Shown here in pieces: positions 1 to 64,000 of a DNA stretch of 64,000 nt. The translations under genes and the position numbers were made by a program. Within the stretch, counting starts at the first letter, position 1; every line of letters begins with the position of its first letter. The notes below the pieces were generated by a model. The model searched no databases and was not told the origin of the DNA. It worked only from the letters and a program-made list of their open reading frames with translations. This stretch comes from Streptomyces sp. 2114.4 (GTDB taxonomy: Bacteria > Actinomycetota > Actinomycetes > Streptomycetales > Streptomycetaceae), in the NCBI RefSeq assembly GCF_900187385.1, contig NZ_FYEY01000001.1, forward strand, positions 682,001 to 746,000, written 5' to 3'.

Positions 1-1
1 C

Positions 2-1568
<1,567 letters not shown>

Positions 1569-1591
<23 letters not shown>

Positions 1592-2066
1592 CACCTCCCA
1601 GGGCCGCCATGAGTCGCCGGAAGAGCGGGCCGACCGGCGGTGGAACGAACTTCTGCAGGAGGTCCGGGTCATCCAGACCGGTGTGCAGATCCTCTTCGCG
1701 TTCCTGCTCACCGTCGCCTTCACCCCGCGCTTCGCCACGCTGGAGCCGACGGACAAAATCATCTACGTGGTGACGGTCCTGCTGGGGGCGGCCACGACCG
1801 GCGCACTGATCGGTACGGTGACCTTTCACCGGCTGGTCACCGGGCACCGGCTGAAGCCGGAAACGGTCCTGTGGGCCTCCCGCCTGGCCTTGCTGGGCAT
1901 CGTTCTCCTGCTGGCGACGGTCGCCTCCGCGCTGCTGCTGATCCTGCGCATCGCGCTGCACAACTCCGCCGTCCCCTGGATCGTCACCGGGCTGGTCGCC
2001 TGGTTCGTGATCTGCTGGTTCGTGCTGCCCGCGGGGGTCCTGCGCCACTATTCGTCCCAGGACTGA
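1569..2066 (+). CDS. Small four-helix membrane protein, DUF6328-like
   Basis: A 165-residue protein with a polar N-terminus (about residues 1-33, rich in Arg/Glu) and four hydrophobic segments near residues 36-55, 65-86, 110-132 and 140-160. I recall this arrangement as the DUF6328 family of actinobacteria, whose function is unknown. The ATG lies inside the end of the Clp gene (23-bp overlap), so the two are probably co-transcribed and translationally coupled. The gene ends about 90 bp before a very strong hairpin. No catalytic motif is visible. Confidence 0.75.
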
Positions 2067-2157
2067 ACCGGTATCGGTCCGAGGGCCGAACAGGGCTCAC
2101 GCCCGCCGGCCGGCCTGCGCCGGAGGAGGGCGGGCCCGCACACCGACGGCCCCGCAC

Positions 2158-2229
2158 GTCAACGGCCGCCAAGGGCGCGGGCCGAGACCCAGGTCAGGGT
2201 CTCGGCCCGCGCCCTTGGCGGCCGTTGAC
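2158..2229. terminator. Perfect 33-bp stem hairpin between convergent genes
   Basis: Positions 2158-2190 are the exact reverse complement of 2197-2229, with a 6-base loop (aggtca). It lies between the ends of converging genes (2066 on + and 2250 on -), so it should act as a bidirectional terminator. No U-tract follows, which is normal in Streptomyces. Confidence 0.85.
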
Positions 2230-2249
2230 GGCCGTTGCGCCGTCGCCCG

Positions 2250-3332
2250 TCAGGCGCGCGCGGAGGCCGGACCCACCCGGCGCGGGCGGTAGAGCAGCGC
2301 CGCGCCCGCGAGTGCGGCGCTGACGACCGCCAGCCCCACGGCCAGCAGCTCGGGCCACATGCCCGCCTCGCCCAGGCCGCTGCCCAGGGGAGAGAGCACG
2401 CCGGCCCGGGACAGCGCATGCAGGGCGATGATGACCATGGCCGCGGCGGCGCTCACCGTCCAGACCAGGGCGGTGTCACGCATCGCCAGCCAGCCGGCCA
2501 GCAGCAGGTACACGACGGCGATGGCCATCGAGAGCCCGGCGGCCGCCTGGGCGCCGTGCAGGTGCGACGAGTGCACCGGCAGATGGCTCAGACCGCACAG
2601 CGCCAGGGCCGCGGCCGCGGGCCAGCGCAGTACGGACCGCAGCACGCCGGGGACCGCGTAACCCGGCTGCGGAGCCGCCTCGGCCGGCGAGGCCCACGGC
2701 GGGGCGCCGTGCCGCATGGTGTCGGCGGGCTGCCGGGACCATGGGGGGTGCTGGGGCGGCCGGCCCATCGCGGATTCACGCTGCGCGCTGGACAGCGGCT
2801 GACCGTTGTGGTCCAGGGGGCGGACATCGGGGTCGAGCACGTGCAGGGACGCGGTCGGCTCGGGTTCGCCGTGGCCGCCGTGACTACCGGGGCCGGGCGG
2901 GAAGGGGTCCGGCGGGAAAGGGTCGGACACCCCGTGGCGACCGTCGCTGCCGCCCTTCGTACGGTCGAACAGCTCGATCAGCTGCGCCACCTCCTCGACG
3001 GACCGGTCGACGGCCACCGCGCGCAGCGCTTCCTGGCTCGATTCCGCGGTGTGGGGGGTGGCCCGCAGCATGTCGAAGAGCGCGGCGACCTCGCTCACCG
3101 GCCGGGAAACCACCGCCATCCGCAGGGCTTCATCGCCGGGGTTGGGAACGTCGCCGCTGCGCTTGAGCAGTTCCACCAGGGCGGCGACTTCCTCCAAGGG
3201 CCGATGGGTGACTGCCTCCCACAGAAGGGTGTGGGACGAGTTGTGCTCAGGGGGCATGGGCGGAAAGTGCTCGCCGGGTCCTGTCGATGACAGTTCGGCG
3301 TCGCCCCCACAGAGTGCTGGTTCGGATGTCAT
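2250..3332 (-). CDS. Hypothetical protein: triple 30-residue helical repeat plus C-terminal membrane domain
   Basis: I do not recognise a named family. The start chosen is the ATG at 3332, preceded by GTGGAG; the longer open frame upstream looks non-coding. The 360-residue product has three degenerate repeats at about residues 37-60, 68-91 and 102-124. Each has the pattern (R/S)P(L/V)(E/S)EVA(A/Q)L(V/F/I)(E/D)(L/M)L, predicted as helical pairs. A Pro/Gly/His-rich linker follows (about 125-230), then roughly four membrane segments (about 240-350). The repeats look like a protein-interaction module tethered to the membrane. The gene converges on the Clp pair across a strong terminator. Confidence 0.6.
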   Translation of the reverse strand: MTSEPALCGGDAELSSTGPGEHFPPMPPEHNSSHTLLWEAVTHRPLEEVAALVELLKRSGDVPNPGDEALRMAVVSRPVSEVAALFDMLRATPHTAESSQEALRAVAVDRSVEEVAQLIELFDRTKGGSDGRHGVSDPFPPDPFPPGPGSHGGHGEPEPTASLHVLDPDVRPLDHNGQPLSSAQRESAMGRPPQHPPWSRQPADTMRHGAPPWASPAEAAPQPGYAVPGVLRSVLRWPAAAALALCGLSHLPVHSSHLHGAQAAAGLSMAIAVVYLLLAGWLAMRDTALVWTVSAAAAMVIIALHALSRAGVLSPLGSGLGEAGMWPELLAVGLAVVSAALAGAALLYRPRRVGPASARA

Positions 3333-3622
3333 GGAGGGACTCCACTGAACGAGGGGAGCGTCAAACACCAGGAGCGCTGACACTCGGCGGACGTTGAGAG
3401 TGCTGTGCCTCAGCCAACGTCCCTTCGGTGTGCCCCCGCCATTCAGGAAGGCCATCCGGTGGAGACACGCCGGTACGCCCGGGCGCGCCGCCCCCGGCGG
3501 CCCCTGTGACGGCGGACGTATCCGCCCCACCACGAGACGTGACGCTTCGACGTGCCGAGGCCCGCCGGGCCTGATTCGCTGGTAGGTGGAGCTCCATACA
3601 CCACACCGGTGAAGGACAGATC

Positions 3623-3814
3623 ATGAGCGCAACAGGAGAATCCCACGGACGCATCCAGCAGATGCGCGACAAGGCCCAGGAACTGCAGGCGGCCGCGGAA
3701 CGCGCCGGCGACCCGGAGGAGCGGAAGCGGCTCCAGGAGAAGGCCCGCAGGCTCCTGTCCCAGAGTGAGCAGGAAAGCGGTATGGCCAGCGGAGACATCT
3801 ACCCCTCCGAGTGA
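3623..3814 (+). CDS. Small charged helical protein, DUF6381-like
   Basis: A 63-residue, highly charged protein (GRIQQMRDKAQELQAAAERA and EERKRLQEKARRLLSQSEQE), almost certainly one long amphipathic helix or coiled coil. It is very like a short conserved Streptomyces protein that I recall as DUF6381. The ATG follows a GGACAG-type ribosome-binding site. It stands alone, divergent from the repeat/membrane protein. Function unknown; abundant small helical proteins of this kind are often stress-associated, but nothing here shows that. Confidence 0.7.
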   Translation: MSATGESHGRIQQMRDKAQELQAAAERAGDPEERKRLQEKARRLLSQSEQESGMASGDIYPSE

Positions 3815-3963
3815 GGCCGGACCGGCCGGGCCGCGCCGTTCCGCGTAGGGCTTCGCCGTCCCACTTGAGGCCTCGTGCGGGGCGTCGCCGAGCGTCCGGC
3901 TGTTCGAGTGGCTTCGCGGCGGGCACCGGTCAGCGGTCGGTGCGGCCGGGAAGCGGTGACCGC

Positions 3964-4860
3964 ATGATTCCCTCCGAGCCCCCACGGGCCGCCGGGGCCG
4001 TGGCCCGGACGGTGTCCGGGCCGTCCACGGCCGGCCGTGCGGGCTACGACGAGCACTTCCTCGGGGTACCGGTACCGCTGCCGGTGCCCGCCGGTCCCGC
4101 CGTGGAGACGGTGGTGCTGCCCTACACCCACTTCACCGTGGTGCTGCGACCGGACCGGCGGATGGCGGCGGCCACCGCGGTCTGCATCGACGGTGAGCGG
4201 CTGCCGCCGCAGGTGCCGCCGGAGCGCGACTGGCAGCTCGATCCGCGGCTGGACAAGGACCGGCAGACCGGCGAGGAGGTCTACCGGAACAACTCCCTGG
4301 ACAAGGGGCATCTGGTGGGCCGGCTCGATCCCGTGTGGGGCGAGGCCGCCGAGGCCCACCAGGCGCATGCGGACACCTTTCACTACCCGAATGCCGCCCC
4401 GCAGGCGGATGTGTGCAATCGGAGCAGGCAGGTCTGGGAGGGGCTGGCGGGCTATCTGCTCGACCACGCCGCCCGGCCCGGCCGCAGGCTGGCCGTCCTC
4501 ACCGGACCCGTACTGCACGACTCGGACCCGCCGTACCGGGGCGTCCAGGTACCGCTGCGCTTCTGGAAGGTGGCGGCGTTCCTCCGGGACGGCTCGCTGG
4601 CGGCGACGGCGTACGCACTCGACCAGAGCCCGGACCTGATCTGGGACGCCGAGCGTGCCCTGGCCGGGGCAACACCCGGGGCGCCCCCGGTGCTGGGCGC
4701 CTTCCGGACGTTCCAGGTGCCGGTGACGGATGTCGCCGAGCTCACCTCGCTGAACCTGGGCCCCCTTCCTGCCGCCGATCTGATGCCCGTCGCACGCACC
4801 CCGGAGGACCGCTGGAAACGGCTCGCCTCACACGACGACATCGTGCTGCAGCGCCGCTGA
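3964..4860 (+). CDS. DNA/RNA non-specific endonuclease (NUC1, beta-beta-alpha metal fold)
   Basis: A 298-residue protein of the Serratia-type nuclease superfamily. The catalytic signature is DKGHLVGR at residues 113-120 (the DRGH motif variant; the His is the general base), followed by the Asn-containing helix YPNAAPQADVCNRS (about 141-154) that supplies the metal-ligand Asn. Start ATG 3964 is preceded by GGAAG at suitable spacing. No signal peptide is visible, so an intracellular role or a non-classical toxin role are both open. No adjacent immunity-like gene is evident. It converges on the ABC importer genes across an 80-bp gap. Confidence 0.85.
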   Translation: MIPSEPPRAAGAVARTVSGPSTAGRAGYDEHFLGVPVPLPVPAGPAVETVVLPYTHFTVVLRPDRRMAAATAVCIDGERLPPQVPPERDWQLDPRLDKDRQTGEEVYRNNSLDKGHLVGRLDPVWGEAAEAHQAHADTFHYPNAAPQADVCNRSRQVWEGLAGYLLDHAARPGRRLAVLTGPVLHDSDPPYRGVQVPLRFWKVAAFLRDGSLAATAYALDQSPDLIWDAERALAGATPGAPPVLGAFRTFQVPVTDVAELTSLNLGPLPAADLMPVARTPEDRWKRLASHDDIVLQRR

Positions 4861-4940
4861 GGGGCCAGAGCCGCGAGCCGTACGACCCGAGGGTTGGGGG
4901 CTCCCCCTTGTACGGCACCGTGTGGGCGGGCCGCCCCTGC

Positions 4941-5966
4941 CTATTTGACGAATTCGGTGGTGTAGGTCTTCTTCAAGTCCACCGTGGCGTTCTTGAGGTT
5001 GGGGTTGAAGGCCTTCAGGACGCGTTCGACGGTCGCGGGGCCGTCGGCCGGCATCACCCCGTCCTTGGTGAACATCGGCAGGGTGTCCTTGATCGACCGG
5101 GCGTACAGTTCCTTGCCGCCCTGCGCGTAGTCGGACGGCATCTTCGCGGCGATCTGTTCGGCGGTGTGCGTGGACATCCACTTGAGGGTCTTCACGAAGG
5201 CGCGGGCCAGCTTCCGCACGGTCTCCTTGTGGCTGTTCACCCAGTCGGTGTTCATGTAGAGGCTGGACGAGGGGTAGGCGCCGCCGAGCGCCTTCTTCGA
5301 GCCCTCGGGGGTGCGCATGTCGATGAGGATTTTGCCGAGCTTCTTGTCCAGGATCTGCGCGACCGTGGGGTCCGTGGTCATCCCGCCCTGGATCGAGCCC
5401 TGCCGCAGAGCTGAGATGAAGGTCTGGCCGGCGCCGACCGCCACCGGGGTGAACTCGTTGGTCTGCACCCCGTTCTTCACCGCGAGGTACTTGGTCAGGA
5501 AGTCGGTGGAGGAGCCGAGGCCGGTGACGCCGAGCTTCTTGCCCGCGAAGTCCTTGGCCGAGGTGAGGTCACCGGCCGCCTTGTCGGAGACGACCTCGAC
5601 CTCGCCGGGGGCGTGCGCGAGCTGGACCACCGATTCCACCTGCTTGCCCTTGACCTGCAGATCGAGGGTGTGGTCGTAGAAGCCGACGACGCCCTCTACG
5701 TCGCCGGAGACCAGCGAGGTGGTGGCCTGCACACCGGCCGGTTCGGTCAGCAGCGTGACGTGGACGCCTTCGTCCTCGAAGTAGCCGAGTTGCTGGGTGA
5801 GTCTCGCGGGCAGATAGATGACCTTGTCCAGGCCGCCCACCATGATCTTGATCTTGCCGTTCTTGTCATCGGAGCCGGCGGCCGGGGAGCCACCGCAGGC
5901 GGTGAGGGTGGTCAGGGCGAGGGCGGTGGCGGCCACGGCGGCCGAGATCTTCCGTGCGGTGGGCAT
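4941..5966 (-). CDS. ABC transporter substrate-binding lipoprotein (NMT1/SsuA type)
   Basis: Periplasmic-binding-type lipoprotein of a nitrate/sulfonate/taurine/pyrimidine-class importer. A signal peptide with lipobox LTAC puts the lipidated Cys at residue 24; a Ser/Gly/Asp linker and the NMT1/THI5-like fold follow. ATG 5966 is preferred over the upstream in-frame GTG because AAGGA sits 7 nt before the ATG but only 1 nt before the GTG. It is the last gene of the importer operon (ATPase, permease, binding protein). The ligand cannot be read from sequence; the adjacent DcuS/CitA-type sensor suggests control by a small metabolite. Confidence 0.85.
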   Translation of the reverse strand: MPTARKISAAVAATALALTTLTACGGSPAAGSDDKNGKIKIMVGGLDKVIYLPARLTQQLGYFEDEGVHVTLLTEPAGVQATTSLVSGDVEGVVGFYDHTLDLQVKGKQVESVVQLAHAPGEVEVVSDKAAGDLTSAKDFAGKKLGVTGLGSSTDFLTKYLAVKNGVQTNEFTPVAVGAGQTFISALRQGSIQGGMTTDPTVAQILDKKLGKILIDMRTPEGSKKALGGAYPSSSLYMNTDWVNSHKETVRKLARAFVKTLKWMSTHTAEQIAAKMPSDYAQGGKELYARSIKDTLPMFTKDGVMPADGPATVERVLKAFNPNLKNATVDLKKTYTTEFVK

Positions 5967-6027
5967 GGTCACGTCCTTGTGAGGTGGAAAGGAGAAGGAG
6001 GGAAGGGGGCTGCGAGGGGCGCGAGGC

Positions 6028-6900
6028 TCAGCGGCCGTCGCCGGCGTCGGCCGGCTTCCAGCGGAAGAGCCGCCTTTCGAGGAAGGCGAGCAGCCCCTCG
6101 GCGAGCAGGGCGACGACGGCGAGGATCACCATCGCGGCGTAAACACCGGCCGCGTTGAAGGTGCCCTGGGACGCCGAGACCAGCAGACCCAGGCCCTTGG
6201 TCGCCCCGATGTACTCGCCGACGATCGCGCCGATCAGCGCGAAGCCGAAGCTGACATGCAGGCTGGTGAAGATCCATGAAGTGGCGGAGGGGATCACCAC
6301 CTGCAGGGTGACCTGGCGGTTGCTCGCCCCCAGGATCCGGGAGTTGGCGACCAGGTTGCGGTCGACCTCCCGGGCGCCCTGAAAGGCGTTGAAGAAGACC
6401 GGGAAGAAGACGAGGACCACGGCGGAGGCGACCTTGGAGGCCGGCCCCAGACCGAACCAGATGAGGAAGATGGGGGCCAGGACGATGCGCGGCAGTGCGT
6501 TGAGCACCTTGATGTACGGGCCGAGCACATCCGCCAGGAAGCGGATGCGGCCGAGCGCGATCCCCAGCACCACACCCCCGATGACGCCGATCACCCAGCC
6601 GAGGAGCGCTTCGTAGAGCGTGTACCAGATCTGCTCCCACAGCGAGCCCTGCGGGGTGCCGTGCAGCGCCCACTGGCTCATCTGGTTCCAGATCCTGGAG
6701 GGCATGGAGAAGTTGAACGGGTCGATGACGGCGGCGCGGGCCAGCCACTCCCACAGTCCGGTCAGCGCGACGAGCAGCAGCACCCGGGTGCCGTGGACCA
6801 GGAGCTTGTGGTGGCGCGCGGCCCGGGCCCTGGCCTGTGAACGGTCCGTACGGCCCGCTCGGGGCTTGGCCGGAAGCGCGGTCTCGGTCTCAGGCGACAT
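6028..6900 (-). CDS. ABC transporter permease (SsuC/BPD family)
   Basis: A 290-residue inner-membrane permease with about six hydrophobic helices and the EAA-loop region (NLVANSRILGASNRQ) that contacts the ATPase. ATG 6900 has GAGAGGGG upstream and overlaps the end of the ATPase gene by 11 bp, indicating coupling. The N-terminal 30 residues are Arg-rich and cytoplasmic. Homologues move nitrate, sulfonates, taurine or thiamine precursors; the substrate here is unassigned. Confidence 0.87.
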   Translation of the reverse strand: MSPETETALPAKPRAGRTDRSQARARAARHHKLLVHGTRVLLLVALTGLWEWLARAAVIDPFNFSMPSRIWNQMSQWALHGTPQGSLWEQIWYTLYEALLGWVIGVIGGVVLGIALGRIRFLADVLGPYIKVLNALPRIVLAPIFLIWFGLGPASKVASAVVLVFFPVFFNAFQGAREVDRNLVANSRILGASNRQVTLQVVIPSATSWIFTSLHVSFGFALIGAIVGEYIGATKGLGLLVSASQGTFNAAGVYAAMVILAVVALLAEGLLAFLERRLFRWKPADAGDGR

Positions 6901-7705
6901 CCGCGGCACCCCTCTCGCGGGTGATACGGACCTCTTCGCCGAGCGAGGACCAGATCTCCCGGTAGATCTCCAGGAACCGCGGCTCCAGCCGGACCGATTC
7001 GACCTTGCGGGGGCGCGGCAGATCGATCGCGAAGACCTCCTTGACGGTTGCCGGGCCCGCGGTCATGACGACCACCTTGTCGGCGAGGGCGATGGATTCC
7101 TCCAGGTCGTGGGTGACGAAGACGACGGAGGCGCCGGTCCCCGACCACAGCTCCAGCAGTTCGTCCGACATCAGCGCCCGGGTCTGCACATCGAGGGCGG
7201 AGAACGGCTCGTCCATGAGCAGGATTTCGGGGTCGTTGACGAAGGTCGCGGCGAGGGCGACTCGTTTGCGCTGCCCACCGGAGAGCTGGTGCGGATAGCG
7301 GTCCTCGAACGCCGCAAGACCGACCCGGGCGAGCCATTCCCGTGCCCGCTCTCTGGCCTCGGGCTTCGGTACGCCGCGGAACCGGGGGCCGGCCATCACA
7401 TTCGACAGCACGGTGCGCCAGGGGAAGACCGCGTCCTGCTGGAAGACGAACCCGATCTTGTCCCCGATGCCGCGCACCGGCTCCCCGGCGACCAGTACGT
7501 CGCCTTCCGTGGGCTCTTCCAGGCCGCTGACCAGGGTCAGCGTGGTGGATTTACCGCACCCGGTGGGGCCGACGACCGCGACGAACTCACCGCGTTCGAC
7601 GACCAGATCCAGGTCCCGGACGGCCGTGTGCAGCGCCCCCGAGGGCGTCCGGAAGGCCTTGCTCGTACCCCGCAGTTCGATCGCGGGGCTCGTGTGGCTG
7701 TTCAT
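6890..7705 (-). CDS. ABC transporter ATP-binding protein (SsuB/TauB type)
   Basis: A 271-residue nucleotide-binding subunit with Walker A GPTGCGKST (residues 46-54), a Q-loop (FVFQQD), signature LSGGQRKR, Walker B ILLMDEP and the switch-region His in VTHDLEE. ATG 7705 is chosen because family alignment begins there; the 24 upstream codons look non-coding. It is the first gene of the importer operon and is divergent from the sensor kinase gene, with a 274-bp shared control region. Confidence 0.9.
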   Translation of the reverse strand: MNSHTSPAIELRGTSKAFRTPSGALHTAVRDLDLVVERGEFVAVVGPTGCGKSTTLTLVSGLEEPTEGDVLVAGEPVRGIGDKIGFVFQQDAVFPWRTVLSNVMAGPRFRGVPKPEARERAREWLARVGLAAFEDRYPHQLSGGQRKRVALAATFVNDPEILLMDEPFSALDVQTRALMSDELLELWSGTGASVVFVTHDLEESIALADKVVVMTAGPATVKEVFAIDLPRPRKVESVRLEPRFLEIYREIWSSLGEEVRITRERGAADVA

Positions 7706-7866
7706 GGGTCGGGAGGCTAGGAGTGATCCGGGCCACAGCGGCAGCCTTGTGGGCGCAAGCGACCTTTCTGCGCGCAAACCCTGTTGTGCTCATTTTGCTC
7801 ACGCTAGAACGGCTAAGTCGTCACCAGGGGGTGTGCGGGCGCTCACGCACGGCTTACGGTGCGGTG

Positions 7867-7940
7867 ATCGCGAAGTAAAAGGTGCGGGCCCTCGCGAGGT
7901 GAAAGACGCAGGCATCGCGCAGCGAAAAAGGACGATTCGG
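7867..7940 (+). promoter_or_regulatory. Three tandem direct repeats upstream of the sensor-kinase gene
   Basis: Three imperfect copies of a 23-24-bp unit begin at 7867, 7891 and 7914 and end about 40 bp before the kinase start. Each opens with (a/c)TCGCG followed by an A-rich part (aagtaaaagg, aggtgaaaga, cagcgaaaaa). The phasing of roughly two helical turns suggests binding by the neighbouring response regulator. This is inference from spacing and position only. Confidence 0.5.
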
Positions 7941-7979
7941 TTCCGCAAGGGTGCGGAGGGCGGAGACAAGGGAGACCCG

Positions 7980-9656
7980 ATGCGGATCCGCTGGCCCCGA
8001 CGGGTCTTTGCACAGGTGCTCACCGCGCAAGTCGCCCTGACCACCGGTGTCATGGTGCTCGCCACCGGCCTGTTCCTCGCCCCGCTCAGCTCCGAGCTGG
8101 ACGACCAGGCGATGCGCCGGGCGCTGTCCATCGCCCAGACCACCGCCGCCGCACCGGACCTCGCCCGGGAGCTGGTCACCACCGAACCGGCGGCGCACGG
8201 GCCGGTGCAGGCCGAAGCGGAACGGATCCGTACCGCGACCGGGGCGCTGTACGTCGTCGTGATGGACACCCACGGGGTGCGCTGGTCGCACACCCACACC
8301 GACGAGATCGGCCGGCATGTCTCCACGGACCCGAGCCGGACCCTCGCCGGGCGGCAGGTGCGGCAGATCGACACCGGGACGCTGGGGCGGTCGGCCCGCG
8401 CCAAGGTGCCGCTGCGCGACGACCGGGGCCGGATCGTCGGCGCGGTGTCGGTCGGTATCGCCTACGACAGTGTCCGGGGGCGGCTGTTCGGCACCATCCC
8501 CGCGCTGCTGCGGTACGCGGGCGCGGCGCTGGCCGTCGGGGTGCTGGCCGCGGTCGCGCTCTCCCGGAGGCTGCGGCGTCGTACGCACGGGGTGGCGTTC
8601 GCCGATATCTCCGCCCTGCTCGACGAGCGGGAGGCGATGCTGCACGGCATCCGGGAGGGCGTCGTCGCCTTCGACCGGCGCGGCCGCATCCGGCTGGTGA
8701 ACGACGAGGCCGCGCGGCTGCTGGGCCTGGACGCGCGGGCCGCGGGCCGGGCCCTGGACGAGGTGCTGCCGCCGGGGCGGACGACGGATGTGCTGGCCGG
8801 GCGGGTGGACGGCACGGATCTGCTGGCCGTCAGCGGCGGGCGGGTGCTGGTCGCCAACCGGATGCCGACCCAGGACGGCGGGGCGGTGGTGACCCTGCGG
8901 GACCGCACCGAGCTGGAGCTGCTGGGCCGCGAACTGGACGGCACCCAGGGGCTGCTGGACGCGCTCCGGGCCCAGGATCACGAACACGCCAATCAACTGC
9001 ACACCCTGCGCGGGCTGCTGGAGCTGGGCCGGTACGAAAGGGCGGTGGAGTTCGTCAGCGAAGTGGCCAGCGCCCAGCGGGCCTCCGCGGAACAGATCGC
9101 GGAGCGGGTGCACGACCCGCTGCTGTCCGCACTGCTCGTCGGCAAGGCCGCCGTCGCCGCCGAACGCGGGGTGTCGCTGCGGGTGTCGTCCACGACGCTG
9201 CTGCCCGATGCGGTGGTCGACCCGCGCGACCTGGTGACCGTGCTGGGCAACCTCATCGACAATGCGCTGGACGCCACCGGGGAGCGCCGCCGCGACGAGC
9301 CGTTCGTCGAGGTGGAGTTGCGGGCCGAGCACACCACCGCCGTGCTGCGGGTCTCGGACACGGGGCCGGGGGTGCCGCCGGAGCTACGGGAGCGGATCTT
9401 CGCCGAGGGCTGGTCCACCAAGGCCGCCGCGCGCGCCCCCGGAACCGCGCCGTCCGCCCGCCCGGTGGCTTTCCACCGCGGCCGGGGCATCGGCCTCGCG
9501 CTGGTGCGCCGGCTCGCCGAGCGCTACGGCGGGATGGCCCGGGTGACCGCCCGCGCGGGCGGCGGTGCGGTCTTCACCGTCGTCCTCCCCGAAGCACTCG
9601 CCCGGCACGACGACGCGCCCGTGCGCCGGCTCACCACCGCGGGAGAGCCACGGTGA
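7980..9656 (+). CDS. Sensor histidine kinase, DcuS/CitA (CitB-system) family
   Basis: A 558-residue membrane sensor with TM1 about 12-34, an extracytoplasmic PAS-like (PDC) domain about 40-172, TM2 about 178-196 and a cytoplasmic PAS about 210-310. The dimerisation helix carries DHEHANQLHT, with H334 as the likely phospho-acceptor (HExxNxLH pattern of this family). The HATPase domain has N-box NLIDNALDA, G1 DTGPGV and G2 GRGIGLAL. ATG 7980 follows GGGAGA. Members sense C4-dicarboxylates, citrate or other carboxylates. Divergence from the ABC operon suggests that operon is the target. Confidence 0.9.
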   Translation: MRIRWPRRVFAQVLTAQVALTTGVMVLATGLFLAPLSSELDDQAMRRALSIAQTTAAAPDLARELVTTEPAAHGPVQAEAERIRTATGALYVVVMDTHGVRWSHTHTDEIGRHVSTDPSRTLAGRQVRQIDTGTLGRSARAKVPLRDDRGRIVGAVSVGIAYDSVRGRLFGTIPALLRYAGAALAVGVLAAVALSRRLRRRTHGVAFADISALLDEREAMLHGIREGVVAFDRRGRIRLVNDEAARLLGLDARAAGRALDEVLPPGRTTDVLAGRVDGTDLLAVSGGRVLVANRMPTQDGGAVVTLRDRTELELLGRELDGTQGLLDALRAQDHEHANQLHTLRGLLELGRYERAVEFVSEVASAQRASAEQIAERVHDPLLSALLVGKAAVAAERGVSLRVSSTTLLPDAVVDPRDLVTVLGNLIDNALDATGERRRDEPFVEVELRAEHTTAVLRVSDTGPGVPPELRERIFAEGWSTKAAARAPGTAPSARPVAFHRGRGIGLALVRRLAERYGGMARVTARAGGGAVFTVVLPEALARHDDAPVRRLTTAGEPR

Positions 9657-9843
9657 AGCGGGCGAATCACGACGAAAGGAGTACCACGGTGACCGGAGTG
9701 CCACGACGGCCGGAGCGCCGCGACGGAATGGGGCACCGCAAGGCAACGGGGCATCGCAAGGGAACAGGGCGCCGCGAGCGAACTGGGCTCCGTGTGGGAA
9801 CGGAGCCGCCGGCGCGAAGACCCCTGCCGAGCGGAGCATCACG
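9657..9843 (+). other. Repetitive spacer between kinase and regulator genes
   Basis: No credible gene. It contains short degenerate direct repeats (GGGGCACCGCAAGG, GGGGCATCGCAAGG, then related copies) and a GAAAGGAG sequence near 9675 that could serve a short unproductive ORF. Confidence 0.4.
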
Positions 9844-10536
9844 ATGATCGATGTCCTGGTCGTGGACGATGACTTCCACGTCGCCGAGATCAATGCCGCG
9901 TATGTGTCCCAGGTATCCGGCTTCCGGGTCACCGGCCGTGCCCACACCGCCGCCCAGGCGCTGGCCTCCCTGGAGCGCACCCCCGCCGATCTGGTACTGC
10001 TCGACCACTACCTGCCCGACGAAACGGGCCTGTCACTGGTGCGACGGCTCCGCCAACTCGGCCACCGCACCGACGTGATCATGGTGACCGCCGCCCGTGA
10101 CGTCACCACGGTCCAGGACGCGATGCGCTGCGGCGCGCTGCAATACCTCGTCAAACCGTTCGGCTTCTCCGGGCTGCGCGCCAAACTTGAGGGCTATGCG
10201 GCGCTGCGCCGCACCGTGGAGGGGGTGGGGGGACGCGGCGAGGCGGGCCAGGAGCAGGTGGACCGGATCTTCGGCGCCTTCCGGACCACCGACTCCCCGC
10301 ACACCGAACTCCCCAAAGGCCACTCGGCGGCGACCGTCGACCTGATCCGCCGGGTCCTGGACACCGCCGGGCACCCGCTGTCCGCCCACGAGGTGGCCGA
10401 ACGCGCCGGCGTCAGCCGCTCCACGGCCCAGCGCTACCTCAAACACCTCGAACGCAGCGGCCACATCACCCTCACCCTCAAATACGGCGACACCGGCCGC
10501 CCCGAACACCGCTACCGCTGGGCGAGCAGCCACTGA
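9844..10536 (+). CDS. Response regulator, DcuR/CitB family
   Basis: A 230-residue regulator with a receiver domain (acidic pocket DDD at 8-10, phospho-acceptor D54 in VLLDHYLPD, conserved T in MVTAARD and K in YLVKPF). A C-terminal winged helix/HTH (about residues 165-225, AHEVAERAGVSRSTAQRYL) is typical of CitB-type regulators. It pairs with the upstream kinase but is separated from it by an unusually long 187-bp gap of repetitive G-rich sequence. ATG 9844 is used, with CGGAG upstream; the longer open frame is the tail of that spacer. Confidence 0.9.
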   Translation: MIDVLVVDDDFHVAEINAAYVSQVSGFRVTGRAHTAAQALASLERTPADLVLLDHYLPDETGLSLVRRLRQLGHRTDVIMVTAARDVTTVQDAMRCGALQYLVKPFGFSGLRAKLEGYAALRRTVEGVGGRGEAGQEQVDRIFGAFRTTDSPHTELPKGHSAATVDLIRRVLDTAGHPLSAHEVAERAGVSRSTAQRYLKHLERSGHITLTLKYGDTGRPEHRYRWASSH

Positions 10537-10880
10537 ACGGCCGAAACCGGTGGCGAACGCCCCTATGCCGCCGTGCTCGCGCCGGCGGCACGGACCGAAC
10601 TCGCCACGGAAGAGATACGCCAACTCGGCGCTCTGCGCGGAGCCTCCGCCCGCCTGCGCAGCCATCTCGGCCGGCGCCTCGGTCTTCGCGCTTGACTCAC
10701 CGTCCAACGACTGGGGGCGGACGCAGGCAGGCCTTTGACCGGCTGCCGGGGCCGGCCATCAGGCAAGGAAGGGCGCAACTGCCCCCACGCATCCGACTCG
10801 GCCGCCTCAAGCGTCGTGATGTGCCGTACAGTTCACGCATTCACAAGCCAGGGACCGCTGAAGTACCGGAGGGGAACACC
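10537..10880. other. Intergenic stretch with a weak coding-like remnant
   Basis: In the same frame as the response regulator stop, 10537-10692 stays open and reads as an Ala/Arg/Leu-rich helix (ATEEIRQLGALRGASARL) ending in TGA. It may be a relic or chance. The rest holds the promoter of the downstream lipoprotein gene; nothing else was recognised. Confidence 0.3.
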
Positions 10881-11462
10881 ATGCGCCCGTACAGCCGAAG
10901 CGCTGCATTATTCATCGCCGCTCTGACCGCCACCGGAGCCGTGGCCGGCTGCTCATCGGCTTCCGGCGACGCCTCCAAAAAGCCTTCGGCGTCTTCCACC
11001 GCTGCCGGGCCGGAGAAATCCGCGGACGCACCCAAGGGAGCGACCGAGCCTCCCGCCCTCTCCATCGGGAAAACCCGCACCTACACCGCGAGGGACAATT
11101 CCGGCAACGCCACAACGATGTCTGTCACCTTCCACGCCGCGAAGTACGTCACCCCATCGGAAATCGGCGAAGCAAAACCCAAGGGCTCCTACGCCATCAT
11201 CACCGTCGAAGTAACGAATACAGGCCACCAGGACGGCACCTTCACCCCGTACCGGAACATGAAATGGAAGGACAAGGCCACGACAGAGCAAGAGGTGTCG
11301 ACGCTGATATCAACCGGCACCCAGGACGTCGGCACCACATACCATCCTGGCCAGGGGGTGACCGGAGATATCGTCCTCGACGTGCCACAGAAGGGCGGCA
11401 GCGTCACCTACTACGACACACGGGGAACCGCCTCGCTCCGCTTCGAGATGCCGTCCCGGTAG
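10881..11462 (+). CDS. Secreted lipoprotein with DUF4352-like domain
   Basis: A 193-residue lipoprotein. The start is fixed by GGAGGGGAACACC-ATG. A signal peptide with a lipobox ending AGC gives the lipidated Cys at about residue 24; a Ser/Lys/Ala linker of about 40 residues follows, then an immunoglobulin-like beta domain with the 'vtVeVTNTGhqdgtF' pattern (YAIITVEVTNTGHQDGTF) of DUF4352/telomeric-repeat-factor-2-like lipoproteins. Such domains sit at the outer face of the membrane. Ligand unknown. It is a single gene. Confidence 0.8.
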   Translation: MRPYSRSAALFIAALTATGAVAGCSSASGDASKKPSASSTAAGPEKSADAPKGATEPPALSIGKTRTYTARDNSGNATTMSVTFHAAKYVTPSEIGEAKPKGSYAIITVEVTNTGHQDGTFTPYRNMKWKDKATTEQEVSTLISTGTQDVGTTYHPGQGVTGDIVLDVPQKGGSVTYYDTRGTASLRFEMPSR

Positions 11463-11558
11463 ACCTCACGGAGGCACCTCAGCGCCGCCCGCCCGCGCCC
11501 TGGCCCAACTGGCCGTCCACCGTAGGTCACTTACGGGACGGCCTTTAGGCTGCCTGTC

Positions 11559-12209
11559 ATGAATGCCGCGACTCCTGGTGGGACCAGCCCCGAGCTTGAC
11601 CTTCTCGACGCGGGGCAGCTGTCCGGCGATCCGGAGCTGGCGGCCGGGTTCGCCGTGGCGGCGCACCGGATCCTGGCGGAGCTGGTCCGGGGCGGTGCCC
11701 CGCTCGGCTGGACCGATCCGCCCCCGGCGGACGAGGTGGCGGAGCTCGTCGGGCGGGTGCTGCGCGCCGCGCGGGCCGGGGACGGCGCGCTGCGGGCGGC
11801 GTACGCCGGGCGCCGGCTGGTCGGGCTGGGGTACTGGCTGCGCTATGCCCGTCCGACCAATCGGCAGCACGCGGACCTGGAGAAGCTTGCGGTGGCGCAC
11901 GGGGCGCACGGGCGGGGTGTGGGCCGGTCGCTGACCGCCGCGCTGGTCGGGGACGCCCGGGAGGCCGGGATCGAGGTCCTCACCCTGGACGCGCGGGCCG
12001 ATAACACCCGGGCGCTGGCCCTCTACCGGTCGCTCGGCTTTCGTGAGTACGGCCGTCTCCCCGACTTCGTCGCCATGGGCGGACGCCGCTACGACAAGGT
12101 CTTCTACATGCTGGACTTCCGCGGAAGCGGGCAGCCGGGACGGCCGCAGCAGCCGGAGCAGCCGGAGCGGCCGGAGCGGCCGGAGCGGCAAGCCCCGCAC
12201 CGGCAGTAG
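11559..12209 (+). CDS. GNAT family N-acetyltransferase
   Basis: A 216-residue acetyl-CoA-dependent acetyltransferase. The core includes the motif A region (VAHGAHGRGVGRSLTAAL, the R/Q-x-x-G-x-G/A pyrophosphate loop) and motif B (NTRALALYRSLGFREYGRLP). The C-terminus is a low-complexity tail of QPEQPERPERPERQ repeats encoded by ccggagcgg tandem units. No ribosome-binding site precedes the ATG. A TAGGCT hexamer ends about 8 nt upstream, so the mRNA may be leaderless. Substrate unknown. Confidence 0.85.
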   Translation: MNAATPGGTSPELDLLDAGQLSGDPELAAGFAVAAHRILAELVRGGAPLGWTDPPPADEVAELVGRVLRAARAGDGALRAAYAGRRLVGLGYWLRYARPTNRQHADLEKLAVAHGAHGRGVGRSLTAALVGDAREAGIEVLTLDARADNTRALALYRSLGFREYGRLPDFVAMGGRRYDKVFYMLDFRGSGQPGRPQQPEQPERPERPERQAPHRQ

Positions 12210-12304
12210 CGGCTTCGTCACGAAGAGGCGCGGGATCCGCCTCCGGGAGACCCCCTGCGTCCCACCCCTTGACAGCTCCCCCGGCCGGGCCTGACGATCC
12301 CGGG

Positions 12305-13042
12305 GTGAACCTGTCAGACAGCCAGACAGCTGGCGAGGCCCCCCGTCGGATCAGCGCCATGGAAGCGGTCCTGCACCATCTGCGCGACGCCATCGAGCGG
12401 GGTGACTACGCGGTCGGGGACAAGCTCCCCTCGGAGGCGGAGCTCTGCCGTCGGCTGGAAGTGAGCAGACCCGTGCTCCGGGAGGCGCTGCGCGCGCTCC
12501 AGACCATGGGGCTGACCGTCTCGCGTACCGGCAAGGGCACCTTCGTCGTCTCCGACGGCGCGGTGGCGGACCCCACCTTCGGCGACTACGCGGCGAGCGA
12601 CCTCCTGGAAGTGCGCCGGCATGTCGAGATCCCGGTGGCCGGTTACGCGGCGCTGCGCCGTACGCCGGAGGACCTCGACCAGCTGAACCGTCTGCTGGAG
12701 CGGATGGAGCAGGAGACCGACACCACCGCATGGGTGGCGATGGACTCCCTCTTCCACCTCGCCGTCGCGCAGGCGGCCCGCAATCCGGTCTTCCGCCGGG
12801 TCATCGAGGAGATCCGCGATGCGCTGGCCCGCCAGTCGGCCTTCCTCAATGAGCTCGGCGGGCGGCGCGAGCAGTCGAACCGCGAGCACCGGGCGATCGT
12901 CGAGGCGCTTGTCGACAGCAGTGAGCACGACGCGGTGGAAGCCATGGCGCACCACCTCGCCCGCGTCGAGACGACGCTGACCACCATCGTGCGGCCACCA
13001 CACCGTGCGGGCCCCTCCACGGAAGACGAGGATCACGCGTGA
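12305..13042 (+). CDS. GntR/FadR-family (FCD) transcriptional regulator of asparagine genes
   Basis: A 245-residue regulator with an N-terminal winged helix ([28 protein letters not shown]) and a C-terminal all-helical FCD ligand domain with metal-ligand His/Asp/Asn positions ([24 protein letters not shown]). GTG 12305 (product begins MNLSDSQ) is the best start; the frame is open 12 codons further to 12269. Its GTGA stop overlaps the permease start, so it is the first gene of the asparagine permease-asparaginase-aspartase operon. It probably responds to asparagine, aspartate or a related acid and controls this operon. Confidence 0.85.
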
Positions 13043-14772
13043 GCGAGCAATCCCTCCGGCAGGCGGAACGGCAGCAACGACAAGCAGTGGGGCAGGACGG
13101 CGCGCAGCGGTCGTCCGGCGAGCACATGGACGCCGGTGACGCCGGGTACCAGAAGTCCCTCACGTCCCGGCACATCAACATGATCGCGATCGGCGGGGCC
13201 ATCGGCACCGGGCTCTTCCTCGGCGCGGGCGGCCGGCTCGCCGGCGCCGGGCCGTCGCTGGCGGTGGCGTACGCGGTCTGCGGCCTGTTCGCCTTCCTGG
13301 TGGTGCGTGCGCTGGGTGAGCTGGTGCTGCACCGGCCGTCCTCGGGTGCGTTCGTGTCGTACGCCCGCGAATTCCTCGGTGAGAAGGGGGCGTTCGTCGC
13401 GGGCTGGATGTACTTCCTGAACTGGGCGACCACCGGGATCGCCGACATCACGGCGGTGGCGACCTATACGCACTACTGGGGCATGTTCTCCCACGTCCCG
13501 CAGTGGGTGATCGCGCTGATCGCGCTCGCGGTCGTGCTGACCGTGAACCTCATCTCCGTGAAGTTCTTCGGTGAGCTGGAATTCTGGTTCTCGCTCGTCA
13601 AGGTCGGTGCGCTGGTCGTCTTCATGCTGATCGGCATCTTCCTGCTCGTCACCCGGCACCCGGTCGGCGGCACCACCCCCGGCCCCTCGCTGATCGCCGA
13701 CCACGGCGGGCTCTTCCCGACCGGGGCCCTGGCGATGCTGCTGGTCATCCAGGGTGTGGTGTTCGCCTACGCGTCGGTCGAGCTGGTCGGTGTCACGGCG
13801 GGCGAGACCGCGGATCCGGCGAAGGTCATGCCGAAGGCGATCAACTCCATCATGTGGCGGGTGGCGCTGTTCTACGTCGGCTCGGTGGTGCTGCTGGCGA
13901 TGCTGCTGCCCTGGACCTCGTACTCGGCCGCCGAGAGCCCCTTCGTGACCGTGCTGTCCCGTGTCGGGATACCGGCCGCGGGCGGCGTGATGAACCTCGT
14001 CGTGCTCACCGCCGCGATGTCCAGCCTCAACTCCGGCCTCTACTCCACCGGGCGCATTCTGCGCTCGATGGCGATGTCCGGCTCCGCGCCGCGGTTCACC
14101 GGGGTGATGAGCCGCAGCCAGGTCCCCTACGGCGGCATTCTGCTCACGTCGGGGATCTGCGTCCTGGGCGTGGGGCTCAACTACGTCGTGCCGAGTGAGG
14201 CGTTCGAGATCGTGCTGAACTTCGCGGCGATCGGCATCCTCAGCACCTGGGCCATGATCATGATCTGTCATCTGCTCTTCTGGCGGAAGGCCAGGGCCGG
14301 GATGCTCGTCCGCCCCGGCTACCGGCTCCCCGGCTCGCCCTGGACCGAGAGCGTGACGCTGGCCTTCCTCGCCCTCGTCCTGGTGCTGATGTGGGCCGAC
14401 GGCGGAGCCGGCCGCACCACCGTGCTGGCCCTGCCCGCGATCGTGGCCTTGCTGGTCGGCGGCTGGTTCCTGGTACGGGGCCGGGTGGGCGCCCTCCGGG
14501 ACGCGGCGGCAGGCGAGAGCGGCGGGCCGGCGACCACCGGCGGCACCGACAGCACCGGCGATACGGCCGGACCCGGCAGCGTGGCCGGACCCGGCAGCAC
14601 CGCACCCACCCCGCACCCCGGGGACGACCCCGGCACCGACAGCCCCGGCGGCCCGAGCAGCACAAGCAGTACCGGCAGCACCGGCAGTACCGGCAGTACC
14701 GGCAGCACAAGCAGTACCGGCAACACCAATAGCTCCAACCGCTCCAACAGCACGGAAAGCACCGAGAACTGA
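13039..14772 (+). CDS. ansP: Amino acid permease, AnsP-like (asparagine uptake)
   Basis: A 577-residue APC-family proton symporter. Twelve hydrophobic segments start after a 45-residue polar N-terminus; the TM1 motif [13 protein letters not shown] is the APC substrate/cation signature, and [16 protein letters not shown] with [14 protein letters not shown] marks the amino-acid/proton symporter subgroup (AnsP/GabP/CycA). Placement before asparaginase and aspartase favours asparagine. The last ~85 residues are a soluble, unusual Gly/Ser/Thr/Asn tail with STG repeats. GTG start; 4-bp overlap with the regulator. Confidence 0.85.
14650..14740 (+). repeat. Coding microsatellite (agcaccggcagt units) in permease C-terminus
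   Basis: Imperfect tandem copies of AGCACCGGC/AGTACCGGC/AGCACAAGC encode Ser-Thr-Gly repeats at the permease C-terminus. Likely a length-variable tract. It is also read as an open Leu/Val-rich frame on the other strand, which I treat as a shadow. Confidence 0.7.
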
Positions 14773-14774
14773 TC

Positions 14775-15806
14775 ATGAGTCAGAGCAGCACCACCCTGCC
14801 GCCGCACCGCACCGCGGGCGCGCCGCCCGTGGTCCGCGAACCGGCCCACGTGCCCGTCGCCCATGTGGTGCGCGGCGGACTCGTCGAGGGCGTCCACCAC
14901 GGCTCGGTCGTGGTGCTGGCGGCCGACGGGAGCGTGGAATTCCAGGCGGGCGACATCGAGGCCGCGTTCTATCCGCGCTCGGCGCTCAAGCCGCTCCAGG
15001 CGGTCGGCCTGCTGCGCGCGGGGCTGCCGCCGCTCGACGACGAGGCGCTGGCCCTGGTCGCGGCCAGCCACTCCGGCGAGGAACCGCATCTGGCCACCGC
15101 CCGGCGCATCCTCGCCGTCGCCGGGCTGGCCGAGGACCAGCTGCGCAATGTCCCCGATCTGCCGTACGACCCCGCCGTACGGGACGAATGGATCGGCCGT
15201 GGCCTCGGGCCCACCCGGCTCGCGCAGAACTGCTCGGGCAAGCACGCGGCCATGCTGCTGACCGCCCGCACCCGGGGCTGGCGGCTGGACGACTACCTCG
15301 ACCCGGGGCATCCGCTGCAGCAGGAGCTCGCCGCGACCGTGGCGGACCTCACCGGCCAGGGCATCGCCCACGTCACCGTCGACGGCTGCGGCGCCCCGCT
15401 GTTCGCCGTGTCCCTGCACGGTCTGGCCCGGGCCGCGGCCCGGCTGGCGTCGGCCGCCCCCGGCACCGGCGAGGGCAGGGTCGCCCACGCCATGCGCGAG
15501 CACCCGACGATGGTCTCCGGCAGCGGCCGGGACGTGGCCCGCCTGGTAGAGGCGGTGCCGGGCCTGCTGGCCAAGGACGGCTTCGAGGGGGTGCAGATCG
15601 CGGCGCTGCCGGACGGGCGGGCGGTCGGCGTGAAGATAGCCGACGGCGCCGACCGCGCCCGGATGCCGGTGACGGCGGCGGCCCTGGCGCACTGCGGAAT
15701 CGACCCCGGCGTCCTCGCCCCCTTCGCTTCCACCCCCGTCATCGGCGGTGGCGCACCGGTCGGCACGCTGCGGGCGACGGACGCACTGACCTCACGCGGC
15801 GCCTGA
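14775..15806 (+). CDS. Asparaginase (AspII/rhizobial-type, PF06089)
   Basis: A 343-residue L-asparaginase of the family distinct from the bacterial type I/II enzymes. It deaminates asparagine to aspartate and ammonia. Recognised blocks are FYPRSALKPLQA (catalytic Ser-Lys region), SHSGEEPH, QNCSGKHAAM, DGCGAPLFA and MREHPTMVSG. It begins 2 bp after the permease stop, in the same operon, and provides the substrate for the next gene, aspartase. No signal peptide, so cytoplasmic. Confidence 0.9.
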   Translation: MSQSSTTLPPHRTAGAPPVVREPAHVPVAHVVRGGLVEGVHHGSVVVLAADGSVEFQAGDIEAAFYPRSALKPLQAVGLLRAGLPPLDDEALALVAASHSGEEPHLATARRILAVAGLAEDQLRNVPDLPYDPAVRDEWIGRGLGPTRLAQNCSGKHAAMLLTARTRGWRLDDYLDPGHPLQQELAATVADLTGQGIAHVTVDGCGAPLFAVSLHGLARAAARLASAAPGTGEGRVAHAMREHPTMVSGSGRDVARLVEAVPGLLAKDGFEGVQIAALPDGRAVGVKIADGADRARMPVTAAALAHCGIDPGVLAPFASTPVIGGGAPVGTLRATDALTSRGA

Positions 15807-15874
15807 CGCCGGCCCCTCCCTCCCCTGGGCCCCTCCCCTGGGCCCCCTCCCCCTCGCAAAGGACCACCTGCACC

Positions 15875-17296
15875 ATGACTGCCGCCCGTCACCGCCGCGA
15901 ACACGATCTGCTCGGCGACCGCGAGATACCCGCCGACGCGTACTGGGGCGTGCACACCCTGCGCGCCGTGGAGAACTTCCCCATCACCGGTACGCCGATC
16001 GCCACCTACCCGCACCTGATCGATGCGCTCGCCGCCGTCAAGGAGGCCGCGGCCCGCGCCAACGAGGATCTGGGGCTGCTCGATTCCGAGCGGGCCGACG
16101 CGATCGCCGCCGCCTGCCGGGAGATCCGGGACGGCGGGAAGCTGCACGACCAGTTCGTCGTCGATGTCATCCAGGGCGGTGCCGGTACGTCGACGAACAT
16201 GAACGCCAACGAGGTGATCGCCAACCGGGCGTTGGAGCTCCTGGGCCACGACAAGGGCGACTACCGCCGGCTGCACCCCAACGAGCACGTCAACCTCAGC
16301 CAGTCGACGAACGACGTCTACCCGACGGCCGTCAATGTCGCCACGATCATCGCCGTGCGGGAACTGCTCGACGCGATGACCGTGCTGCGCGAGGCCTTCG
16401 CCGCCAAGGCCGAGGAGTTCCGCGACGTTCTCAAGATGGGGCGCACCCAGCTCCAGGACGCGGTGCCGATGACCCTGGGCCAGGAGTTCTCGGCGTACGC
16501 GGTGATGCTGGAGGAGGACCAGAGCCGGCTGGCGGAGGCGGTCCTGCTCATCCACGAGATCAACCTCGGCGCCACGGCCATCGGTACCGGCCTCAACGCC
16601 CCCCTGGGCTACGCCGAAGCGGCCCGCGAGCACCTGGCCGCCCTCACCGGCCTGCCCCTGGTCACCGCGGCCAACCTCGTCGAGGCCACCCAGGACTGCG
16701 GGGCGTTCGTCCATCTGTCGGGTGTCCTCAAGCGCGTCGCCGTCAAGCTCTCCAAGAGCTGCAACGATCTGCGGCTGCTCTCCTCGGGACCGCGGGCGGG
16801 CCTCGCGGAGATCAACCTGCCGCCGGTGCAGGCCGGTTCGAGCATCATGCCGGGCAAGGTCAACCCGGTGATCCCGGAGGTCGTCAACCAGGTCGCCTTC
16901 GAGGTCATCGGCAACGACGTCACCATCACCATGGCCGCCGAGGCGGGCCAGCTCCAGCTCAACGCCTTCGAGCCGGTGATCCTGCACTCCCTCTCGGAGA
17001 GCATCACCCACCTGGGGGCCGCCTGCCGCACCCTCGCCGAGCGCTGCGTCGCGGGCATCACCGCCAACACCGAGACGCTGCGCGCAAGCGTGGAGAACTC
17101 CATCGGGCTGGTCACCGCGCTCAACCCGCACATCGGCTACACCGCGGCCACCGCGATCGCCAAGGAAGCGCTCGCCACCGGGCGCGGCGTCGCCGAACTG
17201 GTCCTGGAGCAGGGACTGCTCCCGGCCGACCGGCTCGCCGCCCTGCTGCGCCCGGAGGAGATCGCCGGCACGGGCCGGGAGGCGGCCGGCGTCTGA
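15875..17296 (+). CDS. aspA: Aspartate ammonia-lyase
   Basis: A 473-residue fumarase/aspartase superfamily enzyme converting L-aspartate to fumarate and ammonia. The signature is GSSIMPGKVNP with the mobile SS loop; other active-site blocks are QGGAGTSTNMNANEV, NLSQSTNDVYPT and MGRTQLQDAVP. The TSTNMN and SQSTND blocks match aspartase rather than argininosuccinate lyase. ATG 15875 has AAAGGA upstream. It completes Asn to Asp to fumarate in this operon and is followed by a hairpin terminator. Confidence 0.92.
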   Translation: MTAARHRREHDLLGDREIPADAYWGVHTLRAVENFPITGTPIATYPHLIDALAAVKEAAARANEDLGLLDSERADAIAAACREIRDGGKLHDQFVVDVIQGGAGTSTNMNANEVIANRALELLGHDKGDYRRLHPNEHVNLSQSTNDVYPTAVNVATIIAVRELLDAMTVLREAFAAKAEEFRDVLKMGRTQLQDAVPMTLGQEFSAYAVMLEEDQSRLAEAVLLIHEINLGATAIGTGLNAPLGYAEAAREHLAALTGLPLVTAANLVEATQDCGAFVHLSGVLKRVAVKLSKSCNDLRLLSSGPRAGLAEINLPPVQAGSSIMPGKVNPVIPEVVNQVAFEVIGNDVTITMAAEAGQLQLNAFEPVILHSLSESITHLGAACRTLAERCVAGITANTETLRASVENSIGLVTALNPHIGYTAATAIAKEALATGRGVAELVLEQGLLPADRLAALLRPEEIAGTGREAAGV

Positions 17297-17338
17297 GCCC
17301 TCGCCGTCCCGCGGCAGCCGCGGGATCGGATCCCGTAC

Positions 17339-17381
17339 GGGCCGGGCAGGCACCCCCACCGGGAGGGCGCCTGCCCGGCCC
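17339..17381 (+). terminator. Rho-independent-type hairpin after aspA
   Basis: A 13-bp perfect stem (17339-17351 with 17369-17381, core GCCGGGCAGGC/GCCTGCCCGGC) with a 17-nt loop, about 40 bp after the aspA stop. Confidence 0.75.
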
Positions 17382-17402
17382 GCCGTCTTCGGCGGCTGCG
17401 GT

Positions 17403-17573
17403 GTGCCCCGGCTGCCGCCGCCGCTGTACCTGGCCGGAACCGCCGTGGTCACCATCGTGGGAGTGCTGCTGGGCCGGGATCCGGCGCACGATGAGGACGA
17501 GGAGTTCACCCGCCCGGCGAAGGGCGCCGGGCGGTCGCCGGGGAGGATGGTCCGGGAGACACCCGGCCGCTGA
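17403..17573 (+). CDS. Short open frame with one membrane segment; possible transporter relic
   Basis: A GTG-started 56-codon frame between the aspA terminator and the next gene. It encodes PPPLYLAGTAVVTIVGVLLGRD, a clear hydrophobic segment, followed by an acidic then Arg-rich tail. It looks like the last helix and cytoplasmic tail of a secondary transporter, or a stand-alone single-pass peptide. No good ribosome-binding site is seen. Treat as a tentative gene or remnant. Confidence 0.35.
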   Translation: MPRLPPPLYLAGTAVVTIVGVLLGRDPAHDEDEEFTRPAKGAGRSPGRMVRETPGR

Positions 17574-17658
17574 GGCGGGCGCCCGGCACCGGGTTCCGCA
17601 GAGTTCCGACGACACCGACCGGCACGAGACCGACCCGCACGAGAGAAGAGAGATCCGT

Positions 17659-18453
17659 ATGCGCATCGCGCTGTGCCAGATGACGGCATCGACCGATCCG
17701 AAGGAAAACCTCGTGGACGTCCAGGACCAGGTCCGTCGCGCGGCGCGCGAGGAGGCCCGGCTGGTGGTCCTGCCCGAGGCGGCCATGGTGCGGTTCGGGG
17801 CGCCGCTCGCGGCGGTGGCCGAGCCGCTGGACGGGCCGTGGGCCGAGGGCGTCCGGGCGGTTGCCCGGGAGACGGGGGTGACGGTGGTGGCGGGCATGTT
17901 CACCCCCGCGCCCGACGGGCGGGTGGCCAACACCCTGCTGGCCACCGGCCCCGAGGTCGAGGAGTCCTACGACAAGATCCATCTGTATGACGCGTTCGGC
18001 TTCCGGGAGTCCGACACGGTCGCCCCGGGCCACCGGGTGGTCACCATCGATGTCGACGACGTCCGGGTGGGCCTGGCGACGTGCTACGACCTGCGGTTCC
18101 CGGAGCTGTTCCGGGCGCATGCGGACGCCGGGGCGACGCTGTCGCTGTGCCCCGCGTCATGGGCCGCGGGGCCGGGCAAGCGGGCGCAGTGGGACCTGCT
18201 GGTGCGGGCGCGCGCCCTGGACGCGACCGTCTGGATGGCGGCCGTGGACCAGGCTGCCCCGGATCCGCAGGTCGACCCCGAGGCGCCCGCCGCGGCGCCG
18301 AACGGCGTCGGGCACACCGCGCTGGTCGGCCCCGACGGAACCGTCCGCGCCCAGCTGGGCAGCACGCCCGACCTGCTGATCGCGGACGTGGATCCCGAGG
18401 AGGCCAGGCGGGTGCGACGGGCCGTGGCGGTGCTGGACAACCGGAAGCTGTAG
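17659..18453 (+). CDS. Carbon-nitrogen hydrolase (nitrilase superfamily amidase)
   Basis: A 264-residue amidase with the Glu-Lys-Cys triad: Glu in VVLPEAAM (about residue 40), Lys in ESYDKIHLYDAF and Cys in GLATCYDLRFPE. The CYDLRFPELFR context is typical of deaminated-glutathione/omega-amidase-like and related amide hydrolases. ATG 17659 follows AGAGAAGAGAG. It lies downstream of the asparagine catabolism operon behind its own promoter region and converges on a GntR gene. An omega-amidase-like role in nitrogen salvage is plausible but not provable here. Confidence 0.85.
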   Translation: MRIALCQMTASTDPKENLVDVQDQVRRAAREEARLVVLPEAAMVRFGAPLAAVAEPLDGPWAEGVRAVARETGVTVVAGMFTPAPDGRVANTLLATGPEVEESYDKIHLYDAFGFRESDTVAPGHRVVTIDVDDVRVGLATCYDLRFPELFRAHADAGATLSLCPASWAAGPGKRAQWDLLVRARALDATVWMAAVDQAAPDPQVDPEAPAAAPNGVGHTALVGPDGTVRAQLGSTPDLLIADVDPEEARRVRRAVAVLDNRKL

Positions 18454-18470
18454 GTCTGTCGGCCGCCGGG

Positions 18471-19097
18471 TCAGGCGGCCAGGAGGATGCGCCGGGTCGC
18501 CTTGATGTGGCTGTCGATGGCCGCACAGGCGGCCACGGCATCCCCGGACACCAAGGCGTCGAGGATCCGCCGGTGCTCGGCAAGCACCTCGTCCTGGCGA
18601 TTGCGGGAGCGGTAGAGGGCCAGGACGCCGGCCCGGATCTGGCGGCCGCGCAGGGCGTCGTACTGGCGGCTCATCAACGTGTTGCCGACGGCGGCGACGA
18701 GAGTGGCGTGAAAGCGGTGGTCGGCGTCGATGAACTCCTTGGTGGTCGCCTCGCCCCGCAGGGTGGCCTGGTGGGCCAGGATGTCCGCCATCTCGTCGAC
18801 GGGTGCGGTCCCGTCGTCCGCCGTTCGCTGCGCGGCGAAGCGCTCGATCAGGCCGCGCATCTCCATCAGCTCCCTGATCTCGCGGCCGGACAGCGGGGCG
18901 ATGTGCGCGCCGCGCTTGGGCACCAGCCGCACCAGGTCCTCGGCGGCGAGCAGCAGCAGGGCCTCGCGGATCGGAGTGCGGGAGACGCCGATCCGGTCCG
19001 CGATCTCCTGCTCGGACAGGAACCGGTCCTGCATCTCCGGGTCGGTCAGCACGCTGTCCTTGAGATACGCGTAGGCCTTCTCGCGCCCCGACTGCAT
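18471..19097 (-). CDS. GntR-family (FCD) transcriptional regulator
   Basis: A 208-residue regulator with winged helix (EQEIADRIGVSRTPIREALLLL) and FCD domain (DADHRFHATLVAAVGN, HRRILDALVSGD). ATG 19097 is used; about 60 upstream codons in the open frame are not conserved-looking. It carries its own upstream palindrome. It converges on the nitrilase-like gene and lies downstream of lutC, so its target could be itself, the amidase or a distant operon. The lut control region carries a different motif. Confidence 0.82.
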   Translation of the reverse strand: MQSGREKAYAYLKDSVLTDPEMQDRFLSEQEIADRIGVSRTPIREALLLLAAEDLVRLVPKRGAHIAPLSGREIRELMEMRGLIERFAAQRTADDGTAPVDEMADILAHQATLRGEATTKEFIDADHRFHATLVAAVGNTLMSRQYDALRGRQIRAGVLALYRSRNRQDEVLAEHRRILDALVSGDAVAACAAIDSHIKATRRILLAA

Positions 19098-19127
19098 CGC
19101 CCGCTCTCCCCCGCTTCTCCGGAAATT

Positions 19128-19144
19128 GCATACAACACGTATGC
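19128..19144 (-). promoter_or_regulatory. GntR-type operator, GCATAC-N5-GTATGC
   Basis: A perfect 6-5-6 inverted repeat (GCATACAACACGTATGC) 30 bp upstream of the GntR gene start, the expected place for an autoregulatory operator. Not found elsewhere in the window by eye. Confidence 0.6.
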
Positions 19145-19280
19145 GCAGGCTACATGGTGCGCGCCCGCCTCGACGCGCCGTGTACACGCCGTTCCTGACG
19201 GAACGCCATATGTCCCCTCGGCTCCCCGGGCGCGGCCGCTGCCCCGCACCGCCGGAGCCCGGCCCCGGAGCCCGCACCGC

Positions 19281-19919
19281 TCATACGTCGGTACGGATCA
19301 CCACCTCCAGGGCGCGCGGGCCGTGCACGCCCTCCACCCGCTCCAGCTCGATGTCGGAGGTGGCCGAGGGGCCGCTGATCAGGGTGGTCGGGTGCTCCGG
19401 CCGGAGGCATGCCACCGCCTCCGGCACACCGGTCCGCACCGACGACAGGTCGACGACGCACACATGCAGATCGGGGACGAGGGTCAACGCGCGCCGTCCC
19501 TGATCCGCCGCGGCGGCGTCCAGGAAGATCGTGCCGGTCTCGGCGCAGCTGACGGCGGAGGCCGTCACCACCCCGTCCAGCACGTCGAGCCGGGGCGCCG
19601 GAATGTCGGGCGAATCGGTGCGGACCTCCCCGCCCCACCCGGCCACCCAGGCCGGATCGAGACCCGGAGGGACCCCGACCGTCTGTGCGCCGTGTGCCCG
19701 TAGCGCCTCGGCGATCACCGTCGCGGTGGTGCCGGCCGTGCAGGTGCGCACCTGTGCCTTGTAGTCGACGAGCCGGTCGACGAAGAGGGCGAGCCGTTCC
19801 CCGTCGGGGAGGGCGCGTCCGGTGCGGTAGGCGCGGGGGACGGTCACCTCGGGCCGGTCGGAGCGGGCCAGCGCGTCCTGGACGCGTCGCAGCACCGTCT
19901 CCCGTGCGGTCGCGGTCAC
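19281..19919 (-). CDS. lutC: Lactate utilization protein C (LUD domain)
   Basis: A 212-residue LUD-domain (YkgG/LutC) subunit of the LutABC L-lactate oxidation complex, which feeds electrons from lactate to the respiratory chain. Features are an N-terminal helical part and the conserved AETGTIFLDAAAADQGRRALTL and HPTTLISGPSATSDIELERVEGVHGP-type blocks ending the fold. GTG 19919 overlaps the lutB stop by 4 bp. Last gene of lutABC. Confidence 0.9.
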   Translation of the reverse strand: MTATARETVLRRVQDALARSDRPEVTVPRAYRTGRALPDGERLALFVDRLVDYKAQVRTCTAGTTATVIAEALRAHGAQTVGVPPGLDPAWVAGWGGEVRTDSPDIPAPRLDVLDGVVTASAVSCAETGTIFLDAAAADQGRRALTLVPDLHVCVVDLSSVRTGVPEAVACLRPEHPTTLISGPSATSDIELERVEGVHGPRALEVVIRTDV

Positions 19920-21487
19920 TGTTCCTCCTGGGAATCGTCGTCGCTGTGCCGTGCGCCGTCCTCCGCCGCCGCCCGCATCGCGGCCGCGCCGTCGGCGGAG
20001 GCGAACCAGGAGCGGAAGGACTGCTTCGGCGGGGCCGGGGTGTCCCGGCTGTCGCTCCAGCCCCGGAACGGCGGCGGCAGACGGGAGAACGTGCCGTTCC
20101 GCCCCGCCACCACGCGCCCGAGCCCCGCCGCCCGCTGTGCGGCCGTGAACAGCTTCGGCTGCTTCATGACCCCGGCCGCGGCCTTCATCGCCAGCTTCTC
20201 CGCGGTCGTTCCCGACTGTTCGGTGTGCTGGTGCCGCAGCTCGACCAGCAGCGACGGTATGTCGATCTTCACCGGGCAGGCGTCGAAACAGGCTCCGCAC
20301 AGGCTGGAGGCGTACGGAAGCGAGCTGTTGGGGTCGTCCTTGGCGGCGTGCATACCGGCGAGCTGCGGGGTGAGCACCGCGCCGATCGGGCCGGGATAGG
20401 TCGACCCGTAGGCGTGGCCGCCGGTCCGCTCGTACACCGGGCAGACGTTGAGGCAGGCCGAGCAGCGGATGCAGTTCAGCGCCTCGCGCCCGATGGTGTC
20501 CGCGAGCGCCGCCGTCCGCCCGTTGTCGAGCAGCACGAGGTGGAAGTCCTGCGGGCCGTCGCCCGGCGTCACGCCCGTCCACAGCGAGGTGTACGGGTTC
20601 ATCCGCTCGCCGGTGGAGGAGCGCGGCAGCAGCTGGAGGAAGACCTCCAGGTCCTGGAAGCGCGGCAGGACCTTTTCGATGCCCATCACGGTGATCAGCG
20701 TCTCGGGCAGGGTCAGGCACATCCGGCCGTTGCCCTCGGACTCGACCACCGACAGGGTGCCGGTCTCGGCGATCCCGAAGTTGGCGCCGGAGACGGCCAC
20801 CGTGGCGGTCATGAACTTCTCGCGCAGATACGCGCGGGCCGCGGCGGCCAGTTCGGCGGGGGTGGCGTCCAGCCCGGGGTCGACGCCGGGGATCTTGCGG
20901 AGGAAGATCTCCCGGATCTCGTTGCGGTTGCGGTGGATCGCGGGGACCAGGATGTGGGACGGACGGTCGTCGGCGAGCTGCACGATCAGCTCGGCCAGGT
21001 CGGTTTCCAGGGCGGTGATGCCCTGGCTCTCCAGATGCTCGTTGAGGCCGATCTCCTGGGTGGCCATCGACTTGACCTTCAGGACCTCGTCGCTGCCGGT
21101 CCGCCGGACCAGCCGGGTGACGATCTCGTTGGCCTCGATGCCGTCGCGCGCCCAGTGGACGGTGCCGCCGTGCTCGGTGACCTTCCGCTCCAACTGCTCC
21201 AGCAGCTCGGGCAGCCGGTTCATGGTGTCGGTCTTGATCGCCGAGCCGGCGTCGCGCAGGGCCTCCCAGTCGGGCAGTTCACCGGTGACGTCCAGGCGCT
21301 TGGCGCGGATGGAGTGGGTGGCCTTGCCCAGGTTGCGGCGCAACTGCTCGTTGTCCAGCTCGTCGTGGGCGGCCCGGGGGAAGGTGCGTTCGCCCCGCAG
21401 ATGGCCCGTCCCGTACGGGGAGCGCGGGGGGACGGCAGGCATACCGAGGAAGGTGCCGCGCGCCGAGGGACCGGTCGTTGTGCTCAT
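19916..21487 (-). CDS. lutB: Lactate utilization protein B (iron-sulfur, LUD domain)
   Basis: A 523-residue iron-sulfur protein. An N-terminal LUD domain (about 60-300) precedes two CxxCxxC-xnC-P ferredoxin-type motifs, CIRCSACLNVCP and CGACFDACPVKIDIP, that bind [4Fe-4S] clusters. The C-terminal ~90 residues are an acidic/Ala-rich extension longer than in Bacillus LutB. Overlaps of 4 bp at both ends (with lutA and lutC) show one coupled operon. Acts with LutA and LutC on L-lactate. Confidence 0.92.
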   Translation of the reverse strand: MSTTTGPSARGTFLGMPAVPPRSPYGTGHLRGERTFPRAAHDELDNEQLRRNLGKATHSIRAKRLDVTGELPDWEALRDAGSAIKTDTMNRLPELLEQLERKVTEHGGTVHWARDGIEANEIVTRLVRRTGSDEVLKVKSMATQEIGLNEHLESQGITALETDLAELIVQLADDRPSHILVPAIHRNRNEIREIFLRKIPGVDPGLDATPAELAAAARAYLREKFMTATVAVSGANFGIAETGTLSVVESEGNGRMCLTLPETLITVMGIEKVLPRFQDLEVFLQLLPRSSTGERMNPYTSLWTGVTPGDGPQDFHLVLLDNGRTAALADTIGREALNCIRCSACLNVCPVYERTGGHAYGSTYPGPIGAVLTPQLAGMHAAKDDPNSSLPYASSLCGACFDACPVKIDIPSLLVELRHQHTEQSGTTAEKLAMKAAAGVMKQPKLFTAAQRAAGLGRVVAGRNGTFSRLPPPFRGWSDSRDTPAPPKQSFRSWFASADGAAAMRAAAEDGARHSDDDSQEEQ

Positions 21488-22251
21488 CGGACGGCCTCCG
21501 TCAGGACGTGCGGCGCGGTGCGGGTGGCGGCGAGGATCTGCGCCAAGTGCAGTGTCCGGGTACCGGACTTGATGCGTGAGAGACCGCCGCCGATGTGCAT
21601 CAGACAGGACGAGTCGCCCGCTGTGCACACCTCGGCGCCGGTGCCGGCGATGTGGTCCATCTTGTCCCGCAGCATCGCGGAGGACGTGCCGGCGTTCTTG
21701 ACCGCGAAGGTGCCGCCGAAGCCGCAGCATGCGTCGGCCTCGGGAAGTTCCACCAGGTCGATGCCCTCGACGGCGCGCAGCAGCCGCAGCGGCTTCTCGC
21801 CCACCCGCAGCAGCCGCAGGGAGTGGCAGGTGGGGTGGTAGGTCACGCGGTGGGGGAAGTACGCGCCGACGTCGGTCGCGTCGAGCACGTCGACGAGGAA
21901 TTCGGACAGCTCGTACGTCTTGGTCTTCACGTCCGCGACCCCCGCGCGCAGCGCGGCGTCCCCGTACCGTGCGGCGACGAGCTCGTGCTGATGGCGGACC
22001 GAGCCCGCACACGACCCGGACGGCATCACCACCGCTTCGATCGACGGGTCGCCGAACTGCTCGGCGAAGTTCCGCACCAGCGGCACCGGCTCCCGCTGAT
22101 AGCCGGTGTTGACGTGCATCTGGCCACAGCAGGTCTGCTGCGGCGGGAACACCACGTCGTGCCCCAGACGGGCCAGCAGGACCGCGGTGGATTTCACCGC
22201 CTCCGGAAAGAGCGTGTCTCCCAGACAGGTGGCGAAGAGCGCGATGCGCAT
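21484..22251 (-). CDS. lutA: Lactate utilization protein A (CCG-domain Fe-S protein)
   Basis: A 255-residue protein with two cysteine-rich CCG domains (Cys in FPPQQTCCGQMHVNTG and LPEADACCGFGGTFAVKN), as in LutA and heterodisulfide reductase/GlpC-type subunits. It is the first gene of the lut operon. Its start lies opposite the lactate permease gene across a 213-bp region holding two GGTCCGACC sites. Confidence 0.92.
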   Translation of the reverse strand: MRIALFATCLGDTLFPEAVKSTAVLLARLGHDVVFPPQQTCCGQMHVNTGYQREPVPLVRNFAEQFGDPSIEAVVMPSGSCAGSVRHQHELVAARYGDAALRAGVADVKTKTYELSEFLVDVLDATDVGAYFPHRVTYHPTCHSLRLLRVGEKPLRLLRAVEGIDLVELPEADACCGFGGTFAVKNAGTSSAMLRDKMDHIAGTGAEVCTAGDSSCLMHIGGGLSRIKSGTRTLHLAQILAATRTAPHVLTEAVR

Positions 22252-22267
22252 GGAACCTCCCTCGCTT

Positions 22268-22280
22268 ATGGTCCGACCAT
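22268..22280. promoter_or_regulatory. LldR/FadR-type operator copy 1 (ATGGTCCGACCAT)
   Basis: A perfect 13-bp palindrome 17 bp upstream of lutA, matching the TGGTCNGACCA pattern of the GntR/FadR (LldR, PdhR) subgroup. Expected to block the lutABC promoter in the absence of lactate. Confidence 0.7.
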
Positions 22281-22319
22281 ACTCGCTTCGAACCTAAGAA
22301 GAAAAGTAAGGGCACAGTT

Positions 22320-22330
22320 TGGTCCGACCT
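22320..22330. promoter_or_regulatory. LldR/FadR-type operator copy 2 (TGGTCCGACCT)
   Basis: The second copy of GGTCCGACC in the divergent lutA-lctP region, 40 bp from copy 1 (52 bp centre to centre, near five helical turns). Suits cooperative binding or looping by a GntR dimer pair. Confidence 0.65.
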
Positions 22331-22464
22331 TATTGACATGGGACATCTTCAGTGGGCTACTGAGGGCCGATTCTCAGCCACCGGGCACGCCGCTCCCGCC
22401 GGGCACGGAACCTTCGGCCGGCCGGACGGCGCGCAGAACTCGATGACTCGATGAGGAGCACTCC

Positions 22465-24138
22465 GTGGCCACCACACCGCCCGCCGTCCTGGCGGCCTAC
22501 ACCCCTGACGTGGCCGCCGTCGGGGACAGCCTCACCGCCACCGCGCTACTGGGCCTGGTCCCCCTGGCGACCTTCTTCGTGCTGCTGATGGCGGCCCGGC
22601 GCCCCGCGCTGCACTCCGCCCTCGGCGCCCTGCTGGCCGCGCTGCTGGTCGCGGTCCTCGGCTACGGGATGCCCCTGCGCCTCGGCGTCCTGTCCGCCAC
22701 CCAGGGTCTGGCCTTCGGCCTCTTCCCCGTGATGCTGATCGTGGTCGCGGCCATCTGGTTCTACGAACTCACCGTGGTCAGCAACCGTTTCGAGGATCTG
22801 CGCCGCTCCTTCAACTCCGTCGGGCGCGGCGATCTGCGCATCCAGGCCATGCTCATCGCGTTCTGCTTCGGCGGACTCCTCGAAGCCCTCGCCGGGTTCG
22901 GTGCCCCCGTCGCGATCACCGCCGCGATGCTGATGGCGCTCGGGCTGCCGCGGCTCACCTCGGCCGTGACCGTCCTCGTCGCCAACACCGCACCCGTCGC
23001 CTTCGGCGCCATGGCCATCCCCATCACCACCGCGGGCACCCTGACCGGCATACCGGCCGGGGACCTCGCCGGCGTGATCGGCCGTCAGAGCCCGCTGCTC
23101 GCCCTCTTCGTCCCGCTGCTGCTGCTCTTCCTCGTCGACGGGCGCCGCGGGCTGCGCCAGCTGTGGCCCATCGCCGTGGTCACCGGATCGGTGTTCGCCC
23201 TCGCCCAGTTCTGGTGCTCGTCCCACTTCGCGTACGAGCTCACCGATGTCGTCGCCGCGCTCGCCGGTTTCGGTGCCGCCGTGGTCATGCTGCGCTTCTG
23301 GTCCCCCACGACGCCGGACGACCAGCGCTCCCGCGTCGAGGCCGAACCGCTGACCGGCCGCCGCGCCGGTCTCGCCGTCCTGCCGTACCTCCTGGTGATC
23401 GCGGTCTTCGCCCTCGCCAAGCTCCGCATCGGCGGACTGGACATGCCGCGGCTGCTCGGCGCCGCCACCCTCCAGCTCAACTGGCCCGGCCTGTACGGGA
23501 ACCTCCTGGCCGCCGACGGTTCCCCCGCGGGCAGCGCGGTCTACAAGCTGGAGGTCCTGGCCAATCCCGGCTCCCTGCTCCTCCTCTCCGGTCTCCTCGT
23601 GATGCTGATCTACAGCCGCGCGAAGGACTCCGACAACTTCCCGATGACCGCGCGCACAGGCCTGGCCTGCGCCGGGCGCACCGTGCGGAACATGCGGACC
23701 GCCATCGCCACGGTCGCCACCGTCCTGGCCCTGAGCTACGTGATGAACCAGTCGGGCCAGACCCTCGCGATCGGCACCTGGCTCGCCGCCACCGGTGGCT
23801 TCTTCGCCGTGCTCTCCCCGGTGCTCGGCTGGCTCGGCACCGCCGTCACCGGCTCGGACACCTCGTCGAACGCGTTGTTCGCCACGCTCCAGCAGACCGC
23901 GGGGAAGGCCGCGGGCATCGACCCGACGCTGCTGGTGGCCGCCAACACCACCGGCGGTGTCGTCGGCAAACTCATCAGCCCGCAGAACCTGACCATCGCG
24001 GCGACCGCGGTGGAACGACCGGGCACCGAGCGAATCCTGCTGCGCAAGGTCGTCGGCTACAGCATCGCGATGCTGGCGGTCCTGTGCGTCCTGGTCGCGC
24101 TGCAGTCGCTGCCGGTGCTGTCGTGGATGGTGCCGTAG
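22465..24138 (+). CDS. lctP: L-lactate permease
   Basis: A 557-residue LctP-family symporter with about 12-14 membrane segments. Recognised blocks are GGLLEALAGFGAPVAITA near residue 135 and ALFATLQQTAGKAAGIDPTLLVAANTTGGVVGKLISPQN near the C-terminus, both hallmarks of LctP/GlcA lactate-glycolate permeases. GTG 22465 follows GAGGAG. Divergent from lutABC and sharing its operator region, it supplies lactate to the Lut complex. Confidence 0.93.
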   Translation: MATTPPAVLAAYTPDVAAVGDSLTATALLGLVPLATFFVLLMAARRPALHSALGALLAALLVAVLGYGMPLRLGVLSATQGLAFGLFPVMLIVVAAIWFYELTVVSNRFEDLRRSFNSVGRGDLRIQAMLIAFCFGGLLEALAGFGAPVAITAAMLMALGLPRLTSAVTVLVANTAPVAFGAMAIPITTAGTLTGIPAGDLAGVIGRQSPLLALFVPLLLLFLVDGRRGLRQLWPIAVVTGSVFALAQFWCSSHFAYELTDVVAALAGFGAAVVMLRFWSPTTPDDQRSRVEAEPLTGRRAGLAVLPYLLVIAVFALAKLRIGGLDMPRLLGAATLQLNWPGLYGNLLAADGSPAGSAVYKLEVLANPGSLLLLSGLLVMLIYSRAKDSDNFPMTARTGLACAGRTVRNMRTAIATVATVLALSYVMNQSGQTLAIGTWLAATGGFFAVLSPVLGWLGTAVTGSDTSSNALFATLQQTAGKAAGIDPTLLVAANTTGGVVGKLISPQNLTIAATAVERPGTERILLRKVVGYSIAMLAVLCVLVALQSLPVLSWMVP

Positions 24139-24229
24139 GGGGACCGGCGGGGGGCGGGGCGGGGTGGCCCGCCCTGTCCCCCTCGGGTGCGAATTCGGTC
24201 CCCTGGCCTGGGGACTCAGCCCTGCCGGC

Positions 24230-25045
24230 TCAGCCTTCCCTGGCCGTCTCGGCCGCGTCGCCCGCCTCGTCCGCCCGGTCCGCGTCGTCCGCCTCGCCCG
24301 CCTGGTCCGCCCCGTCGGCCTGGGGCTTCTCGTCGACCAACGTCCCGTGGAAACCGCGGATATGCGCCTCGACCAGGTCGGCGGCCTTCGCGCCCTTGCC
24401 CGCGCGCACCAGGCGCAGCAGCTCGGTGTGCTCGGCGTTCAGCGCACCCGCCGTGGCCGGCCAGTCCTCCGCCGTCTCCAGCGCCCGCAGGATCAGCGGA
24501 CGCACCGACTCCCGCACGGCCGAGGTGAGGGTGGAGGTGAGCTGATTGCCGGAGCTACGGGCGATGGCGACATGGAACCGGGTGTCCAGGTCGTTGAAGT
24601 CGTCAACCCCCACCCCGGGCTCCTGCATCCGCGTCAGGAGCGCTTCGGCCTCGTCGAGGTCCTGTGCCGGAGCGTGCTCCGCGGCCGCCTCGAAGCTGGA
24701 ACGCTCCAGCACCACCCGGGCCTCCAGCACGTCCTGCAGGCTGTAGCTCCCCAGGGCGAAGTGCAGACGCAACAGCCGGCCCAGCGCGTCGTCCGGGTTC
24801 CGTACGATCCGGGCTCCCGCGTCCGGCCCGCGGCCCGCCTGCGCGACCAGTACCCCGATCGTCTCCAGCACCCGCAGCGCCTCGCGCAGCGCGGACCGGC
24901 TGACTCCGAGTACCGGTGCCAGCTCGCGCTCGGGCGGCAACCGGTCCCCGGCCTTCAGCTCGCCCGCGAGCACCCGCTCCTCGATGCGTTCGAGGACGAG
25001 CTCATGTGTGCGCGACTGCCGTACAGGTCGCCATTCGGCAGACAT
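24230..25045 (-). CDS. GntR/FCD regulator, LldR-like, probable lactate repressor
   Basis: A 271-residue FadR-type regulator with winged helix (GDRLPPERELAPVLGVSRSALREALRVLETIGVL) and FCD domain (DLDTRFHVAIARSSGNQL, NAEHTELLRLV). The last 40 residues are an Asp/Ala/Glu tail (DGADQAGEADDADRADEAG) unusual for the family. A GGTCGGACC site, the same motif as between lutA and lctP, lies 60 bp upstream of its start, so it probably represses the lut/lctP genes and itself. It converges on lctP. Confidence 0.85.
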   Translation of the reverse strand: MSAEWRPVRQSRTHELVLERIEERVLAGELKAGDRLPPERELAPVLGVSRSALREALRVLETIGVLVAQAGRGPDAGARIVRNPDDALGRLLRLHFALGSYSLQDVLEARVVLERSSFEAAAEHAPAQDLDEAEALLTRMQEPGVGVDDFNDLDTRFHVAIARSSGNQLTSTLTSAVRESVRPLILRALETAEDWPATAGALNAEHTELLRLVRAGKGAKAADLVEAHIRGFHGTLVDEKPQADGADQAGEADDADRADEAGDAAETAREG

Positions 25046-25104
25046 CCACCACTCCCCGGCTCGGCCCCGTGCTCCCTTGCCAGAACTATGTCACACAGAG
25101 CGTG

Positions 25105-25115
25105 TGGTCGGACCG
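25105..25115. promoter_or_regulatory. LldR/FadR-type operator copy 3 (TGGTCGGACCG)
   Basis: The same core (GGTCGGACC, reverse complement of copies 1 and 2) upstream of the LldR-like gene. Supports autoregulation and one lactate regulon. Confidence 0.65.
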
Positions 25116-25128
25116 TACCAGCGGTAGT

Positions 25129-25154
25129 CACCCATGGTTGCGCAACCATGGGTG
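25129..25154. repeat. 26-bp perfect palindrome
   Basis: Positions 25129-25141 are the exact reverse complement of 25142-25154 with no loop; the core is ATGGTTGCGCAACCAT. It is more likely a strong dimer-binding site than a terminator. The centre GTTGCGCAAC matches the GTTGCGCA motif found between the mycothiol dehydrogenase and Rieske ferredoxin genes. Confidence 0.7.
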
Positions 25155-25376
25155 CGTCATCCAGCTTCCGGTCGTGGTGATCGCCGCGGCGTTCGCGCCG
25201 CGCGGGCCGCGGGCCGAGGGGGCGCGTCGGCCGCCTCCCCCGCTGAAGGCCAACTACCACGAGTTCGCCGGGATGGTCCGCGACATCCGGCGGGCCCGCA
25301 CCTGGCGCGGCCGGGCCGGTGACCTCTCGCTCGGCCGGTCGTCGTCCAGGTGGCCCCGGCGGACCGGCCGAACAGC
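25155..25376. other. Intergenic region without a clear gene
   Basis: A plus-strand frame runs through with a few protein-like stretches (ANYHEFAGMVRDIRRARTWRG) but lacks a start with a ribosome-binding site and continues into the antisense of the next gene. It could be a 3' relic. Nothing firm. Confidence 0.3.
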
Positions 25377-26549
25377 TCAGGCGCGCGTCTCCCCCAGGCA
25401 GTCGGTGACCCAGTGGTGGAAGGCGCCGATGTGGTGCTCGCTGGGCACCAGCACCCCGCCGGCACGGTAGGCGCGCGAGCTCATCGCGGGCTGGGTGCGC
25501 TCGCAGGCGTCGAAGTCCTGGGAGTTGACCCGGTGGAAGAGCTCGACGGACTTGGAGAGATCGGCACCGGAGTCGACGACCTCGGGCAGATACAGCCAGT
25601 CGCATGTGACGACGGTGCGGTCGGGGGCCATCGGGAACATCCGGTGGACGATGACATGGTCGGGGACGAGGTTGACGAACACCTGCGGCCGGACGGTGAT
25701 CGCGTAGTAGCGGCGGTCCTGGGCGTCGTCGATACCGGGCAGCCGGCCGAAGCCCTCGGTGCCGTCCACGGTGAATCCGGTGGCCTCCTCGGAGAAGGCC
25801 GCGCCATGGCCGACGTAGTACTGGGCGGCGAACCCGTCGGCGAACTCCGGGAGGACTTCGGTGAGTTCGGGGTGGATGGTGCCGCAGTGGTAGCACTCCA
25901 TGAAGTTCTCGATGATGAGCTTCCAGTTGGCACGCACGTCATAGGTGAGGCGCTTGCCGAGGGCAAGCCCTTCGGTGCGGTAGCGGTCGAGGCAGGCGGC
26001 GTCGCCCAGCCGCTCGACGGCCGCGCCGACCACGGTGTCCTCGAAGGACGGCGGCTCGTCGGCCAGGCACACCCAGGCGTAGCCGAGCCATTCGCGCAGC
26101 GGGACGGTGACCAGACCGCGTTCGCTGCGGTCGATGTCCGGCATCCTCTGCAGGTTGGGGGCGGCCACCAGACGGCCGTCGAGGTCGTAGGTCCAGGCGT
26201 GATAGGGGCACTGGAGGTTGCGGCGGACCTCGCCGGACTCCTCGGTGCACAGCTGCGCGCCGCGGTGCCGGCAGATGTTGAGGAAGGCGCGCAGCTCTCC
26301 GGCGCGGTTACGGGTGATCAGCACGCTCTCCCGGCCGATCCGGACCGTACGGAAGGCGCCCGGCTTTCCCAGGTCGGCGCTGCGGACCGCGCAGAACCAC
26401 AGCCGCTCGAAGATCTTCTCCTGTTCCTGGCGGAAGATGCCGGGGTCGGTGTAGTAGTGGCCGGCGAGGGTGGCGATCAGGCTCGGGGAGGCATCGGCCG
26501 CGGGCGGAGTGGCCGCGGCCGGGGCGGACTCGGTGTGGGTGGTCGTCAT
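25377..26549 (-). CDS. Rieske aromatic-ring-hydroxylating-type oxygenase alpha subunit; probable glycine betaine monooxygenase
   Basis: A 390-residue Rieske non-heme iron oxygenase. The N-terminal Rieske [2Fe-2S] motif is CRHRGAQ...CPYHAW (C-x-H, C-x2-H). The C-terminal catalytic domain has the mononuclear-iron facial triad region NFMECYHCGTIHPEL (His-His, with a downstream Asp). The family includes glycine betaine (GbcA), proline betaine and carnitine demethylases. Neighbouring sarcosine and dimethylglycine oxidases, a formaldehyde dehydrogenase and FolD make N-demethylation of glycine betaine the best reading. It is the last gene of the minus-strand operon; electrons would come from the divergent Rieske ferredoxin and reductase. 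Confidence 0.85.
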   Translation of the reverse strand: MTTTHTESAPAAATPPAADASPSLIATLAGHYYTDPGIFRQEQEKIFERLWFCAVRSADLGKPGAFRTVRIGRESVLITRNRAGELRAFLNICRHRGAQLCTEESGEVRRNLQCPYHAWTYDLDGRLVAAPNLQRMPDIDRSERGLVTVPLREWLGYAWVCLADEPPSFEDTVVGAAVERLGDAACLDRYRTEGLALGKRLTYDVRANWKLIIENFMECYHCGTIHPELTEVLPEFADGFAAQYYVGHGAAFSEEATGFTVDGTEGFGRLPGIDDAQDRRYYAITVRPQVFVNLVPDHVIVHRMFPMAPDRTVVTCDWLYLPEVVDSGADLSKSVELFHRVNSQDFDACERTQPAMSSRAYRAGGVLVPSEHHIGAFHHWVTDCLGETRA

Positions 26550-26559
26550 GGCGGTCTCC

Positions 26560-27720
26560 TCAAGCGGCCGCGGCGGCGGGCCGGCGGGGGTCGAACAGCT
26601 CGATGGGGTGCGCGGTGGCCCCGGTCAGTGCGAGGTCGGCGACGATCTCGCCGACCACGGGGACGAACTTGAAGCCGTGTCCGGAGAATCCGCAGGCGAC
26701 GGTCACGGTCTCCGGGTGGGCGGGATGCCGGGTGATCACGAAGTGCTCGTCGGGAGTGTTGGAGTACATGCAGGTGGCGGCCTTGAGGAAGCGGCCGGGG
26801 AGGGCGGGGATGCGGGGGCGCATCTGGTCGGCCATGGCCCGTACCTCGTGGTCGTGCACCGTGCGTTCGATGGTCTCCGGGGTGCAGACGGTGCCTTTGC
26901 GGAAGAACGCGACCTTGGCGCCGCCGCCGGGGCCGTCGATCGACGGGAAGCCGTAGACCTGCACGCCCCGGTCGTCCTCCCAGATGTAGATCGGGTGCCG
27001 CTCGGGGACGAAGGGCGCGGTACCGCCATCGGGGGCGAACCAGTACATGACCTGCCGTTCGATGGTGAACGGCACGCCCAGATCGGTGAGCAGCTGGGGT
27101 GCCCAGGCTCCCGGGCAGATCACCAACTGGCCCGCGGTGTAGGTGTCTTCGGGGGTGTGGACGCGGACCCCCGAGCCGCCGGGCAGCTCCTCCCAGCGGG
27201 TGACGGGTTCCTCGAAGTGCAGCTCGGCACCGTCCCGGCCGGCCAGCTGGAGCTGCGCGGCGACGGTGAACTCCGGCCGGACCAGGCCCGCCCGTGCCTC
27301 GTACAGCGCGACCTCGTCCTCGGCGGGGGTGAGGGTCGGGAAGCGGCGGCGGATCTCCTCGGGGCCGAGCATCTCGTGCGGGAGGTCCCACTGGCGGGCG
27401 GAGGCCAGACTGCCGGCGACGGTGCGGCTGTCGGGGCGGCCGATCATCACCCCGCCGCAGAGGGTGGCGATCTCGCGGCCGGTCTCGCGCTCCAGCTTCT
27501 CGTACAGCTCGTAGGAGCGCAGCAGCAGCGGTACGTAAGCGGGGTCCTCGAAGTAGGACTGCCGGGTGATACGGGAACCACCGTGGCTGGAGCCTCGGTG
27601 GTGCACCGGGCCGAACTTCTCCAGGCCCAGGACCCGGGCGCCGCGGGCGGCGAGGTGGTGGGCGGCGGCGCTGCCCATGCCGCCGAGGCCGAGGACGATG
27701 ACGTCGTAGGTGGGAGCCAT
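26560..27720 (-). CDS. solA: Monomeric sarcosine oxidase / N-methyl amino acid oxidase
   Basis: A 386-residue flavoprotein of the MSOX/MTOX family that oxidatively demethylates sarcosine (or an N-methyl amino acid) to glycine, formaldehyde and H2O2. An N-terminal FAD-binding [17 protein letters not shown] is followed by the conserved SRITRQSY segment (flavin-contacting Arg). The Cys in [13 protein letters not shown] corresponds to the covalent-FAD Cys of MSOX, and GFSGHGFKF closes the flavin pocket. ATG 27720 has AAGGAG. Placed between the oxygenase and the FAD/GcvT demethylase it should catalyse the last demethylation, sarcosine to glycine. Confidence 0.88.
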
Positions 27721-27791
27721 GCGGTTGCTCCTTCTGCGTACGGGGGACGAGCGGATCACCGGTGGGTCATGGACGGGCCCTGGTACTACCT

Positions 27792-31417
<3,626 letters not shown>

Positions 31418-31432
31418 GCCCTACCCCTCAGT

Positions 31433-31662
31433 GTTGCGCAGTGCACGACTGGTTGCGCGATGAGAGACATAGTGGGAACGCCGGATCGGCAGCGTCAAGG
31501 GGGTACACCCCGACTCTTGGCAAAGGACTTGCCGCGCCCCCGCACACGGCCAGGAAGAGCGAACTCCGTTGTTCCGGCCATCGTTCGGCGATTTCGGGAT
31601 GCGCTTGACGCATCCGCCCACCATCGGGATTCTGTTGCGCATAGCGCTTCATCGTGCGCAAC
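31433..31662. promoter_or_regulatory. Divergent promoter region with four GTTGCGCA-type boxes
   Basis: Boxes lie at 31433-31440 (GTTGCGCA), 31452-31459 (GTTGCGCG, direct) and as an inverted pair GTTGCGCA (31634-31641)-N13-TGCGCAAC (31655-31662). A separate 7-5-7 palindrome GGATGCGcttgaCGCATCC lies at 31597-31615. One box set lies near each divergent gene, so one regulator could control both the demethylation operon and the ferredoxin/reductase pair. The regulator is not encoded next to it. Confidence 0.6.
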
Positions 31663-31701
31663 GCGAAACTCGATGATACCGAAAAGTAACAGGGGGGTCC
31701 T

Positions 31702-32022
31702 GTGATTCCTGTCTGCCCTCTCGCCGACCTGCCGACCGGCGAGTCCGTACGCATCGACACCGCACCGCCGATCGCCGTCTTCCACACCGACGGGCAGCTC
31801 TACGCCATCGACGACACCTGCACCCACCAGGACGCCTCGCTGTCCGACGGCTGGCTGGAAGGGTGCCTGGTCGAATGCCCGCTGCACGCCGCCTCGTTCG
31901 ACCTGCGCACCGGAGCGGCGACCTGCCTGCCCGCCCGCCGGGCCGTGCGCACCCATCCCGTGACCGTCCAGGACGGCATGATCTACGTCCACCACGCCGC
32001 CGAGGAGGGCACCGCCGCATGA
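31702..32022 (+). CDS. Rieske [2Fe-2S] ferredoxin
   Basis: A 106-residue soluble ferredoxin with the Rieske motif CTHQDASLSDGWLEG...CPLHAASF (C-x-H-x15-17-C-x2-H). It resembles the ferredoxin subunits of three-component dioxygenases (HcaC/BphF type). GTG 31702 follows AGGGGGG. The stop overlaps the reductase start by 4 bp. It should shuttle electrons from the reductase to the Rieske oxygenase at 25377-26549. Confidence 0.9.
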   Translation: MIPVCPLADLPTGESVRIDTAPPIAVFHTDGQLYAIDDTCTHQDASLSDGWLEGCLVECPLHAASFDLRTGAATCLPARRAVRTHPVTVQDGMIYVHHAAEEGTAA

Positions 32023-33182
32023 AGTCGGTCGCTGTCATCGGGGCCTCGCTGGCGGGCCTGTACACCGCGCGGGCCCTGCGTTCCCAGGGGTTCGACGGCC
32101 GCCTGGTGATCGTCGGGGACGAGTGCCACCGCCCCTACGACAGGCCCCCGCTGTCCAAGGACTTCCTCACCGGCGCCACCACCGGCCAGGGCCAACTGGC
32201 CCTGGCCGACGCCGAGGAGATCGCCGAACTGGACGCCGAATGGCTGCTGGGCACCCGGGCCACCGGGCTCGACACCGGCGGGCGCACGGTGCTGCTCGAC
32301 GGCGGCCGCTCCCTGACCACCGACGGGGTGGTCCTCGCCACCGGCGCCACCCCGCGCCTGCTGCCCGGCCCGATGCCCGCCGGAGCCCACACCCTGCGCA
32401 CCCTCGACGACGCCCAGGCGCTCCGTGCGGATCTGTCCTCGGCGCCGGTCCGGGTCGTGGTGATCGGCGGCGGCTTCATCGGCGCCGAGGTCGCCTCCTC
32501 CTGCGCCGCCCTCGGCCATGACGTCACCGTGGTCGAGGCCGCCCCACTCCCCCTCGTCCCCCAACTCGGCCACGCCATGGCCGAGATCTGCTCCGCCCTG
32601 CACGCGGACCACGGTGTCACCCTGCTCACCCGCACCGGTGTCGCCCGGCTGCACAGCGGCGGCACCGAAAACCGCGTCACCGGGGTCGAGCTGAGCGACG
32701 GCCGGCTGCTCCCCGCCGAGGTGGTCGTCACCGGCATCGGGGTACGTCCCAACACCGACTGGCTCGCGGACTCCCCCCTGCCGCTCGACGACGGGGTGCT
32801 GTGCGACGCGGGCTGCGTCACCCCGCTGCCCGCCGTCGTGGCCGTCGGCGACGTCGCCCGGGTGAACGGCGTCCGCGCCGAGCATTGGACCAGCGCCACC
32901 GAGCAGGCCGCCGTCGCCGCACAGAACCTGCTGGCCGGCAGCACCGTCGCCACCCACCACAGCCTGCCGTACTTCTGGTCCGACCAGTACGGCGTACGCC
33001 TCCAGTTCGCCGGCCGCCGGCTGCCCACCGACACGCCGCGCATCCTCGAAGGCTCCCCCGACGACCGCAGCTTCCTCGCCTGTTACGAGCGCGACGGACG
33101 CACGACCGCGGTGCTCGCCCTCAACCGCCCGCGTCCGTTCATGCGCTTGCGCCGCGAAATGTTTTCGGCTGTCCCACCGTGA
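32019..33182 (+). CDS. NAD(P)H-dependent ferredoxin reductase (FAD, BphA4/HcaD type)
   Basis: A 387-residue flavoprotein with FAD motif VAVIGASLAGLYTARALR (N-terminus), NAD(P) motif VVVIGGGFIGAEVASSCAALG (about 140-160), and conserved RPYDRPPLSKDFL and FAD-site VVAVGDVA. This is the oxygenase-coupled ferredoxin reductase family. It is co-transcribed with the Rieske ferredoxin (4-bp ATGA overlap). It ends just before a large inverted repeat. Confidence 0.9.
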   Translation: MKSVAVIGASLAGLYTARALRSQGFDGRLVIVGDECHRPYDRPPLSKDFLTGATTGQGQLALADAEEIAELDAEWLLGTRATGLDTGGRTVLLDGGRSLTTDGVVLATGATPRLLPGPMPAGAHTLRTLDDAQALRADLSSAPVRVVVIGGGFIGAEVASSCAALGHDVTVVEAAPLPLVPQLGHAMAEICSALHADHGVTLLTRTGVARLHSGGTENRVTGVELSDGRLLPAEVVVTGIGVRPNTDWLADSPLPLDDGVLCDAGCVTPLPAVVAVGDVARVNGVRAEHWTSATEQAAVAAQNLLAGSTVATHHSLPYFWSDQYGVRLQFAGRRLPTDTPRILEGSPDDRSFLACYERDGRTTAVLALNRPRPFMRLRREMFSAVPP

Positions 33183-33205
33183 CGCTTGAGGCGTGGCCGC
33201 TGCCC

Positions 33206-33737
33206 ACGTTTTCGGCTTTCCCGCCGTGGGGGTTGCTCGCCGTTTTTCGCCCGCTGCGCGGTGCGCCCGCCGTTCGCCTGCGGCGGGCGGGGTCCGCTGC
33301 GCGGGGCTGTGGGTGCGGTGACGGCCCTCCGGGGCAGGGGTGTGGGACTGCTTCGCTTTACGTCCCACACCCCTGCCCCTCCGGCCCGTCCCCTCCCGTG
33401 GGGGAGTAAGTGAACGTCAGAGGGGGCTGGCCACGGTGGTAGCCGATTTCCTCGTGCCGACAAGGTGCACCGGACCATTCAGGTACACCCCCACCGGCCT
33501 TCTTCCCACCCCCCAACGGGAGGGGACGGGCCGGAGCGGGTGGGGTGCCGGGCTTTGCTTCCGAAGGCTCCAAGAAAGAGCAAAGGCGGAGCGCAGCGGA
33601 GCGTAAGCGAAGCAGTCCGGACACCCACCCGCGCAGGCCCGTCACCGCACCCCGACAGCCCCGCGCAGCGGACCCCGCCCCGCGCAGCGGCACGGCCCGC
33701 CGCCAGGCGCACGCGCAACGACGCGAAAGCCGAAAAC
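33206..33737. repeat. Large imperfect inverted repeat between convergent genes
   Basis: Two copies of a ~200-bp element face each other. Shared blocks (left copy forward, right copy reverse) include CGTTTTCGGCTTTC, GGGGTCCGCTGCGCGGGG, TGCGGTGACGG, GGACTGCTTCGCTT and CTCCGGCCCGTCCCCTCC. The left copy alone holds an 18-bp perfect hairpin (33331-33348 with 33362-33379). About 100 bp of unrelated sequence separates the arms. It probably ends transcription from both sides; its origin may be a Streptomyces dispersed intergenic repeat family. Confidence 0.7.
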
Positions 33738-33770
33738 GGACCTAGGCAAAGCGCAGCGAAACGGTGTCGG

Positions 33771-34625
33771 TCAACTTGCCGTCATCTGGACGGCAGCCGC
33801 GTCGACGGTCTGGGTGAGCAGGGTGGCGATGGTCATCGGGCCGACGCCGCCGGGGACGGGGGTGATCAGGGAGGCGCGGGTACGCGCCGAGTCGAAGTCC
33901 ACGTCACCGACGTTGCCGGGGTTGGAGCCGGCGTCGATCACGACGGCCCCGGGCTTGAGGTGTTCGCCGCGCAGGAATTGGGGCCGCCCCACGGCGGCGA
34001 CCAGGACGTCGGCGTCCTGGGTGATCGACGCGAGGTCGGTGGTGCGGGAGTGGCAATAGGTGACCGTGGCGTTGCGGGCGAGCAGCAGCATTCCGACGGG
34101 CTTGCCGAGGATCGCACTGCGCCCGACCACGACGGCATGCTTGCCGGCCAGGTCGACGTCGTAGTGATCCAGGAGGCGGAGGATGCCGCCGGGCGTGCAG
34201 GAGGCGAAGCCGTCCAGACCGAAGCTCATCGCGGCGAAGGAGTGGCAGGTGACGCCGTCGACGTCCTTCTCGGGGGCGATGGCCTCGAAGGCGGCGCGCT
34301 CGTCGATGTGCGGCCCGGCCGGGTGCTGGAGCAGGATGCCGTGGACATCGCGGTCGTTCGACAGTGCGGTGATCGTGTCGACCAGCTCGGCGGTCGTGGT
34401 GGCGGCGGGGAGCGCGACGTGCCGGGAACGGATCCCGGCCTTCTCGCAACGGGCCCGCTTCATGCGGACGTACGTCACCGAGGCGGGGTCGTCGCCCACC
34501 AGTACGGTGGCCAGACACGGGGGCGTGCCGGTCTGCCGGGTGAGGTCCGCCGCACGTTCCGCGGCCTGTTCGACGATACGGCGGGCCAGTGCGCTGCCGT
34601 CCATGAGGCGGGCGGTCGGGGTCAT
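33771..34625 (-). CDS. folD: Bifunctional methylene-THF dehydrogenase / methenyl-THF cyclohydrolase
   Basis: A 284-residue folate enzyme interconverting 5,10-methylene-, 5,10-methenyl- and 10-formyl-THF. Conserved blocks are YVRMKRARCEKAGI (catalytic Tyr/Lys), GILLQHPAGPHID, EKDVDGV, VVVGRSAILGKPVGMLLL (NADP site) and VPGGVGPMTIATLL. A typical FolD pocket has QLPLP where this has QHPAGP, a divergence often seen in secondary FolD copies. AGGAG precedes ATG 34625. Its location suggests it processes methylene-THF from the GcvT demethylase. Confidence 0.9.
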   Translation of the reverse strand: MTPTARLMDGSALARRIVEQAAERAADLTRQTGTPPCLATVLVGDDPASVTYVRMKRARCEKAGIRSRHVALPAATTTAELVDTITALSNDRDVHGILLQHPAGPHIDERAAFEAIAPEKDVDGVTCHSFAAMSFGLDGFASCTPGGILRLLDHYDVDLAGKHAVVVGRSAILGKPVGMLLLARNATVTYCHSRTTDLASITQDADVLVAAVGRPQFLRGEHLKPGAVVIDAGSNPGNVGDVDFDSARTRASLITPVPGGVGPMTIATLLTQTVDAAAVQMTAS

Positions 34626-34783
34626 CGGTGCTCCTGAGCGTCGTGTCGGATCGCCCAGGCGCGCGGCACCGGCCAGGAGTGGCCGAGCCGCTCCCCGGTG
34701 GTACTCCACCCAAGCGCCAGTCACGGCCCGGCGCCCACTCTAATCGACGTCCGGACGCCGTGGCCCCGGGGAAGCCGGCCCCG

Positions 34784-35842
34784 TCACACACCCCCTTGGC
34801 CAGGGGCGGAGAGCGGCGGCGTGGGGGAGGTGGTGGCTTCCCACTGGCTGAGGATGCCATCCCAGTCGTGCTGGGCGGCGGTGATGGCGTTGGCGTCCCA
34901 GGTGGGATGGGAGGCCTGTTGATACTGCTGATGCGGTGAGTGGTGCTGGTGCGGTGAGTTTTGCTGGTTCTGCTGTAGCTGTTGCTGGTGGTTCGGCAGG
35001 TGTTGCGGGTGCTGCTGTACGTGCTGCGGGTGCTGCTGTGGATGCTCCTCGTACACCCGGTACTCCTGGTAGTCCTGGTACTCCTGCTGGTCCCGGTAGT
35101 TCTGGTACGGCTGTTGTTTCCAGGGCTCCTGCTCGTAGGGCTCGCGTGGGGGTTGCTGTGGTCGCTCGCGCCAGGTCGACGAAGTGCTCTCGTGCTGCTG
35201 GGCGGGCGGGAGGTGGGCCAGCCGGCGGTGCCGGCCCAAACGGTCCGGCGGCGGGGTCTGCACCGGACGGCTCTCGGCGGCGAGCTGTTGTGCGCGTGCC
35301 ACAAGGAGCCGGACATCGAGCCCGAGTTCGGTGGCGAGGGCACTGAGGTCAACTCCGCTGTGCCAGCTGCTCATCAGGACCGCGTCCAGGGCCGGCGCCC
35401 AGGCCGGCTCGTGGGGCTGGGGGGCAGGGGAAGCGTGGGGGGCGGCAGCGGGCGGTGTCGTTGCCGGGCCCACGGGCTGCGCCGCGGGGGGCGTCGTGGA
35501 CTGTGCCGTGGGAGGTGTCGCGAGAGGCGCGGCGGGAGGCGTGGCGGTCTGCTGGGCGGCGGGCTGCTCGCGTGTGGTCTGGGCGAGCAGGCTCTTGGCG
35601 ACCGCGCGGGCGTCCTCCTTGCCCACCGTGCGGCGGGCCAGGCGCACTTCGCGCTCGTCCAGGCCGAGCAGCTCCGCCACCACCGCGTCGCTGCCCACGG
35701 TCACGGCGAAGGCGGCCAGGGTCCGCGAGCGGCGGGCCTCGGCCTCGTCGAGGAGTCCCTGCGTACGGCGGACCTCGTCATCGCTGCTGCAAAACGCCTG
35801 TGCGAGTACGGCATGGCGCTCCCACAACTCCCTCGGTTCCAT
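34784..35842 (-). CDS. Hypothetical Gln/Pro/His-rich protein
   Basis: A 352-residue protein, family not recognised. Residues 1-90 are helical and charged (ERHAVLAQAFCSSDDEVRRT, ELLGLDEREVRLARRTVGKEDAR) and could include a small HTH-like or coiled region. A Pro/Thr/Ala linker (about 95-150) follows, then a second conserved-looking helical patch (WAPALDAVLMSSWHSGVDLSALATELGLDVRLLVARAQ). A strongly low-complexity C-terminus with QQHPQHVQQHPQH and YQDYQEYRVYEE repeats comes next, ending with an ordered-looking DWDGILSQWEATT. ATG 35842 is used. The tail looks prion-like or adhesive. Divergent from the gene at 36005. Confidence 0.6.
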   Translation of the reverse strand: MEPRELWERHAVLAQAFCSSDDEVRRTQGLLDEAEARRSRTLAAFAVTVGSDAVVAELLGLDEREVRLARRTVGKEDARAVAKSLLAQTTREQPAAQQTATPPAAPLATPPTAQSTTPPAAQPVGPATTPPAAAPHASPAPQPHEPAWAPALDAVLMSSWHSGVDLSALATELGLDVRLLVARAQQLAAESRPVQTPPPDRLGRHRRLAHLPPAQQHESTSSTWRERPQQPPREPYEQEPWKQQPYQNYRDQQEYQDYQEYRVYEEHPQQHPQHVQQHPQHLPNHQQQLQQNQQNSPHQHHSPHQQYQQASHPTWDANAITAAQHDWDGILSQWEATTSPTPPLSAPGQGGV

Positions 35843-36004
35843 GACTGCGACAACGTTTCCTCGCCCGGATTGGACTGCTTCCCAGCTATAGATCACTGCA
35901 TAAGGTGATATTCGAGAGAGATACGCCCTTGCCTCCACGCCAGACGTACGGGCCGCGGTAAAAATACGCAGTGACCCCAGGGCGGAAGAATCGTTTCTAC
36001 GGCC

Positions 36005-36337
36005 ATGAGCGACCCCTCTTCCGGCACCGTCGCAGGCGGCACCGTCGCAGGCCATGGACGAACCCCCCTCCCCCGCACCGGGCAGATGCCGCGGTGGATC
36101 ACCGCGGACATCCTCCGGCAGACACCGGTGTACGCAGGGCTGGTGAAGCAGTGGACGGACCGCGCCGCCACCGTGCCCGGGGTTGCCGATCCGGAGTGGC
36201 AGCGGCTGGTCTCCTACCGCGCGCTGATGGAGGAGACCGAGACCGCCCTCACGGCGCTGCGGCCCCATCGCGCGCCCGATGTGCTGCCGTCGCGGAAGCA
36301 GGTCCCCGCGGCCCGTTCCGCCCGCCTCGACGCCTGA
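36005..36337 (+). CDS. Conserved-looking small hypothetical protein
   Basis: A 110-residue protein of unknown family with a Gly/Thr-rich N-terminus, a central folded segment (MPRWITADILRQTPVYAGLVKQWTDRA, DPEWQRLVSYRALMEETETALTAL) and an Arg-rich tail. No TM, signal or metal motif. Weak ribosome-binding region. Divergent from the Gln-rich protein gene with 162 bp between. Confidence 0.5.
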   Translation: MSDPSSGTVAGGTVAGHGRTPLPRTGQMPRWITADILRQTPVYAGLVKQWTDRAATVPGVADPEWQRLVSYRALMEETETALTALRPHRAPDVLPSRKQVPAARSARLDA

Positions 36338-36470
36338 ATCAGGCGTCCGCCGTCGGTTCCGGCAGTGCGGCCGCGAGCGCCGCCCCGGCCGGAGTACCGT
36401 TGAGTTGTCGAGGATTTCCCGCTGCCGGGATGTTGCCCCGGCAGCGGCTTTGACCAGCGACGGAGCCCGG

Positions 36471-36692
36471 GTGAGCGCAACGGATGACACGGACTTCAGC
36501 CCGATCGGTGTGATCGGGCGGGTGACCGTATCCATCCCGGCCGACGGCCCCGGCGAGGTGCTGCTGCCCGTACGCGGCGGAACCGAGGCCTTCGCCGCCT
36601 GGTCCCGCGAGCCCATCGCCCGTCATACCCAGGTCATCGTGGTGGACCACACCTCGGCGCGGTCGGTGATCGTCGCGCCGCTGCCCGGGTGA
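36471..36692 (+). CDS. Small NfeD-like (OB-fold) partner of flotillin
   Basis: A 73-residue protein starting at GTG 36471 (GGAG upstream). The segment IGVIGRVTVSIPADGPGEVLLPVRGGTEAFAA and the end TQVIVVDHTSARSVIVAPL match the beta-barrel of NfeD C-terminal domains ('G..G.V...L.P.G.V...G..w.A...I..G..V.VV...G..L.V.P'). It lacks the membrane part of full NfeD. It lies 104 bp upstream of the flotillin gene, the usual partner of NfeD. Confidence 0.7.
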   Translation: MSATDDTDFSPIGVIGRVTVSIPADGPGEVLLPVRGGTEAFAAWSREPIARHTQVIVVDHTSARSVIVAPLPG

Positions 36693-36795
36693 CCGGGCCG
36701 TCCCGAAGAGCGCGGCCGGCCGCCCGAGTACTCCCTTCCCGTGGCCGCCCCCGCACACCGGCCGGGGCCGGTCGCAACGGACCAGGAGCCTTCCG

Positions 36796-38100
<1,305 letters not shown>

Positions 38101-38200
38101 TCTTCCCGTAATCCCGTCTGCCGTACGGCGGATGGGGCCAGGCCTGCCGGGCGACGCGGGCTGCCGGATACGGAGGGTGTCCGGCGCCCGTCGGCTCCCG

Positions 38201-38272
38201 TCGGCCTTGCCGTGCCCGTCGGCCTTGCCGTGCCCGTCGGCCTTGCCGTGCCCGTCGGCCTTGCCGCGTCCG
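38201..38272. repeat. 18-bp tandem repeat, four copies
   Basis: Unit TCGGCCTTGCCGTGCCCG at 38201, 38219 and 38237 is identical; the copy at 38255 diverges in its last third. Intergenic, between convergent flotillin and BenE genes. Length variation between strains is likely. Confidence 0.9.
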
Positions 38273-38318
38273 GCCGGCGCGGCGCCGGACGTCGGACGTC
38301 GGTGAACGGCGGCTCGGG

Positions 38319-39626
38319 TCAGGCCGCGGACTTCTCGGACGTACCGCGCCACCGGGTCAGGGCGAGATGGGCGATGACCCCGAAGAGCAGTCCCCAGAAG
38401 GCGGAGCCGATGCCGAAGAGGGTGACGCCGGAGGCGGTGGCGAGGAAGGTGATCAGGGCCGCCTCGCGGTCCTTCTCCTCCTTCACCGCGCCGGTCAGGC
38501 CGCCGGCCAGGGCGCCGAGCAGCGCGACTCCGGCGACCGCCGCGACCAGTTCCTTGGGCAGTCCCGCGAAGAGCACCACCAGCGTCGAGCCGAACGCCCC
38601 GATGAGGAGGTAGAACGCTCCGCAGGAGACTCCGGCCACGTAGCGGCGCCGGGGGTCGCGGTGGGACTCCGGGCCGGTGCAGATCGCGGCCGTGATCGCC
38701 GCGAGGTTGATGGCGTGCGAGCCGAAGGGGGCCAGCAGTGTGGAGACCAGGCCCGTCGAACCGATCAGGAGGCGGTCCTTGGGCCGGTAGCCGGACGCGG
38801 TGAGTACCGCCATGCCCGGTGCGTTCTGCGAGGCGAGCGTCGCCAGGATCATGGGCACCGCGATGCCGATGAGGGAGGCGAGCGAGAAGTCCGGGGTCGT
38901 CAGGACCGGCTTGGCCAGCTCGATCCGGTCCAGGTGGATGTCCAGCCGGGAGCTTGCCGCACTGGCGAGGACGCCCGCCGCCAGGGCGACGAGTACGGCG
39001 TACCGGGGCAGCCACCGCTTCGCCAGGAGATAGGCGAGCAGGACGGAACCGGCTATGAGGGGTGCGGTCTTGAGGGAGGTGAAGACGCCGGTGCCGAACG
39101 AGAACAGGATGCCGGCGAGCATGGCGGAGACGACGGCGGTGGGCACCTGCCGCATCAGCCACCCGAACACGCCGGTCAGGCCGACCAGGGTGATCACCAG
39201 GCCGGTGATCAGGAAGGCCCCGATGGCTTCCGCGTAGGAGTAGGCCCCCAGGCTGGTGACCAGCAGGGCCGCGCCCGGTGTCGACCATGCGGTGATCACC
39301 GGCATCTTGGTGCGCAGGCTCAGCCCGATGCAGGTCAGGCCGCTGCCGATGGAGATGGCCCATACCCAGGAGCTGGTCTGGGCCGTGTCGAGATGCCCGG
39401 CGGAGGCCGCCGCGAGCACGATGACGAGCGGGCCCGAGTACGACACGACGACGGCGACGAAGCCTGCCAGTACGGCGGACAGTGAGACGTCACGCAAGAA
39501 GCCGGGGCGGCGGTCCGGCCCGGCGGCCGTGGGTGCGTCGGTACCTTCCGGTCCCGTGGCGCCGGTCTGCGAGGAGGAGTCCGGCGGTGCGGCCTCGGGG
39601 TGGGGGGTGGGCGTCCTGGAACTCAA
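38319..39626 (-). CDS. BenE-family transporter (benzoate/H+ symporter family)
   Basis: A 435-residue membrane protein with a ~45-residue Pro/Ser/Gly-rich N-tail and about 12 hydrophobic segments. BenE hallmarks are VVVSYSGPLVIVLAA, TKMPVITAWSTPGAALL and FGSHAINLAAITAAICTGPE. TTG 39626 is chosen because AAGGA lies 7 nt upstream and its TTGA overlaps the stop of a 28-codon ORF. No benzoate catabolic genes are nearby, so the substrate is open. Confidence 0.85.
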   Translation of the reverse strand: MSSRTPTPHPEAAPPDSSSQTGATGPEGTDAPTAAGPDRRPGFLRDVSLSAVLAGFVAVVVSYSGPLVIVLAAASAGHLDTAQTSSWVWAISIGSGLTCIGLSLRTKMPVITAWSTPGAALLVTSLGAYSYAEAIGAFLITGLVITLVGLTGVFGWLMRQVPTAVVSAMLAGILFSFGTGVFTSLKTAPLIAGSVLLAYLLAKRWLPRYAVLVALAAGVLASAASSRLDIHLDRIELAKPVLTTPDFSLASLIGIAVPMILATLASQNAPGMAVLTASGYRPKDRLLIGSTGLVSTLLAPFGSHAINLAAITAAICTGPESHRDPRRRYVAGVSCGAFYLLIGAFGSTLVVLFAGLPKELVAAVAGVALLGALAGGLTGAVKEEKDREAALITFLATASGVTLFGIGSAFWGLLFGVIAHLALTRWRGTSEKSAA

Positions 39627-39709
39627 CGGTTGTCCTTAGCGGCCTTTTCACGGGCCTGTTCGAGGTCGGCAACGAGGTCTGTGGGGCTCTCCGGGTCGTT
39701 CAACGACAT
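39623..39709 (-). CDS. 28-residue ORF translationally coupled to the BenE gene
   Basis: ATG 39709 opens a short charged peptide (MSLNDPESPTDL then VADLEQAREKAAKDNR) whose TGA overlaps the TTG start of the transporter. The second half would form an amphipathic helix. The overlap suggests either a small protein or a leader whose translation lets ribosomes reach the weak TTG start. The frame stays open further upstream but that part does not look coding. Confidence 0.5.
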   Translation of the reverse strand: MSLNDPESPTDLVADLEQAREKAAKDNR

Positions 39710-40420
39710 TTCCCGGAAGAGGAGTTGCGGACCTCGCCCGGGAATGCGGGCAGTGCAGTGATCCGGGAGTCCGGTTTTTTTGTGGGAAGTAGGGGAGGCG
39801 GCGGCTGTCCGGAATGATGAAGTCTTCGGATTCCTGTGACCGGCCTGGAAGGCGCCGCGCACCTTTCCGGGAACGCCTCCCCCCATCGACACGGAGACCT
39901 GACGGGCCGTTTCTCCCGCGACCGTCCCGAAGCTGAGTATAAGACAGACTCCCCCCTTCTCAGACAGGTTCCTGAGATGCCTTGCGTAGGGGTATTCCGG
40001 CCCGACGTCCAGCACCCGTGCGTCGCGCTGGACCAGAATCCAAACCATGGAAAATGGGCAGCACAAAGCAAGTGCACTCGCAGTGGCGAGTTACCCATGG
40101 GCTTGTTGGCCGGCGCACGGGTCAGGTGCGCTCTCCGCAGAAGGGGTCGTTCCTCCCCCGTCCGCGTTGGTCGCAAATCCCCCATTCGCGATGTGACAGC
40201 GCAATCCTGCCACTCCGCACGTCTGGTGACAACGATTCACCGAAATCCAAAAACGTTGAACGCTGAAATGCGGCGGGGCTGCCGGGCGGAATACATTCCT
40301 CCCCATTGACCGGGCGCTCCCGCCGGGTCGCACACCCGCCGCACCCGCCGCCGCCTCAGGCCCGCTCACGCCACGGAGACCGGCGGAAAACGGCATGTGA
40401 CACGGCATGTGACACGGCAT
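39710..40420. other. Long intergenic region, no gene recognised
   Basis: Lower GC than neighbours. It contains TATACT on the minus strand near 39938-39943, possibly a -10 element for the small ORF/BenE transcript with a leader of about 200 nt. Near the right end is 2.5 copies of CGGCATGTGACA (40391-40421). Open frames present look like chance. Confidence 0.4.
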
Positions 40421-40456
40421 GCGGAGGGCCCGGGATCACGATCCCGGGCCCTCCGC
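40421..40456 (-). terminator. Perfect 17-bp stem hairpin after the His-rich protein gene
   Basis: 40421-40437 pairs exactly with 40440-40456 (2-nt loop, effectively a 4-nt loop). It lies about 20 bp beyond the stop of the minus-strand gene at 40475. Confidence 0.85.
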
Positions 40457-40474
40457 TCGATCAGCCGGCGGTTC

Positions 40475-40888
40475 CTAGAGGAGGCCGAGCAGGCCGAGGC
40501 CGAGCAGCCCGTCCTTGCCCAGACCGTTCCTGCCCGCGCCCGATCCGTCACGCCCGTTGCCGTCACGCCCGAAGCCGTCGCGCTCATAGCCGCTGTCACG
40601 GCCGAAGCCGTCGTCACGGGCGCCGACCTGGCCGTAGTCGTCGTAGCCGTCGTGGCCACCGTGACCGAAACGGCCCTGGCCGCGACCGTGGCCGTGGTGG
40701 CGGTTGTGGTGCCGGTTGTGGTGCCGGTCGCCGTAGTGGCCCCTGTCGCAGTGGCGCGAGAAGCACTTGGCGCTCTGTGAGCTGCTGGGGACCGGGGTTG
40801 CGGCGGTGGCGACGCCTGCCGTCGGCACCACCAGGGCAGCCGCGGCCAGGCCGGCCACGGCGAGGCCGCGAGGGATCGAAGGGTGCAT
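40475..40888 (-). CDS. Secreted His/Gly/Asp-rich small protein
   Basis: A 137-residue protein with a Sec signal peptide (cleavage likely after TAGVATAA, about residue 30). A short Cys-containing piece (AKCFSRHCDRG) and a His/Asn/Arg stretch (HYGDRHHNRHHNRHHGHG) follow, then Gly/Asp/Arg repeats (RDGFGRDGNGRDGSGAG) and a Leu/Gly C-terminus (LLGLGLLGLL). GAAGGTGGGAAC precedes the ATG. The His clusters suggest metal binding. Family not recognised. Confidence 0.7.
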   Translation of the reverse strand: MHPSIPRGLAVAGLAAAALVVPTAGVATAATPVPSSSQSAKCFSRHCDRGHYGDRHHNRHHNRHHGHGRGQGRFGHGGHDGYDDYGQVGARDDGFGRDSGYERDGFGRDGNGRDGSGAGRNGLGKDGLLGLGLLGLL

Positions 40889-41052
40889 GTTCCCACCTTC
40901 ACTCGACTCTGCAGAAAAAGAATATTCTCTGCAAAAGTGACAATAAGGGTGGTTCTTTCCTTCGACCCGCGACCCGCCGCAGCATCACTGGAACGCAGCA
41001 CGCACCGGAACGCGGCACGCACTCCAACAGCCCACGCCGCGGCCCTCCTGAT

Positions 41053-41685
41053 TCACTCCGGAATCCGGCCGCTCTCCCCGGCCACCGCCCCGTCGGTCCG
41101 CGGCAGGCTCTCCAACAGGCCGCCCAGGGCGCCCACCACGAGCCGGCACACCGTGTCGGGGTCGGCGCTCGCCAGCGGCTCCTTGCCGACCACCACACGC
41201 ATCAGGCCAATTCCCAGCAGCCAGGACAGCGCCAGATCGCCCCGCAAGGTCCCGGTATCGGAATCGGAGAGCGTGGCGAGCACCGCCGCGTACTCCTCCC
41301 CCAGCCCCCGCAGCGCCTCCGCGATCTCGTCGCTGCCGCCGATGGAGCGCAGGCACACCTCCAGCGAGCGGTCGGTGCCCTCCTTTCCGCCGCCGGCCAG
41401 CATGCCGCGCAGGGCGACCTCGAACAGCCGCTCGGCGGGGGTGGTGCGCAGCTGCTCATGGCCGCCACGTGCCATGACTTCCCCGAACAGGGCCCGCTTC
41501 GAGCCGAAGTAACGGAACAGCAGGGCCTGATTGGCCCCGGCGCGGGACGCGATGTCGCGCACTGTCGCCCGTTCGTAGCCGCGCTCGGCGAACAGCTCCG
41601 ACGCGGCATCGAGCAACCGCAGCCGGGTGCCCTCTGCGCTACGGCGGTATGCGCTCTCCGCGCCGTGCTGCGGGGACTTGGCCAT
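41053..41685 (-). CDS. TetR-family transcriptional repressor
   Basis: A 210-residue TetR regulator. The N-terminal HTH (TRLRLLDAASELFAERGYERATVRDIASRAGANQALLFRYFGSK) is canonical; the C-terminal helical ligand domain is divergent. ATG 41685 is chosen because AGGAG sits 7 nt upstream, versus 1 nt for the in-frame GTG at 41691. Divergent from a P450/ferredoxin pair, with an 18-bp palindrome in the 113-bp gap that overlaps the P450 promoter. Confidence 0.88.
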   Translation of the reverse strand: MAKSPQHGAESAYRRSAEGTRLRLLDAASELFAERGYERATVRDIASRAGANQALLFRYFGSKRALFGEVMARGGHEQLRTTPAERLFEVALRGMLAGGGKEGTDRSLEVCLRSIGGSDEIAEALRGLGEEYAAVLATLSDSDTGTLRGDLALSWLLGIGLMRVVVGKEPLASADPDTVCRLVVGALGGLLESLPRTDGAVAGESGRIPE

Positions 41686-41766
41686 CGCCACGCTCCTCTC
41701 CGTTGGCCCGTCAGGATGACGGCCACAATCGATCGTTGACCGGCCCGAGGGGGGCGTCCTACCTTA

Positions 41767-41784
41767 TGTAAGCAGGTGCTTACA
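41767..41784. promoter_or_regulatory. TetR operator palindrome TGTAAGCA-N2-TGCTTACA
   Basis: A perfect 8-2-8 inverted repeat 14 bp upstream of the P450 start and 82 bp from the tetR start. A repressor bound here would block the P450 transcript. Confidence 0.75.
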
Positions 41785-41798
41785 CAAGGGAGGTCACC

Positions 41799-42989
41799 TT
41801 GACCACAGCCGACACAGCACCCCTCTCCTACCCCTTCAATGTCCCCGAGAGCCTTGAGCTTGCCGAGGAGTACGAGCACGCCCGCAACCGTCCGGGGCTG
41901 CTGAAAGTCCGGATGACGTACGGCGAGCCGGCCTGGCTCGTGACCCGGTACGCCGAGGCCCGGTTCGTCCTCGGCGATCAGCGCTTCAGCCGCGCCGAGG
42001 CCGTCCGGCACGACGAGCCCCGGCAGTCCGAAGGGCAGCGCGACAGCGGCATCCTGGGCATGGACCCGCCCGACCACACCCGGCTGCGCACCCTGGTGGC
42101 CAAGGCGTTCACCGTCCGGCAGGTCGAAAAGCTCAGGCCGCAGGTCAAGCAACTGGCGAACGACCTGCTCGACGAGCTCGCGGCGGCCGGGCCGCCCGCC
42201 GACCTGGTGGACCGTTACGCGCTGCCCATCCCCGTCGCGGTGATCTGCCGCCTGCTCGGTGTCCCGGCCGAGGACCGGCCGCGGTTCCGGGTCTGGAGTG
42301 ACGCCGCCCTGTCGACAAGTTCCCTCACCGCGGCGGAATTCGACGCCAATCAAGAAGAACTCCGCGCCTACATGCGGCAGTTGATCGAGCAGCACCGGCG
42401 CGCGCCACAGGACGATCTGATGACGGCGCTCATCGACGCCCGGGACGTCAACGACCGGCTGTCCGAACTCGAACTCGTCGACCTCTGCGTCGGCATCCTG
42501 GTAGCCGGGCACGAGACCACCGCCACTCAGATTCCCAACTTCGTGCTGGCGCTGCTGGACCACCCGGGCCAGCTCGCCCTGCTGCGCGAAAAGCCGGAGC
42601 TGATCGGCCAGGCCGTGGAGGAACTCCTGCGTTTCGTACCGCTCGGCAGCGGTGCGAGCCAGCCCCGTTACGCGACGGAGGACGTCGAGGTCGGCGGGAC
42701 GCTGGTGCGGGCCGGCACCCCGGTCCTGGTGGCGGTGGGCGCGGCCAACCGGGATGCCCTGCGTTTCGACTCACCGGGGACGCTGGACATCTCGCGGGCC
42801 GGAACCCAGCACCTCGGGTTCGGTCACGGGGTCCATCACTGTCTGGGCGCGCCGCTGGCCCGGCTGGAACTCCAGGAGGCGCTGATCGCCCTGATCACCC
42901 GCTTCCCGGAACTGCGGCTGGCGGGCGATGTGGTGTGGAAGAGCGAAATGCTGGTGCGCGGCCCGCGGGTCATGCCGGTGGGGTGGTGA
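41799..42989 (+). CDS. Cytochrome P450 (CYP105/107-like) with partner ferredoxin
   Basis: A 396-residue bacterial P450. The I-helix oxygen-activation motif is LVAGHETTATQ, the ExxR motif is EELLRF, and the heme-Cys loop is FGHGVHHCLGAPLARLEL. TTG 41799 follows AAGGGAGG. The adjacent ferredoxin gene (4 bp away) and divergent TetR make an inducible P450 system; xenobiotic or secondary-metabolite hydroxylation is typical. Substrate unknown. Confidence 0.92.
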   Translation: MTTADTAPLSYPFNVPESLELAEEYEHARNRPGLLKVRMTYGEPAWLVTRYAEARFVLGDQRFSRAEAVRHDEPRQSEGQRDSGILGMDPPDHTRLRTLVAKAFTVRQVEKLRPQVKQLANDLLDELAAAGPPADLVDRYALPIPVAVICRLLGVPAEDRPRFRVWSDAALSTSSLTAAEFDANQEELRAYMRQLIEQHRRAPQDDLMTALIDARDVNDRLSELELVDLCVGILVAGHETTATQIPNFVLALLDHPGQLALLREKPELIGQAVEELLRFVPLGSGASQPRYATEDVEVGGTLVRAGTPVLVAVGAANRDALRFDSPGTLDISRAGTQHLGFGHGVHHCLGAPLARLELQEALIALITRFPELRLAGDVVWKSEMLVRGPRVMPVGW

Positions 42990-42993
42990 ACGA

Positions 42994-43209
42994 ATGACCT
43001 GGAAGCTGGAGATCGACCCCGGGCAGTGCATGGCCTCGGGGTCGTGCGCCGCCATCGCGCCGGACCTCTTCGCCCTGGACGGCGAGCACGCCCGTCCGCT
43101 CAAGGAGCGGATCGACGAGGACGAACGCGCGCTGGACGCCGCCGATGTCTGTCCGGCCGTCGCGATCACCGTACGGGACGGAGAAAGGGTCATCGGGCCC
43201 CGGCCGTAG
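42994..43209 (+). CDS. Ferredoxin, [3Fe-4S]/[4Fe-4S] P450-partner type
   Basis: A 71-residue ferredoxin with CMASGSCAAIAPDLF and a distal DVCPAVAI: a Cys-x5-Cys...Cys-Pro arrangement in which the middle cysteine of a 4Fe motif is absent, typical of [3Fe-4S] ferredoxins encoded beside Streptomyces P450s. It starts 4 bp after the P450 stop. Confidence 0.9.
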   Translation: MTWKLEIDPGQCMASGSCAAIAPDLFALDGEHARPLKERIDEDERALDAADVCPAVAITVRDGERVIGPRP

Positions 43210-43312
43210 GGAGAGGGAGGTGCCGCCAACCTCCTGGGGCCGGCGACCGGGCTCCTCCGGGATGCGGGTGCACTGCATCCCGGAGCGGCCCACTGCCGGG
43301 GCAGGATGGCAC

Positions 43313-43594
43313 CTAGAGCCGGTCCCCGCCGCTGACCCAGTCCCGGTAGCGGGTGGGAGCGATATGGGCGTCGCCCTTGGCGAGGAGGGCGTCGCCGGGG
43401 ACGGCCGCGAACATTCCGGCGCTGTTGTCCGTGGTGACGGTGCGCCGGTCGCCACGGGCGGCGAGGGTGAGCCTGCCGAGTTCGTCCAGCGAGAAGACGT
43501 CGGCACCGGCGACGCTGTGGATACCGCGCAGGGGGCTGCCGACGGCCACGTCGGCTACGGCACGGGCGACGTCCGCCGAGGCGATCGGCTGCAC
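43313..43594 (-). pseudogene. C-terminal remnant of an NAD(P)-binding/SDR (NmrA-like) oxidoreductase
   Basis: About 93 residues are readable (QPIASADVARAVADVAVGSP, VAGADVFSLDELGRL, GDAHIAPTRYRDWV). They match the last third of NAD(P)H-binding atypical short-chain dehydrogenases. The Rossmann N-terminal part (GxxGxxG) is absent. Upstream of about 43610 the frame reads a short repetitive tract (acgacaggcacgacagacacg) that could mark a deletion junction. It is treated as a truncated, decaying gene. Confidence 0.6.
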
Positions 43595-43792
43595 GGGGGT
43601 GGCGGACAGACGTGTCCGTCGTGCCTGTCGTGTCTGTTCGGGCGGGGTGCGCTTTGCCAGGTTTACCCCGACTGCCTCGTCCGGCCTTCGTGATTGCCGG
43701 GGACACGGACACGCATTCCTCGGTCGGCGGGCGGTGCACGTCGGGGCCCCTCTCGCTCGGCTGCGGGGCAGGGGTGCGACGATGGGCCTGTC

Positions 43793-44599
43793 ATGGATGC
43801 GGGGCAGGTTCTCAGGGGGCTACGCGCCGCGGTGTTCGCGGTGGTGTGTGTGCTGCTCGCCGCGCTGGGGCACATGGTGATGTCGGATGCCGTGGTACCC
43901 GCGTGGATGCTGCTCGTCGCCGGGGTGGGGACCGCGGCCGGTGCCTGGTGCTGCGCGGGCCGGGAACGCGGGCCGCTGCTCGTGGCGTTGCTGACCGTCG
44001 GCACCCAGGCGGCCTTGCACAGTGCCTTCTCGTTGGGCCAGGCGGTCGCCCGTTCCGGTGGGGGTGAGAGCTCACTCGCGCGCCGGTGGGCGGAGACCTG
44101 GCTGTGCGGGGCGGACGGGACGCGACTCTCCGGGCACGGCAGCGCCCGGTTGATCCAGCTGATGCATCAGCAGATGGCGGCCCTGCCCTCGATGGACCGC
44201 GCGAGCCGGCTGCGGGACATGGCCGGCATGGGGCACACGGAGCACATGGGCCACATGGGCTCCATGAGCGGCGGCATGGACGCCATGAGCGGCATGGCTC
44301 ACGCGGGTCAGATGCCGGGGATGCACGGCAGTGCCACCGGCATGCTGGCAGCCCACCTGCTGGTCGCCCTGCTCAGCGCGGGGTGGCTGTGGGGTGGCGA
44401 GCGGGCGGCGTTCCAGCTCGTACGGAGCCTTTCGGCCTGGTTGTTCGCGCCGTTGGTGCTCGTCCTGCGGATCCTGCTGCCCGATCCGCGGCCCGCCGTC
44501 CGCGCCGCCCGGCAGGAGCCGCGGCGTGCGGTGCGGCAGTTGCTGCTGGCGTATACGAGGTCGTTGCGGGGCCCACCGCAGGAGCCGGCTGTCGGCTGA
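43793..44599 (+). CDS. Membrane protein with Met/His-rich loop, probable copper-related
   Basis: A 268-residue protein with N-terminal hydrophobic segments (about 10-30, 33-52, 60-80), a soluble middle part, a Met/His-rich stretch at about 143-178 (MAGMGHTEHMGHMG, SGMAHAGQMPGMHG), then hydrophobic segments (about 184-200, 215-235). Met/His loops of this type bind Cu(I)/Ag(I). Context (ECF sigma pair, CopA-type ATPase operon) supports a copper role. Family name not known. ATG 43793 is the likely start. Confidence 0.65.
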   Translation: MDAGQVLRGLRAAVFAVVCVLLAALGHMVMSDAVVPAWMLLVAGVGTAAGAWCCAGRERGPLLVALLTVGTQAALHSAFSLGQAVARSGGGESSLARRWAETWLCGADGTRLSGHGSARLIQLMHQQMAALPSMDRASRLRDMAGMGHTEHMGHMGSMSGGMDAMSGMAHAGQMPGMHGSATGMLAAHLLVALLSAGWLWGGERAAFQLVRSLSAWLFAPLVLVLRILLPDPRPAVRAARQEPRRAVRQLLLAYTRSLRGPPQEPAVG

Positions 44600-44814
44600 C
44601 AGCACGGACGAACTCCAGAGCCGGCGGACGGCCGGGTGCCGAGCGCACCCCGACGACGTCCCGGCTCCGACTTCACCGGTCCCCGCCGCGCGCGGCGACC
44701 GGATCATGCGAAGGACTCCAGATGATGATTCCTGTCCGGACGCCGGTGGCACTGCCGCCCGCGTCCCTTCCCGGCGCGCCGGCCGACGGAGGCGGGCGCC
44801 CGCCGGCCACCGCG

Positions 44815-45144
44815 TCAACCGGCGGGTGTACCGCCGGTGTCCGCCGTCCCGGTACCCGCCGTACCAGCGTCTCCCCTCCCGAGGTCCGCCATGCCGGAGA
44901 TCTCCGGTCCCGCGGAGACCGCACGCAGTCGGGCGAGCAGCGACGCGGCAGCCGCCGGGTCGTCCGCCGGGTGGGTGGCGGCGCGGTCGAGGCCGGTCGT
45001 CAGGGCCCCTGCCTGTGCGTCCCACCGTCGGCAGTCCCGGCAGCCGGCCAGGTGGTCGTCGAGCCGGCCGGGGGTGAGCCCGGGAGGCAGTTCCTCGCCG
45101 TCGAGGCGGGCGGAGAGTGCCGTACGGATGCGCGAGCAGAGCAT
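44815..45144 (-). CDS. Soluble zinc-finger (zf-HC2) anti-sigma factor
   Basis: A 109-residue ZAS-type anti-sigma factor with the zinc motif H31-x3-C35-x2-C38 (DDHLAGCRDC) plus an N-terminal Cys3. The C-terminus is Ala/Gly/Thr-rich with no membrane helix, so it is cytoplasmic, and redox or metal could release the sigma directly. GGGAGGATG precedes ATG 45144. It is divergent from, not downstream of, its likely partner, with only 49 bp between starts. Confidence 0.8.
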   Translation of the reverse strand: MLCSRIRTALSARLDGEELPPGLTPGRLDDHLAGCRDCRRWDAQAGALTTGLDRAATHPADDPAAAASLLARLRAVSAGPEISGMADLGRGDAGTAGTGTADTGGTPAG

Positions 45145-45193
45145 GCGTCCATCCTCCCCGAAGCACGGCGGTGCGGCGAGGGGCGGTCGCGGC

Positions 45194-45832
45194 ATGCGGG
45201 ATGACGAGGCGGTGACGGGCTGGGCACTGGCCGCCCGTACCGGGGACGAGAGGGCCGTCGAGCAGTTCGTGCGGGCCACCCAGCTCGATGTCCGGCGCTA
45301 TGTGACGCATCTGAGCGGTGATCCGCAGGCGACCGACGACCTGATGCAGGACACCTATGTCCGGGCGCTGCGCAGCCTGCCGCGGTTCGAGGGCCGGTCG
45401 TCGGCGCGTACCTGGCTGCTGACCATTGCCCGGCGGGTCGTGGCGGACCGCATCCGGTCCGTCGCGGTGCGGCCCCGGCTGGCCGCGACCGACGACTGGC
45501 AGACGGCCGCGGAGCGGGTGCAGCCGCGGGGTGTGCCGGGATTCGACGAGGGCATCGCGCTGGCCGAGCTGCTGGCGGCGCTGGCGCCCCAGCGGCGGGA
45601 GGCGTTTGTGCTCACGCAGTTGCTGGGGCTGCCGTACGCGGCGGCGGCCGGGGTGATGGGCTGTCCCGTGGGGACCGTACGGTCCCGGGTGGCGCGCGCC
45701 CGGGAGACGCTGGTCGGGTTGCTGACGGATGCGGAGCGCCCGGAAGGGGAGCTCCTGGAAGGCGAGCGCCCGGAAGGGAAGCGCCCGGAGAGGGCCCACG
45801 GGCCGCGGGTTTACGCGGACGCCGTGGCCTGA
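45194..45832 (+). CDS. ECF-family RNA polymerase sigma factor
   Basis: A 212-residue sigma-70-family ECF factor. Region 2 is DLMQDTYVRALRSLPRFEGRSSARTWLLTIARRVV and region 4 is LAPQRREAFVLTQLLGLPYAAAAGVM...GTVRSRVARARETL. The C-terminal 30 residues carry ERPEG repeats. Divergent from a zf-HC2 anti-sigma gene. It could direct transcription of the surrounding copper genes, but no binding-site evidence is available. Confidence 0.88.
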   Translation: MRDDEAVTGWALAARTGDERAVEQFVRATQLDVRRYVTHLSGDPQATDDLMQDTYVRALRSLPRFEGRSSARTWLLTIARRVVADRIRSVAVRPRLAATDDWQTAAERVQPRGVPGFDEGIALAELLAALAPQRREAFVLTQLLGLPYAAAAGVMGCPVGTVRSRVARARETLVGLLTDAERPEGELLEGERPEGKRPERAHGPRVYADAVA

Positions 45833-45867
45833 CACCGCGCACGGGGCGCGGAGCACGCGGCTGAGCG

Positions 45868-45910
45868 ACGGGGCTCATGGACGGGCGAAGGGCCGGTCCA
45901 TGAGCCCCGT
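45868..45910. terminator. 15-bp perfect stem hairpin between convergent genes
   Basis: 45868-45882 pairs exactly with 45896-45910 (13-nt loop). It lies between the sigma gene end (45832, +) and the PCuAC-like gene end (45992, -). Confidence 0.8.
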
Positions 45911-45991
45911 GACGTGTGGGGCCCGTGACGTGTCGGCCCCGTGGCGGCAGCCCCTGGCGTGCGGCCCATGGCGTAGGGCTCGCCGTTCGGT

Positions 45992-46489
45992 TCAGCTGCC
46001 GGGACGTACCGCCCGGGCCCGTACCGTCCGTGGCGGGCTGTGGCGGAAGTGCAGCGTGAAGGTGAGCCGGTCGCCGGGCGCGAGTCGTGGCGGCGGGCTG
46101 ACCATGACGTCCAGGGTGGTCGGCGTCATGGTCAGGGCGCCGCCCGCCGGGACGGTGGCGCCGCGGACCATCGCCATGCTCCGGGCGTTGTGCCCGATGT
46201 CGACGGTGCGGCTGAGCATCGCGCGATGGCCGGTGGGGCCGGTGACGCCGGTCAGGACGTCATCGGCGCCGCCGGTGTTGCGGAGGGTGAAGAACGCCGC
46301 GGTCGCCTCGGCCCCCGAGGGGATCAGCACCCGGCCCTCGGGGATCGTCAGCTCCGCGGGCCTTCCCGCGTTGCCGCCGGCGGTCCACGCGGTGAGCGCG
46401 CCGAGGGTCACCAGACAGGTGAGCAGCGGCACGGCGACGGCCGAGAGGGGCGGGAGGGAAGCGAAGGAGGGGAGGGACGGCCGTTTCAT
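45992..46489 (-). CDS. PCu(A)C-like copper chaperone, membrane-anchored, degenerate site
   Basis: A 165-residue extracytoplasmic protein with an N-terminal signal/anchor (about 12-36) and a cupredoxin-like PCuAC fold (AAFFTLRNTGGADDVLTGV, GATVPAGGALTMTPTTLDVMV). The canonical H(M)x10Mx21HxM site is only partly kept: H88, M91, H100, M105/107, M121 and M129 are present, but the terminal His of HxM is replaced (LDVM). It may bind Cu(I) through Met residues. Translationally coupled to copA (4-bp overlap) as the last gene of the operon. Confidence 0.75.
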   Translation of the reverse strand: MKRPSLPSFASLPPLSAVAVPLLTCLVTLGALTAWTAGGNAGRPAELTIPEGRVLIPSGAEATAAFFTLRNTGGADDVLTGVTGPTGHRAMLSRTVDIGHNARSMAMVRGATVPAGGALTMTPTTLDVMVSPPPRLAPGDRLTFTLHFRHSPPRTVRARAVRPGS

Positions 46490-48975
46490 GAGGTCTCCGC
46501 ACGGGGTTGGGGCCGTCGTCCGTGGGGGCGGCGGGCCGGCCTGCCGGGCCGCCAGGCGCGCAGCCGGAGGCTGTTGCCCACGACGAGCAGTGAACTGGCG
46601 GACATGGCGGCGGCCGCCGGCATCGGACTGAGCAGGCCGACGGCCGCGAGCGGCACGGTGACGAGGTTGTAGCCGAAGGCCCAGACGAGATTGGCACGGA
46701 TGGTGCCCAGGGTGCGCCGGGCCAGGCGTACCGCGTCGGGGATGGCCTGCAGGTCCTCGCGTACGAGGGTGACATCCGCGGCACCGATCGCCGCATCGGT
46801 GCCACTGCCCATCGCGATCCCGAGGTCGGCGAGGGCGAGGGCCGCCGCGTCGTTGACGCCGTCGCCGACGACGGCGACCCGGCCGCCCTGCTCCTTGAGG
46901 GTGGTGACGAGAGCTGCCTTGTCCTCGGGGCGGGCCCCGGCGTGGATTTCGGTGATGGCGAGATGGCCGGCCACGGCTCGGGCGGTGGCGTCCCGGTCGC
47001 CGGTGGCCAGGACCGGCCGCAGCCCCAGACGGCGCAGATGGTCGACGGCGCGGTAGCTGTCGGGGCGGAGGGCGTCGCCGACCGCGATGACGGCCTCCGG
47101 GGTGCCGTCGACGGTGACCTGGACGGCGGTGTGGCCGGCCGCCTCCGCGGAGTGCACCGCGTCCGGCAGCGGAGCAGGCAGGCCGGTGAGGTCGCCGGGC
47201 CGGGTGACCTCCACCCGGCGCCGGTCGGCCGTGCCGTGGACGCCGTATCCGGGGGTGGCACCGAAGTCCTTCACCGGCGGCAGAGGTTGTCCCGAGGGCG
47301 GTAGTTGTCCCGAGGGCAGTGGCTGTGCCGACGACGGCGGGTGTCCCGACGGCAGCGGTTCTCCCTGCAGCCGGGCGTCGGCGGCCGCGCCGATCGCGCG
47401 GGCCAGCGGATGCTCGGAGCCCTGCTCGACGATGGCGGCCAGCCGAAGTGCCTCCGGGGCGTCCAGGCCGCCGGTGCGCCCGGTGAGGGCCGTGACGCTC
47501 ATCCGGCCCGTGGTGAGGGTGCCGGTCTTGTCGAGGACGACGGTGTCGATGCGGCGCAGTCGCTCCAGCGCCTCCGGGCCGCGGACCAGGATCCCGAGCT
47601 GGGCACCGCGGCCGGTGGCGGCCAGCAGCGCGGTCGGGGTGGCCAGCCCCAGCGCACAGGGGCAGGCGACGACGAGGACGGCCACCGCCGCGGTGATCGC
47701 GGACTGCGGGTCGGCTCCGGCACCGAGCCAGAAGCCCAGGACGGTGACCGAAACGGTCAGGACGGCGGGGACGAAAACGGCCGCCACCGCGTCGGCGAGC
47801 CGCTGGACCTTGGTCTTGCCGGTCTGGGCGTCCTCGACGAGGCGGGTGATCCGGGCGAGTTGGGTACCGGCGCCCACCGCGTCGGCCCGTACCTCCAGCA
47901 GACCGCCGGAGTTGACCGCGCCGCCGACGACCGCCGCGCCCGGACCGACCTCGACGGGGCGGCTCTCCCCGCTGATCAGGGACAGGTCCAGGGCGGAGGT
48001 GCCGTCGACGACGGTGCCGTCGGTGGCGACCCGTTCCCCGGGCCGGACCAGGAAATGGTCACCGGCCCGCAGCCGGTCCACGGGGATGCGCCTGCCCCGC
48101 TCCCGGCGCTGTCCGCCCGGGGGAAGCTCCCTGTCATCGGCCGTGCGTACCTCGACGTCCTTGGCGGCGAGTTCGGCCAGCGCGCGCAACGCGGCTCCGG
48201 TACCGCGCCGGGCCCTGGCCTCCATCCGCCGGCCGGCGAGCACGAACAGCGGTACGCCGACGGCGGCTTCCAGGTAGAGGTGCGCGGTCCCGTCACCGGC
48301 CGCGGGCAGCAGGCTGAACGGCATCGTCATTCCGGGCGTACCGGCCCCGCCGAGGAACAGCGCATAAGCGGACCAGCTGAAGGAGGCGGCGACGCCCAGC
48401 GAGACCAGGGTGTCCATGGTGGCGGCACCGTGCCGCAGACCGCGCAGTGCACGGGCGTGGAACGGGGCGGCGCCCCACACGGCGACGGGCGCGGCGAGCA
48501 CGAAGCACAGCCACTGCCAGTTTCGGAACTGCCAGCCGGGCACCATCGACAGCACCAGGACGGGGAGCGAGAGCGCCGCGGTCAGCAGCAGCCGGTGCCG
48601 CTCGGCGCGGCCGCCGTCGTCCCCGCCGTCCGGGCGGACATCGGACGACGGCGACTCGCCCGGACGGACGTCGGACGCCCGAGGGCCGTCCGCGTCCGGT
48701 GCAGGGGCGGGCTCGTGGAGCCGGGCGGTGAAGCCGGCCGCCTCGACGGTGGTGACGAGGTCGGTGACGGACACCGCCGCCGGGTGGCTGACCGTGGCCC
48801 GGCCGGTGGCGAGGTTCACCGAGGCGGCGACGCCGTCGAGCCGGCCGAGCTTCCGCTCGACCCGGCCCACACAGGCGGCACAGGTCATCCCGCCGATGGT
48901 GAGGGTGGTGGTGTGGGGCGGGGCCGATGCCGCGTCGGGGGGCGACGAAGGGCCGGGCGCAGGCTGCGGCATCAT
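46486..48975 (-). CDS. copA: Copper-translocating P1B-type ATPase
   Basis: An 829-residue heavy-metal ATPase. An N-terminal HMA domain has GMTCAACVGR (residues 29-38). Eight TM helices include the CPC metal site (VVACPCALG); further motifs are DKTGTLT phosphorylation, SEHPLA in the N-domain, and GDGVNDAAAL; MGSGTDAAIGAAD follows. CPC plus YN and MxxS in the last helices (FGYNLVTVP, MSASSLLVV) indicate Cu(I) export. A ~30-residue Pro/Ser/Gln insertion (repeats of PLPSGQ) lies in the N-domain after SEHPLA. Flanked by coupled genes for a Met-rich TM peptide and a PCuAC-like chaperone. Confidence 0.93.
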   Translation of the reverse strand: MMPQPAPGPSSPPDAASAPPHTTTLTIGGMTCAACVGRVERKLGRLDGVAASVNLATGRATVSHPAAVSVTDLVTTVEAAGFTARLHEPAPAPDADGPRASDVRPGESPSSDVRPDGGDDGGRAERHRLLLTAALSLPVLVLSMVPGWQFRNWQWLCFVLAAPVAVWGAAPFHARALRGLRHGAATMDTLVSLGVAASFSWSAYALFLGGAGTPGMTMPFSLLPAAGDGTAHLYLEAAVGVPLFVLAGRRMEARARRGTGAALRALAELAAKDVEVRTADDRELPPGGQRRERGRRIPVDRLRAGDHFLVRPGERVATDGTVVDGTSALDLSLISGESRPVEVGPGAAVVGGAVNSGGLLEVRADAVGAGTQLARITRLVEDAQTGKTKVQRLADAVAAVFVPAVLTVSVTVLGFWLGAGADPQSAITAAVAVLVVACPCALGLATPTALLAATGRGAQLGILVRGPEALERLRRIDTVVLDKTGTLTTGRMSVTALTGRTGGLDAPEALRLAAIVEQGSEHPLARAIGAAADARLQGEPLPSGHPPSSAQPLPSGQLPPSGQPLPPVKDFGATPGYGVHGTADRRRVEVTRPGDLTGLPAPLPDAVHSAEAAGHTAVQVTVDGTPEAVIAVGDALRPDSYRAVDHLRRLGLRPVLATGDRDATARAVAGHLAITEIHAGARPEDKAALVTTLKEQGGRVAVVGDGVNDAAALALADLGIAMGSGTDAAIGAADVTLVREDLQAIPDAVRLARRTLGTIRANLVWAFGYNLVTVPLAAVGLLSPMPAAAAMSASSLLVVGNSLRLRAWRPGRPARRPHGRRPQPRAETS

Positions 48976-49328
48976 CGCGCTACTCCCCCCGGCGCGGGGC
49001 GAGGGGCCGTGCCCCGCATCCCGCCCATACCGTGCATCCCGCCCATGTCCCCGTCATCGGCGGGCGTGCCTCCCGTACGGGTGCCGCCGGCCGGCTGCAG
49101 ATCCGGGGCCACCGGACCGACGACGGCACCGGCCGCGTACGACAGGGTGCCGAGCAGCGCCAGCAGCAGGAGGAAACCGAGGACCGGCCGGGCGGGCAGC
49201 AACCGTGCGACGGCCTGGCGGAGAGGGGGCCGACTGCGGTCGGCCGAAGAGCGTGGCATCGCGTCATGGTGGCAGGTGGAGACGGTGCCGAGCGGCGGAT
49301 CGGGGGCTCGTCGGGGGGTGAGGTTCAT
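48972..49328 (-). CDS. Small single-TM protein with Met/His C-terminus, first gene of copA operon
   Basis: A 118-residue protein with a short Arg-rich N-terminus, one TM helix (about 49-71) and a C-terminal segment DMGGMHGMGGMRG (about 94-106) outside the membrane. Met-rich motifs of this sort bind Cu(I). ATG 49328 has GGGAG upstream; its stop overlaps copA by 4 bp. It may pass copper from CopA to the PCuAC-like protein. Not a named family that I know. Confidence 0.65.
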   Translation of the reverse strand: MNLTPRRAPDPPLGTVSTCHHDAMPRSSADRSRPPLRQAVARLLPARPVLGFLLLLALLGTLSYAAGAVVGPVAPDLQPAGGTRTGGTPADDGDMGGMHGMGGMRGTAPRPAPGGVAR

Positions 49329-49530
49329 CCCGCTCCCGCGCCGGAACTCACCGGCGTCCGGGCCCGACTAACTGGGTTTGCACGGTGCGTTCTTCGGCCT
49401 CGGCAGGCCGCCTCTCTGCCGAAATCCGCCGCGCCCGGCGGGAACTCGGCGTACCCCGCGCACGACCTCCTCAACGCCGCGCCGCGCAGGCGCGGTTCGT
49501 CATCACCCGACGCCTGCTGAGGAGGACACC

Positions 49531-50901
49531 CATGTCCACATCGCCCGACCCGGTCGGCCCCGTCAACCCCGTCGCGCCCACCGCCCCCTCGACCCCGTGG
49601 AGCTGTACGGGCCGGATTACACCCGCGATCCCTATCCCCTGTACGCCGAGCTGCGTGCCCGCGGCCCGGTCCACCGCGTGCGCTTCCCCAGCGGCGTGTG
49701 CGCCTGGCTCGTCACCGGCTACGAAGCCGCCCACCAGGCGCTGACCGACGTCCGGCTGGGCAAACACCATTCACGGGGCAACGCGGCCTGGCGGGCCCGC
49801 GCCTCGATCATGCCCGAGCCCCAGCACTCCCAGCTCCAGGTGCATCTGCTCCACCAGGACCCGCCGCGGCACACCGCGCTGCGCCGGCTGATCACCGACG
49901 CCTTCGCTCCGCAGCGCGTCGAAGGGCTCCGCCCCCGGTTCCAGGAGATGGCCGATGCCCTGCTCGACGGCCTCCCGGACGCCGGCGAGGCCGATCTGGT
50001 CGAGGTGTTCGCCGGGCGCTTCCCGTTCCGGGTGCTTGCCGAAGTCATCGGTCTCCCACCGGAGTTCGAGGAGCGCTTCGACCGGGACTGGGGCAAGGTG
50101 GTGCAGCCCGTCGGCCCGTCGGATCCGGGCCGTCCGGCGTACGAGGCACGGCTGCGCGCGCTGCAGCAGTACATCGCCGATCTCGTCGCCCACCAGCGCG
50201 CCGCGCAGGGCGAGGATCTGCTCTCCCAGCTGGTGGCCGCCCGCGACGACGGCCGGCTCGGGCAGGAGGAGCTGGATTCGATGATTTTCCAGCTGCTGGT
50301 CGCCGGGCAGGAACCGGTGACGAACCAGATCACCACCGCCCTGGTGACCCTGCTGCGCCACCCCGCCCACCTGGCGGAGCTGGCCGGCCGGCCGGAGCTG
50401 CTGCCGCGCGCCGTCGAAGAACTCCTCCGTTATGACAGCGCCTTCGAGCTGACCACCTGGCGGTTCTTCGCGGAGGACGCCGATCTGCACGGGACCCGGA
50501 TTCCGGCGGGCGACTCCGTCATCGTGTCGCTGTGTGCGGCGAACCGCGACGGTCGCCGGTTTCCCGACGCGAACGCCCTGCACTTCGACCGCACCCCCAA
50601 CCCGCATCTCGCCTTCGGCCACGGCAGCCACTTCTGCCCCGGCGCCACACTCGCCCGTATCGAACTCCAGATCGCCCTCGGCACCCTGCTGAGACGGCTG
50701 CCCGAGCTGCGGCTCGCCGTCCCGGACGGCGAGCTGGACTGGATCCCGGCGGTACTGGCGCGCGGGGTCGACCGGCTGCCGGTGACTTACGGCGCGCAGG
50801 CCGCCTGTCCGGTCAAGGACGGACCGGATGCGCCTCGTCCGGTCACCGCTGGGCCGAACGCCACCTGTCCGGTCACGAACGGACCGGATGCCGCGTGCTG
50901 A
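49531..50901 (+). CDS. Cytochrome P450 paired with isonitrile synthase; apparent frameshift near the 5' end
   Basis: A P450 of about 455 residues. The heme loop FGHGSHFCPGATLARIEL and ExxR EELLRY are intact. The I-helix motif reads LVAGQEPVTN: the usual acid-Thr pair is altered, with Pro where Thr is expected. The only strong start (GAGGAGGACACCC-ATG 49531) is one frame off from the body. Adding one C to the C5 run at 49584-49588 would join MSTSPDP...APTAP to LDPVELYGPDYTRDPY. Otherwise translation would have to begin in frame, for example at GTG 49597. The C-terminus carries three 10-residue repeats (CPVKDGPDA type). The stop overlaps the isonitrile synthase start. Confidence 0.85.
   Translation, partial: HVHIARPGRPRQPRRAHRPLDPVELYGPDYTRDPYPLYAELRARGPVHRVRFPSGVCAWLVTGYEAAHQALTDVRLGKHHSRGNAAWRARASIMPEPQHSQLQVHLLHQDPPRHTALRRLITDAFAPQRVEGLRPRFQEMADALLDGLPDAGEADLVEVFAGRFPFRVLAEVIGLPPEFEERFDRDWGKVVQPVGPSDPGRPAYEARLRALQQYIADLVAHQRAAQGEDLLSQLVAARDDGRLGQEELDSMIFQLLVAGQEPVTNQITTALVTLLRHPAHLAELAGRPELLPRAVEELLRYDSAFELTTWRFFAEDADLHGTRIPAGDSVIVSLCAANRDGRRFPDANALHFDRTPNPHLAFGHGSHFCPGATLARIELQIALGTLLRRLPELRLAVPDGELDWIPAVLARGVDRLPVTYGAQAACPVKDGPDAPRPVTAGPNATCPVTNGPDAAC
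49584..49588 (+). other. C5 homopolymer at the P450 frameshift point
   Basis: The reading frame set by the strong RBS/ATG at 49531 and the frame of the P450 body cross at this run. Either a one-base assembly error, a true mutation, or slippage. Confidence 0.6.
50803..50895 (+). repeat. 30-bp tandem repeat, three copies, at P450 C-terminus
   Basis: Units encode (A/P/T)(C/R)PV(K/T)(D/A/N)GP(D/N)A. The third unit runs into the overlapping GTG start of the isonitrile synthase, so copy number would change the P450 tail without moving that start. Confidence 0.75.
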
Positions 50902-51878
50902 CCAGCCCGGCCCGACCGCTTCCCGGCGTGCCCGCCGGCCACCCGGCCGGCTGCGCGGCGGTGCTCACCGAGCTGCTGCCCTACCGCCGCACCCTGGACT
51001 CCGGCCACGGGGATGGGGACGGAGACGGGAACGGGGACATGGACACCCCCGATGCCTACCCCGCCCAACTGCGGCAGCTAGCCGGTCCGGTGGCGGCGGG
51101 CGCGCCCCTCGTCTTCACCCTTCCGGGTTTCCCCTGCAAGTCACCCCATCCGGCCAAGGTGCTCGGCCACCTCCCCGACGAGGGCGAACGGCTGGCGCTG
51201 CGCTTCCTGGACGCCCTGTGTGCCCGGATCGAGGCCGTCCACCCGCCCGGGGCGCGGGTGGTCATCTGCTCGGACGGGCATGTCTTCAGCGATCTCATCC
51301 ACGTGCCGGACCGGGACATCGATGCCTACGCCGACGCCCTGCGCGCACTGATCCAGGACGAGGGCCTGACCCGGCTGGACGTCTTCGACCTGCGCCAGGT
51401 CTACGGGCGGCGGCTGTCACACGACGCCAAACGGGCCCTGGTCCACGACCGCTACGCCCCGGCCCTGGAGGACCTGCGGTCCCTGACACGCAGCGACGAA
51501 CCCACGCGCCGCCTGTACCAGGGCATCACCCGCTTCCTCGCCGAGGACTCGGTCTCGTTCACCGGTACCCGTTCGGCGTGGCAGCGCGACTGCCGCCGCC
51601 GCGCCTACGGCGTGATGCAGCGCAGCCGCGCCTGGGGCGAGCTGATCGGCGAGCACCACCCGGGCGCCATCCGGCTCTCCATTCATCCGCAGCCGCGGGG
51701 TTCGGCCAAGTTCGGGATACGGCTGCTCGACGCGCCCGATGTGTGGATGACGCCCTGGCACTCCTGTGTGCTCGAACACCGCGACGGACGCCGGGAGTTG
51801 CTGCACCGGGCGGATGCCGAGCGGCTTGGCCGGCTGGTGTTCCGCCACGGCCGGCCGAGCCACTTCGTGGCCGGGTGA
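50895..51878 (+). CDS. Isonitrile (isocyanide) synthase, PvcA/IsnA/DIT1 family
   Basis: A 327-residue enzyme that in characterised homologues converts the alpha-amine of Tyr or Trp to an isonitrile using ribulose-5-phosphate. Family blocks seen are TLPGFPCKSPHPAKVLGHLPD (about 75-95), VVICSDGHVFSDLIHVPD (about 122-139), FDLRQVYG, RLSIHPQPRGSAKFGIRL and WMTPWHSCVL near the C-terminus. GTG 50895 overlaps the P450 stop by 7 bp, so the two are coupled. A Gly-Asp repeat (HGDGDGDGNGD, about 38-48) lies in the N-terminal linker. No companion non-heme iron decarboxylase (PvcB/IsnB) is visible; the P450 would take the next step. Confidence 0.88.
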   Translation: MLTSPARPLPGVPAGHPAGCAAVLTELLPYRRTLDSGHGDGDGDGNGDMDTPDAYPAQLRQLAGPVAAGAPLVFTLPGFPCKSPHPAKVLGHLPDEGERLALRFLDALCARIEAVHPPGARVVICSDGHVFSDLIHVPDRDIDAYADALRALIQDEGLTRLDVFDLRQVYGRRLSHDAKRALVHDRYAPALEDLRSLTRSDEPTRRLYQGITRFLAEDSVSFTGTRSAWQRDCRRRAYGVMQRSRAWGELIGEHHPGAIRLSIHPQPRGSAKFGIRLLDAPDVWMTPWHSCVLEHRDGRRELLHRADAERLGRLVFRHGRPSHFVAG

Positions 51879-52139
51879 GGGACGGGGTGCGCCCGCCGGT
51901 CGCCCGCCCCCGGCGGGCCCCACCGCCCGGTGGCCGAAGCCGCCCGGTGGCCGAAGGCAGGCGCACCCCGCACAGGTAGTCGGCCGGGCATCGGAGGCGG
52001 TCCCGGGCGGTGGCGCCCTGCCGGCACAGGACCGGGCAGAGGTCCGGGCAAAGGCCCCCTCGGAATGAAAGAGGCCATACGTCACGCCGGGCCGTACCCG
52101 GCAGCGGTTGCCGGAGAGGCCTCGCCGGACAGCCGGTGC

Positions 52140-52598
52140 TCACGCGTCCAGGCCGCTGCCCTGGGGCCCGTACAGGTCCAGCAGCCGGACCCGGGTGCCG
52201 TGCAGCCGGTCGGCCACCGTTTCGGCGACATAGCGGTACACCGCCCGGCCGAGGACGGGGTCGGATTCGCACAGGGCGCGGACCACCTTGGCGTCGAACT
52301 CCACGGCCTCGACCGGGCCCACGGTCTGGGCTCCGAGGTGCCACAGGTAGGGCGGGAACAGCCAGGACCAGCCGAGCAGTTCGTCCCGGCCGAGCGTTTC
52401 GACGACCGCGGCGCGGCGCCCGGGGACCCGCTGATCGAGCACCACCTGGCCGCTGCGGATGATCCAGAAGTGGTCCGCCCGCCGGCCCTCCTCGAAGAGG
52501 CGGGTGGCGCGCGGCAGCGACACCTCGACGGCGATGTCGGTCAGCCGCCGGCGCCGGTCGGGCGGCATCCCGTGGAACAGGTCTCTGCTGCTGGCCAT
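52140..52598 (-). CDS. Cyclic nucleotide-binding-domain protein of the NHLM export locus
   Basis: A 152-residue protein consisting of one CNB/CAP effector domain (DHFWIIRSGQVVLDQRVPGRRAAVVETLGRDELLGWSWLFPPYLW). There is no DNA-binding HTH, so it is not a Crp/Fnr activator. The phosphate-binding cassette is degenerate. GGAGGATGCG precedes ATG 52598. CNB proteins of this size recur beside NHLM/NHLP export genes; it may be a regulatory subunit of the ABC complex. Last gene of the minus-strand operon. Confidence 0.8.
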   Translation of the reverse strand: MASSRDLFHGMPPDRRRRLTDIAVEVSLPRATRLFEEGRRADHFWIIRSGQVVLDQRVPGRRAAVVETLGRDELLGWSWLFPPYLWHLGAQTVGPVEAVEFDAKVVRALCESDPVLGRAVYRYVAETVADRLHGTRVRLLDLYGPQGSGLDA

Positions 52599-52698
52599 CG
52601 CATCCTCCGCTCGCTCCCTGCACGATATGGGGTGCTTTGCCGGTATGCCGGGAAGGCTCGGCCGGGCGGAGCGGCGGCGGGTACCGCACGGGGGCACG

Positions 52699-55590
52699 TC
52701 AGGTCAGCTGGCGCCGCACCAGGTCGTGCAGTGCTCCGCCGGTGTCGGCAAGCAGCTCGGCCGGGGCACCCTGCTCGACGATCCGGCCGTCCGCCATGAC
52801 GATCACGCGGTCGGCGTCCATGACCGTGGACAGCCGGTGGGCGATCACCAGACGGCTGGCGCTCAGCTTGCGGGTGCTGTCGATGACGATGCGCTGGGTC
52901 TCGTTGTCCAGGGCGCTGGTGGCCTCGTCGAAGAACAGGATCCGCGGGCGGCGGACCAGCGCCTGGGCGATCATCAGCCGCTGGCGCTGGCCGCCGGAGA
53001 TGGCGCCGCCGCCGGAGATCATGGTGTGCAGGCCCATCGGCATCCGCTTGATGTCCTCGGCCAGACCCGCCATCTCGGCGGCCGCCCAGGCCTCTTCCTG
53101 GGTGAAGGACTCGGCGCCGCAGATGCAGTCCAGGATCGAGCCGGTGAGGGGCTGGGCGTTCTGCAGGACGACGCCGCACTGGCGGCGCACCGCCGCCTGG
53201 TCCAGGGCGGTCAGGTCCTGCCCGTCGTAGAGCACATGGCCCGAGGTCGGCTTGTCGAAGCCGATGAGCAGCCGGAGCAGGGTCGACTTGCCGCAGCCGC
53301 TGGGGCCGACGACGGCCACGAACTCGCCGGGTCGGATCCGCAGCGAGACATCGTCGAGGACCAGCGGGCCGTCGTCGCTGTAGCGGAAGGACAGCTTCTT
53401 GGCCTCGATGCCGCCGGCCAGGATGCCGGGCTGGGCGCTGGCGCCGCGCACTTCGGGCTTCTCGTCCAGGACCGGCTTGATCTGCTCGAACATCGGCATC
53501 GCGGCGGCGGCCGAGATGAAGGCGCCGGTGATCTGGGTGACCGAGGTCAGCAGCATGGTCACCGAGGTGTTGAAGGTGAGGAACGAGCCGGCCGACATGC
53601 TGCCGCGGGCCGGGCCGGCCAGCAGCATGAACATGGTGAGCGAACAGAGCGGCAGGTAGACGGCGTTGAGGACGGTGGTCAGGTTCTTGATCCGGCCGGC
53701 CTTCTGCTGGAGTTCGCGGGAGCGGGCGAACTCCCGGGCCCAGGCCGCGTACGCGAAACTCTCGGCCGCGGCGACGCGCAGCTTGGGCAGACCGCGCAGG
53801 GTCTGGAACGCCTGGTTGTTGAGCTTGTTGCCGAGGGTGACCAGCCGGCGCTGCCAGCGCAGCTCCCACAGGCCCATGGCGAGGAATACGGCACCGATGA
53901 CGAGCAGCATCGCGAGCGCCGCCAGCGCCAGCGGCACGCTGTACAGGAGCAGCATCACCAGGTTCATCGCGCCGACCGTCGTGGCCTGCACGGCGATCGG
54001 GCCGAGTCCGGACAGCACCCGCCGGATGGCGCTGATGCCCATCGCGGCGCTGGCCAGCTCTCCGGTGGAGCGTTCGGTGAAGAACTTCGTCGGCAGCCGC
54101 AGCAGCCGGTCCCACACGGCCGGCTGCAGCGCACTCTCGATCCGGCCCTCCATCCGCAGCACGGTGAGGTTCTGCAGCAGCATGAAGGCGGCCGAGACGA
54201 CGCTGGTGATGATGACGGCCAGCGAGACCTGGACGATCAGGCTCTTGTCGGCGCTCGGGACGTACTCCCCGAGCACCTTGCCGGTCGCGAGGGGGACGAG
54301 GGCGCCGAGACCCACCGTCACCAGCCCGGCGAGGGCCAGGTTCCGCAGGTCCAGCCGGGAGCCGCGCAGGCTGAAGAGCATCAGCCGCCACAGGCTCATG
54401 GGCCGCTCCGGCAGCGGGCGGTAGAACATCACGGCGCGCGGCTCGAAGGCGTCGGCGTTGTCCTTGTCGATGCGCATCCGCAGTCCGGAGGCCGGGTTGA
54501 CTGCCTCGTAGCGGCCCCGGCGCCACAGCAGCGCCACGGGGGCCCCGGACTTGGCGCGGTGGCCCACCAGGGGGCCGGTGTCGGTCCGCCACCAGCGGCC
54601 CTGGAGGCGGACCGCGCGGGTGCGGATCCGCGAGCTGACCGCGATGCGTTCGACGGGGGTGATGCGGTCGTTGGCGGCGCCGCCCTTCGGGGGCTCGGTC
54701 AGCGTGATCCCGGCCGCCTCGGCGACCGTGCGGCAGACCGCGAAGGTGGCGTCGTCACCGGCCCGGCCGGTCTCGGCGCTGCCCCGCCCGGACCGGTCCT
54801 GGCGGCCGATGGACGCGATCAGCGCCTGGTCGGCCCGCTCGCGGACGGCCTCGCCCGCCTTGATGCCGGCTGCCGTGCGGTCCTCGTGGGCGCGCTCCAG
54901 CTGCTCGATCCAGCGGTCGACGGCGGACAGCAGCCGGTATTGCTGATTGACCATCTGCTGCCACAGGTCGGGATCCACCAGCAGGTCGCCGGCCGCCTCC
55001 GCGCTGTAGGAGGCGCCGTACTGCACACTGCCGGGCGGGACCGGCATCCACAGGATGTCGTCGTCGGCCACCGCTTCATCGGCGGGCCGGCCGTCGAGCG
55101 GTGCCTCGAACAGCACGCCCAGGCTGCGGGCGGTGCCCAGCGCGAAGGCGTGTTCCAGCGCGGAGAGCGCCTCGCCCTGGCCGTCGTGGGCGGTGTAGCC
55201 GTAGCCGTCCTGCGTGCCGTACTGCGGGATGGAACCGGTGTCGCCGTACTCCCCGTAGTCGTACCGGGGCAGTTCGCGCAGCTCGATCCGGCGCAGCAGG
55301 CAGTCCTGGGAGGGCCGGCCGAGCAGGGTGTGGTGCGGGCCGGCGACCGGTCCGAGCAGGAGGGTGCCCGCTTCGAGACGGCCGAGGAAGTGCCAGTGCC
55401 CTTCCTCGACGGCGTCGACCGCGAAGAGGTCGAGCGATCCGCCGGTGACGAGCCACAGCACATGCGGGCCCTCCAAGGGAACGCTGCGCAGACCGGTGCA
55501 GTCGACGGGCGTGCCGAGGCCGCCCAGCGCCTGGGTCACCGCGTCGGTGGCGCCCGGTCCCACGACCGCGGGCGGGGGCATGGATGACAC
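52699..55590 (-). CDS. NHLM/NHLP bacteriocin-type export ABC transporter, second permease/ATPase
   Basis: A 963-residue protein. About 1-130 is a degenerate CNB-like domain (WLVTGGSLDLFAV, RLEAGTLLLGP); 130-400 is a long family-specific linker domain; 400-690 is an ABC type-1 membrane domain. The ATPase follows, with Walker A GPSGCGKST, signature ISGGQRQRL and Walker B ILFFDEAT. It lacks the C39 peptidase present in its partner. The GTG start lies 1 bp after the partner's stop region (GGAG 7 nt upstream). Together with the upstream peptidase-ABC it would form the heterodimeric exporter of NHLM-type leader peptides. Confidence 0.88.
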   Translation of the reverse strand: MSSMPPPAVVGPGATDAVTQALGGLGTPVDCTGLRSVPLEGPHVLWLVTGGSLDLFAVDAVEEGHWHFLGRLEAGTLLLGPVAGPHHTLLGRPSQDCLLRRIELRELPRYDYGEYGDTGSIPQYGTQDGYGYTAHDGQGEALSALEHAFALGTARSLGVLFEAPLDGRPADEAVADDDILWMPVPPGSVQYGASYSAEAAGDLLVDPDLWQQMVNQQYRLLSAVDRWIEQLERAHEDRTAAGIKAGEAVRERADQALIASIGRQDRSGRGSAETGRAGDDATFAVCRTVAEAAGITLTEPPKGGAANDRITPVERIAVSSRIRTRAVRLQGRWWRTDTGPLVGHRAKSGAPVALLWRRGRYEAVNPASGLRMRIDKDNADAFEPRAVMFYRPLPERPMSLWRLMLFSLRGSRLDLRNLALAGLVTVGLGALVPLATGKVLGEYVPSADKSLIVQVSLAVIITSVVSAAFMLLQNLTVLRMEGRIESALQPAVWDRLLRLPTKFFTERSTGELASAAMGISAIRRVLSGLGPIAVQATTVGAMNLVMLLLYSVPLALAALAMLLVIGAVFLAMGLWELRWQRRLVTLGNKLNNQAFQTLRGLPKLRVAAAESFAYAAWAREFARSRELQQKAGRIKNLTTVLNAVYLPLCSLTMFMLLAGPARGSMSAGSFLTFNTSVTMLLTSVTQITGAFISAAAAMPMFEQIKPVLDEKPEVRGASAQPGILAGGIEAKKLSFRYSDDGPLVLDDVSLRIRPGEFVAVVGPSGCGKSTLLRLLIGFDKPTSGHVLYDGQDLTALDQAAVRRQCGVVLQNAQPLTGSILDCICGAESFTQEEAWAAAEMAGLAEDIKRMPMGLHTMISGGGAISGGQRQRLMIAQALVRRPRILFFDEATSALDNETQRIVIDSTRKLSASRLVIAHRLSTVMDADRVIVMADGRIVEQGAPAELLADTGGALHDLVRRQLT

Positions 55591-55591
55591 G

Positions 55592-57880
55592 TCAGTGCTC
55601 CTTGACCAGCTCGGCGTACGGGCCCCCGGCGGCGACCAGGTTCTCGTGCCGGCCGCGTTCGACGACCACGCCGTGGTCGAGGACCACGATCTCGTCGCTG
55701 TCGCGGACCGTGCTCAGCCGGTGGGCGATGACGACGCAGGCACAGCCGCGCCGCCGCAGGTTGTCCATGATGGTCTGCTCGGTCTGCGCGTCCAGGGCGC
55801 TGGTGACCTCGTCGAGGACCAGGATGCTGGGGCGCCGGACCAGTGCGCGGGCGATCTCCAGCCGCTGGCGCTGGCCGCCGGAGAAGTTGCGGCCGTCCTG
55901 TTCGACGCGACTGTGGATGCCGTCGGGGCGACGGGCGATCACATCGTCGTAGAGCGCGGCGTCCTGGAGGGCGGTGATGACCGCGTCGTCCGGGATGGAC
56001 GGGTCCCACAGCGCCACGTTGTCCCTGACCGTGCCCTCGAAGAGGAAGATGTCCTGGTCGACGAAGGACACGGAGGCGGCCAGCGCGCTGCGCGACAGGT
56101 CCTCCAGGCGCTGTCCGTCGATGCGGATGGTGCCTTCCCAGGGGCTGTAGAGGCCGGAGATCAGCCGGGAGACGGTGGACTTGCCGCTGCCGGAGCCGCC
56201 GACGAGGGCGACCTGCCGGCCGGGGCCGACGGCCAGCGAGAAGCCGGTGAGCAGCGGTTTGTCCAGGGGGCTGTAGCCGAAGGTGATGTCCTCCAGCGTC
56301 ACATGGCCCTTGAGGCGGCGGGTGTCGGCGTCCGGCTCGGGGCGCGAGTAGAGGGTGTCGACGGGGAAGCTCTCGACGTCCTTGAGGCGGGCCACGTCCG
56401 CGGCGAAGTCCTGGATGCGGCCGGCGACGCCGTTGAGCCGGGTGATGGGCGCGGTGAAGCGGGTCACCAGCGCCTGGAAGGCGACCAGCAGACCGATGGA
56501 GATATGGCCCTCGACGGCCCGCAGACCGCCGATCCACAGGATCAGGGCGCTGTTGAGCGTGGCCAGGGTGGGCGCGACGACGGCCAGCGCGGCGCTCGGC
56601 ACCCCGAGGCGCTGCTGCACCTCCAGCGTGGTGGCGTGCTGGCCGGCCCAGCGGCGGAAGTAGCCGTTCTCCCCGCCGGTGGCCTTCATCGTCTCGATGA
56701 GCTGCAGGCCGGTGTAGGAGGTGTTGGTCAGCCGGGCGGTGTCGGCGCGCAGCTTCTGGGTGTGGGTGGCCCGCAGCCGGATCACGATCCGCATGGCGAC
56801 CACGTTGAGCAGCGCGATGCCCACGCCGATGACCGTCAGCTGGGGGTCGTAGGTCCACAGCAGGAAGGCGTAGAGGATGACTACGATCCCGTCCACGCCC
56901 GCGGCGGCGAGGTCGCGCGCCAGGGTTTCGGCGACCGCGTCGTTGGACTGCAGCCGCTGGACCAGGTCGGCCGGGCTGCGCTGGGCGAAGAAGGTGACCG
57001 GGAGTCTGAGCAGGTGGCGCAGGAAGCGGGCGCTGGTCAGGGTGGAGGAGATGATGCGGCCGCGCAGCAGGTTCGCCTGTTGCAGGCCGGTCAGGACGGC
57101 GGTCAGCGCGACCATCGCGGCCATCGACGCGAAGAGCGGCCCCAGCAGCGAGGTCTGGTTGCCGATCAGGAACATGTCGATGTACGTACGGCTCAGCGCG
57201 GGCACCGCCGCGCCGACCGCGACCAGCAGCAGGCTGGCGAGCAGCGCGGCCAGCAGGGTGCCGGTGGTGCCGCGCATCCGGGCGGGCACGGCGCCGAGCA
57301 CGCCGGGCTTGCGGCCGCCCTTGCGGAAGTCCTCGCCGGGCTCGAAGACCAGGGCGACACCGGTGAAGCTGGTGTCGAAGTCCTCGGTCGGCACGAAGCG
57401 GCGGCCCTTGTCGGGGTCGTTGATGCGGACGCCCCGGCGGCCGAAGCGGCGGCTGGTGCCGTCGTAGACGACGTAGTGGTTGAACTCCCAGAACAGGATG
57501 GCCGGCGCCTGCACCTCGGCGAGCGCGGACGGTTCCATCTGCATGCCCTTGGCCTGCAGGCCGTAGCTGCGGGCGGCCTTGAGCAGATTGCTGGCGCGCG
57601 AGCCGTCACGGGAGACGCCGCAGGCGATCCGCAGCTCCTCCAGCGGTACGTGCCGCCCGAAGTGGGCGAGCACCATGGCCAGCGAGGCGGCGCCGCACTC
57701 CACGGCCTCCATCTGGAGGACGGTGGGGGTGCGGACGGTCTTCGTCTTCCGGGGCTTGGGGGCGGGCGCGGCACGGCGGGAGCGCCGGGCGCCGGGCGCG
57801 GGCTCGGGACGGTGCCGGCGGCGGCCGGGAGGCGGCAGCTGCTGCTGCTGCGGGGCAGCGGAGTCTTCGGCGGCGGTCAT
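55592..57880 (-). CDS. NHLM/NHLP export ABC transporter with C39 leader peptidase
   Basis: A 762-residue fused peptidase-permease-ATPase. After a Pro/Arg/Gln-rich 45-residue start, the C39 domain has catalytic Cys62 (VECGAASLAMV), His135 (FNHYVVYDG) and Asp155 (NDPDKGRR). A six-helix ABC membrane domain follows, then the ATPase (GGSGSGKST, FSGGQRQRLE, ILVLDEVT). C39 proteases cut after double-glycine leaders, exactly what the peptide at 58862-59089 carries. ATG 57880 overlaps the HlyD-like stop by 4 bp. Confidence 0.92.
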   Translation of the reverse strand: MTAAEDSAAPQQQQLPPPGRRRHRPEPAPGARRSRRAAPAPKPRKTKTVRTPTVLQMEAVECGAASLAMVLAHFGRHVPLEELRIACGVSRDGSRASNLLKAARSYGLQAKGMQMEPSALAEVQAPAILFWEFNHYVVYDGTSRRFGRRGVRINDPDKGRRFVPTEDFDTSFTGVALVFEPGEDFRKGGRKPGVLGAVPARMRGTTGTLLAALLASLLLVAVGAAVPALSRTYIDMFLIGNQTSLLGPLFASMAAMVALTAVLTGLQQANLLRGRIISSTLTSARFLRHLLRLPVTFFAQRSPADLVQRLQSNDAVAETLARDLAAAGVDGIVVILYAFLLWTYDPQLTVIGVGIALLNVVAMRIVIRLRATHTQKLRADTARLTNTSYTGLQLIETMKATGGENGYFRRWAGQHATTLEVQQRLGVPSAALAVVAPTLATLNSALILWIGGLRAVEGHISIGLLVAFQALVTRFTAPITRLNGVAGRIQDFAADVARLKDVESFPVDTLYSRPEPDADTRRLKGHVTLEDITFGYSPLDKPLLTGFSLAVGPGRQVALVGGSGSGKSTVSRLISGLYSPWEGTIRIDGQRLEDLSRSALAASVSFVDQDIFLFEGTVRDNVALWDPSIPDDAVITALQDAALYDDVIARRPDGIHSRVEQDGRNFSGGQRQRLEIARALVRRPSILVLDEVTSALDAQTEQTIMDNLRRRGCACVVIAHRLSTVRDSDEIVVLDHGVVVERGRHENLVAAGGPYAELVKEH

Positions 57881-58683
57881 GGCAGCAGCCAATCGATCGG
57901 GTGCTGCGCGGCCAGGTGGACGGCGCCAGTGACGGGCGTCATCGAGTCGAGGGCGTACGGCGGGCCGCCGGAGGCCGACCAGGCGTAGCCGGACGCGTTG
58001 TGCGGGGCGGCGTCGAGCTGTACCAGGACCGCGAGGGGCTGGCCGTGCTGCGAGAACTCCTCGCCGAGCTGGCTGTTGCCCAGGTAGGCGCCGATCCGCT
58101 GGCGGGTCTGGGCGGTCCTGCCGACGGCCTTGACCCGCCCGCGCAGGACGCCGTACTGCTGGCTCGGCACGGACTGGACGGTGAGGTCGACCAAGGCGCC
58201 GACGGGGACGGAGGCGCCGCTCTGGGCCGGGACGTACAGCGTGGCCGTCAGGGGGTCGCGGGCATGGGCGACGCGCTCCACGGAGGCGACATCGGCGCCG
58301 GTGGTGACGACGGAGCCGATCGTGGCGACCATCGTGGTCAGCCGGCCGGCGGCGAGCGTGCGGACGACGGTGGTGCCCCGGGCGGTGCGGACCTTCAGCA
58401 CCGGGGTGTTGGCGGCCACCCGCTTGCCCTCTTGGGCGAGCACTGCGGTGACCTGGCCCGATACGGGGCTCTGCAGGATGTAGCTGCCCTGCCCGTGGGT
58501 GAGGATTCCGGGCGCGCCGAGGGTGGACGACACGGTTCCGGTCACCGCCCATACGGACGCGGCGATCACGAACAGAACCGTGACGGTGAGCACGAGCCAG
58601 CCCTGGGGGCGGGCGAAGCGCACCGGAAGATCGATTTCCTCGGGCGACTGCAGCTTGGAAAGGGCCTGTTGGCGGAACTGCAC
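57877..58683 (-). CDS. HlyD-like/NHLM secretion adaptor protein
   Basis: A 268-residue membrane-fusion-type protein with a cytoplasmic N-terminus (KLQSPEEIDLPVRFARP), one TM helix (about 28-48), then biotinyl-lipoyl-like beta domains (SPVSGQVTAVLAQEGKRVAANTPVLKV, 'SGxV..v.v..G..V..G..l'). The start is GTG 58683. It is the first transporter gene after the peptide gene and overlaps the C39-ABC gene by 4 bp. In a Gram-positive host it would link the exporter to the cell wall side. Confidence 0.85.
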   Translation of the reverse strand: MQFRQQALSKLQSPEEIDLPVRFARPQGWLVLTVTVLFVIAASVWAVTGTVSSTLGAPGILTHGQGSYILQSPVSGQVTAVLAQEGKRVAANTPVLKVRTARGTTVVRTLAAGRLTTMVATIGSVVTTGADVASVERVAHARDPLTATLYVPAQSGASVPVGALVDLTVQSVPSQQYGVLRGRVKAVGRTAQTRQRIGAYLGNSQLGEEFSQHGQPLAVLVQLDAAPHNASGYAWSASGGPPYALDSMTPVTGAVHLAAQHPIDWLLP

Positions 58684-58833
58684 GACACTCTTCCCTCAAC
58701 TGCAATGGTCTGTCAGACGGGTGGCGGCGGCCGTGCGCCCCGGTCCCGGGCACAGCCAGGGATCCGGGGCACGCGGCCCGGCATGTCGGCAAGGAGGGGG
58801 CGCCGACCTGCCGTTGTCACCGTTCAAAGCCGG

Positions 58834-58854
58834 CTGTGCCGCTCAGCGGCACAG
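58834..58854 (-). terminator. Hairpin just after the precursor-peptide gene (leaky terminator)
   Basis: CTGTGCCGCT/AGCGGCACAG forms a 10-bp inverted repeat starting 7 nt past the peptide stop. Such a hairpin between a precursor gene and its transporter typically lets the peptide be made in excess. Confidence 0.65.
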
Positions 58855-58861
58855 AAGCGAC

Positions 58862-59089
58862 TCAGAGACCGGAGACCAGGCCCGTGGCGGTGTTGGCGAT
58901 GCCCGAGGCGTTGACGCCGGTGGCGCCGTCGACCAGGCCGGTGGCGGTGCCCACGGCGCCCGAGACCGGGGCGATGGAGTCAACGGTGTTGGTGGCGGTG
59001 CCGACCACGCCGTTGAGGAGGCCACCGGACACGTTGTCCAGGTCGGCGTCGGAGATTTCCTGGGTCTGAACCTGGGGGATGGAGTTCAT
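58862..59089 (-). CDS. Double-glycine-leader precursor peptide of the NHLM export locus
   Basis: A 75-residue peptide; GAAGGGAAACACC precedes ATG 59089. The leader (residues 1-23) ends ISDADLDNVSGG, an E/D-rich double-glycine leader of the type cut by C39 peptidases. The 52-residue core is Gly/Thr/Val/Ala-rich with no Cys, Lys, Arg or aromatic residues, and holds three near-repeats: VGTATNTVDS, VGTATGLVDG and ANTATGLVSG. Lack of Cys and of nearby LanM/YcaO/radical-SAM genes argues against lanthionine or azole products. It may be an unmodified, membrane-active or self-assembling peptide. Related Streptomyces peptides may be annotated as type A2 lantipeptides on leader similarity alone. Confidence 0.85.
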   Translation of the reverse strand: MNSIPQVQTQEISDADLDNVSGGLLNGVVGTATNTVDSIAPVSGAVGTATGLVDGATGVNASGIANTATGLVSGL

Positions 59090-59845
59090 GGTGTTTCCCT
59101 TCGATGAATATCTCGAAAAATGCTGCGTCCGAACCGTCCGGTGGGGTGGTCCGGCCGCGGCTGCGGCAGTCGGGTACCCGAAATCGGGAACCGATGGTGT
59201 GACTCCCGCGGTGCGAAGGATCAAAGCACGCGGGCGCGTTGCGCTGCTAATCGGAGAACCGCTGATCCGGACCCCAACGCCCCACTGAATTACCGGAAGT
59301 GCACGTGCATCCATGACTTGGTGGCAGCTTCTTCACAGGTTCTCCAGTTTCACTTTCAACTCATCGGTAACCGACCGTTCGGCGAACTGGACATTCCCGC
59401 ACCAAACTATTGATCCGCAGGTCAGCACGGGGATGGGCCACCGGAGACCGTGTGCCGACTGCGCTTTCGGTGTGCAGATTTTTTGAAGGCCGCCAATTTT
59501 TACGGCACCTGAGCACAGCACGGTCACGAAACTCCGGAGCACGCCCCGGGCGGGCCGCTCCGAATGTTGCAGAGGCATGAAATGTGCCCGATTCGCCCGG
59601 AGTTCATGGGCGGCATCGGGTGAGTTGCACGCATGGAACGGAATCATCAGAACTATACGTGCCCCATTCCCTGGAAACGGATCGAGTGACCGGAGAACGG
59701 ACATAACCGCATAACGCCGCGCCTTCGGAACGGTCGGTAATGGGCGATTTTGAGGGGCGCCACCGACAGCCCGGTGGCAGCCGCCCGCCGCGTACGGCAC
59801 CGTGAAAGGACACCGCGGGGCCGGCGCCCCGGGAAGGAGCCGTCC
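59090..59845. other. Long intergenic region upstream of the precursor peptide
   Basis: 756 bp, less GC-rich than the flanks (A/T-rich runs at 59305-59410 and 59480-59500). It must hold the minus-strand promoter of the peptide/export operon and the plus-strand promoter of the PHP gene. No ORF with a ribosome-binding site and no hairpin of note was found. A small RNA cannot be excluded. Confidence 0.4.
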
Positions 59846-60892
59846 GTGGACCCCGTCGAGGCGCTGGAGCGGATCGCGTTCCTGCTGGAGCGGCAGGGGG
59901 CGGTGAGTTACCGCGTCCAGGCGTTCCGCACGGCCGCGACGGTGGTCGGCGCGCTGCCCCCCGACGAGGCGCGGCGGCGCGCCCTGGACGGTTCGCTGGG
60001 GCAGGTCAAGGGGCTGGGCCCGAAGACCACCCGGGTGGTCGAGGAAGCGTTCGCCGGCGTACGACCCGTCTACCTGTCCCATCTGGAGGAGGAAGCGGGC
60101 GGACCGCTGGTCGAGGGCGAGCTGGGGCAGCGGCTCCGGCGGGCGCTGCGCGGTGACTGCCATCTGCACTCGGACTGGTCGGACGGCGGCAGCCCGGTCG
60201 AGGCCATGGCCCGCGCCGCCCGCGACCTCGGGCACGCCTGGTGTGTGCTGACCGACCACTCCCCCAGGCTCACCGTGGCCCGCGGGCTGACCGCCGAGCG
60301 GCTGCGCCGGCAGCTGTCGCTGGTGGCGGAGGTCAACCAGCGGCTGGCACCGTTCCGGCTGCTGACCGGCATCGAGTGCGACATCCTCGACGACGGCACC
60401 CTCGACCAGGAGCCGGAGCTGCTGGACCGGTTGGACGTGGTGGTCGCCTCGGTGCACTCCAAGCTGCGGATGGACAAGGCGCCGATGACCCGGCGGATGC
60501 TGGCCGCGGTCCGCAACCCGCTGGTGGACGTGCTCGGCCACTGCACCGGACGGCAGATCACCGGCAAGCTGCGCCCGGAGTCGCAGTTCGACGCCGCCGA
60601 GGTGTTCGCGGCCTGCGCCGAGCACCGTACGGCCGTCGAGATCAACTGCCGTCCCGACCGCTTCGATCCGCCGCGCCGGCTGCTTGGCCAGGCGCTCGCG
60701 GCGGGCACGCTCTTCGCCATCGACAGCGACGCCCATGCACCGGGCCAGCTGGACTGGCAGATCTACGGCTGTGCCCGCGCCGAGGAGTGTGGCGTACCTG
60801 CCGACCGGGTCATCAACACCTGGACGCAGCGCCAGTTGGCCACCTGGACCCGGACCGGCCGGACGCCGCGACGCGCCTCCGGGCCGGCCTGA
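59846..60892 (+). CDS. PolX-type HhH plus PHP phosphoesterase domain protein
   Basis: A 348-residue protein. The N-terminal ~75 residues are the helix-hairpin-helix region of family X polymerases (ALERIAFLLERQGAVSYRVQAFRTAA and VKGLGPKTTRVVEEAF); no nucleotidyltransferase domain follows. The rest is a PHP metal-dependent phosphoesterase: HLHSDWSDG, LTDHS, GIECDILDDG, ASVHS, GHCTGR, EINCRPDR and IDSDAHA supply His/Asp/Glu/Cys metal ligands. Such truncated PolX-PHP proteins may be DNA 3'-end repair nucleases. GTG 59846 follows GGAAGGAG. Confidence 0.88.
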   Translation: MDPVEALERIAFLLERQGAVSYRVQAFRTAATVVGALPPDEARRRALDGSLGQVKGLGPKTTRVVEEAFAGVRPVYLSHLEEEAGGPLVEGELGQRLRRALRGDCHLHSDWSDGGSPVEAMARAARDLGHAWCVLTDHSPRLTVARGLTAERLRRQLSLVAEVNQRLAPFRLLTGIECDILDDGTLDQEPELLDRLDVVVASVHSKLRMDKAPMTRRMLAAVRNPLVDVLGHCTGRQITGKLRPESQFDAAEVFAACAEHRTAVEINCRPDRFDPPRRLLGQALAAGTLFAIDSDAHAPGQLDWQIYGCARAEECGVPADRVINTWTQRQLATWTRTGRTPRRASGPA

Positions 60893-60900
60893 GCGGGCCG

Positions 60901-62298
60901 TCAGGCGGTGTGCGGCGCGGGGGCAGGAGCGCCGCCGGCGGGAGCGTCACCGGCGGGAGCCCCGCCGGCCGGAGCGCCGGTGGCGGGAGTGAGCCGCAGC
61001 ACCACGACATAGGCGACGACCACGGCGACGATCACCAGCGGCATCACCGTGAGCCCGCTCTTCCCCAGCAGCAGGGTGGCCAGCAGCACCGACGTCATCG
61101 GCAGCCGGAGCATCGCCACACACATGGCGCCCACACCCATCGCGAAGGCCGGGGTGAGCGAGAGGCCGGGCAGGTGGGCCAGCACGACGCCGCCGGCCGC
61201 GCCGAGGAACAGCGCGGGAAAGATGGGCCCACCGCGGAAGGCGCTCAGCGAGGCGCAGTACGCCAGGCCCTTGCACACGATGAGCAGCAGCAGCGCCGCC
61301 ACCGAGTAGCCCGCGCTGTCCCGGAACAGCGAACCGAGCGCCGACTGGCCCGAATAGAGCATTTCGGTGGCGGGCTTGCCGGTGGCCGCGGCGAACACCA
61401 CCGCCAAGGCGCCCACCACCAGGCCCATCACCATCGTGGCCGGTACCCGGTGGCGGACCACCCGCCCCTTCAGGAACAGCGAGAGCCGCCGTACGCCGGT
61501 CGCGACGAAGGCCGCGGCCACGCCGATGACCAGGGCCCAGCCGAACTCCGGCACCGTCGGCTGGGCGGCCGGGGGGACGTCGTGCAGCGCGAGGGAGTAC
61601 GTACCGAGCCCCGTCCAGTCCCCCAGACCCGTGAAGACCAGCGCACCGATCCCCGCCGCGAGCAGACCGGGCACCAGCAGCATCCCCAGCATCGGGCCGC
61701 CCAGCCCCGCCACCTCCATCAGGAGGAACGCGCCCAGCAGCGGGGAGCCGAGCAGTGCGCTCACCGCCGCGAAGCTGCCCGCGGCGCCCACCGCGGCGAC
61801 GCTCTGGGCGTTCAGGCCCCGGCCCAGCAGCCGTGCGGCGCCCGCGGCCAGTCCGCCGCCGAGCGCGATGAGCGGCGCCTCGGGGCCGAGCACCGCACCG
61901 AAGCTGAGGGAGGCCAGCGCCGCGAACACGATGCCGGGGAGCGCGGAGAGCGGGGGCGCACCGCTGAGCGCCAGCCCGTCGGCCGGCTCATGGCCGCCGT
62001 TGCCCGGCAGGTGACGGATGGCCAGGCCGACCAGCAGGCCGGCCACCACGAGCATCGGGACCGGCCACCACAGGGGCGTCCCGGCCAGGCCCAGCGCCCG
62101 CGGCAGGTCCGTGTAGATCAGTGGTTCCAGCTCGTGCACCAGCGCGAGGAAGCCGAACGCGACGGCACAGACCGGGAAGCCGACCACCGCCGCCACCAGC
62201 AGGAGCTTCAGATAGCCGCGGGTGCGCACCAGTGCGTAGGGATCCCGGTACACGGTGGCGGGAGTCTCGCCCGCCGGGCCGGTGGAGTCGGCTGACAT
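60901..62298 (-). CDS. ClC-family chloride channel/transporter
   Basis: A 465-residue polytopic membrane protein with ClC selectivity segments: GAVLGPEAPLIALGGG (the GxExP 'GREGP'-like region), GSPLLGAFLLME, FRGGPIFPALFLGAAGG and a helix-rich C-terminus. A Gly/Ala/Pro tail repeats GAPAGGAPAGDAPAGG. There are no CBS domains. Start ATG 62298. It converges on the PHP gene with only 8 bp between stops. Confidence 0.88.
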   Translation of the reverse strand: MSADSTGPAGETPATVYRDPYALVRTRGYLKLLLVAAVVGFPVCAVAFGFLALVHELEPLIYTDLPRALGLAGTPLWWPVPMLVVAGLLVGLAIRHLPGNGGHEPADGLALSGAPPLSALPGIVFAALASLSFGAVLGPEAPLIALGGGLAAGAARLLGRGLNAQSVAAVGAAGSFAAVSALLGSPLLGAFLLMEVAGLGGPMLGMLLVPGLLAAGIGALVFTGLGDWTGLGTYSLALHDVPPAAQPTVPEFGWALVIGVAAAFVATGVRRLSLFLKGRVVRHRVPATMVMGLVVGALAVVFAAATGKPATEMLYSGQSALGSLFRDSAGYSVAALLLLIVCKGLAYCASLSAFRGGPIFPALFLGAAGGVVLAHLPGLSLTPAFAMGVGAMCVAMLRLPMTSVLLATLLLGKSGLTVMPLVIVAVVVAYVVVLRLTPATGAPAGGAPAGDAPAGGAPAPAPHTA

Positions 62299-62413
62299 CG
62301 CCTCGCCTCCCTCGCCGCCGCCGTGCCGAGCCTGTCACGACCGGTCCGCCACGGCATGCCGGGCGCGTCCTCGGAGGCATGGCCATCCGGGTGAACCGGG
62401 CCGCGCGGTGGCC

Positions 62414-63322
62414 TCACCCCTGCGGCGCCGCCGTCTCCTTGAGGGCGGCCAGCACCGGGCGGAGCAACGGGTGTTCCTCGGCGCCGCGGCGTACGGCGGC
62501 GAAGACCCGGCGGGTGGGGGCGACGTCGTCGACGGGGCGGACCACCACGCCCGTGAGGTCCATGTCGCGCAGGGCCGAGCGGGGGACGAGGGCCACCCCC
62601 GCGGCGGCCGAGGCGAGGGCGACGACGGCCCGGAAGTCGTCGGAGGAATGCTCCAGCCGGGGCTCGAAACCGGCGTATTCGCAGGCCAGGACGACCACAT
62701 CATGGCAGGGGTTGCCGGGATAGGGGCCGATCCAGGGGTCCTCGGCGAGATCGGCCAGAGCCACCTGCGGCAGGCCGGCCAGGCGGTGGCCGGGCGGCAG
62801 CACGGCGTCGAACGGCTCGGCGTAGAGCGGGACCCGGGTCAGCCGCGGGTCGTCGGCGCGGGGCGCGCCCCGGTATTCGACGGCGACCGCCACGTCCACC
62901 TGCCGGTCCAGGACCATCAGCAGGCTGGCGTCGCCCTCGGCGTCCTGGACGCGGACCCGGATGCCGGGCGCGGTGCGGGTGAGCGCGGTGAGCGCGGGCG
63001 CGACGACCAGGCCGATGCCGGTGGCGAAGGCCGCGACGGTGACCGTGCCGGCCTCGCCCGAGCCGTAGGCGGCGAGCTCGGACTCGGCGCGCTCCAGCTG
63101 GGCGAGGACGGCGTTGGCGTGGGCGAGCAGGATGTCGCCCGCGGCGGTCAGCCGGACGCCGCGGGCGCTGCGTTCCACCAGGCGGTGGCCGGTCTCCGCT
63201 TCCAGGGCGGCGAGCTGCTGGGAGACCGCCGAGGGCGTGAGGTAGAGCGCGGCGGCCGCGGCGGTGACCGTTCGGTGGTCGGCCACCGCACGGAGGATGT
63301 GCAGCCGTCGTGCTTCGATCAT
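62414..63322 (-). CDS. LysR-family transcriptional regulator
   Basis: A 302-residue LTTR with N-terminal HTH (RRLHILRAVADHRTVTAAAAALYLTPSAVSQQLAALEAETGHRLVER) and a periplasmic-binding-type effector domain (AAFATGIGLVVAPALTAL...). It lies 35 bp downstream of kbl on the same strand, so it is probably co-transcribed with the threonine-degradation genes and may control them. Confidence 0.9.
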   Translation of the reverse strand: MIEARRLHILRAVADHRTVTAAAAALYLTPSAVSQQLAALEAETGHRLVERSARGVRLTAAGDILLAHANAVLAQLERAESELAAYGSGEAGTVTVAAFATGIGLVVAPALTALTRTAPGIRVRVQDAEGDASLLMVLDRQVDVAVAVEYRGAPRADDPRLTRVPLYAEPFDAVLPPGHRLAGLPQVALADLAEDPWIGPYPGNPCHDVVVLACEYAGFEPRLEHSSDDFRAVVALASAAAGVALVPRSALRDMDLTGVVVRPVDDVAPTRRVFAAVRRGAEEHPLLRPVLAALKETAAPQG

Positions 63323-63357
63323 GCTCCCAGTTTCGCAGGCCCCGCCGGTGCGGGGCG

Positions 63358-64000
63358 TCAGGCGCCCAGCGCGGACCGCGCGTCGATGAAGGCGTCGACC
63401 GCGCGGTGGACGTCCGCGGTGGAGTGGGCGGCGGACAGCTGTACGCGGATCCGCGCCTGGCCCTGCGGGACCACCGGGTAGGAGAAGCCGATGACGTAGA
63501 CGCCGCGCTCCAGCAGCAGCTCCGCCATCCGGGCCGCCTCGGCCGCGTCGCCGATCATGACGGGGGCGATGGCGTGGTCGCCCGGGAGGACGTCGAAGCC
63601 CTCCTCGGTCATCCGCGAGCGGAACAGCGCGGTGTTGGCGTGCAGCTGCTCGCGCAGGTCGCCGGCCGACTCCAGCAGGTCGAGCACCTTCAGCGAGGCG
63701 GCGGCGATCACCGGGGCGAGCGAGTTGGAGAAGAGGTACGGGCGCGAGCGCTGGCGCAGCAGCGCGACGATCTCGGCGCGGGCCGCGACATAGCCGCCGG
63801 AGGCGCCGCCGAGGGCCTTGCCGAGGGTGCCGGTGATGATGTCGACCCGGTCCATGACGTCATGGAGCTCGGGGGTGCCGCGGCCGCCGGGGCCGACGAA
63901 GCCGACCGCGTGCGAGTCGTCGACCATCACCATGGCGCCGTAGCGGTCGGCCAGGTCGCAGATCTCGCGCAGCGGCGCCACGTAGCCGTCCATGGAGAAC
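63358..64000 (-). CDS. kbl: Glycine C-acetyltransferase (2-amino-3-ketobutyrate CoA ligase), 5' part outside window
   Basis: The last ~213 residues of an alpha-oxoamine synthase. [20 protein letters not shown] holds the PLP-binding Asp/His, and [19 protein letters not shown] contains the Schiff-base Lys. The [17 protein letters not shown] wording is that of Kbl rather than of AONS or ALAS. It cleaves 2-amino-3-ketobutyrate with CoA to glycine and acetyl-CoA in threonine catabolism. The frame is open to the window edge. Confidence 0.9.

What the first reader, a model, noticed from the sequence alone, without database searches (positions are those of the whole stretch)
52140..59089. NHLM/NHLP export operon dedicated to a Cys-free, repetitive double-glycine peptide
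The peptide has a textbook ISDADLDNVSGG leader, and the locus encodes the matching C39 peptidase-ABC, second ABC, HlyD-like protein and CNB protein, but no modifying enzyme. The 52-residue core has no Cys, Lys, Arg or aromatic residues and three near-copies of (V)GTAT(G/N)xVD(S/G). It resembles no bacteriocin class I know. It could be a secreted structural, surface-active or signalling peptide rather than an antibiotic.
Basis: partly seen in the sequence, partly recalled or inferred. Interest (0 to 1): 0.9.

Follow-up and report, generated by a model that had tools for sequence, protein, structure and literature searches.

The report
One exporter, many unmodified Streptomyces peptides
About three in four sampled Streptomyces genomes carry a peptide exporter together with a small peptide gene, and in nearly half of these the same leader recurs on further peptide genes, those examined lying far from the exporter and many sharing its upstream DNA element, so the peptides are likely a jointly switched set that leaves unmodified through one exporter and is predicted to act at the cell surface rather than as the 'lantipeptide' of the databases.

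Summary
In detail: a 75-aa Cys-free double-glycine peptide (58862-59089, -) heads an operon of HlyD-like protein, C39-peptidase ABC, second ABC and a CNB protein. It is the likely orthologue of S. coelicolor SCO0753-0756, in print since 2019 (PMC6629963) as a hydrophobic, probably exported peptide; databases mostly call it 'type A2 lantipeptide', which fails (no Cys, no linked synthetase).

New here: (1) Only peptide-HlyD-ABC-ABC recurs across 50 linked loci. (2) Leader and exporter co-occur in 214 of 295 Streptomyces genomes (4 leader only, 4 exporter only, 73 neither). (3) 101 genomes have further leader-bearing peptides; the 27 examined lie away from the exporter with mostly unlike cores, so the exporter is not dedicated. 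(4) A two-box upstream element (GTGAAG, ~107 bp, GTGCTTTGATCC) precedes linked genes and recurs before many unlinked ones; of three CGTGNTTNNATC sites in the 8.07-Mb genome, two precede leader peptides. (5) Linked cores show three to four times the pN/pS of ABC1, yet 0 of 147 variants is C/K/R/F/W/Y (23 expected).

Best reading: a co-regulated, unmodified, surface-acting peptide set with one exporter, likely under an OmpR-type regulator. Activity, processing and regulator binding are untested.

The parts
59328..59338 (-). Box 1: CTGTGAAGAAG, the GTGAAG box (candidate activator operator)
   Evidence: GTGAAG 106-108 bp before box 2 in 23 of 23 non-redundant group-A upstream regions with a recognised box 2 (24 given); GTGAA in the expected interval in 27 of 27; window place
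59247..59252 (-). GATTAG, upstream half of the promoter-like block (GATTGG in many relatives)
   Evidence: aligned blocks; place
59218..59228 (-). Box 2: TGCTTTGATCC, core of the promoter-like block
   Evidence: the only exact copy in the 8.07-Mb genome; GATCAAAGCA (reverse of TGCTTTGATC) in 23 of 27 non-redundant upstream regions; 12 of 27 unlinked peptide genes have it with up to 1 mismatch 95-142 bp upstream
58862..59089 (-). Precursor peptide, 75 aa: 23-aa double-glycine leader (59021-59089) and 52-aa core (58865-59020)
   Evidence: relatives in 191 of 295 Streptomyces genomes
57877..58683 (-). HlyD-like adaptor, 268 aa
   Evidence: TIGR03794 142.8 bits (cut-off 156.2), HlyD_3; tblastn match after the peptide in 50 of 50 linked loci
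55592..57880 (-). NHLM ABC1: C39 peptidase-permease-ATPase, 762 aa
   Evidence: TIGR03796 1007.8 bits, Peptidase_C39; the only match over the cut-off in the genome
52699..55590 (-). NHLM ABC2: permease-ATPase, 963 aa
   Evidence: TIGR03797 898.5 bits
52140..52598 (-). Cyclic-nucleotide-binding-domain protein, clade-specific add-on
   Evidence: PF00027 43.2 bits; tblastn match in 3 of 63 related loci (L046, L058, L084), so not part of the recurring cassette; the nearest relatives L042 and L043 end before it

Best explanation
The locus is likely the hub of a dispersed, co-regulated peptide-export set: one NHLM-type exporter would cleave after Gly-Gly and secrete, unmodified, the linked peptide and other leader-bearing peptides encoded elsewhere in the genome, and the linked peptide is predicted to work as a sequence-flexible, helix-prone hydrophobic peptide at the hyphal surface rather than as a lantibiotic. 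SHOWN: operon anatomy, leader, genus-wide co-occurrence of leader and exporter, unlinked leader peptides, recurrence of the two-box upstream element on many of them, fast but composition-limited change of the linked core. INFERRED: cleavage after GG by the C39 domain, export of the unlinked peptides by this exporter, absence of any modification, control by an OmpR-type response regulator (orthologue of SCO5283) at the GTGAAG box, and action as a coat or surfactant that helps hyphae separate.
For: Recurring four-gene cassette over 50 linked loci with changing neighbours. Leader profile vs exporter over 295 genomes: 214 both, 4 and 4 single, 73 neither, phi 0.93; of the 4 leader-only genomes 3 have a split, incomplete or fragmentary exporter hit and 1 is 79% complete. 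26 of 26 regular exporter loci without a group-A match have another leader peptide at the same place. Two-box element: box 1 in place at 27 of 27 linked A genes; box 2 found on A alone and then seen with <=1 mismatch at 12 of 27 unlinked genes of four core classes, about 0.01 expected from the own-genome rate; box-1 matrix from A alone above the 99% shuffle level at 16 of 23 group-B and 12 of 27 unlinked genes, against 1 of 23 and 1 of 27 at a wrong place. Own genome: 2 of 3 CGTGNTTNNATC sites precede leader peptides 2.9 Mb apart. Core pN/pS 0.35 to 1.02 over four divergence bins, about three to four times ABC1 in each; 0 of 147 core variants in C/K/R/F/W/Y with 23 expected, while the leader has 6 of 30 with 5.4 expected. 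V/I/L spaced 3, 4, 7, 11; own core moment at 110 degrees reached by 0.2% of shuffles. Literature passages (PMC6629963): SCO0753 is the most overexpressed gene in a dispersed-growth strain, the operon nearly silent in the null mutant. SCO5283 is OmpR family (table passage, PMC9739842).
Against: The sco5282 null grew like wild type, so the peptide does not seem needed for ordinary growth, and its rise in the dispersed strain may be correlation. The AlphaFold model is poor (pLDDT 58.7, three helices). The pooled other cores (27 unlinked, 1 linked) show strand-like more than helical periodicity, and 15 of these 28 have aromatics, 9 K/R and 4 Cys, so a common physical function for the whole set is not shown; 13 of 24 group-B cores have K or R and 3 an aromatic. 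15 of 27 unlinked and 7 of 23 group-B genes do not pass the box-1 test, plain GTGAA is in the expected interval in only 6 of 23 group-B and 14 of 27 unlinked genes, and own unlinked peptide C1:3903630 has at best a poor box 2. In the 19 pairs at ABC1 pS 0.1-0.2 the core pN/pS is 0.35 and the leader's 0.93, the reverse of the wider bins. Modification by an unlinked enzyme (e.g. on the many Thr) is not excluded. Genomes and genes are related, so co-occurrence and shuffle figures overstate independence. TIGR03794 is below cut-off.
Confidence: 0.55

Rival explanations
1. Unmodified class II-type bacteriocin: a membrane-active helical peptide with GxxxG spacing that kills competitors, exported by its ABC system.
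For: C39 exporter and GG leader; Gly spacing of 4 enriched; weak sub-cut-off hits to bacteriocin and lantibiotic models; 'bacteriocin' label in papers (passages) and a 2026 paper that takes such a gene as antimicrobial from its database name (passages).
Against: No gene beyond exporter and peptide recurs throughout, so no constant immunity gene; net charge -1 to -3 in all 63 unique linked cores; present in 191 of 295 genomes; up to five leader peptides per genome.
Confidence: 0.17
2. Signalling peptides: exported GG peptides sensed by a two-component system that also drives their expression.
For: Two-component control in S. coelicolor; two-box element shared by several peptide genes; GG peptides exported by peptidase-containing ABC transporters can act in cell-to-cell communication (abstract start of PMC7018657, listing).
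Against: Core pN/pS is about 1 in diverged pairs, no constant linked receptor, hydrophobic low-complexity core. Fast change with a co-evolving receptor is not excluded.
Confidence: 0.18
3. Lanthipeptide or other modified RiPP whose enzymes lie elsewhere in the genome ('type A2 lantipeptide' as databases name it).
For: Database name; PF04604 19.4 bits, below its cut-off of 21.7; 36 of 46 genomes have some LANC_like domain; Thr- and Ser-rich core.
Against: 0 of 63 unique linked cores has Cys; LANC_like within 50 kb of the cassette in 1 of 46 genomes and absent at E 1e-5 in 10 of 46; the most frequent neighbour cluster outside the cassette is in 26 of 64 loci and its one scanned member is a secreted protease.
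Confidence: 0.06
4. The shared upstream element is only a leftover of gene duplication: unlinked peptides arose as copies of the linked gene with promoter and leader, and the boxes have no present regulatory role there.
For: Leader and boxes travel together; some unlinked genes have degraded box 1.
Against: Cores are unlike while both boxes persist in many genes; box 2 to start varies from 63 to 164 bp while the spacing between the boxes is kept at 106-108 bp in the linked A genes.
Confidence: 0.15

Closest known systems
S. coelicolor SCO0753-SCO0756 (PMC6629963; passages read)
   Same: Same four genes in the same order; Cys-free hydrophobic peptide, thought to be exported by the downstream type I-like system and conserved in many Streptomyces; a Ppx/GppA-cluster gene (SCO0757 type) is in 15 loci
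   Different: In the passages I read, that paper does not describe unlinked peptides with the same leader, the two-box element, the second peptide family or the composition limit. It gives SCO0753 as 77 aa; most relatives here are 71 or 75 aa. The window clade has a CNB gene downstream
NHLP / Nif11-type precursors with the TIGR03794/03796/03797 exporter (PMC2887384; passages read)
   Same: Same ABC pair and HlyD-like protein; several precursors per genome found together with the exporter families; that paper notes members in species without identified modifying enzymes
   Different: Leader is a short ~23-aa GG leader, not the long NHLP or N11P leader; no hit to those leader models; no modifying enzyme linked
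Pneumococcal systems exporting GG peptides by peptidase-containing ABC transporters (abstract starts of PMC7018657 and PMC7595303 only)
   Same: Peptidase-containing ABC exporter with GG peptides (that some are unmodified and several share one exporter is recalled)
   Different: NHLM-type two-ABC plus HlyD exporter; Gly/Val/Thr-rich acidic cores; shared element on peptides scattered over an 8-Mb chromosome
SapB and chaplins (recalled; SapB also named in PMC6629963)
   Same: Secreted hydrophobic peptides of the Streptomyces surface are the functional analogy
   Different: SapB needs a lanthionine synthetase and Cys; no chaplin family hit at E 0.1; different export route

Membership tests
NHLM-type export system | C39-peptidase ABC over the TIGR03796 cut-off | tested here: met
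   1007.8 vs 853.3 bits
NHLM-type export system | Second ABC over the TIGR03797 cut-off | tested here: met
   898.5 vs 709.4 bits
NHLM-type export system | HlyD-like protein over the TIGR03794 cut-off | tested here: not met
   142.8 vs 156.2 bits; best family by far, protein is short
NHLM-type export system | NHLP or Nif11-type leader on the substrate | tested here: not met
   no such model among the hits up to E 1
PCAT double-glycine peptide | GG leader pattern (hydrophobic -12, acidic -8, L -7, V/I -4, GG; pattern recalled) | tested here: met
   ISDADLDNVSGG; E, D, L and GG invariant over the 22 leaders aligned
PCAT double-glycine peptide | Cleavage after GG and export by the cognate ABC | not testable with these tools
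   needs mass spectrometry and a deletion strain
Class II lanthipeptide ('type A2 lantipeptide') | Cys in the core | tested here: not met
   0 of 63 unique linked group-A cores
Class II lanthipeptide ('type A2 lantipeptide') | Linked lanthionine synthetase | tested here: not met
   LANC_like within 50 kb on the same contig in 1 of 46 genomes (G168; next nearest G175 at 50.7 kb)
Class II lanthipeptide ('type A2 lantipeptide') | Over the cut-off of PF04604 | tested here: not met
   19.4 vs 21.7 bits, mainly leader
Class II bacteriocin | Linked immunity gene | tested here: not met
   no gene besides the four recurs throughout; function of neighbours not assayed
Class II bacteriocin | Cationic core (usual trait, recalled) | tested here: not met
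   net charge -1 to -3 in 63 of 63
Class II bacteriocin | Inhibits other strains | not testable with these tools
   bench assay needed
Ortholog group of SCO0753-0756 | Same gene order and neighbours as reported | tested here: met
   HlyD after the peptide in 50 of 50 linked loci and both ABCs in 45 of 50 (5 run off the contig); Ppx/GppA cluster in 15 loci; SCO gene list. S. coelicolor DNA itself was not fetched

The most novel reading that the evidence does not exclude
Streptomyces has a genus-wide 'exo-peptide regulon': one exporter, a leader used like a zip code, and a two-box DNA switch driven by an OmpR-type response regulator let the cell secrete a changing cast of unmodified peptides from scattered genes, with linked cores limited by composition and not by sequence, which re-coat hyphae and loosen pellets: a third kind of Streptomyces surface peptide beside SapB and chaplins.
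Probability: 0.35. Interest if true: 0.85.

Novelty: new variant of a known kind. Interest (0 to 1): 0.66.

Why it matters
It turns a gene that databases name a lantipeptide into the likely hub of a testable system in the main antibiotic-producing genus. It predicts which unlinked small genes are secreted, by which exporter, and what DNA switch controls them. Because the S. coelicolor operon responds to a kinase allele that gives dispersed growth in liquid, the set is a direct candidate for how hyphae alter their surface and pelleting, which matters for fermentation.

Tried and rejected
Lanthipeptide reading: rejected (no Cys, no linked synthetase). Dedicated single-substrate exporter: rejected by the leader survey. 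CNB protein as part of the core system: rejected, tblastn match in 3 of 63 related loci. First reading of the second own-genome hit (L002) as antisense noise was wrong: one search translated the wrong strand; the leader profile and one search show a leader peptide there. Rfam on the upstream region: two miRNA-model matches below cut-off, taken as chance. AlphaFold of the precursor: too low in confidence to use, so no fold search was run. Neighbours of unlinked peptides: no modifying enzyme among the 10 proteins scanned; an ECF-like sigma gene, a cellulase, a TadE/G-like gene and a SpoIIE-type gene appear beside single classes or loci, no common theme. Third CGTGNTTNNATC site (window 63309, +) has no box 1 and is taken as chance. 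Divergent exporters in G188, G167 and G038 (48-49% ABC1 identity): no GG peptide was recognised just upstream.

Limits and dropped rows: composition and selection figures use 63 unique peptides from 74 of 80 linked sources; six (L024, L025, L026, L066, L079, L088) were missed by the leader regex. The selection bins use the 35 loci with both ABC1 and peptide. Strong GC3 bias lowers pS, so only the comparison with ABC1 and leader counts. The box-2 matrix uses 26 of 27 regions (L056 dropped). One search was given 24 regions; L073 had no box 2 by its pattern. The 'all orphans' set holds 28 cores, one of which (L142) is exporter-linked. The generic patterns were drawn up after seeing the unlinked genes, so only searches are used as tests; the pattern was itself chosen, where one of its hits (L224) had been seen. 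The 12 unlinked genes with box 2 fall in four core classes and are not independent. LANC places were compared with cassette places by eye. The genus is taken as Streptomyces because G161 matches the place of L044 (Streptomyces sp. CB01635) and the named hits are Streptomyces. Spread outside Streptomycetaceae was not searched. YcaO and radical-SAM enzymes were not searched genome-wide.


Full report
OBSERVATION. The peptide gene is at 58862-59089 on the - strand: 23-residue leader MNSIPQVQTQEISDADLDNVSGG and a 52-residue core without C, K, R, F, W or Y. The three near-copies VGTATNTVD, VGTATGLVD and ANTATGLVS score above all 1000 shuffles of the core. Downstream follow the HlyD-like protein, C39-peptidase ABC, second ABC and a CNB protein; HlyD, ABC1 and ABC2 are nearly contiguous, the peptide lies 178 bp before HlyD.

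WHERE IT IS. The window lies at C1:682001-746000 of an 8.07-Mb genome; the named matches listed for its peptide are Streptomyces, and NCBI names most of them 'type A2 lantipeptide'. The S. coelicolor operon SCO0753-0756 has the same order. PMC6629963 (passages only) reports SCO0753 as the most overexpressed gene in a strain with the sco5282-D125G kinase allele, which grows dispersed, and the operon as almost silent in the null mutant; its authors already note hydrophobicity, no Cys, conservation and probable export. PMC5733086 reports SCO0753 raised in an aor1 mutant (passage), PMC5882110 sco0756 raised in a strain lacking polyprenol phosphate mannose synthase (passage). So the pairing of peptide and exporter is not new.

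CASSETTE. In 50 (L042-L091) the peptide is followed by the HlyD-like gene, and in 45 by both ABCs; the other 5 run off their contigs. The remaining 13 have no such exporter in the stretch held. Clustering all called genes over the 63 loci and the window, the most frequent neighbour cluster outside the cassette occurs in 26 of 64; its one scanned member is an alpha-lytic-type protease. LANC_like domains occur in 36 of 46 exporter-bearing genomes but within 50 kb of the cassette only in G168 (about 4 kb, a partial match; the next, G175, at 50.7 kb, compared by eye with places).

CO-OCCURRENCE. Peptide matches (E 0.001) in 191 of 295 Streptomyces genomes, exporter over cut-off in 218 of 295: both 188, peptide only 3, exporter only 30, neither 74. 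Of the 30 exporter-only genomes, all 26 with a regular exporter and upstream sequence carry another leader peptide there, 25 of them of a second family (e.g. MRNDIETREIADAELDAVSGG leader, V/G/A/L/T-rich core). A leader profile of 22 rows finds 218 of 295 genomes: 214 with exporter, 4 leader only, 4 exporter only, 73 neither, phi 0.93. Among the 4 leader-only genomes, G279 and G180 have an incomplete or split exporter hit close to the peptide, G119 a fragmentary hit, and G001 is 79% complete. The 4 exporter-only ones are three with divergent exporters (G028, G038, G188) and G120, whose exporter starts at a contig edge.

UNLINKED PEPTIDES. 101 genomes have two or more leader matches, 126 extra in all; 100 of the 101 have the exporter. 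The window's genome has two: C1:3903630 and C1:3603553. I looked at 27 unlinked genes from 25 loci; the 11 fetched lie on other contigs than, or at least 2.3 Mb from, the linked peptide or exporter of the same genome (places). Their cores fall into several unlike classes. In the pooled set of 28 cores (27 unlinked, 1 linked) G, A, V, L and S are the commonest residues, 4 cores have Cys, 9 K/R and 15 an aromatic residue. Of the 13 genomes behind L092-L104, 11 have the exporter, not clearly above the genus rate of 218/295.

TWO-BOX ELEMENT. In 27 non-redundant upstream regions of linked group-A peptides GATCAAAGCA (reverse of TGCTTTGATC) occurs in 23; the commonest 10-mer in shuffles reached at most 4. 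It sits in a block GATTGG-N17-GTGCTTTGATCC-nncGCACcGCGG. GTGAAG lies 106-108 bp before it in 23 of 23 regions with a recognised box 2 (24 given), and GTGAA in the expected interval in 27 of 27, although box 2 lies 70-144 bp from the start codon. Plain GTGAA is there in 6 of 23 group-B and 14 of 27 unlinked genes. Box 2 was derived from linked genes only; with at most one mismatch it then appears 95-142 bp before 12 of 27 unlinked genes (L092, L093, L095, L097, L100, L103, L104, L213, L216, L217, L222, L223; four core classes; L214 is the same gene as L097). The own genome has 22 such sites in 8.07 Mb against 14 for the reversed control, so about 0.01 would be expected in 27 stretches of 260 bp (my arithmetic). 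A box-1 matrix trained on linked A genes scores above the 99% shuffle level at the expected place in 16 of 23 group-B and 12 of 27 unlinked genes, and in 1 of 23 and 1 of 27 at a wrong place. CGTGNTTNNATC occurs three times in the own genome, control 0: before this peptide, before the peptide at C1:3603553, and in the window at 63309 without box 1. The own peptide at C1:3903630 has only a poor box 2 and no convincing box 1. SCO5283 is listed as OmpR family (PMC9739842, table passage); 4 of 23 regions have GTGAAG twice, 9 bp apart, a layout that would suit such a regulator (recalled). Binding is untested.

CORE. In 63 unique linked group-A cores (74 of 80 sources; six missed by the regex) V, G, T, L and A make up about 80%; none has C, K, R or an aromatic; net charge -1 to -3. 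V/I/L are enriched at spacings 3, 4, 7 and 11 and depleted at 1, 2, 5 and 9; for the window's core alone the 110-degree moment is reached by 0.2% of shuffles and the 170-degree one by 50%. Group B also peaks at 110 degrees; the other cores peak at 160-180. Over 35 loci pN/pS of core versus ABC1 is 0.35 vs 0.12 (19 pairs, ABC1 pS 0.1-0.2), 0.74 vs 0.19 (96), 0.98 vs 0.25 (335) and 1.02 vs 0.28 (144); the leader has 0.93 in the first of these bins, 0.31-0.35 in the others. None of 147 distinct variant residues in the core is C/K/R/F/W/Y, with 23 expected under one-step changes (mutation weights assumed), while the leader has 6 of 30 with 5.4 expected. The linked core is thus fairly free in sequence but bound in composition, as expected for a physical role and less so for a lock-and-key signal or an enzyme substrate. 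AlphaFold gives three helices with pLDDT 58.7, too low to rely on.

MECHANISM. Most likely: when an envelope-related two-component system is active, its OmpR-type regulator turns on the linked and several unlinked genes through the two-box element; the exporter reads the common leader, the C39 domain cuts after GG, and the peptides leave unmodified; the linked one partitions to the hyphal surface and reduces clumping. Regulator binding and all steps after gene expression are inferred. Against it: the kinase null grew like wild type, and unlinked cores may do other things.

KNOWN OR NEW. The exporter-peptide operon and its response to SCO5282/5283 are in print. My full-text searches (open-access library only, mostly listing lines seen) listed no work that I could see on the unlinked leader peptides, the two-box element or the composition limit. 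I therefore file it as a new variant of a known kind: multi-substrate GG-peptide export without modification, run as a dispersed, likely co-regulated set.

Noticed in passing
window 49378-51878 (+): Cytochrome P450 followed by a DIT1/PvcA-family (isonitrile-type) enzyme, convergent with the operon.
   Followed up: no
L079:7659-9104 and relatives: A gene cluster whose scanned member is an alpha-lytic-type (trypsin-fold) protease lies divergently just upstream of the peptide in many of the 26 loci that hold it; a link to processing was not tested.
   Followed up: partly
window 58800-58861 and relatives: A strong hairpin follows the peptide stop in many linked loci (z at or below -3.5 in 15 of 24; z -1.0 in the window itself), perhaps an attenuator that sets peptide above exporter expression.
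   Followed up: partly
L215, L218, L221: One class of unlinked peptide is followed by a conserved gene; the one scanned (L218) has sigma-70 regions 2 and 4.
   Followed up: no
L094, L100, L213: Another class of unlinked peptide sits beside a conserved gene; the one scanned (L094) matches Pfam Tad, TadE/G-like pilus assembly.
   Followed up: no
L048 (same place as G168 C1), about 4 kb from the peptide: A partial LANC_like match, the only one within 50 kb of a cassette in 46 genomes.
   Followed up: no
L162, L163, L164: A divergent NHLM exporter (48-49% ABC1 identity) in G188, G167 and G038 without a recognised GG peptide just upstream.
   Followed up: partly
G180:C2:9708454-9711947: Exporter ABC1 is split into two pieces next to its peptide; the genome has three leader matches in all.
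   Followed up: no
L101, L102: Two different leader peptides in tandem, about 500 bp apart, away from an exporter.
   Followed up: no
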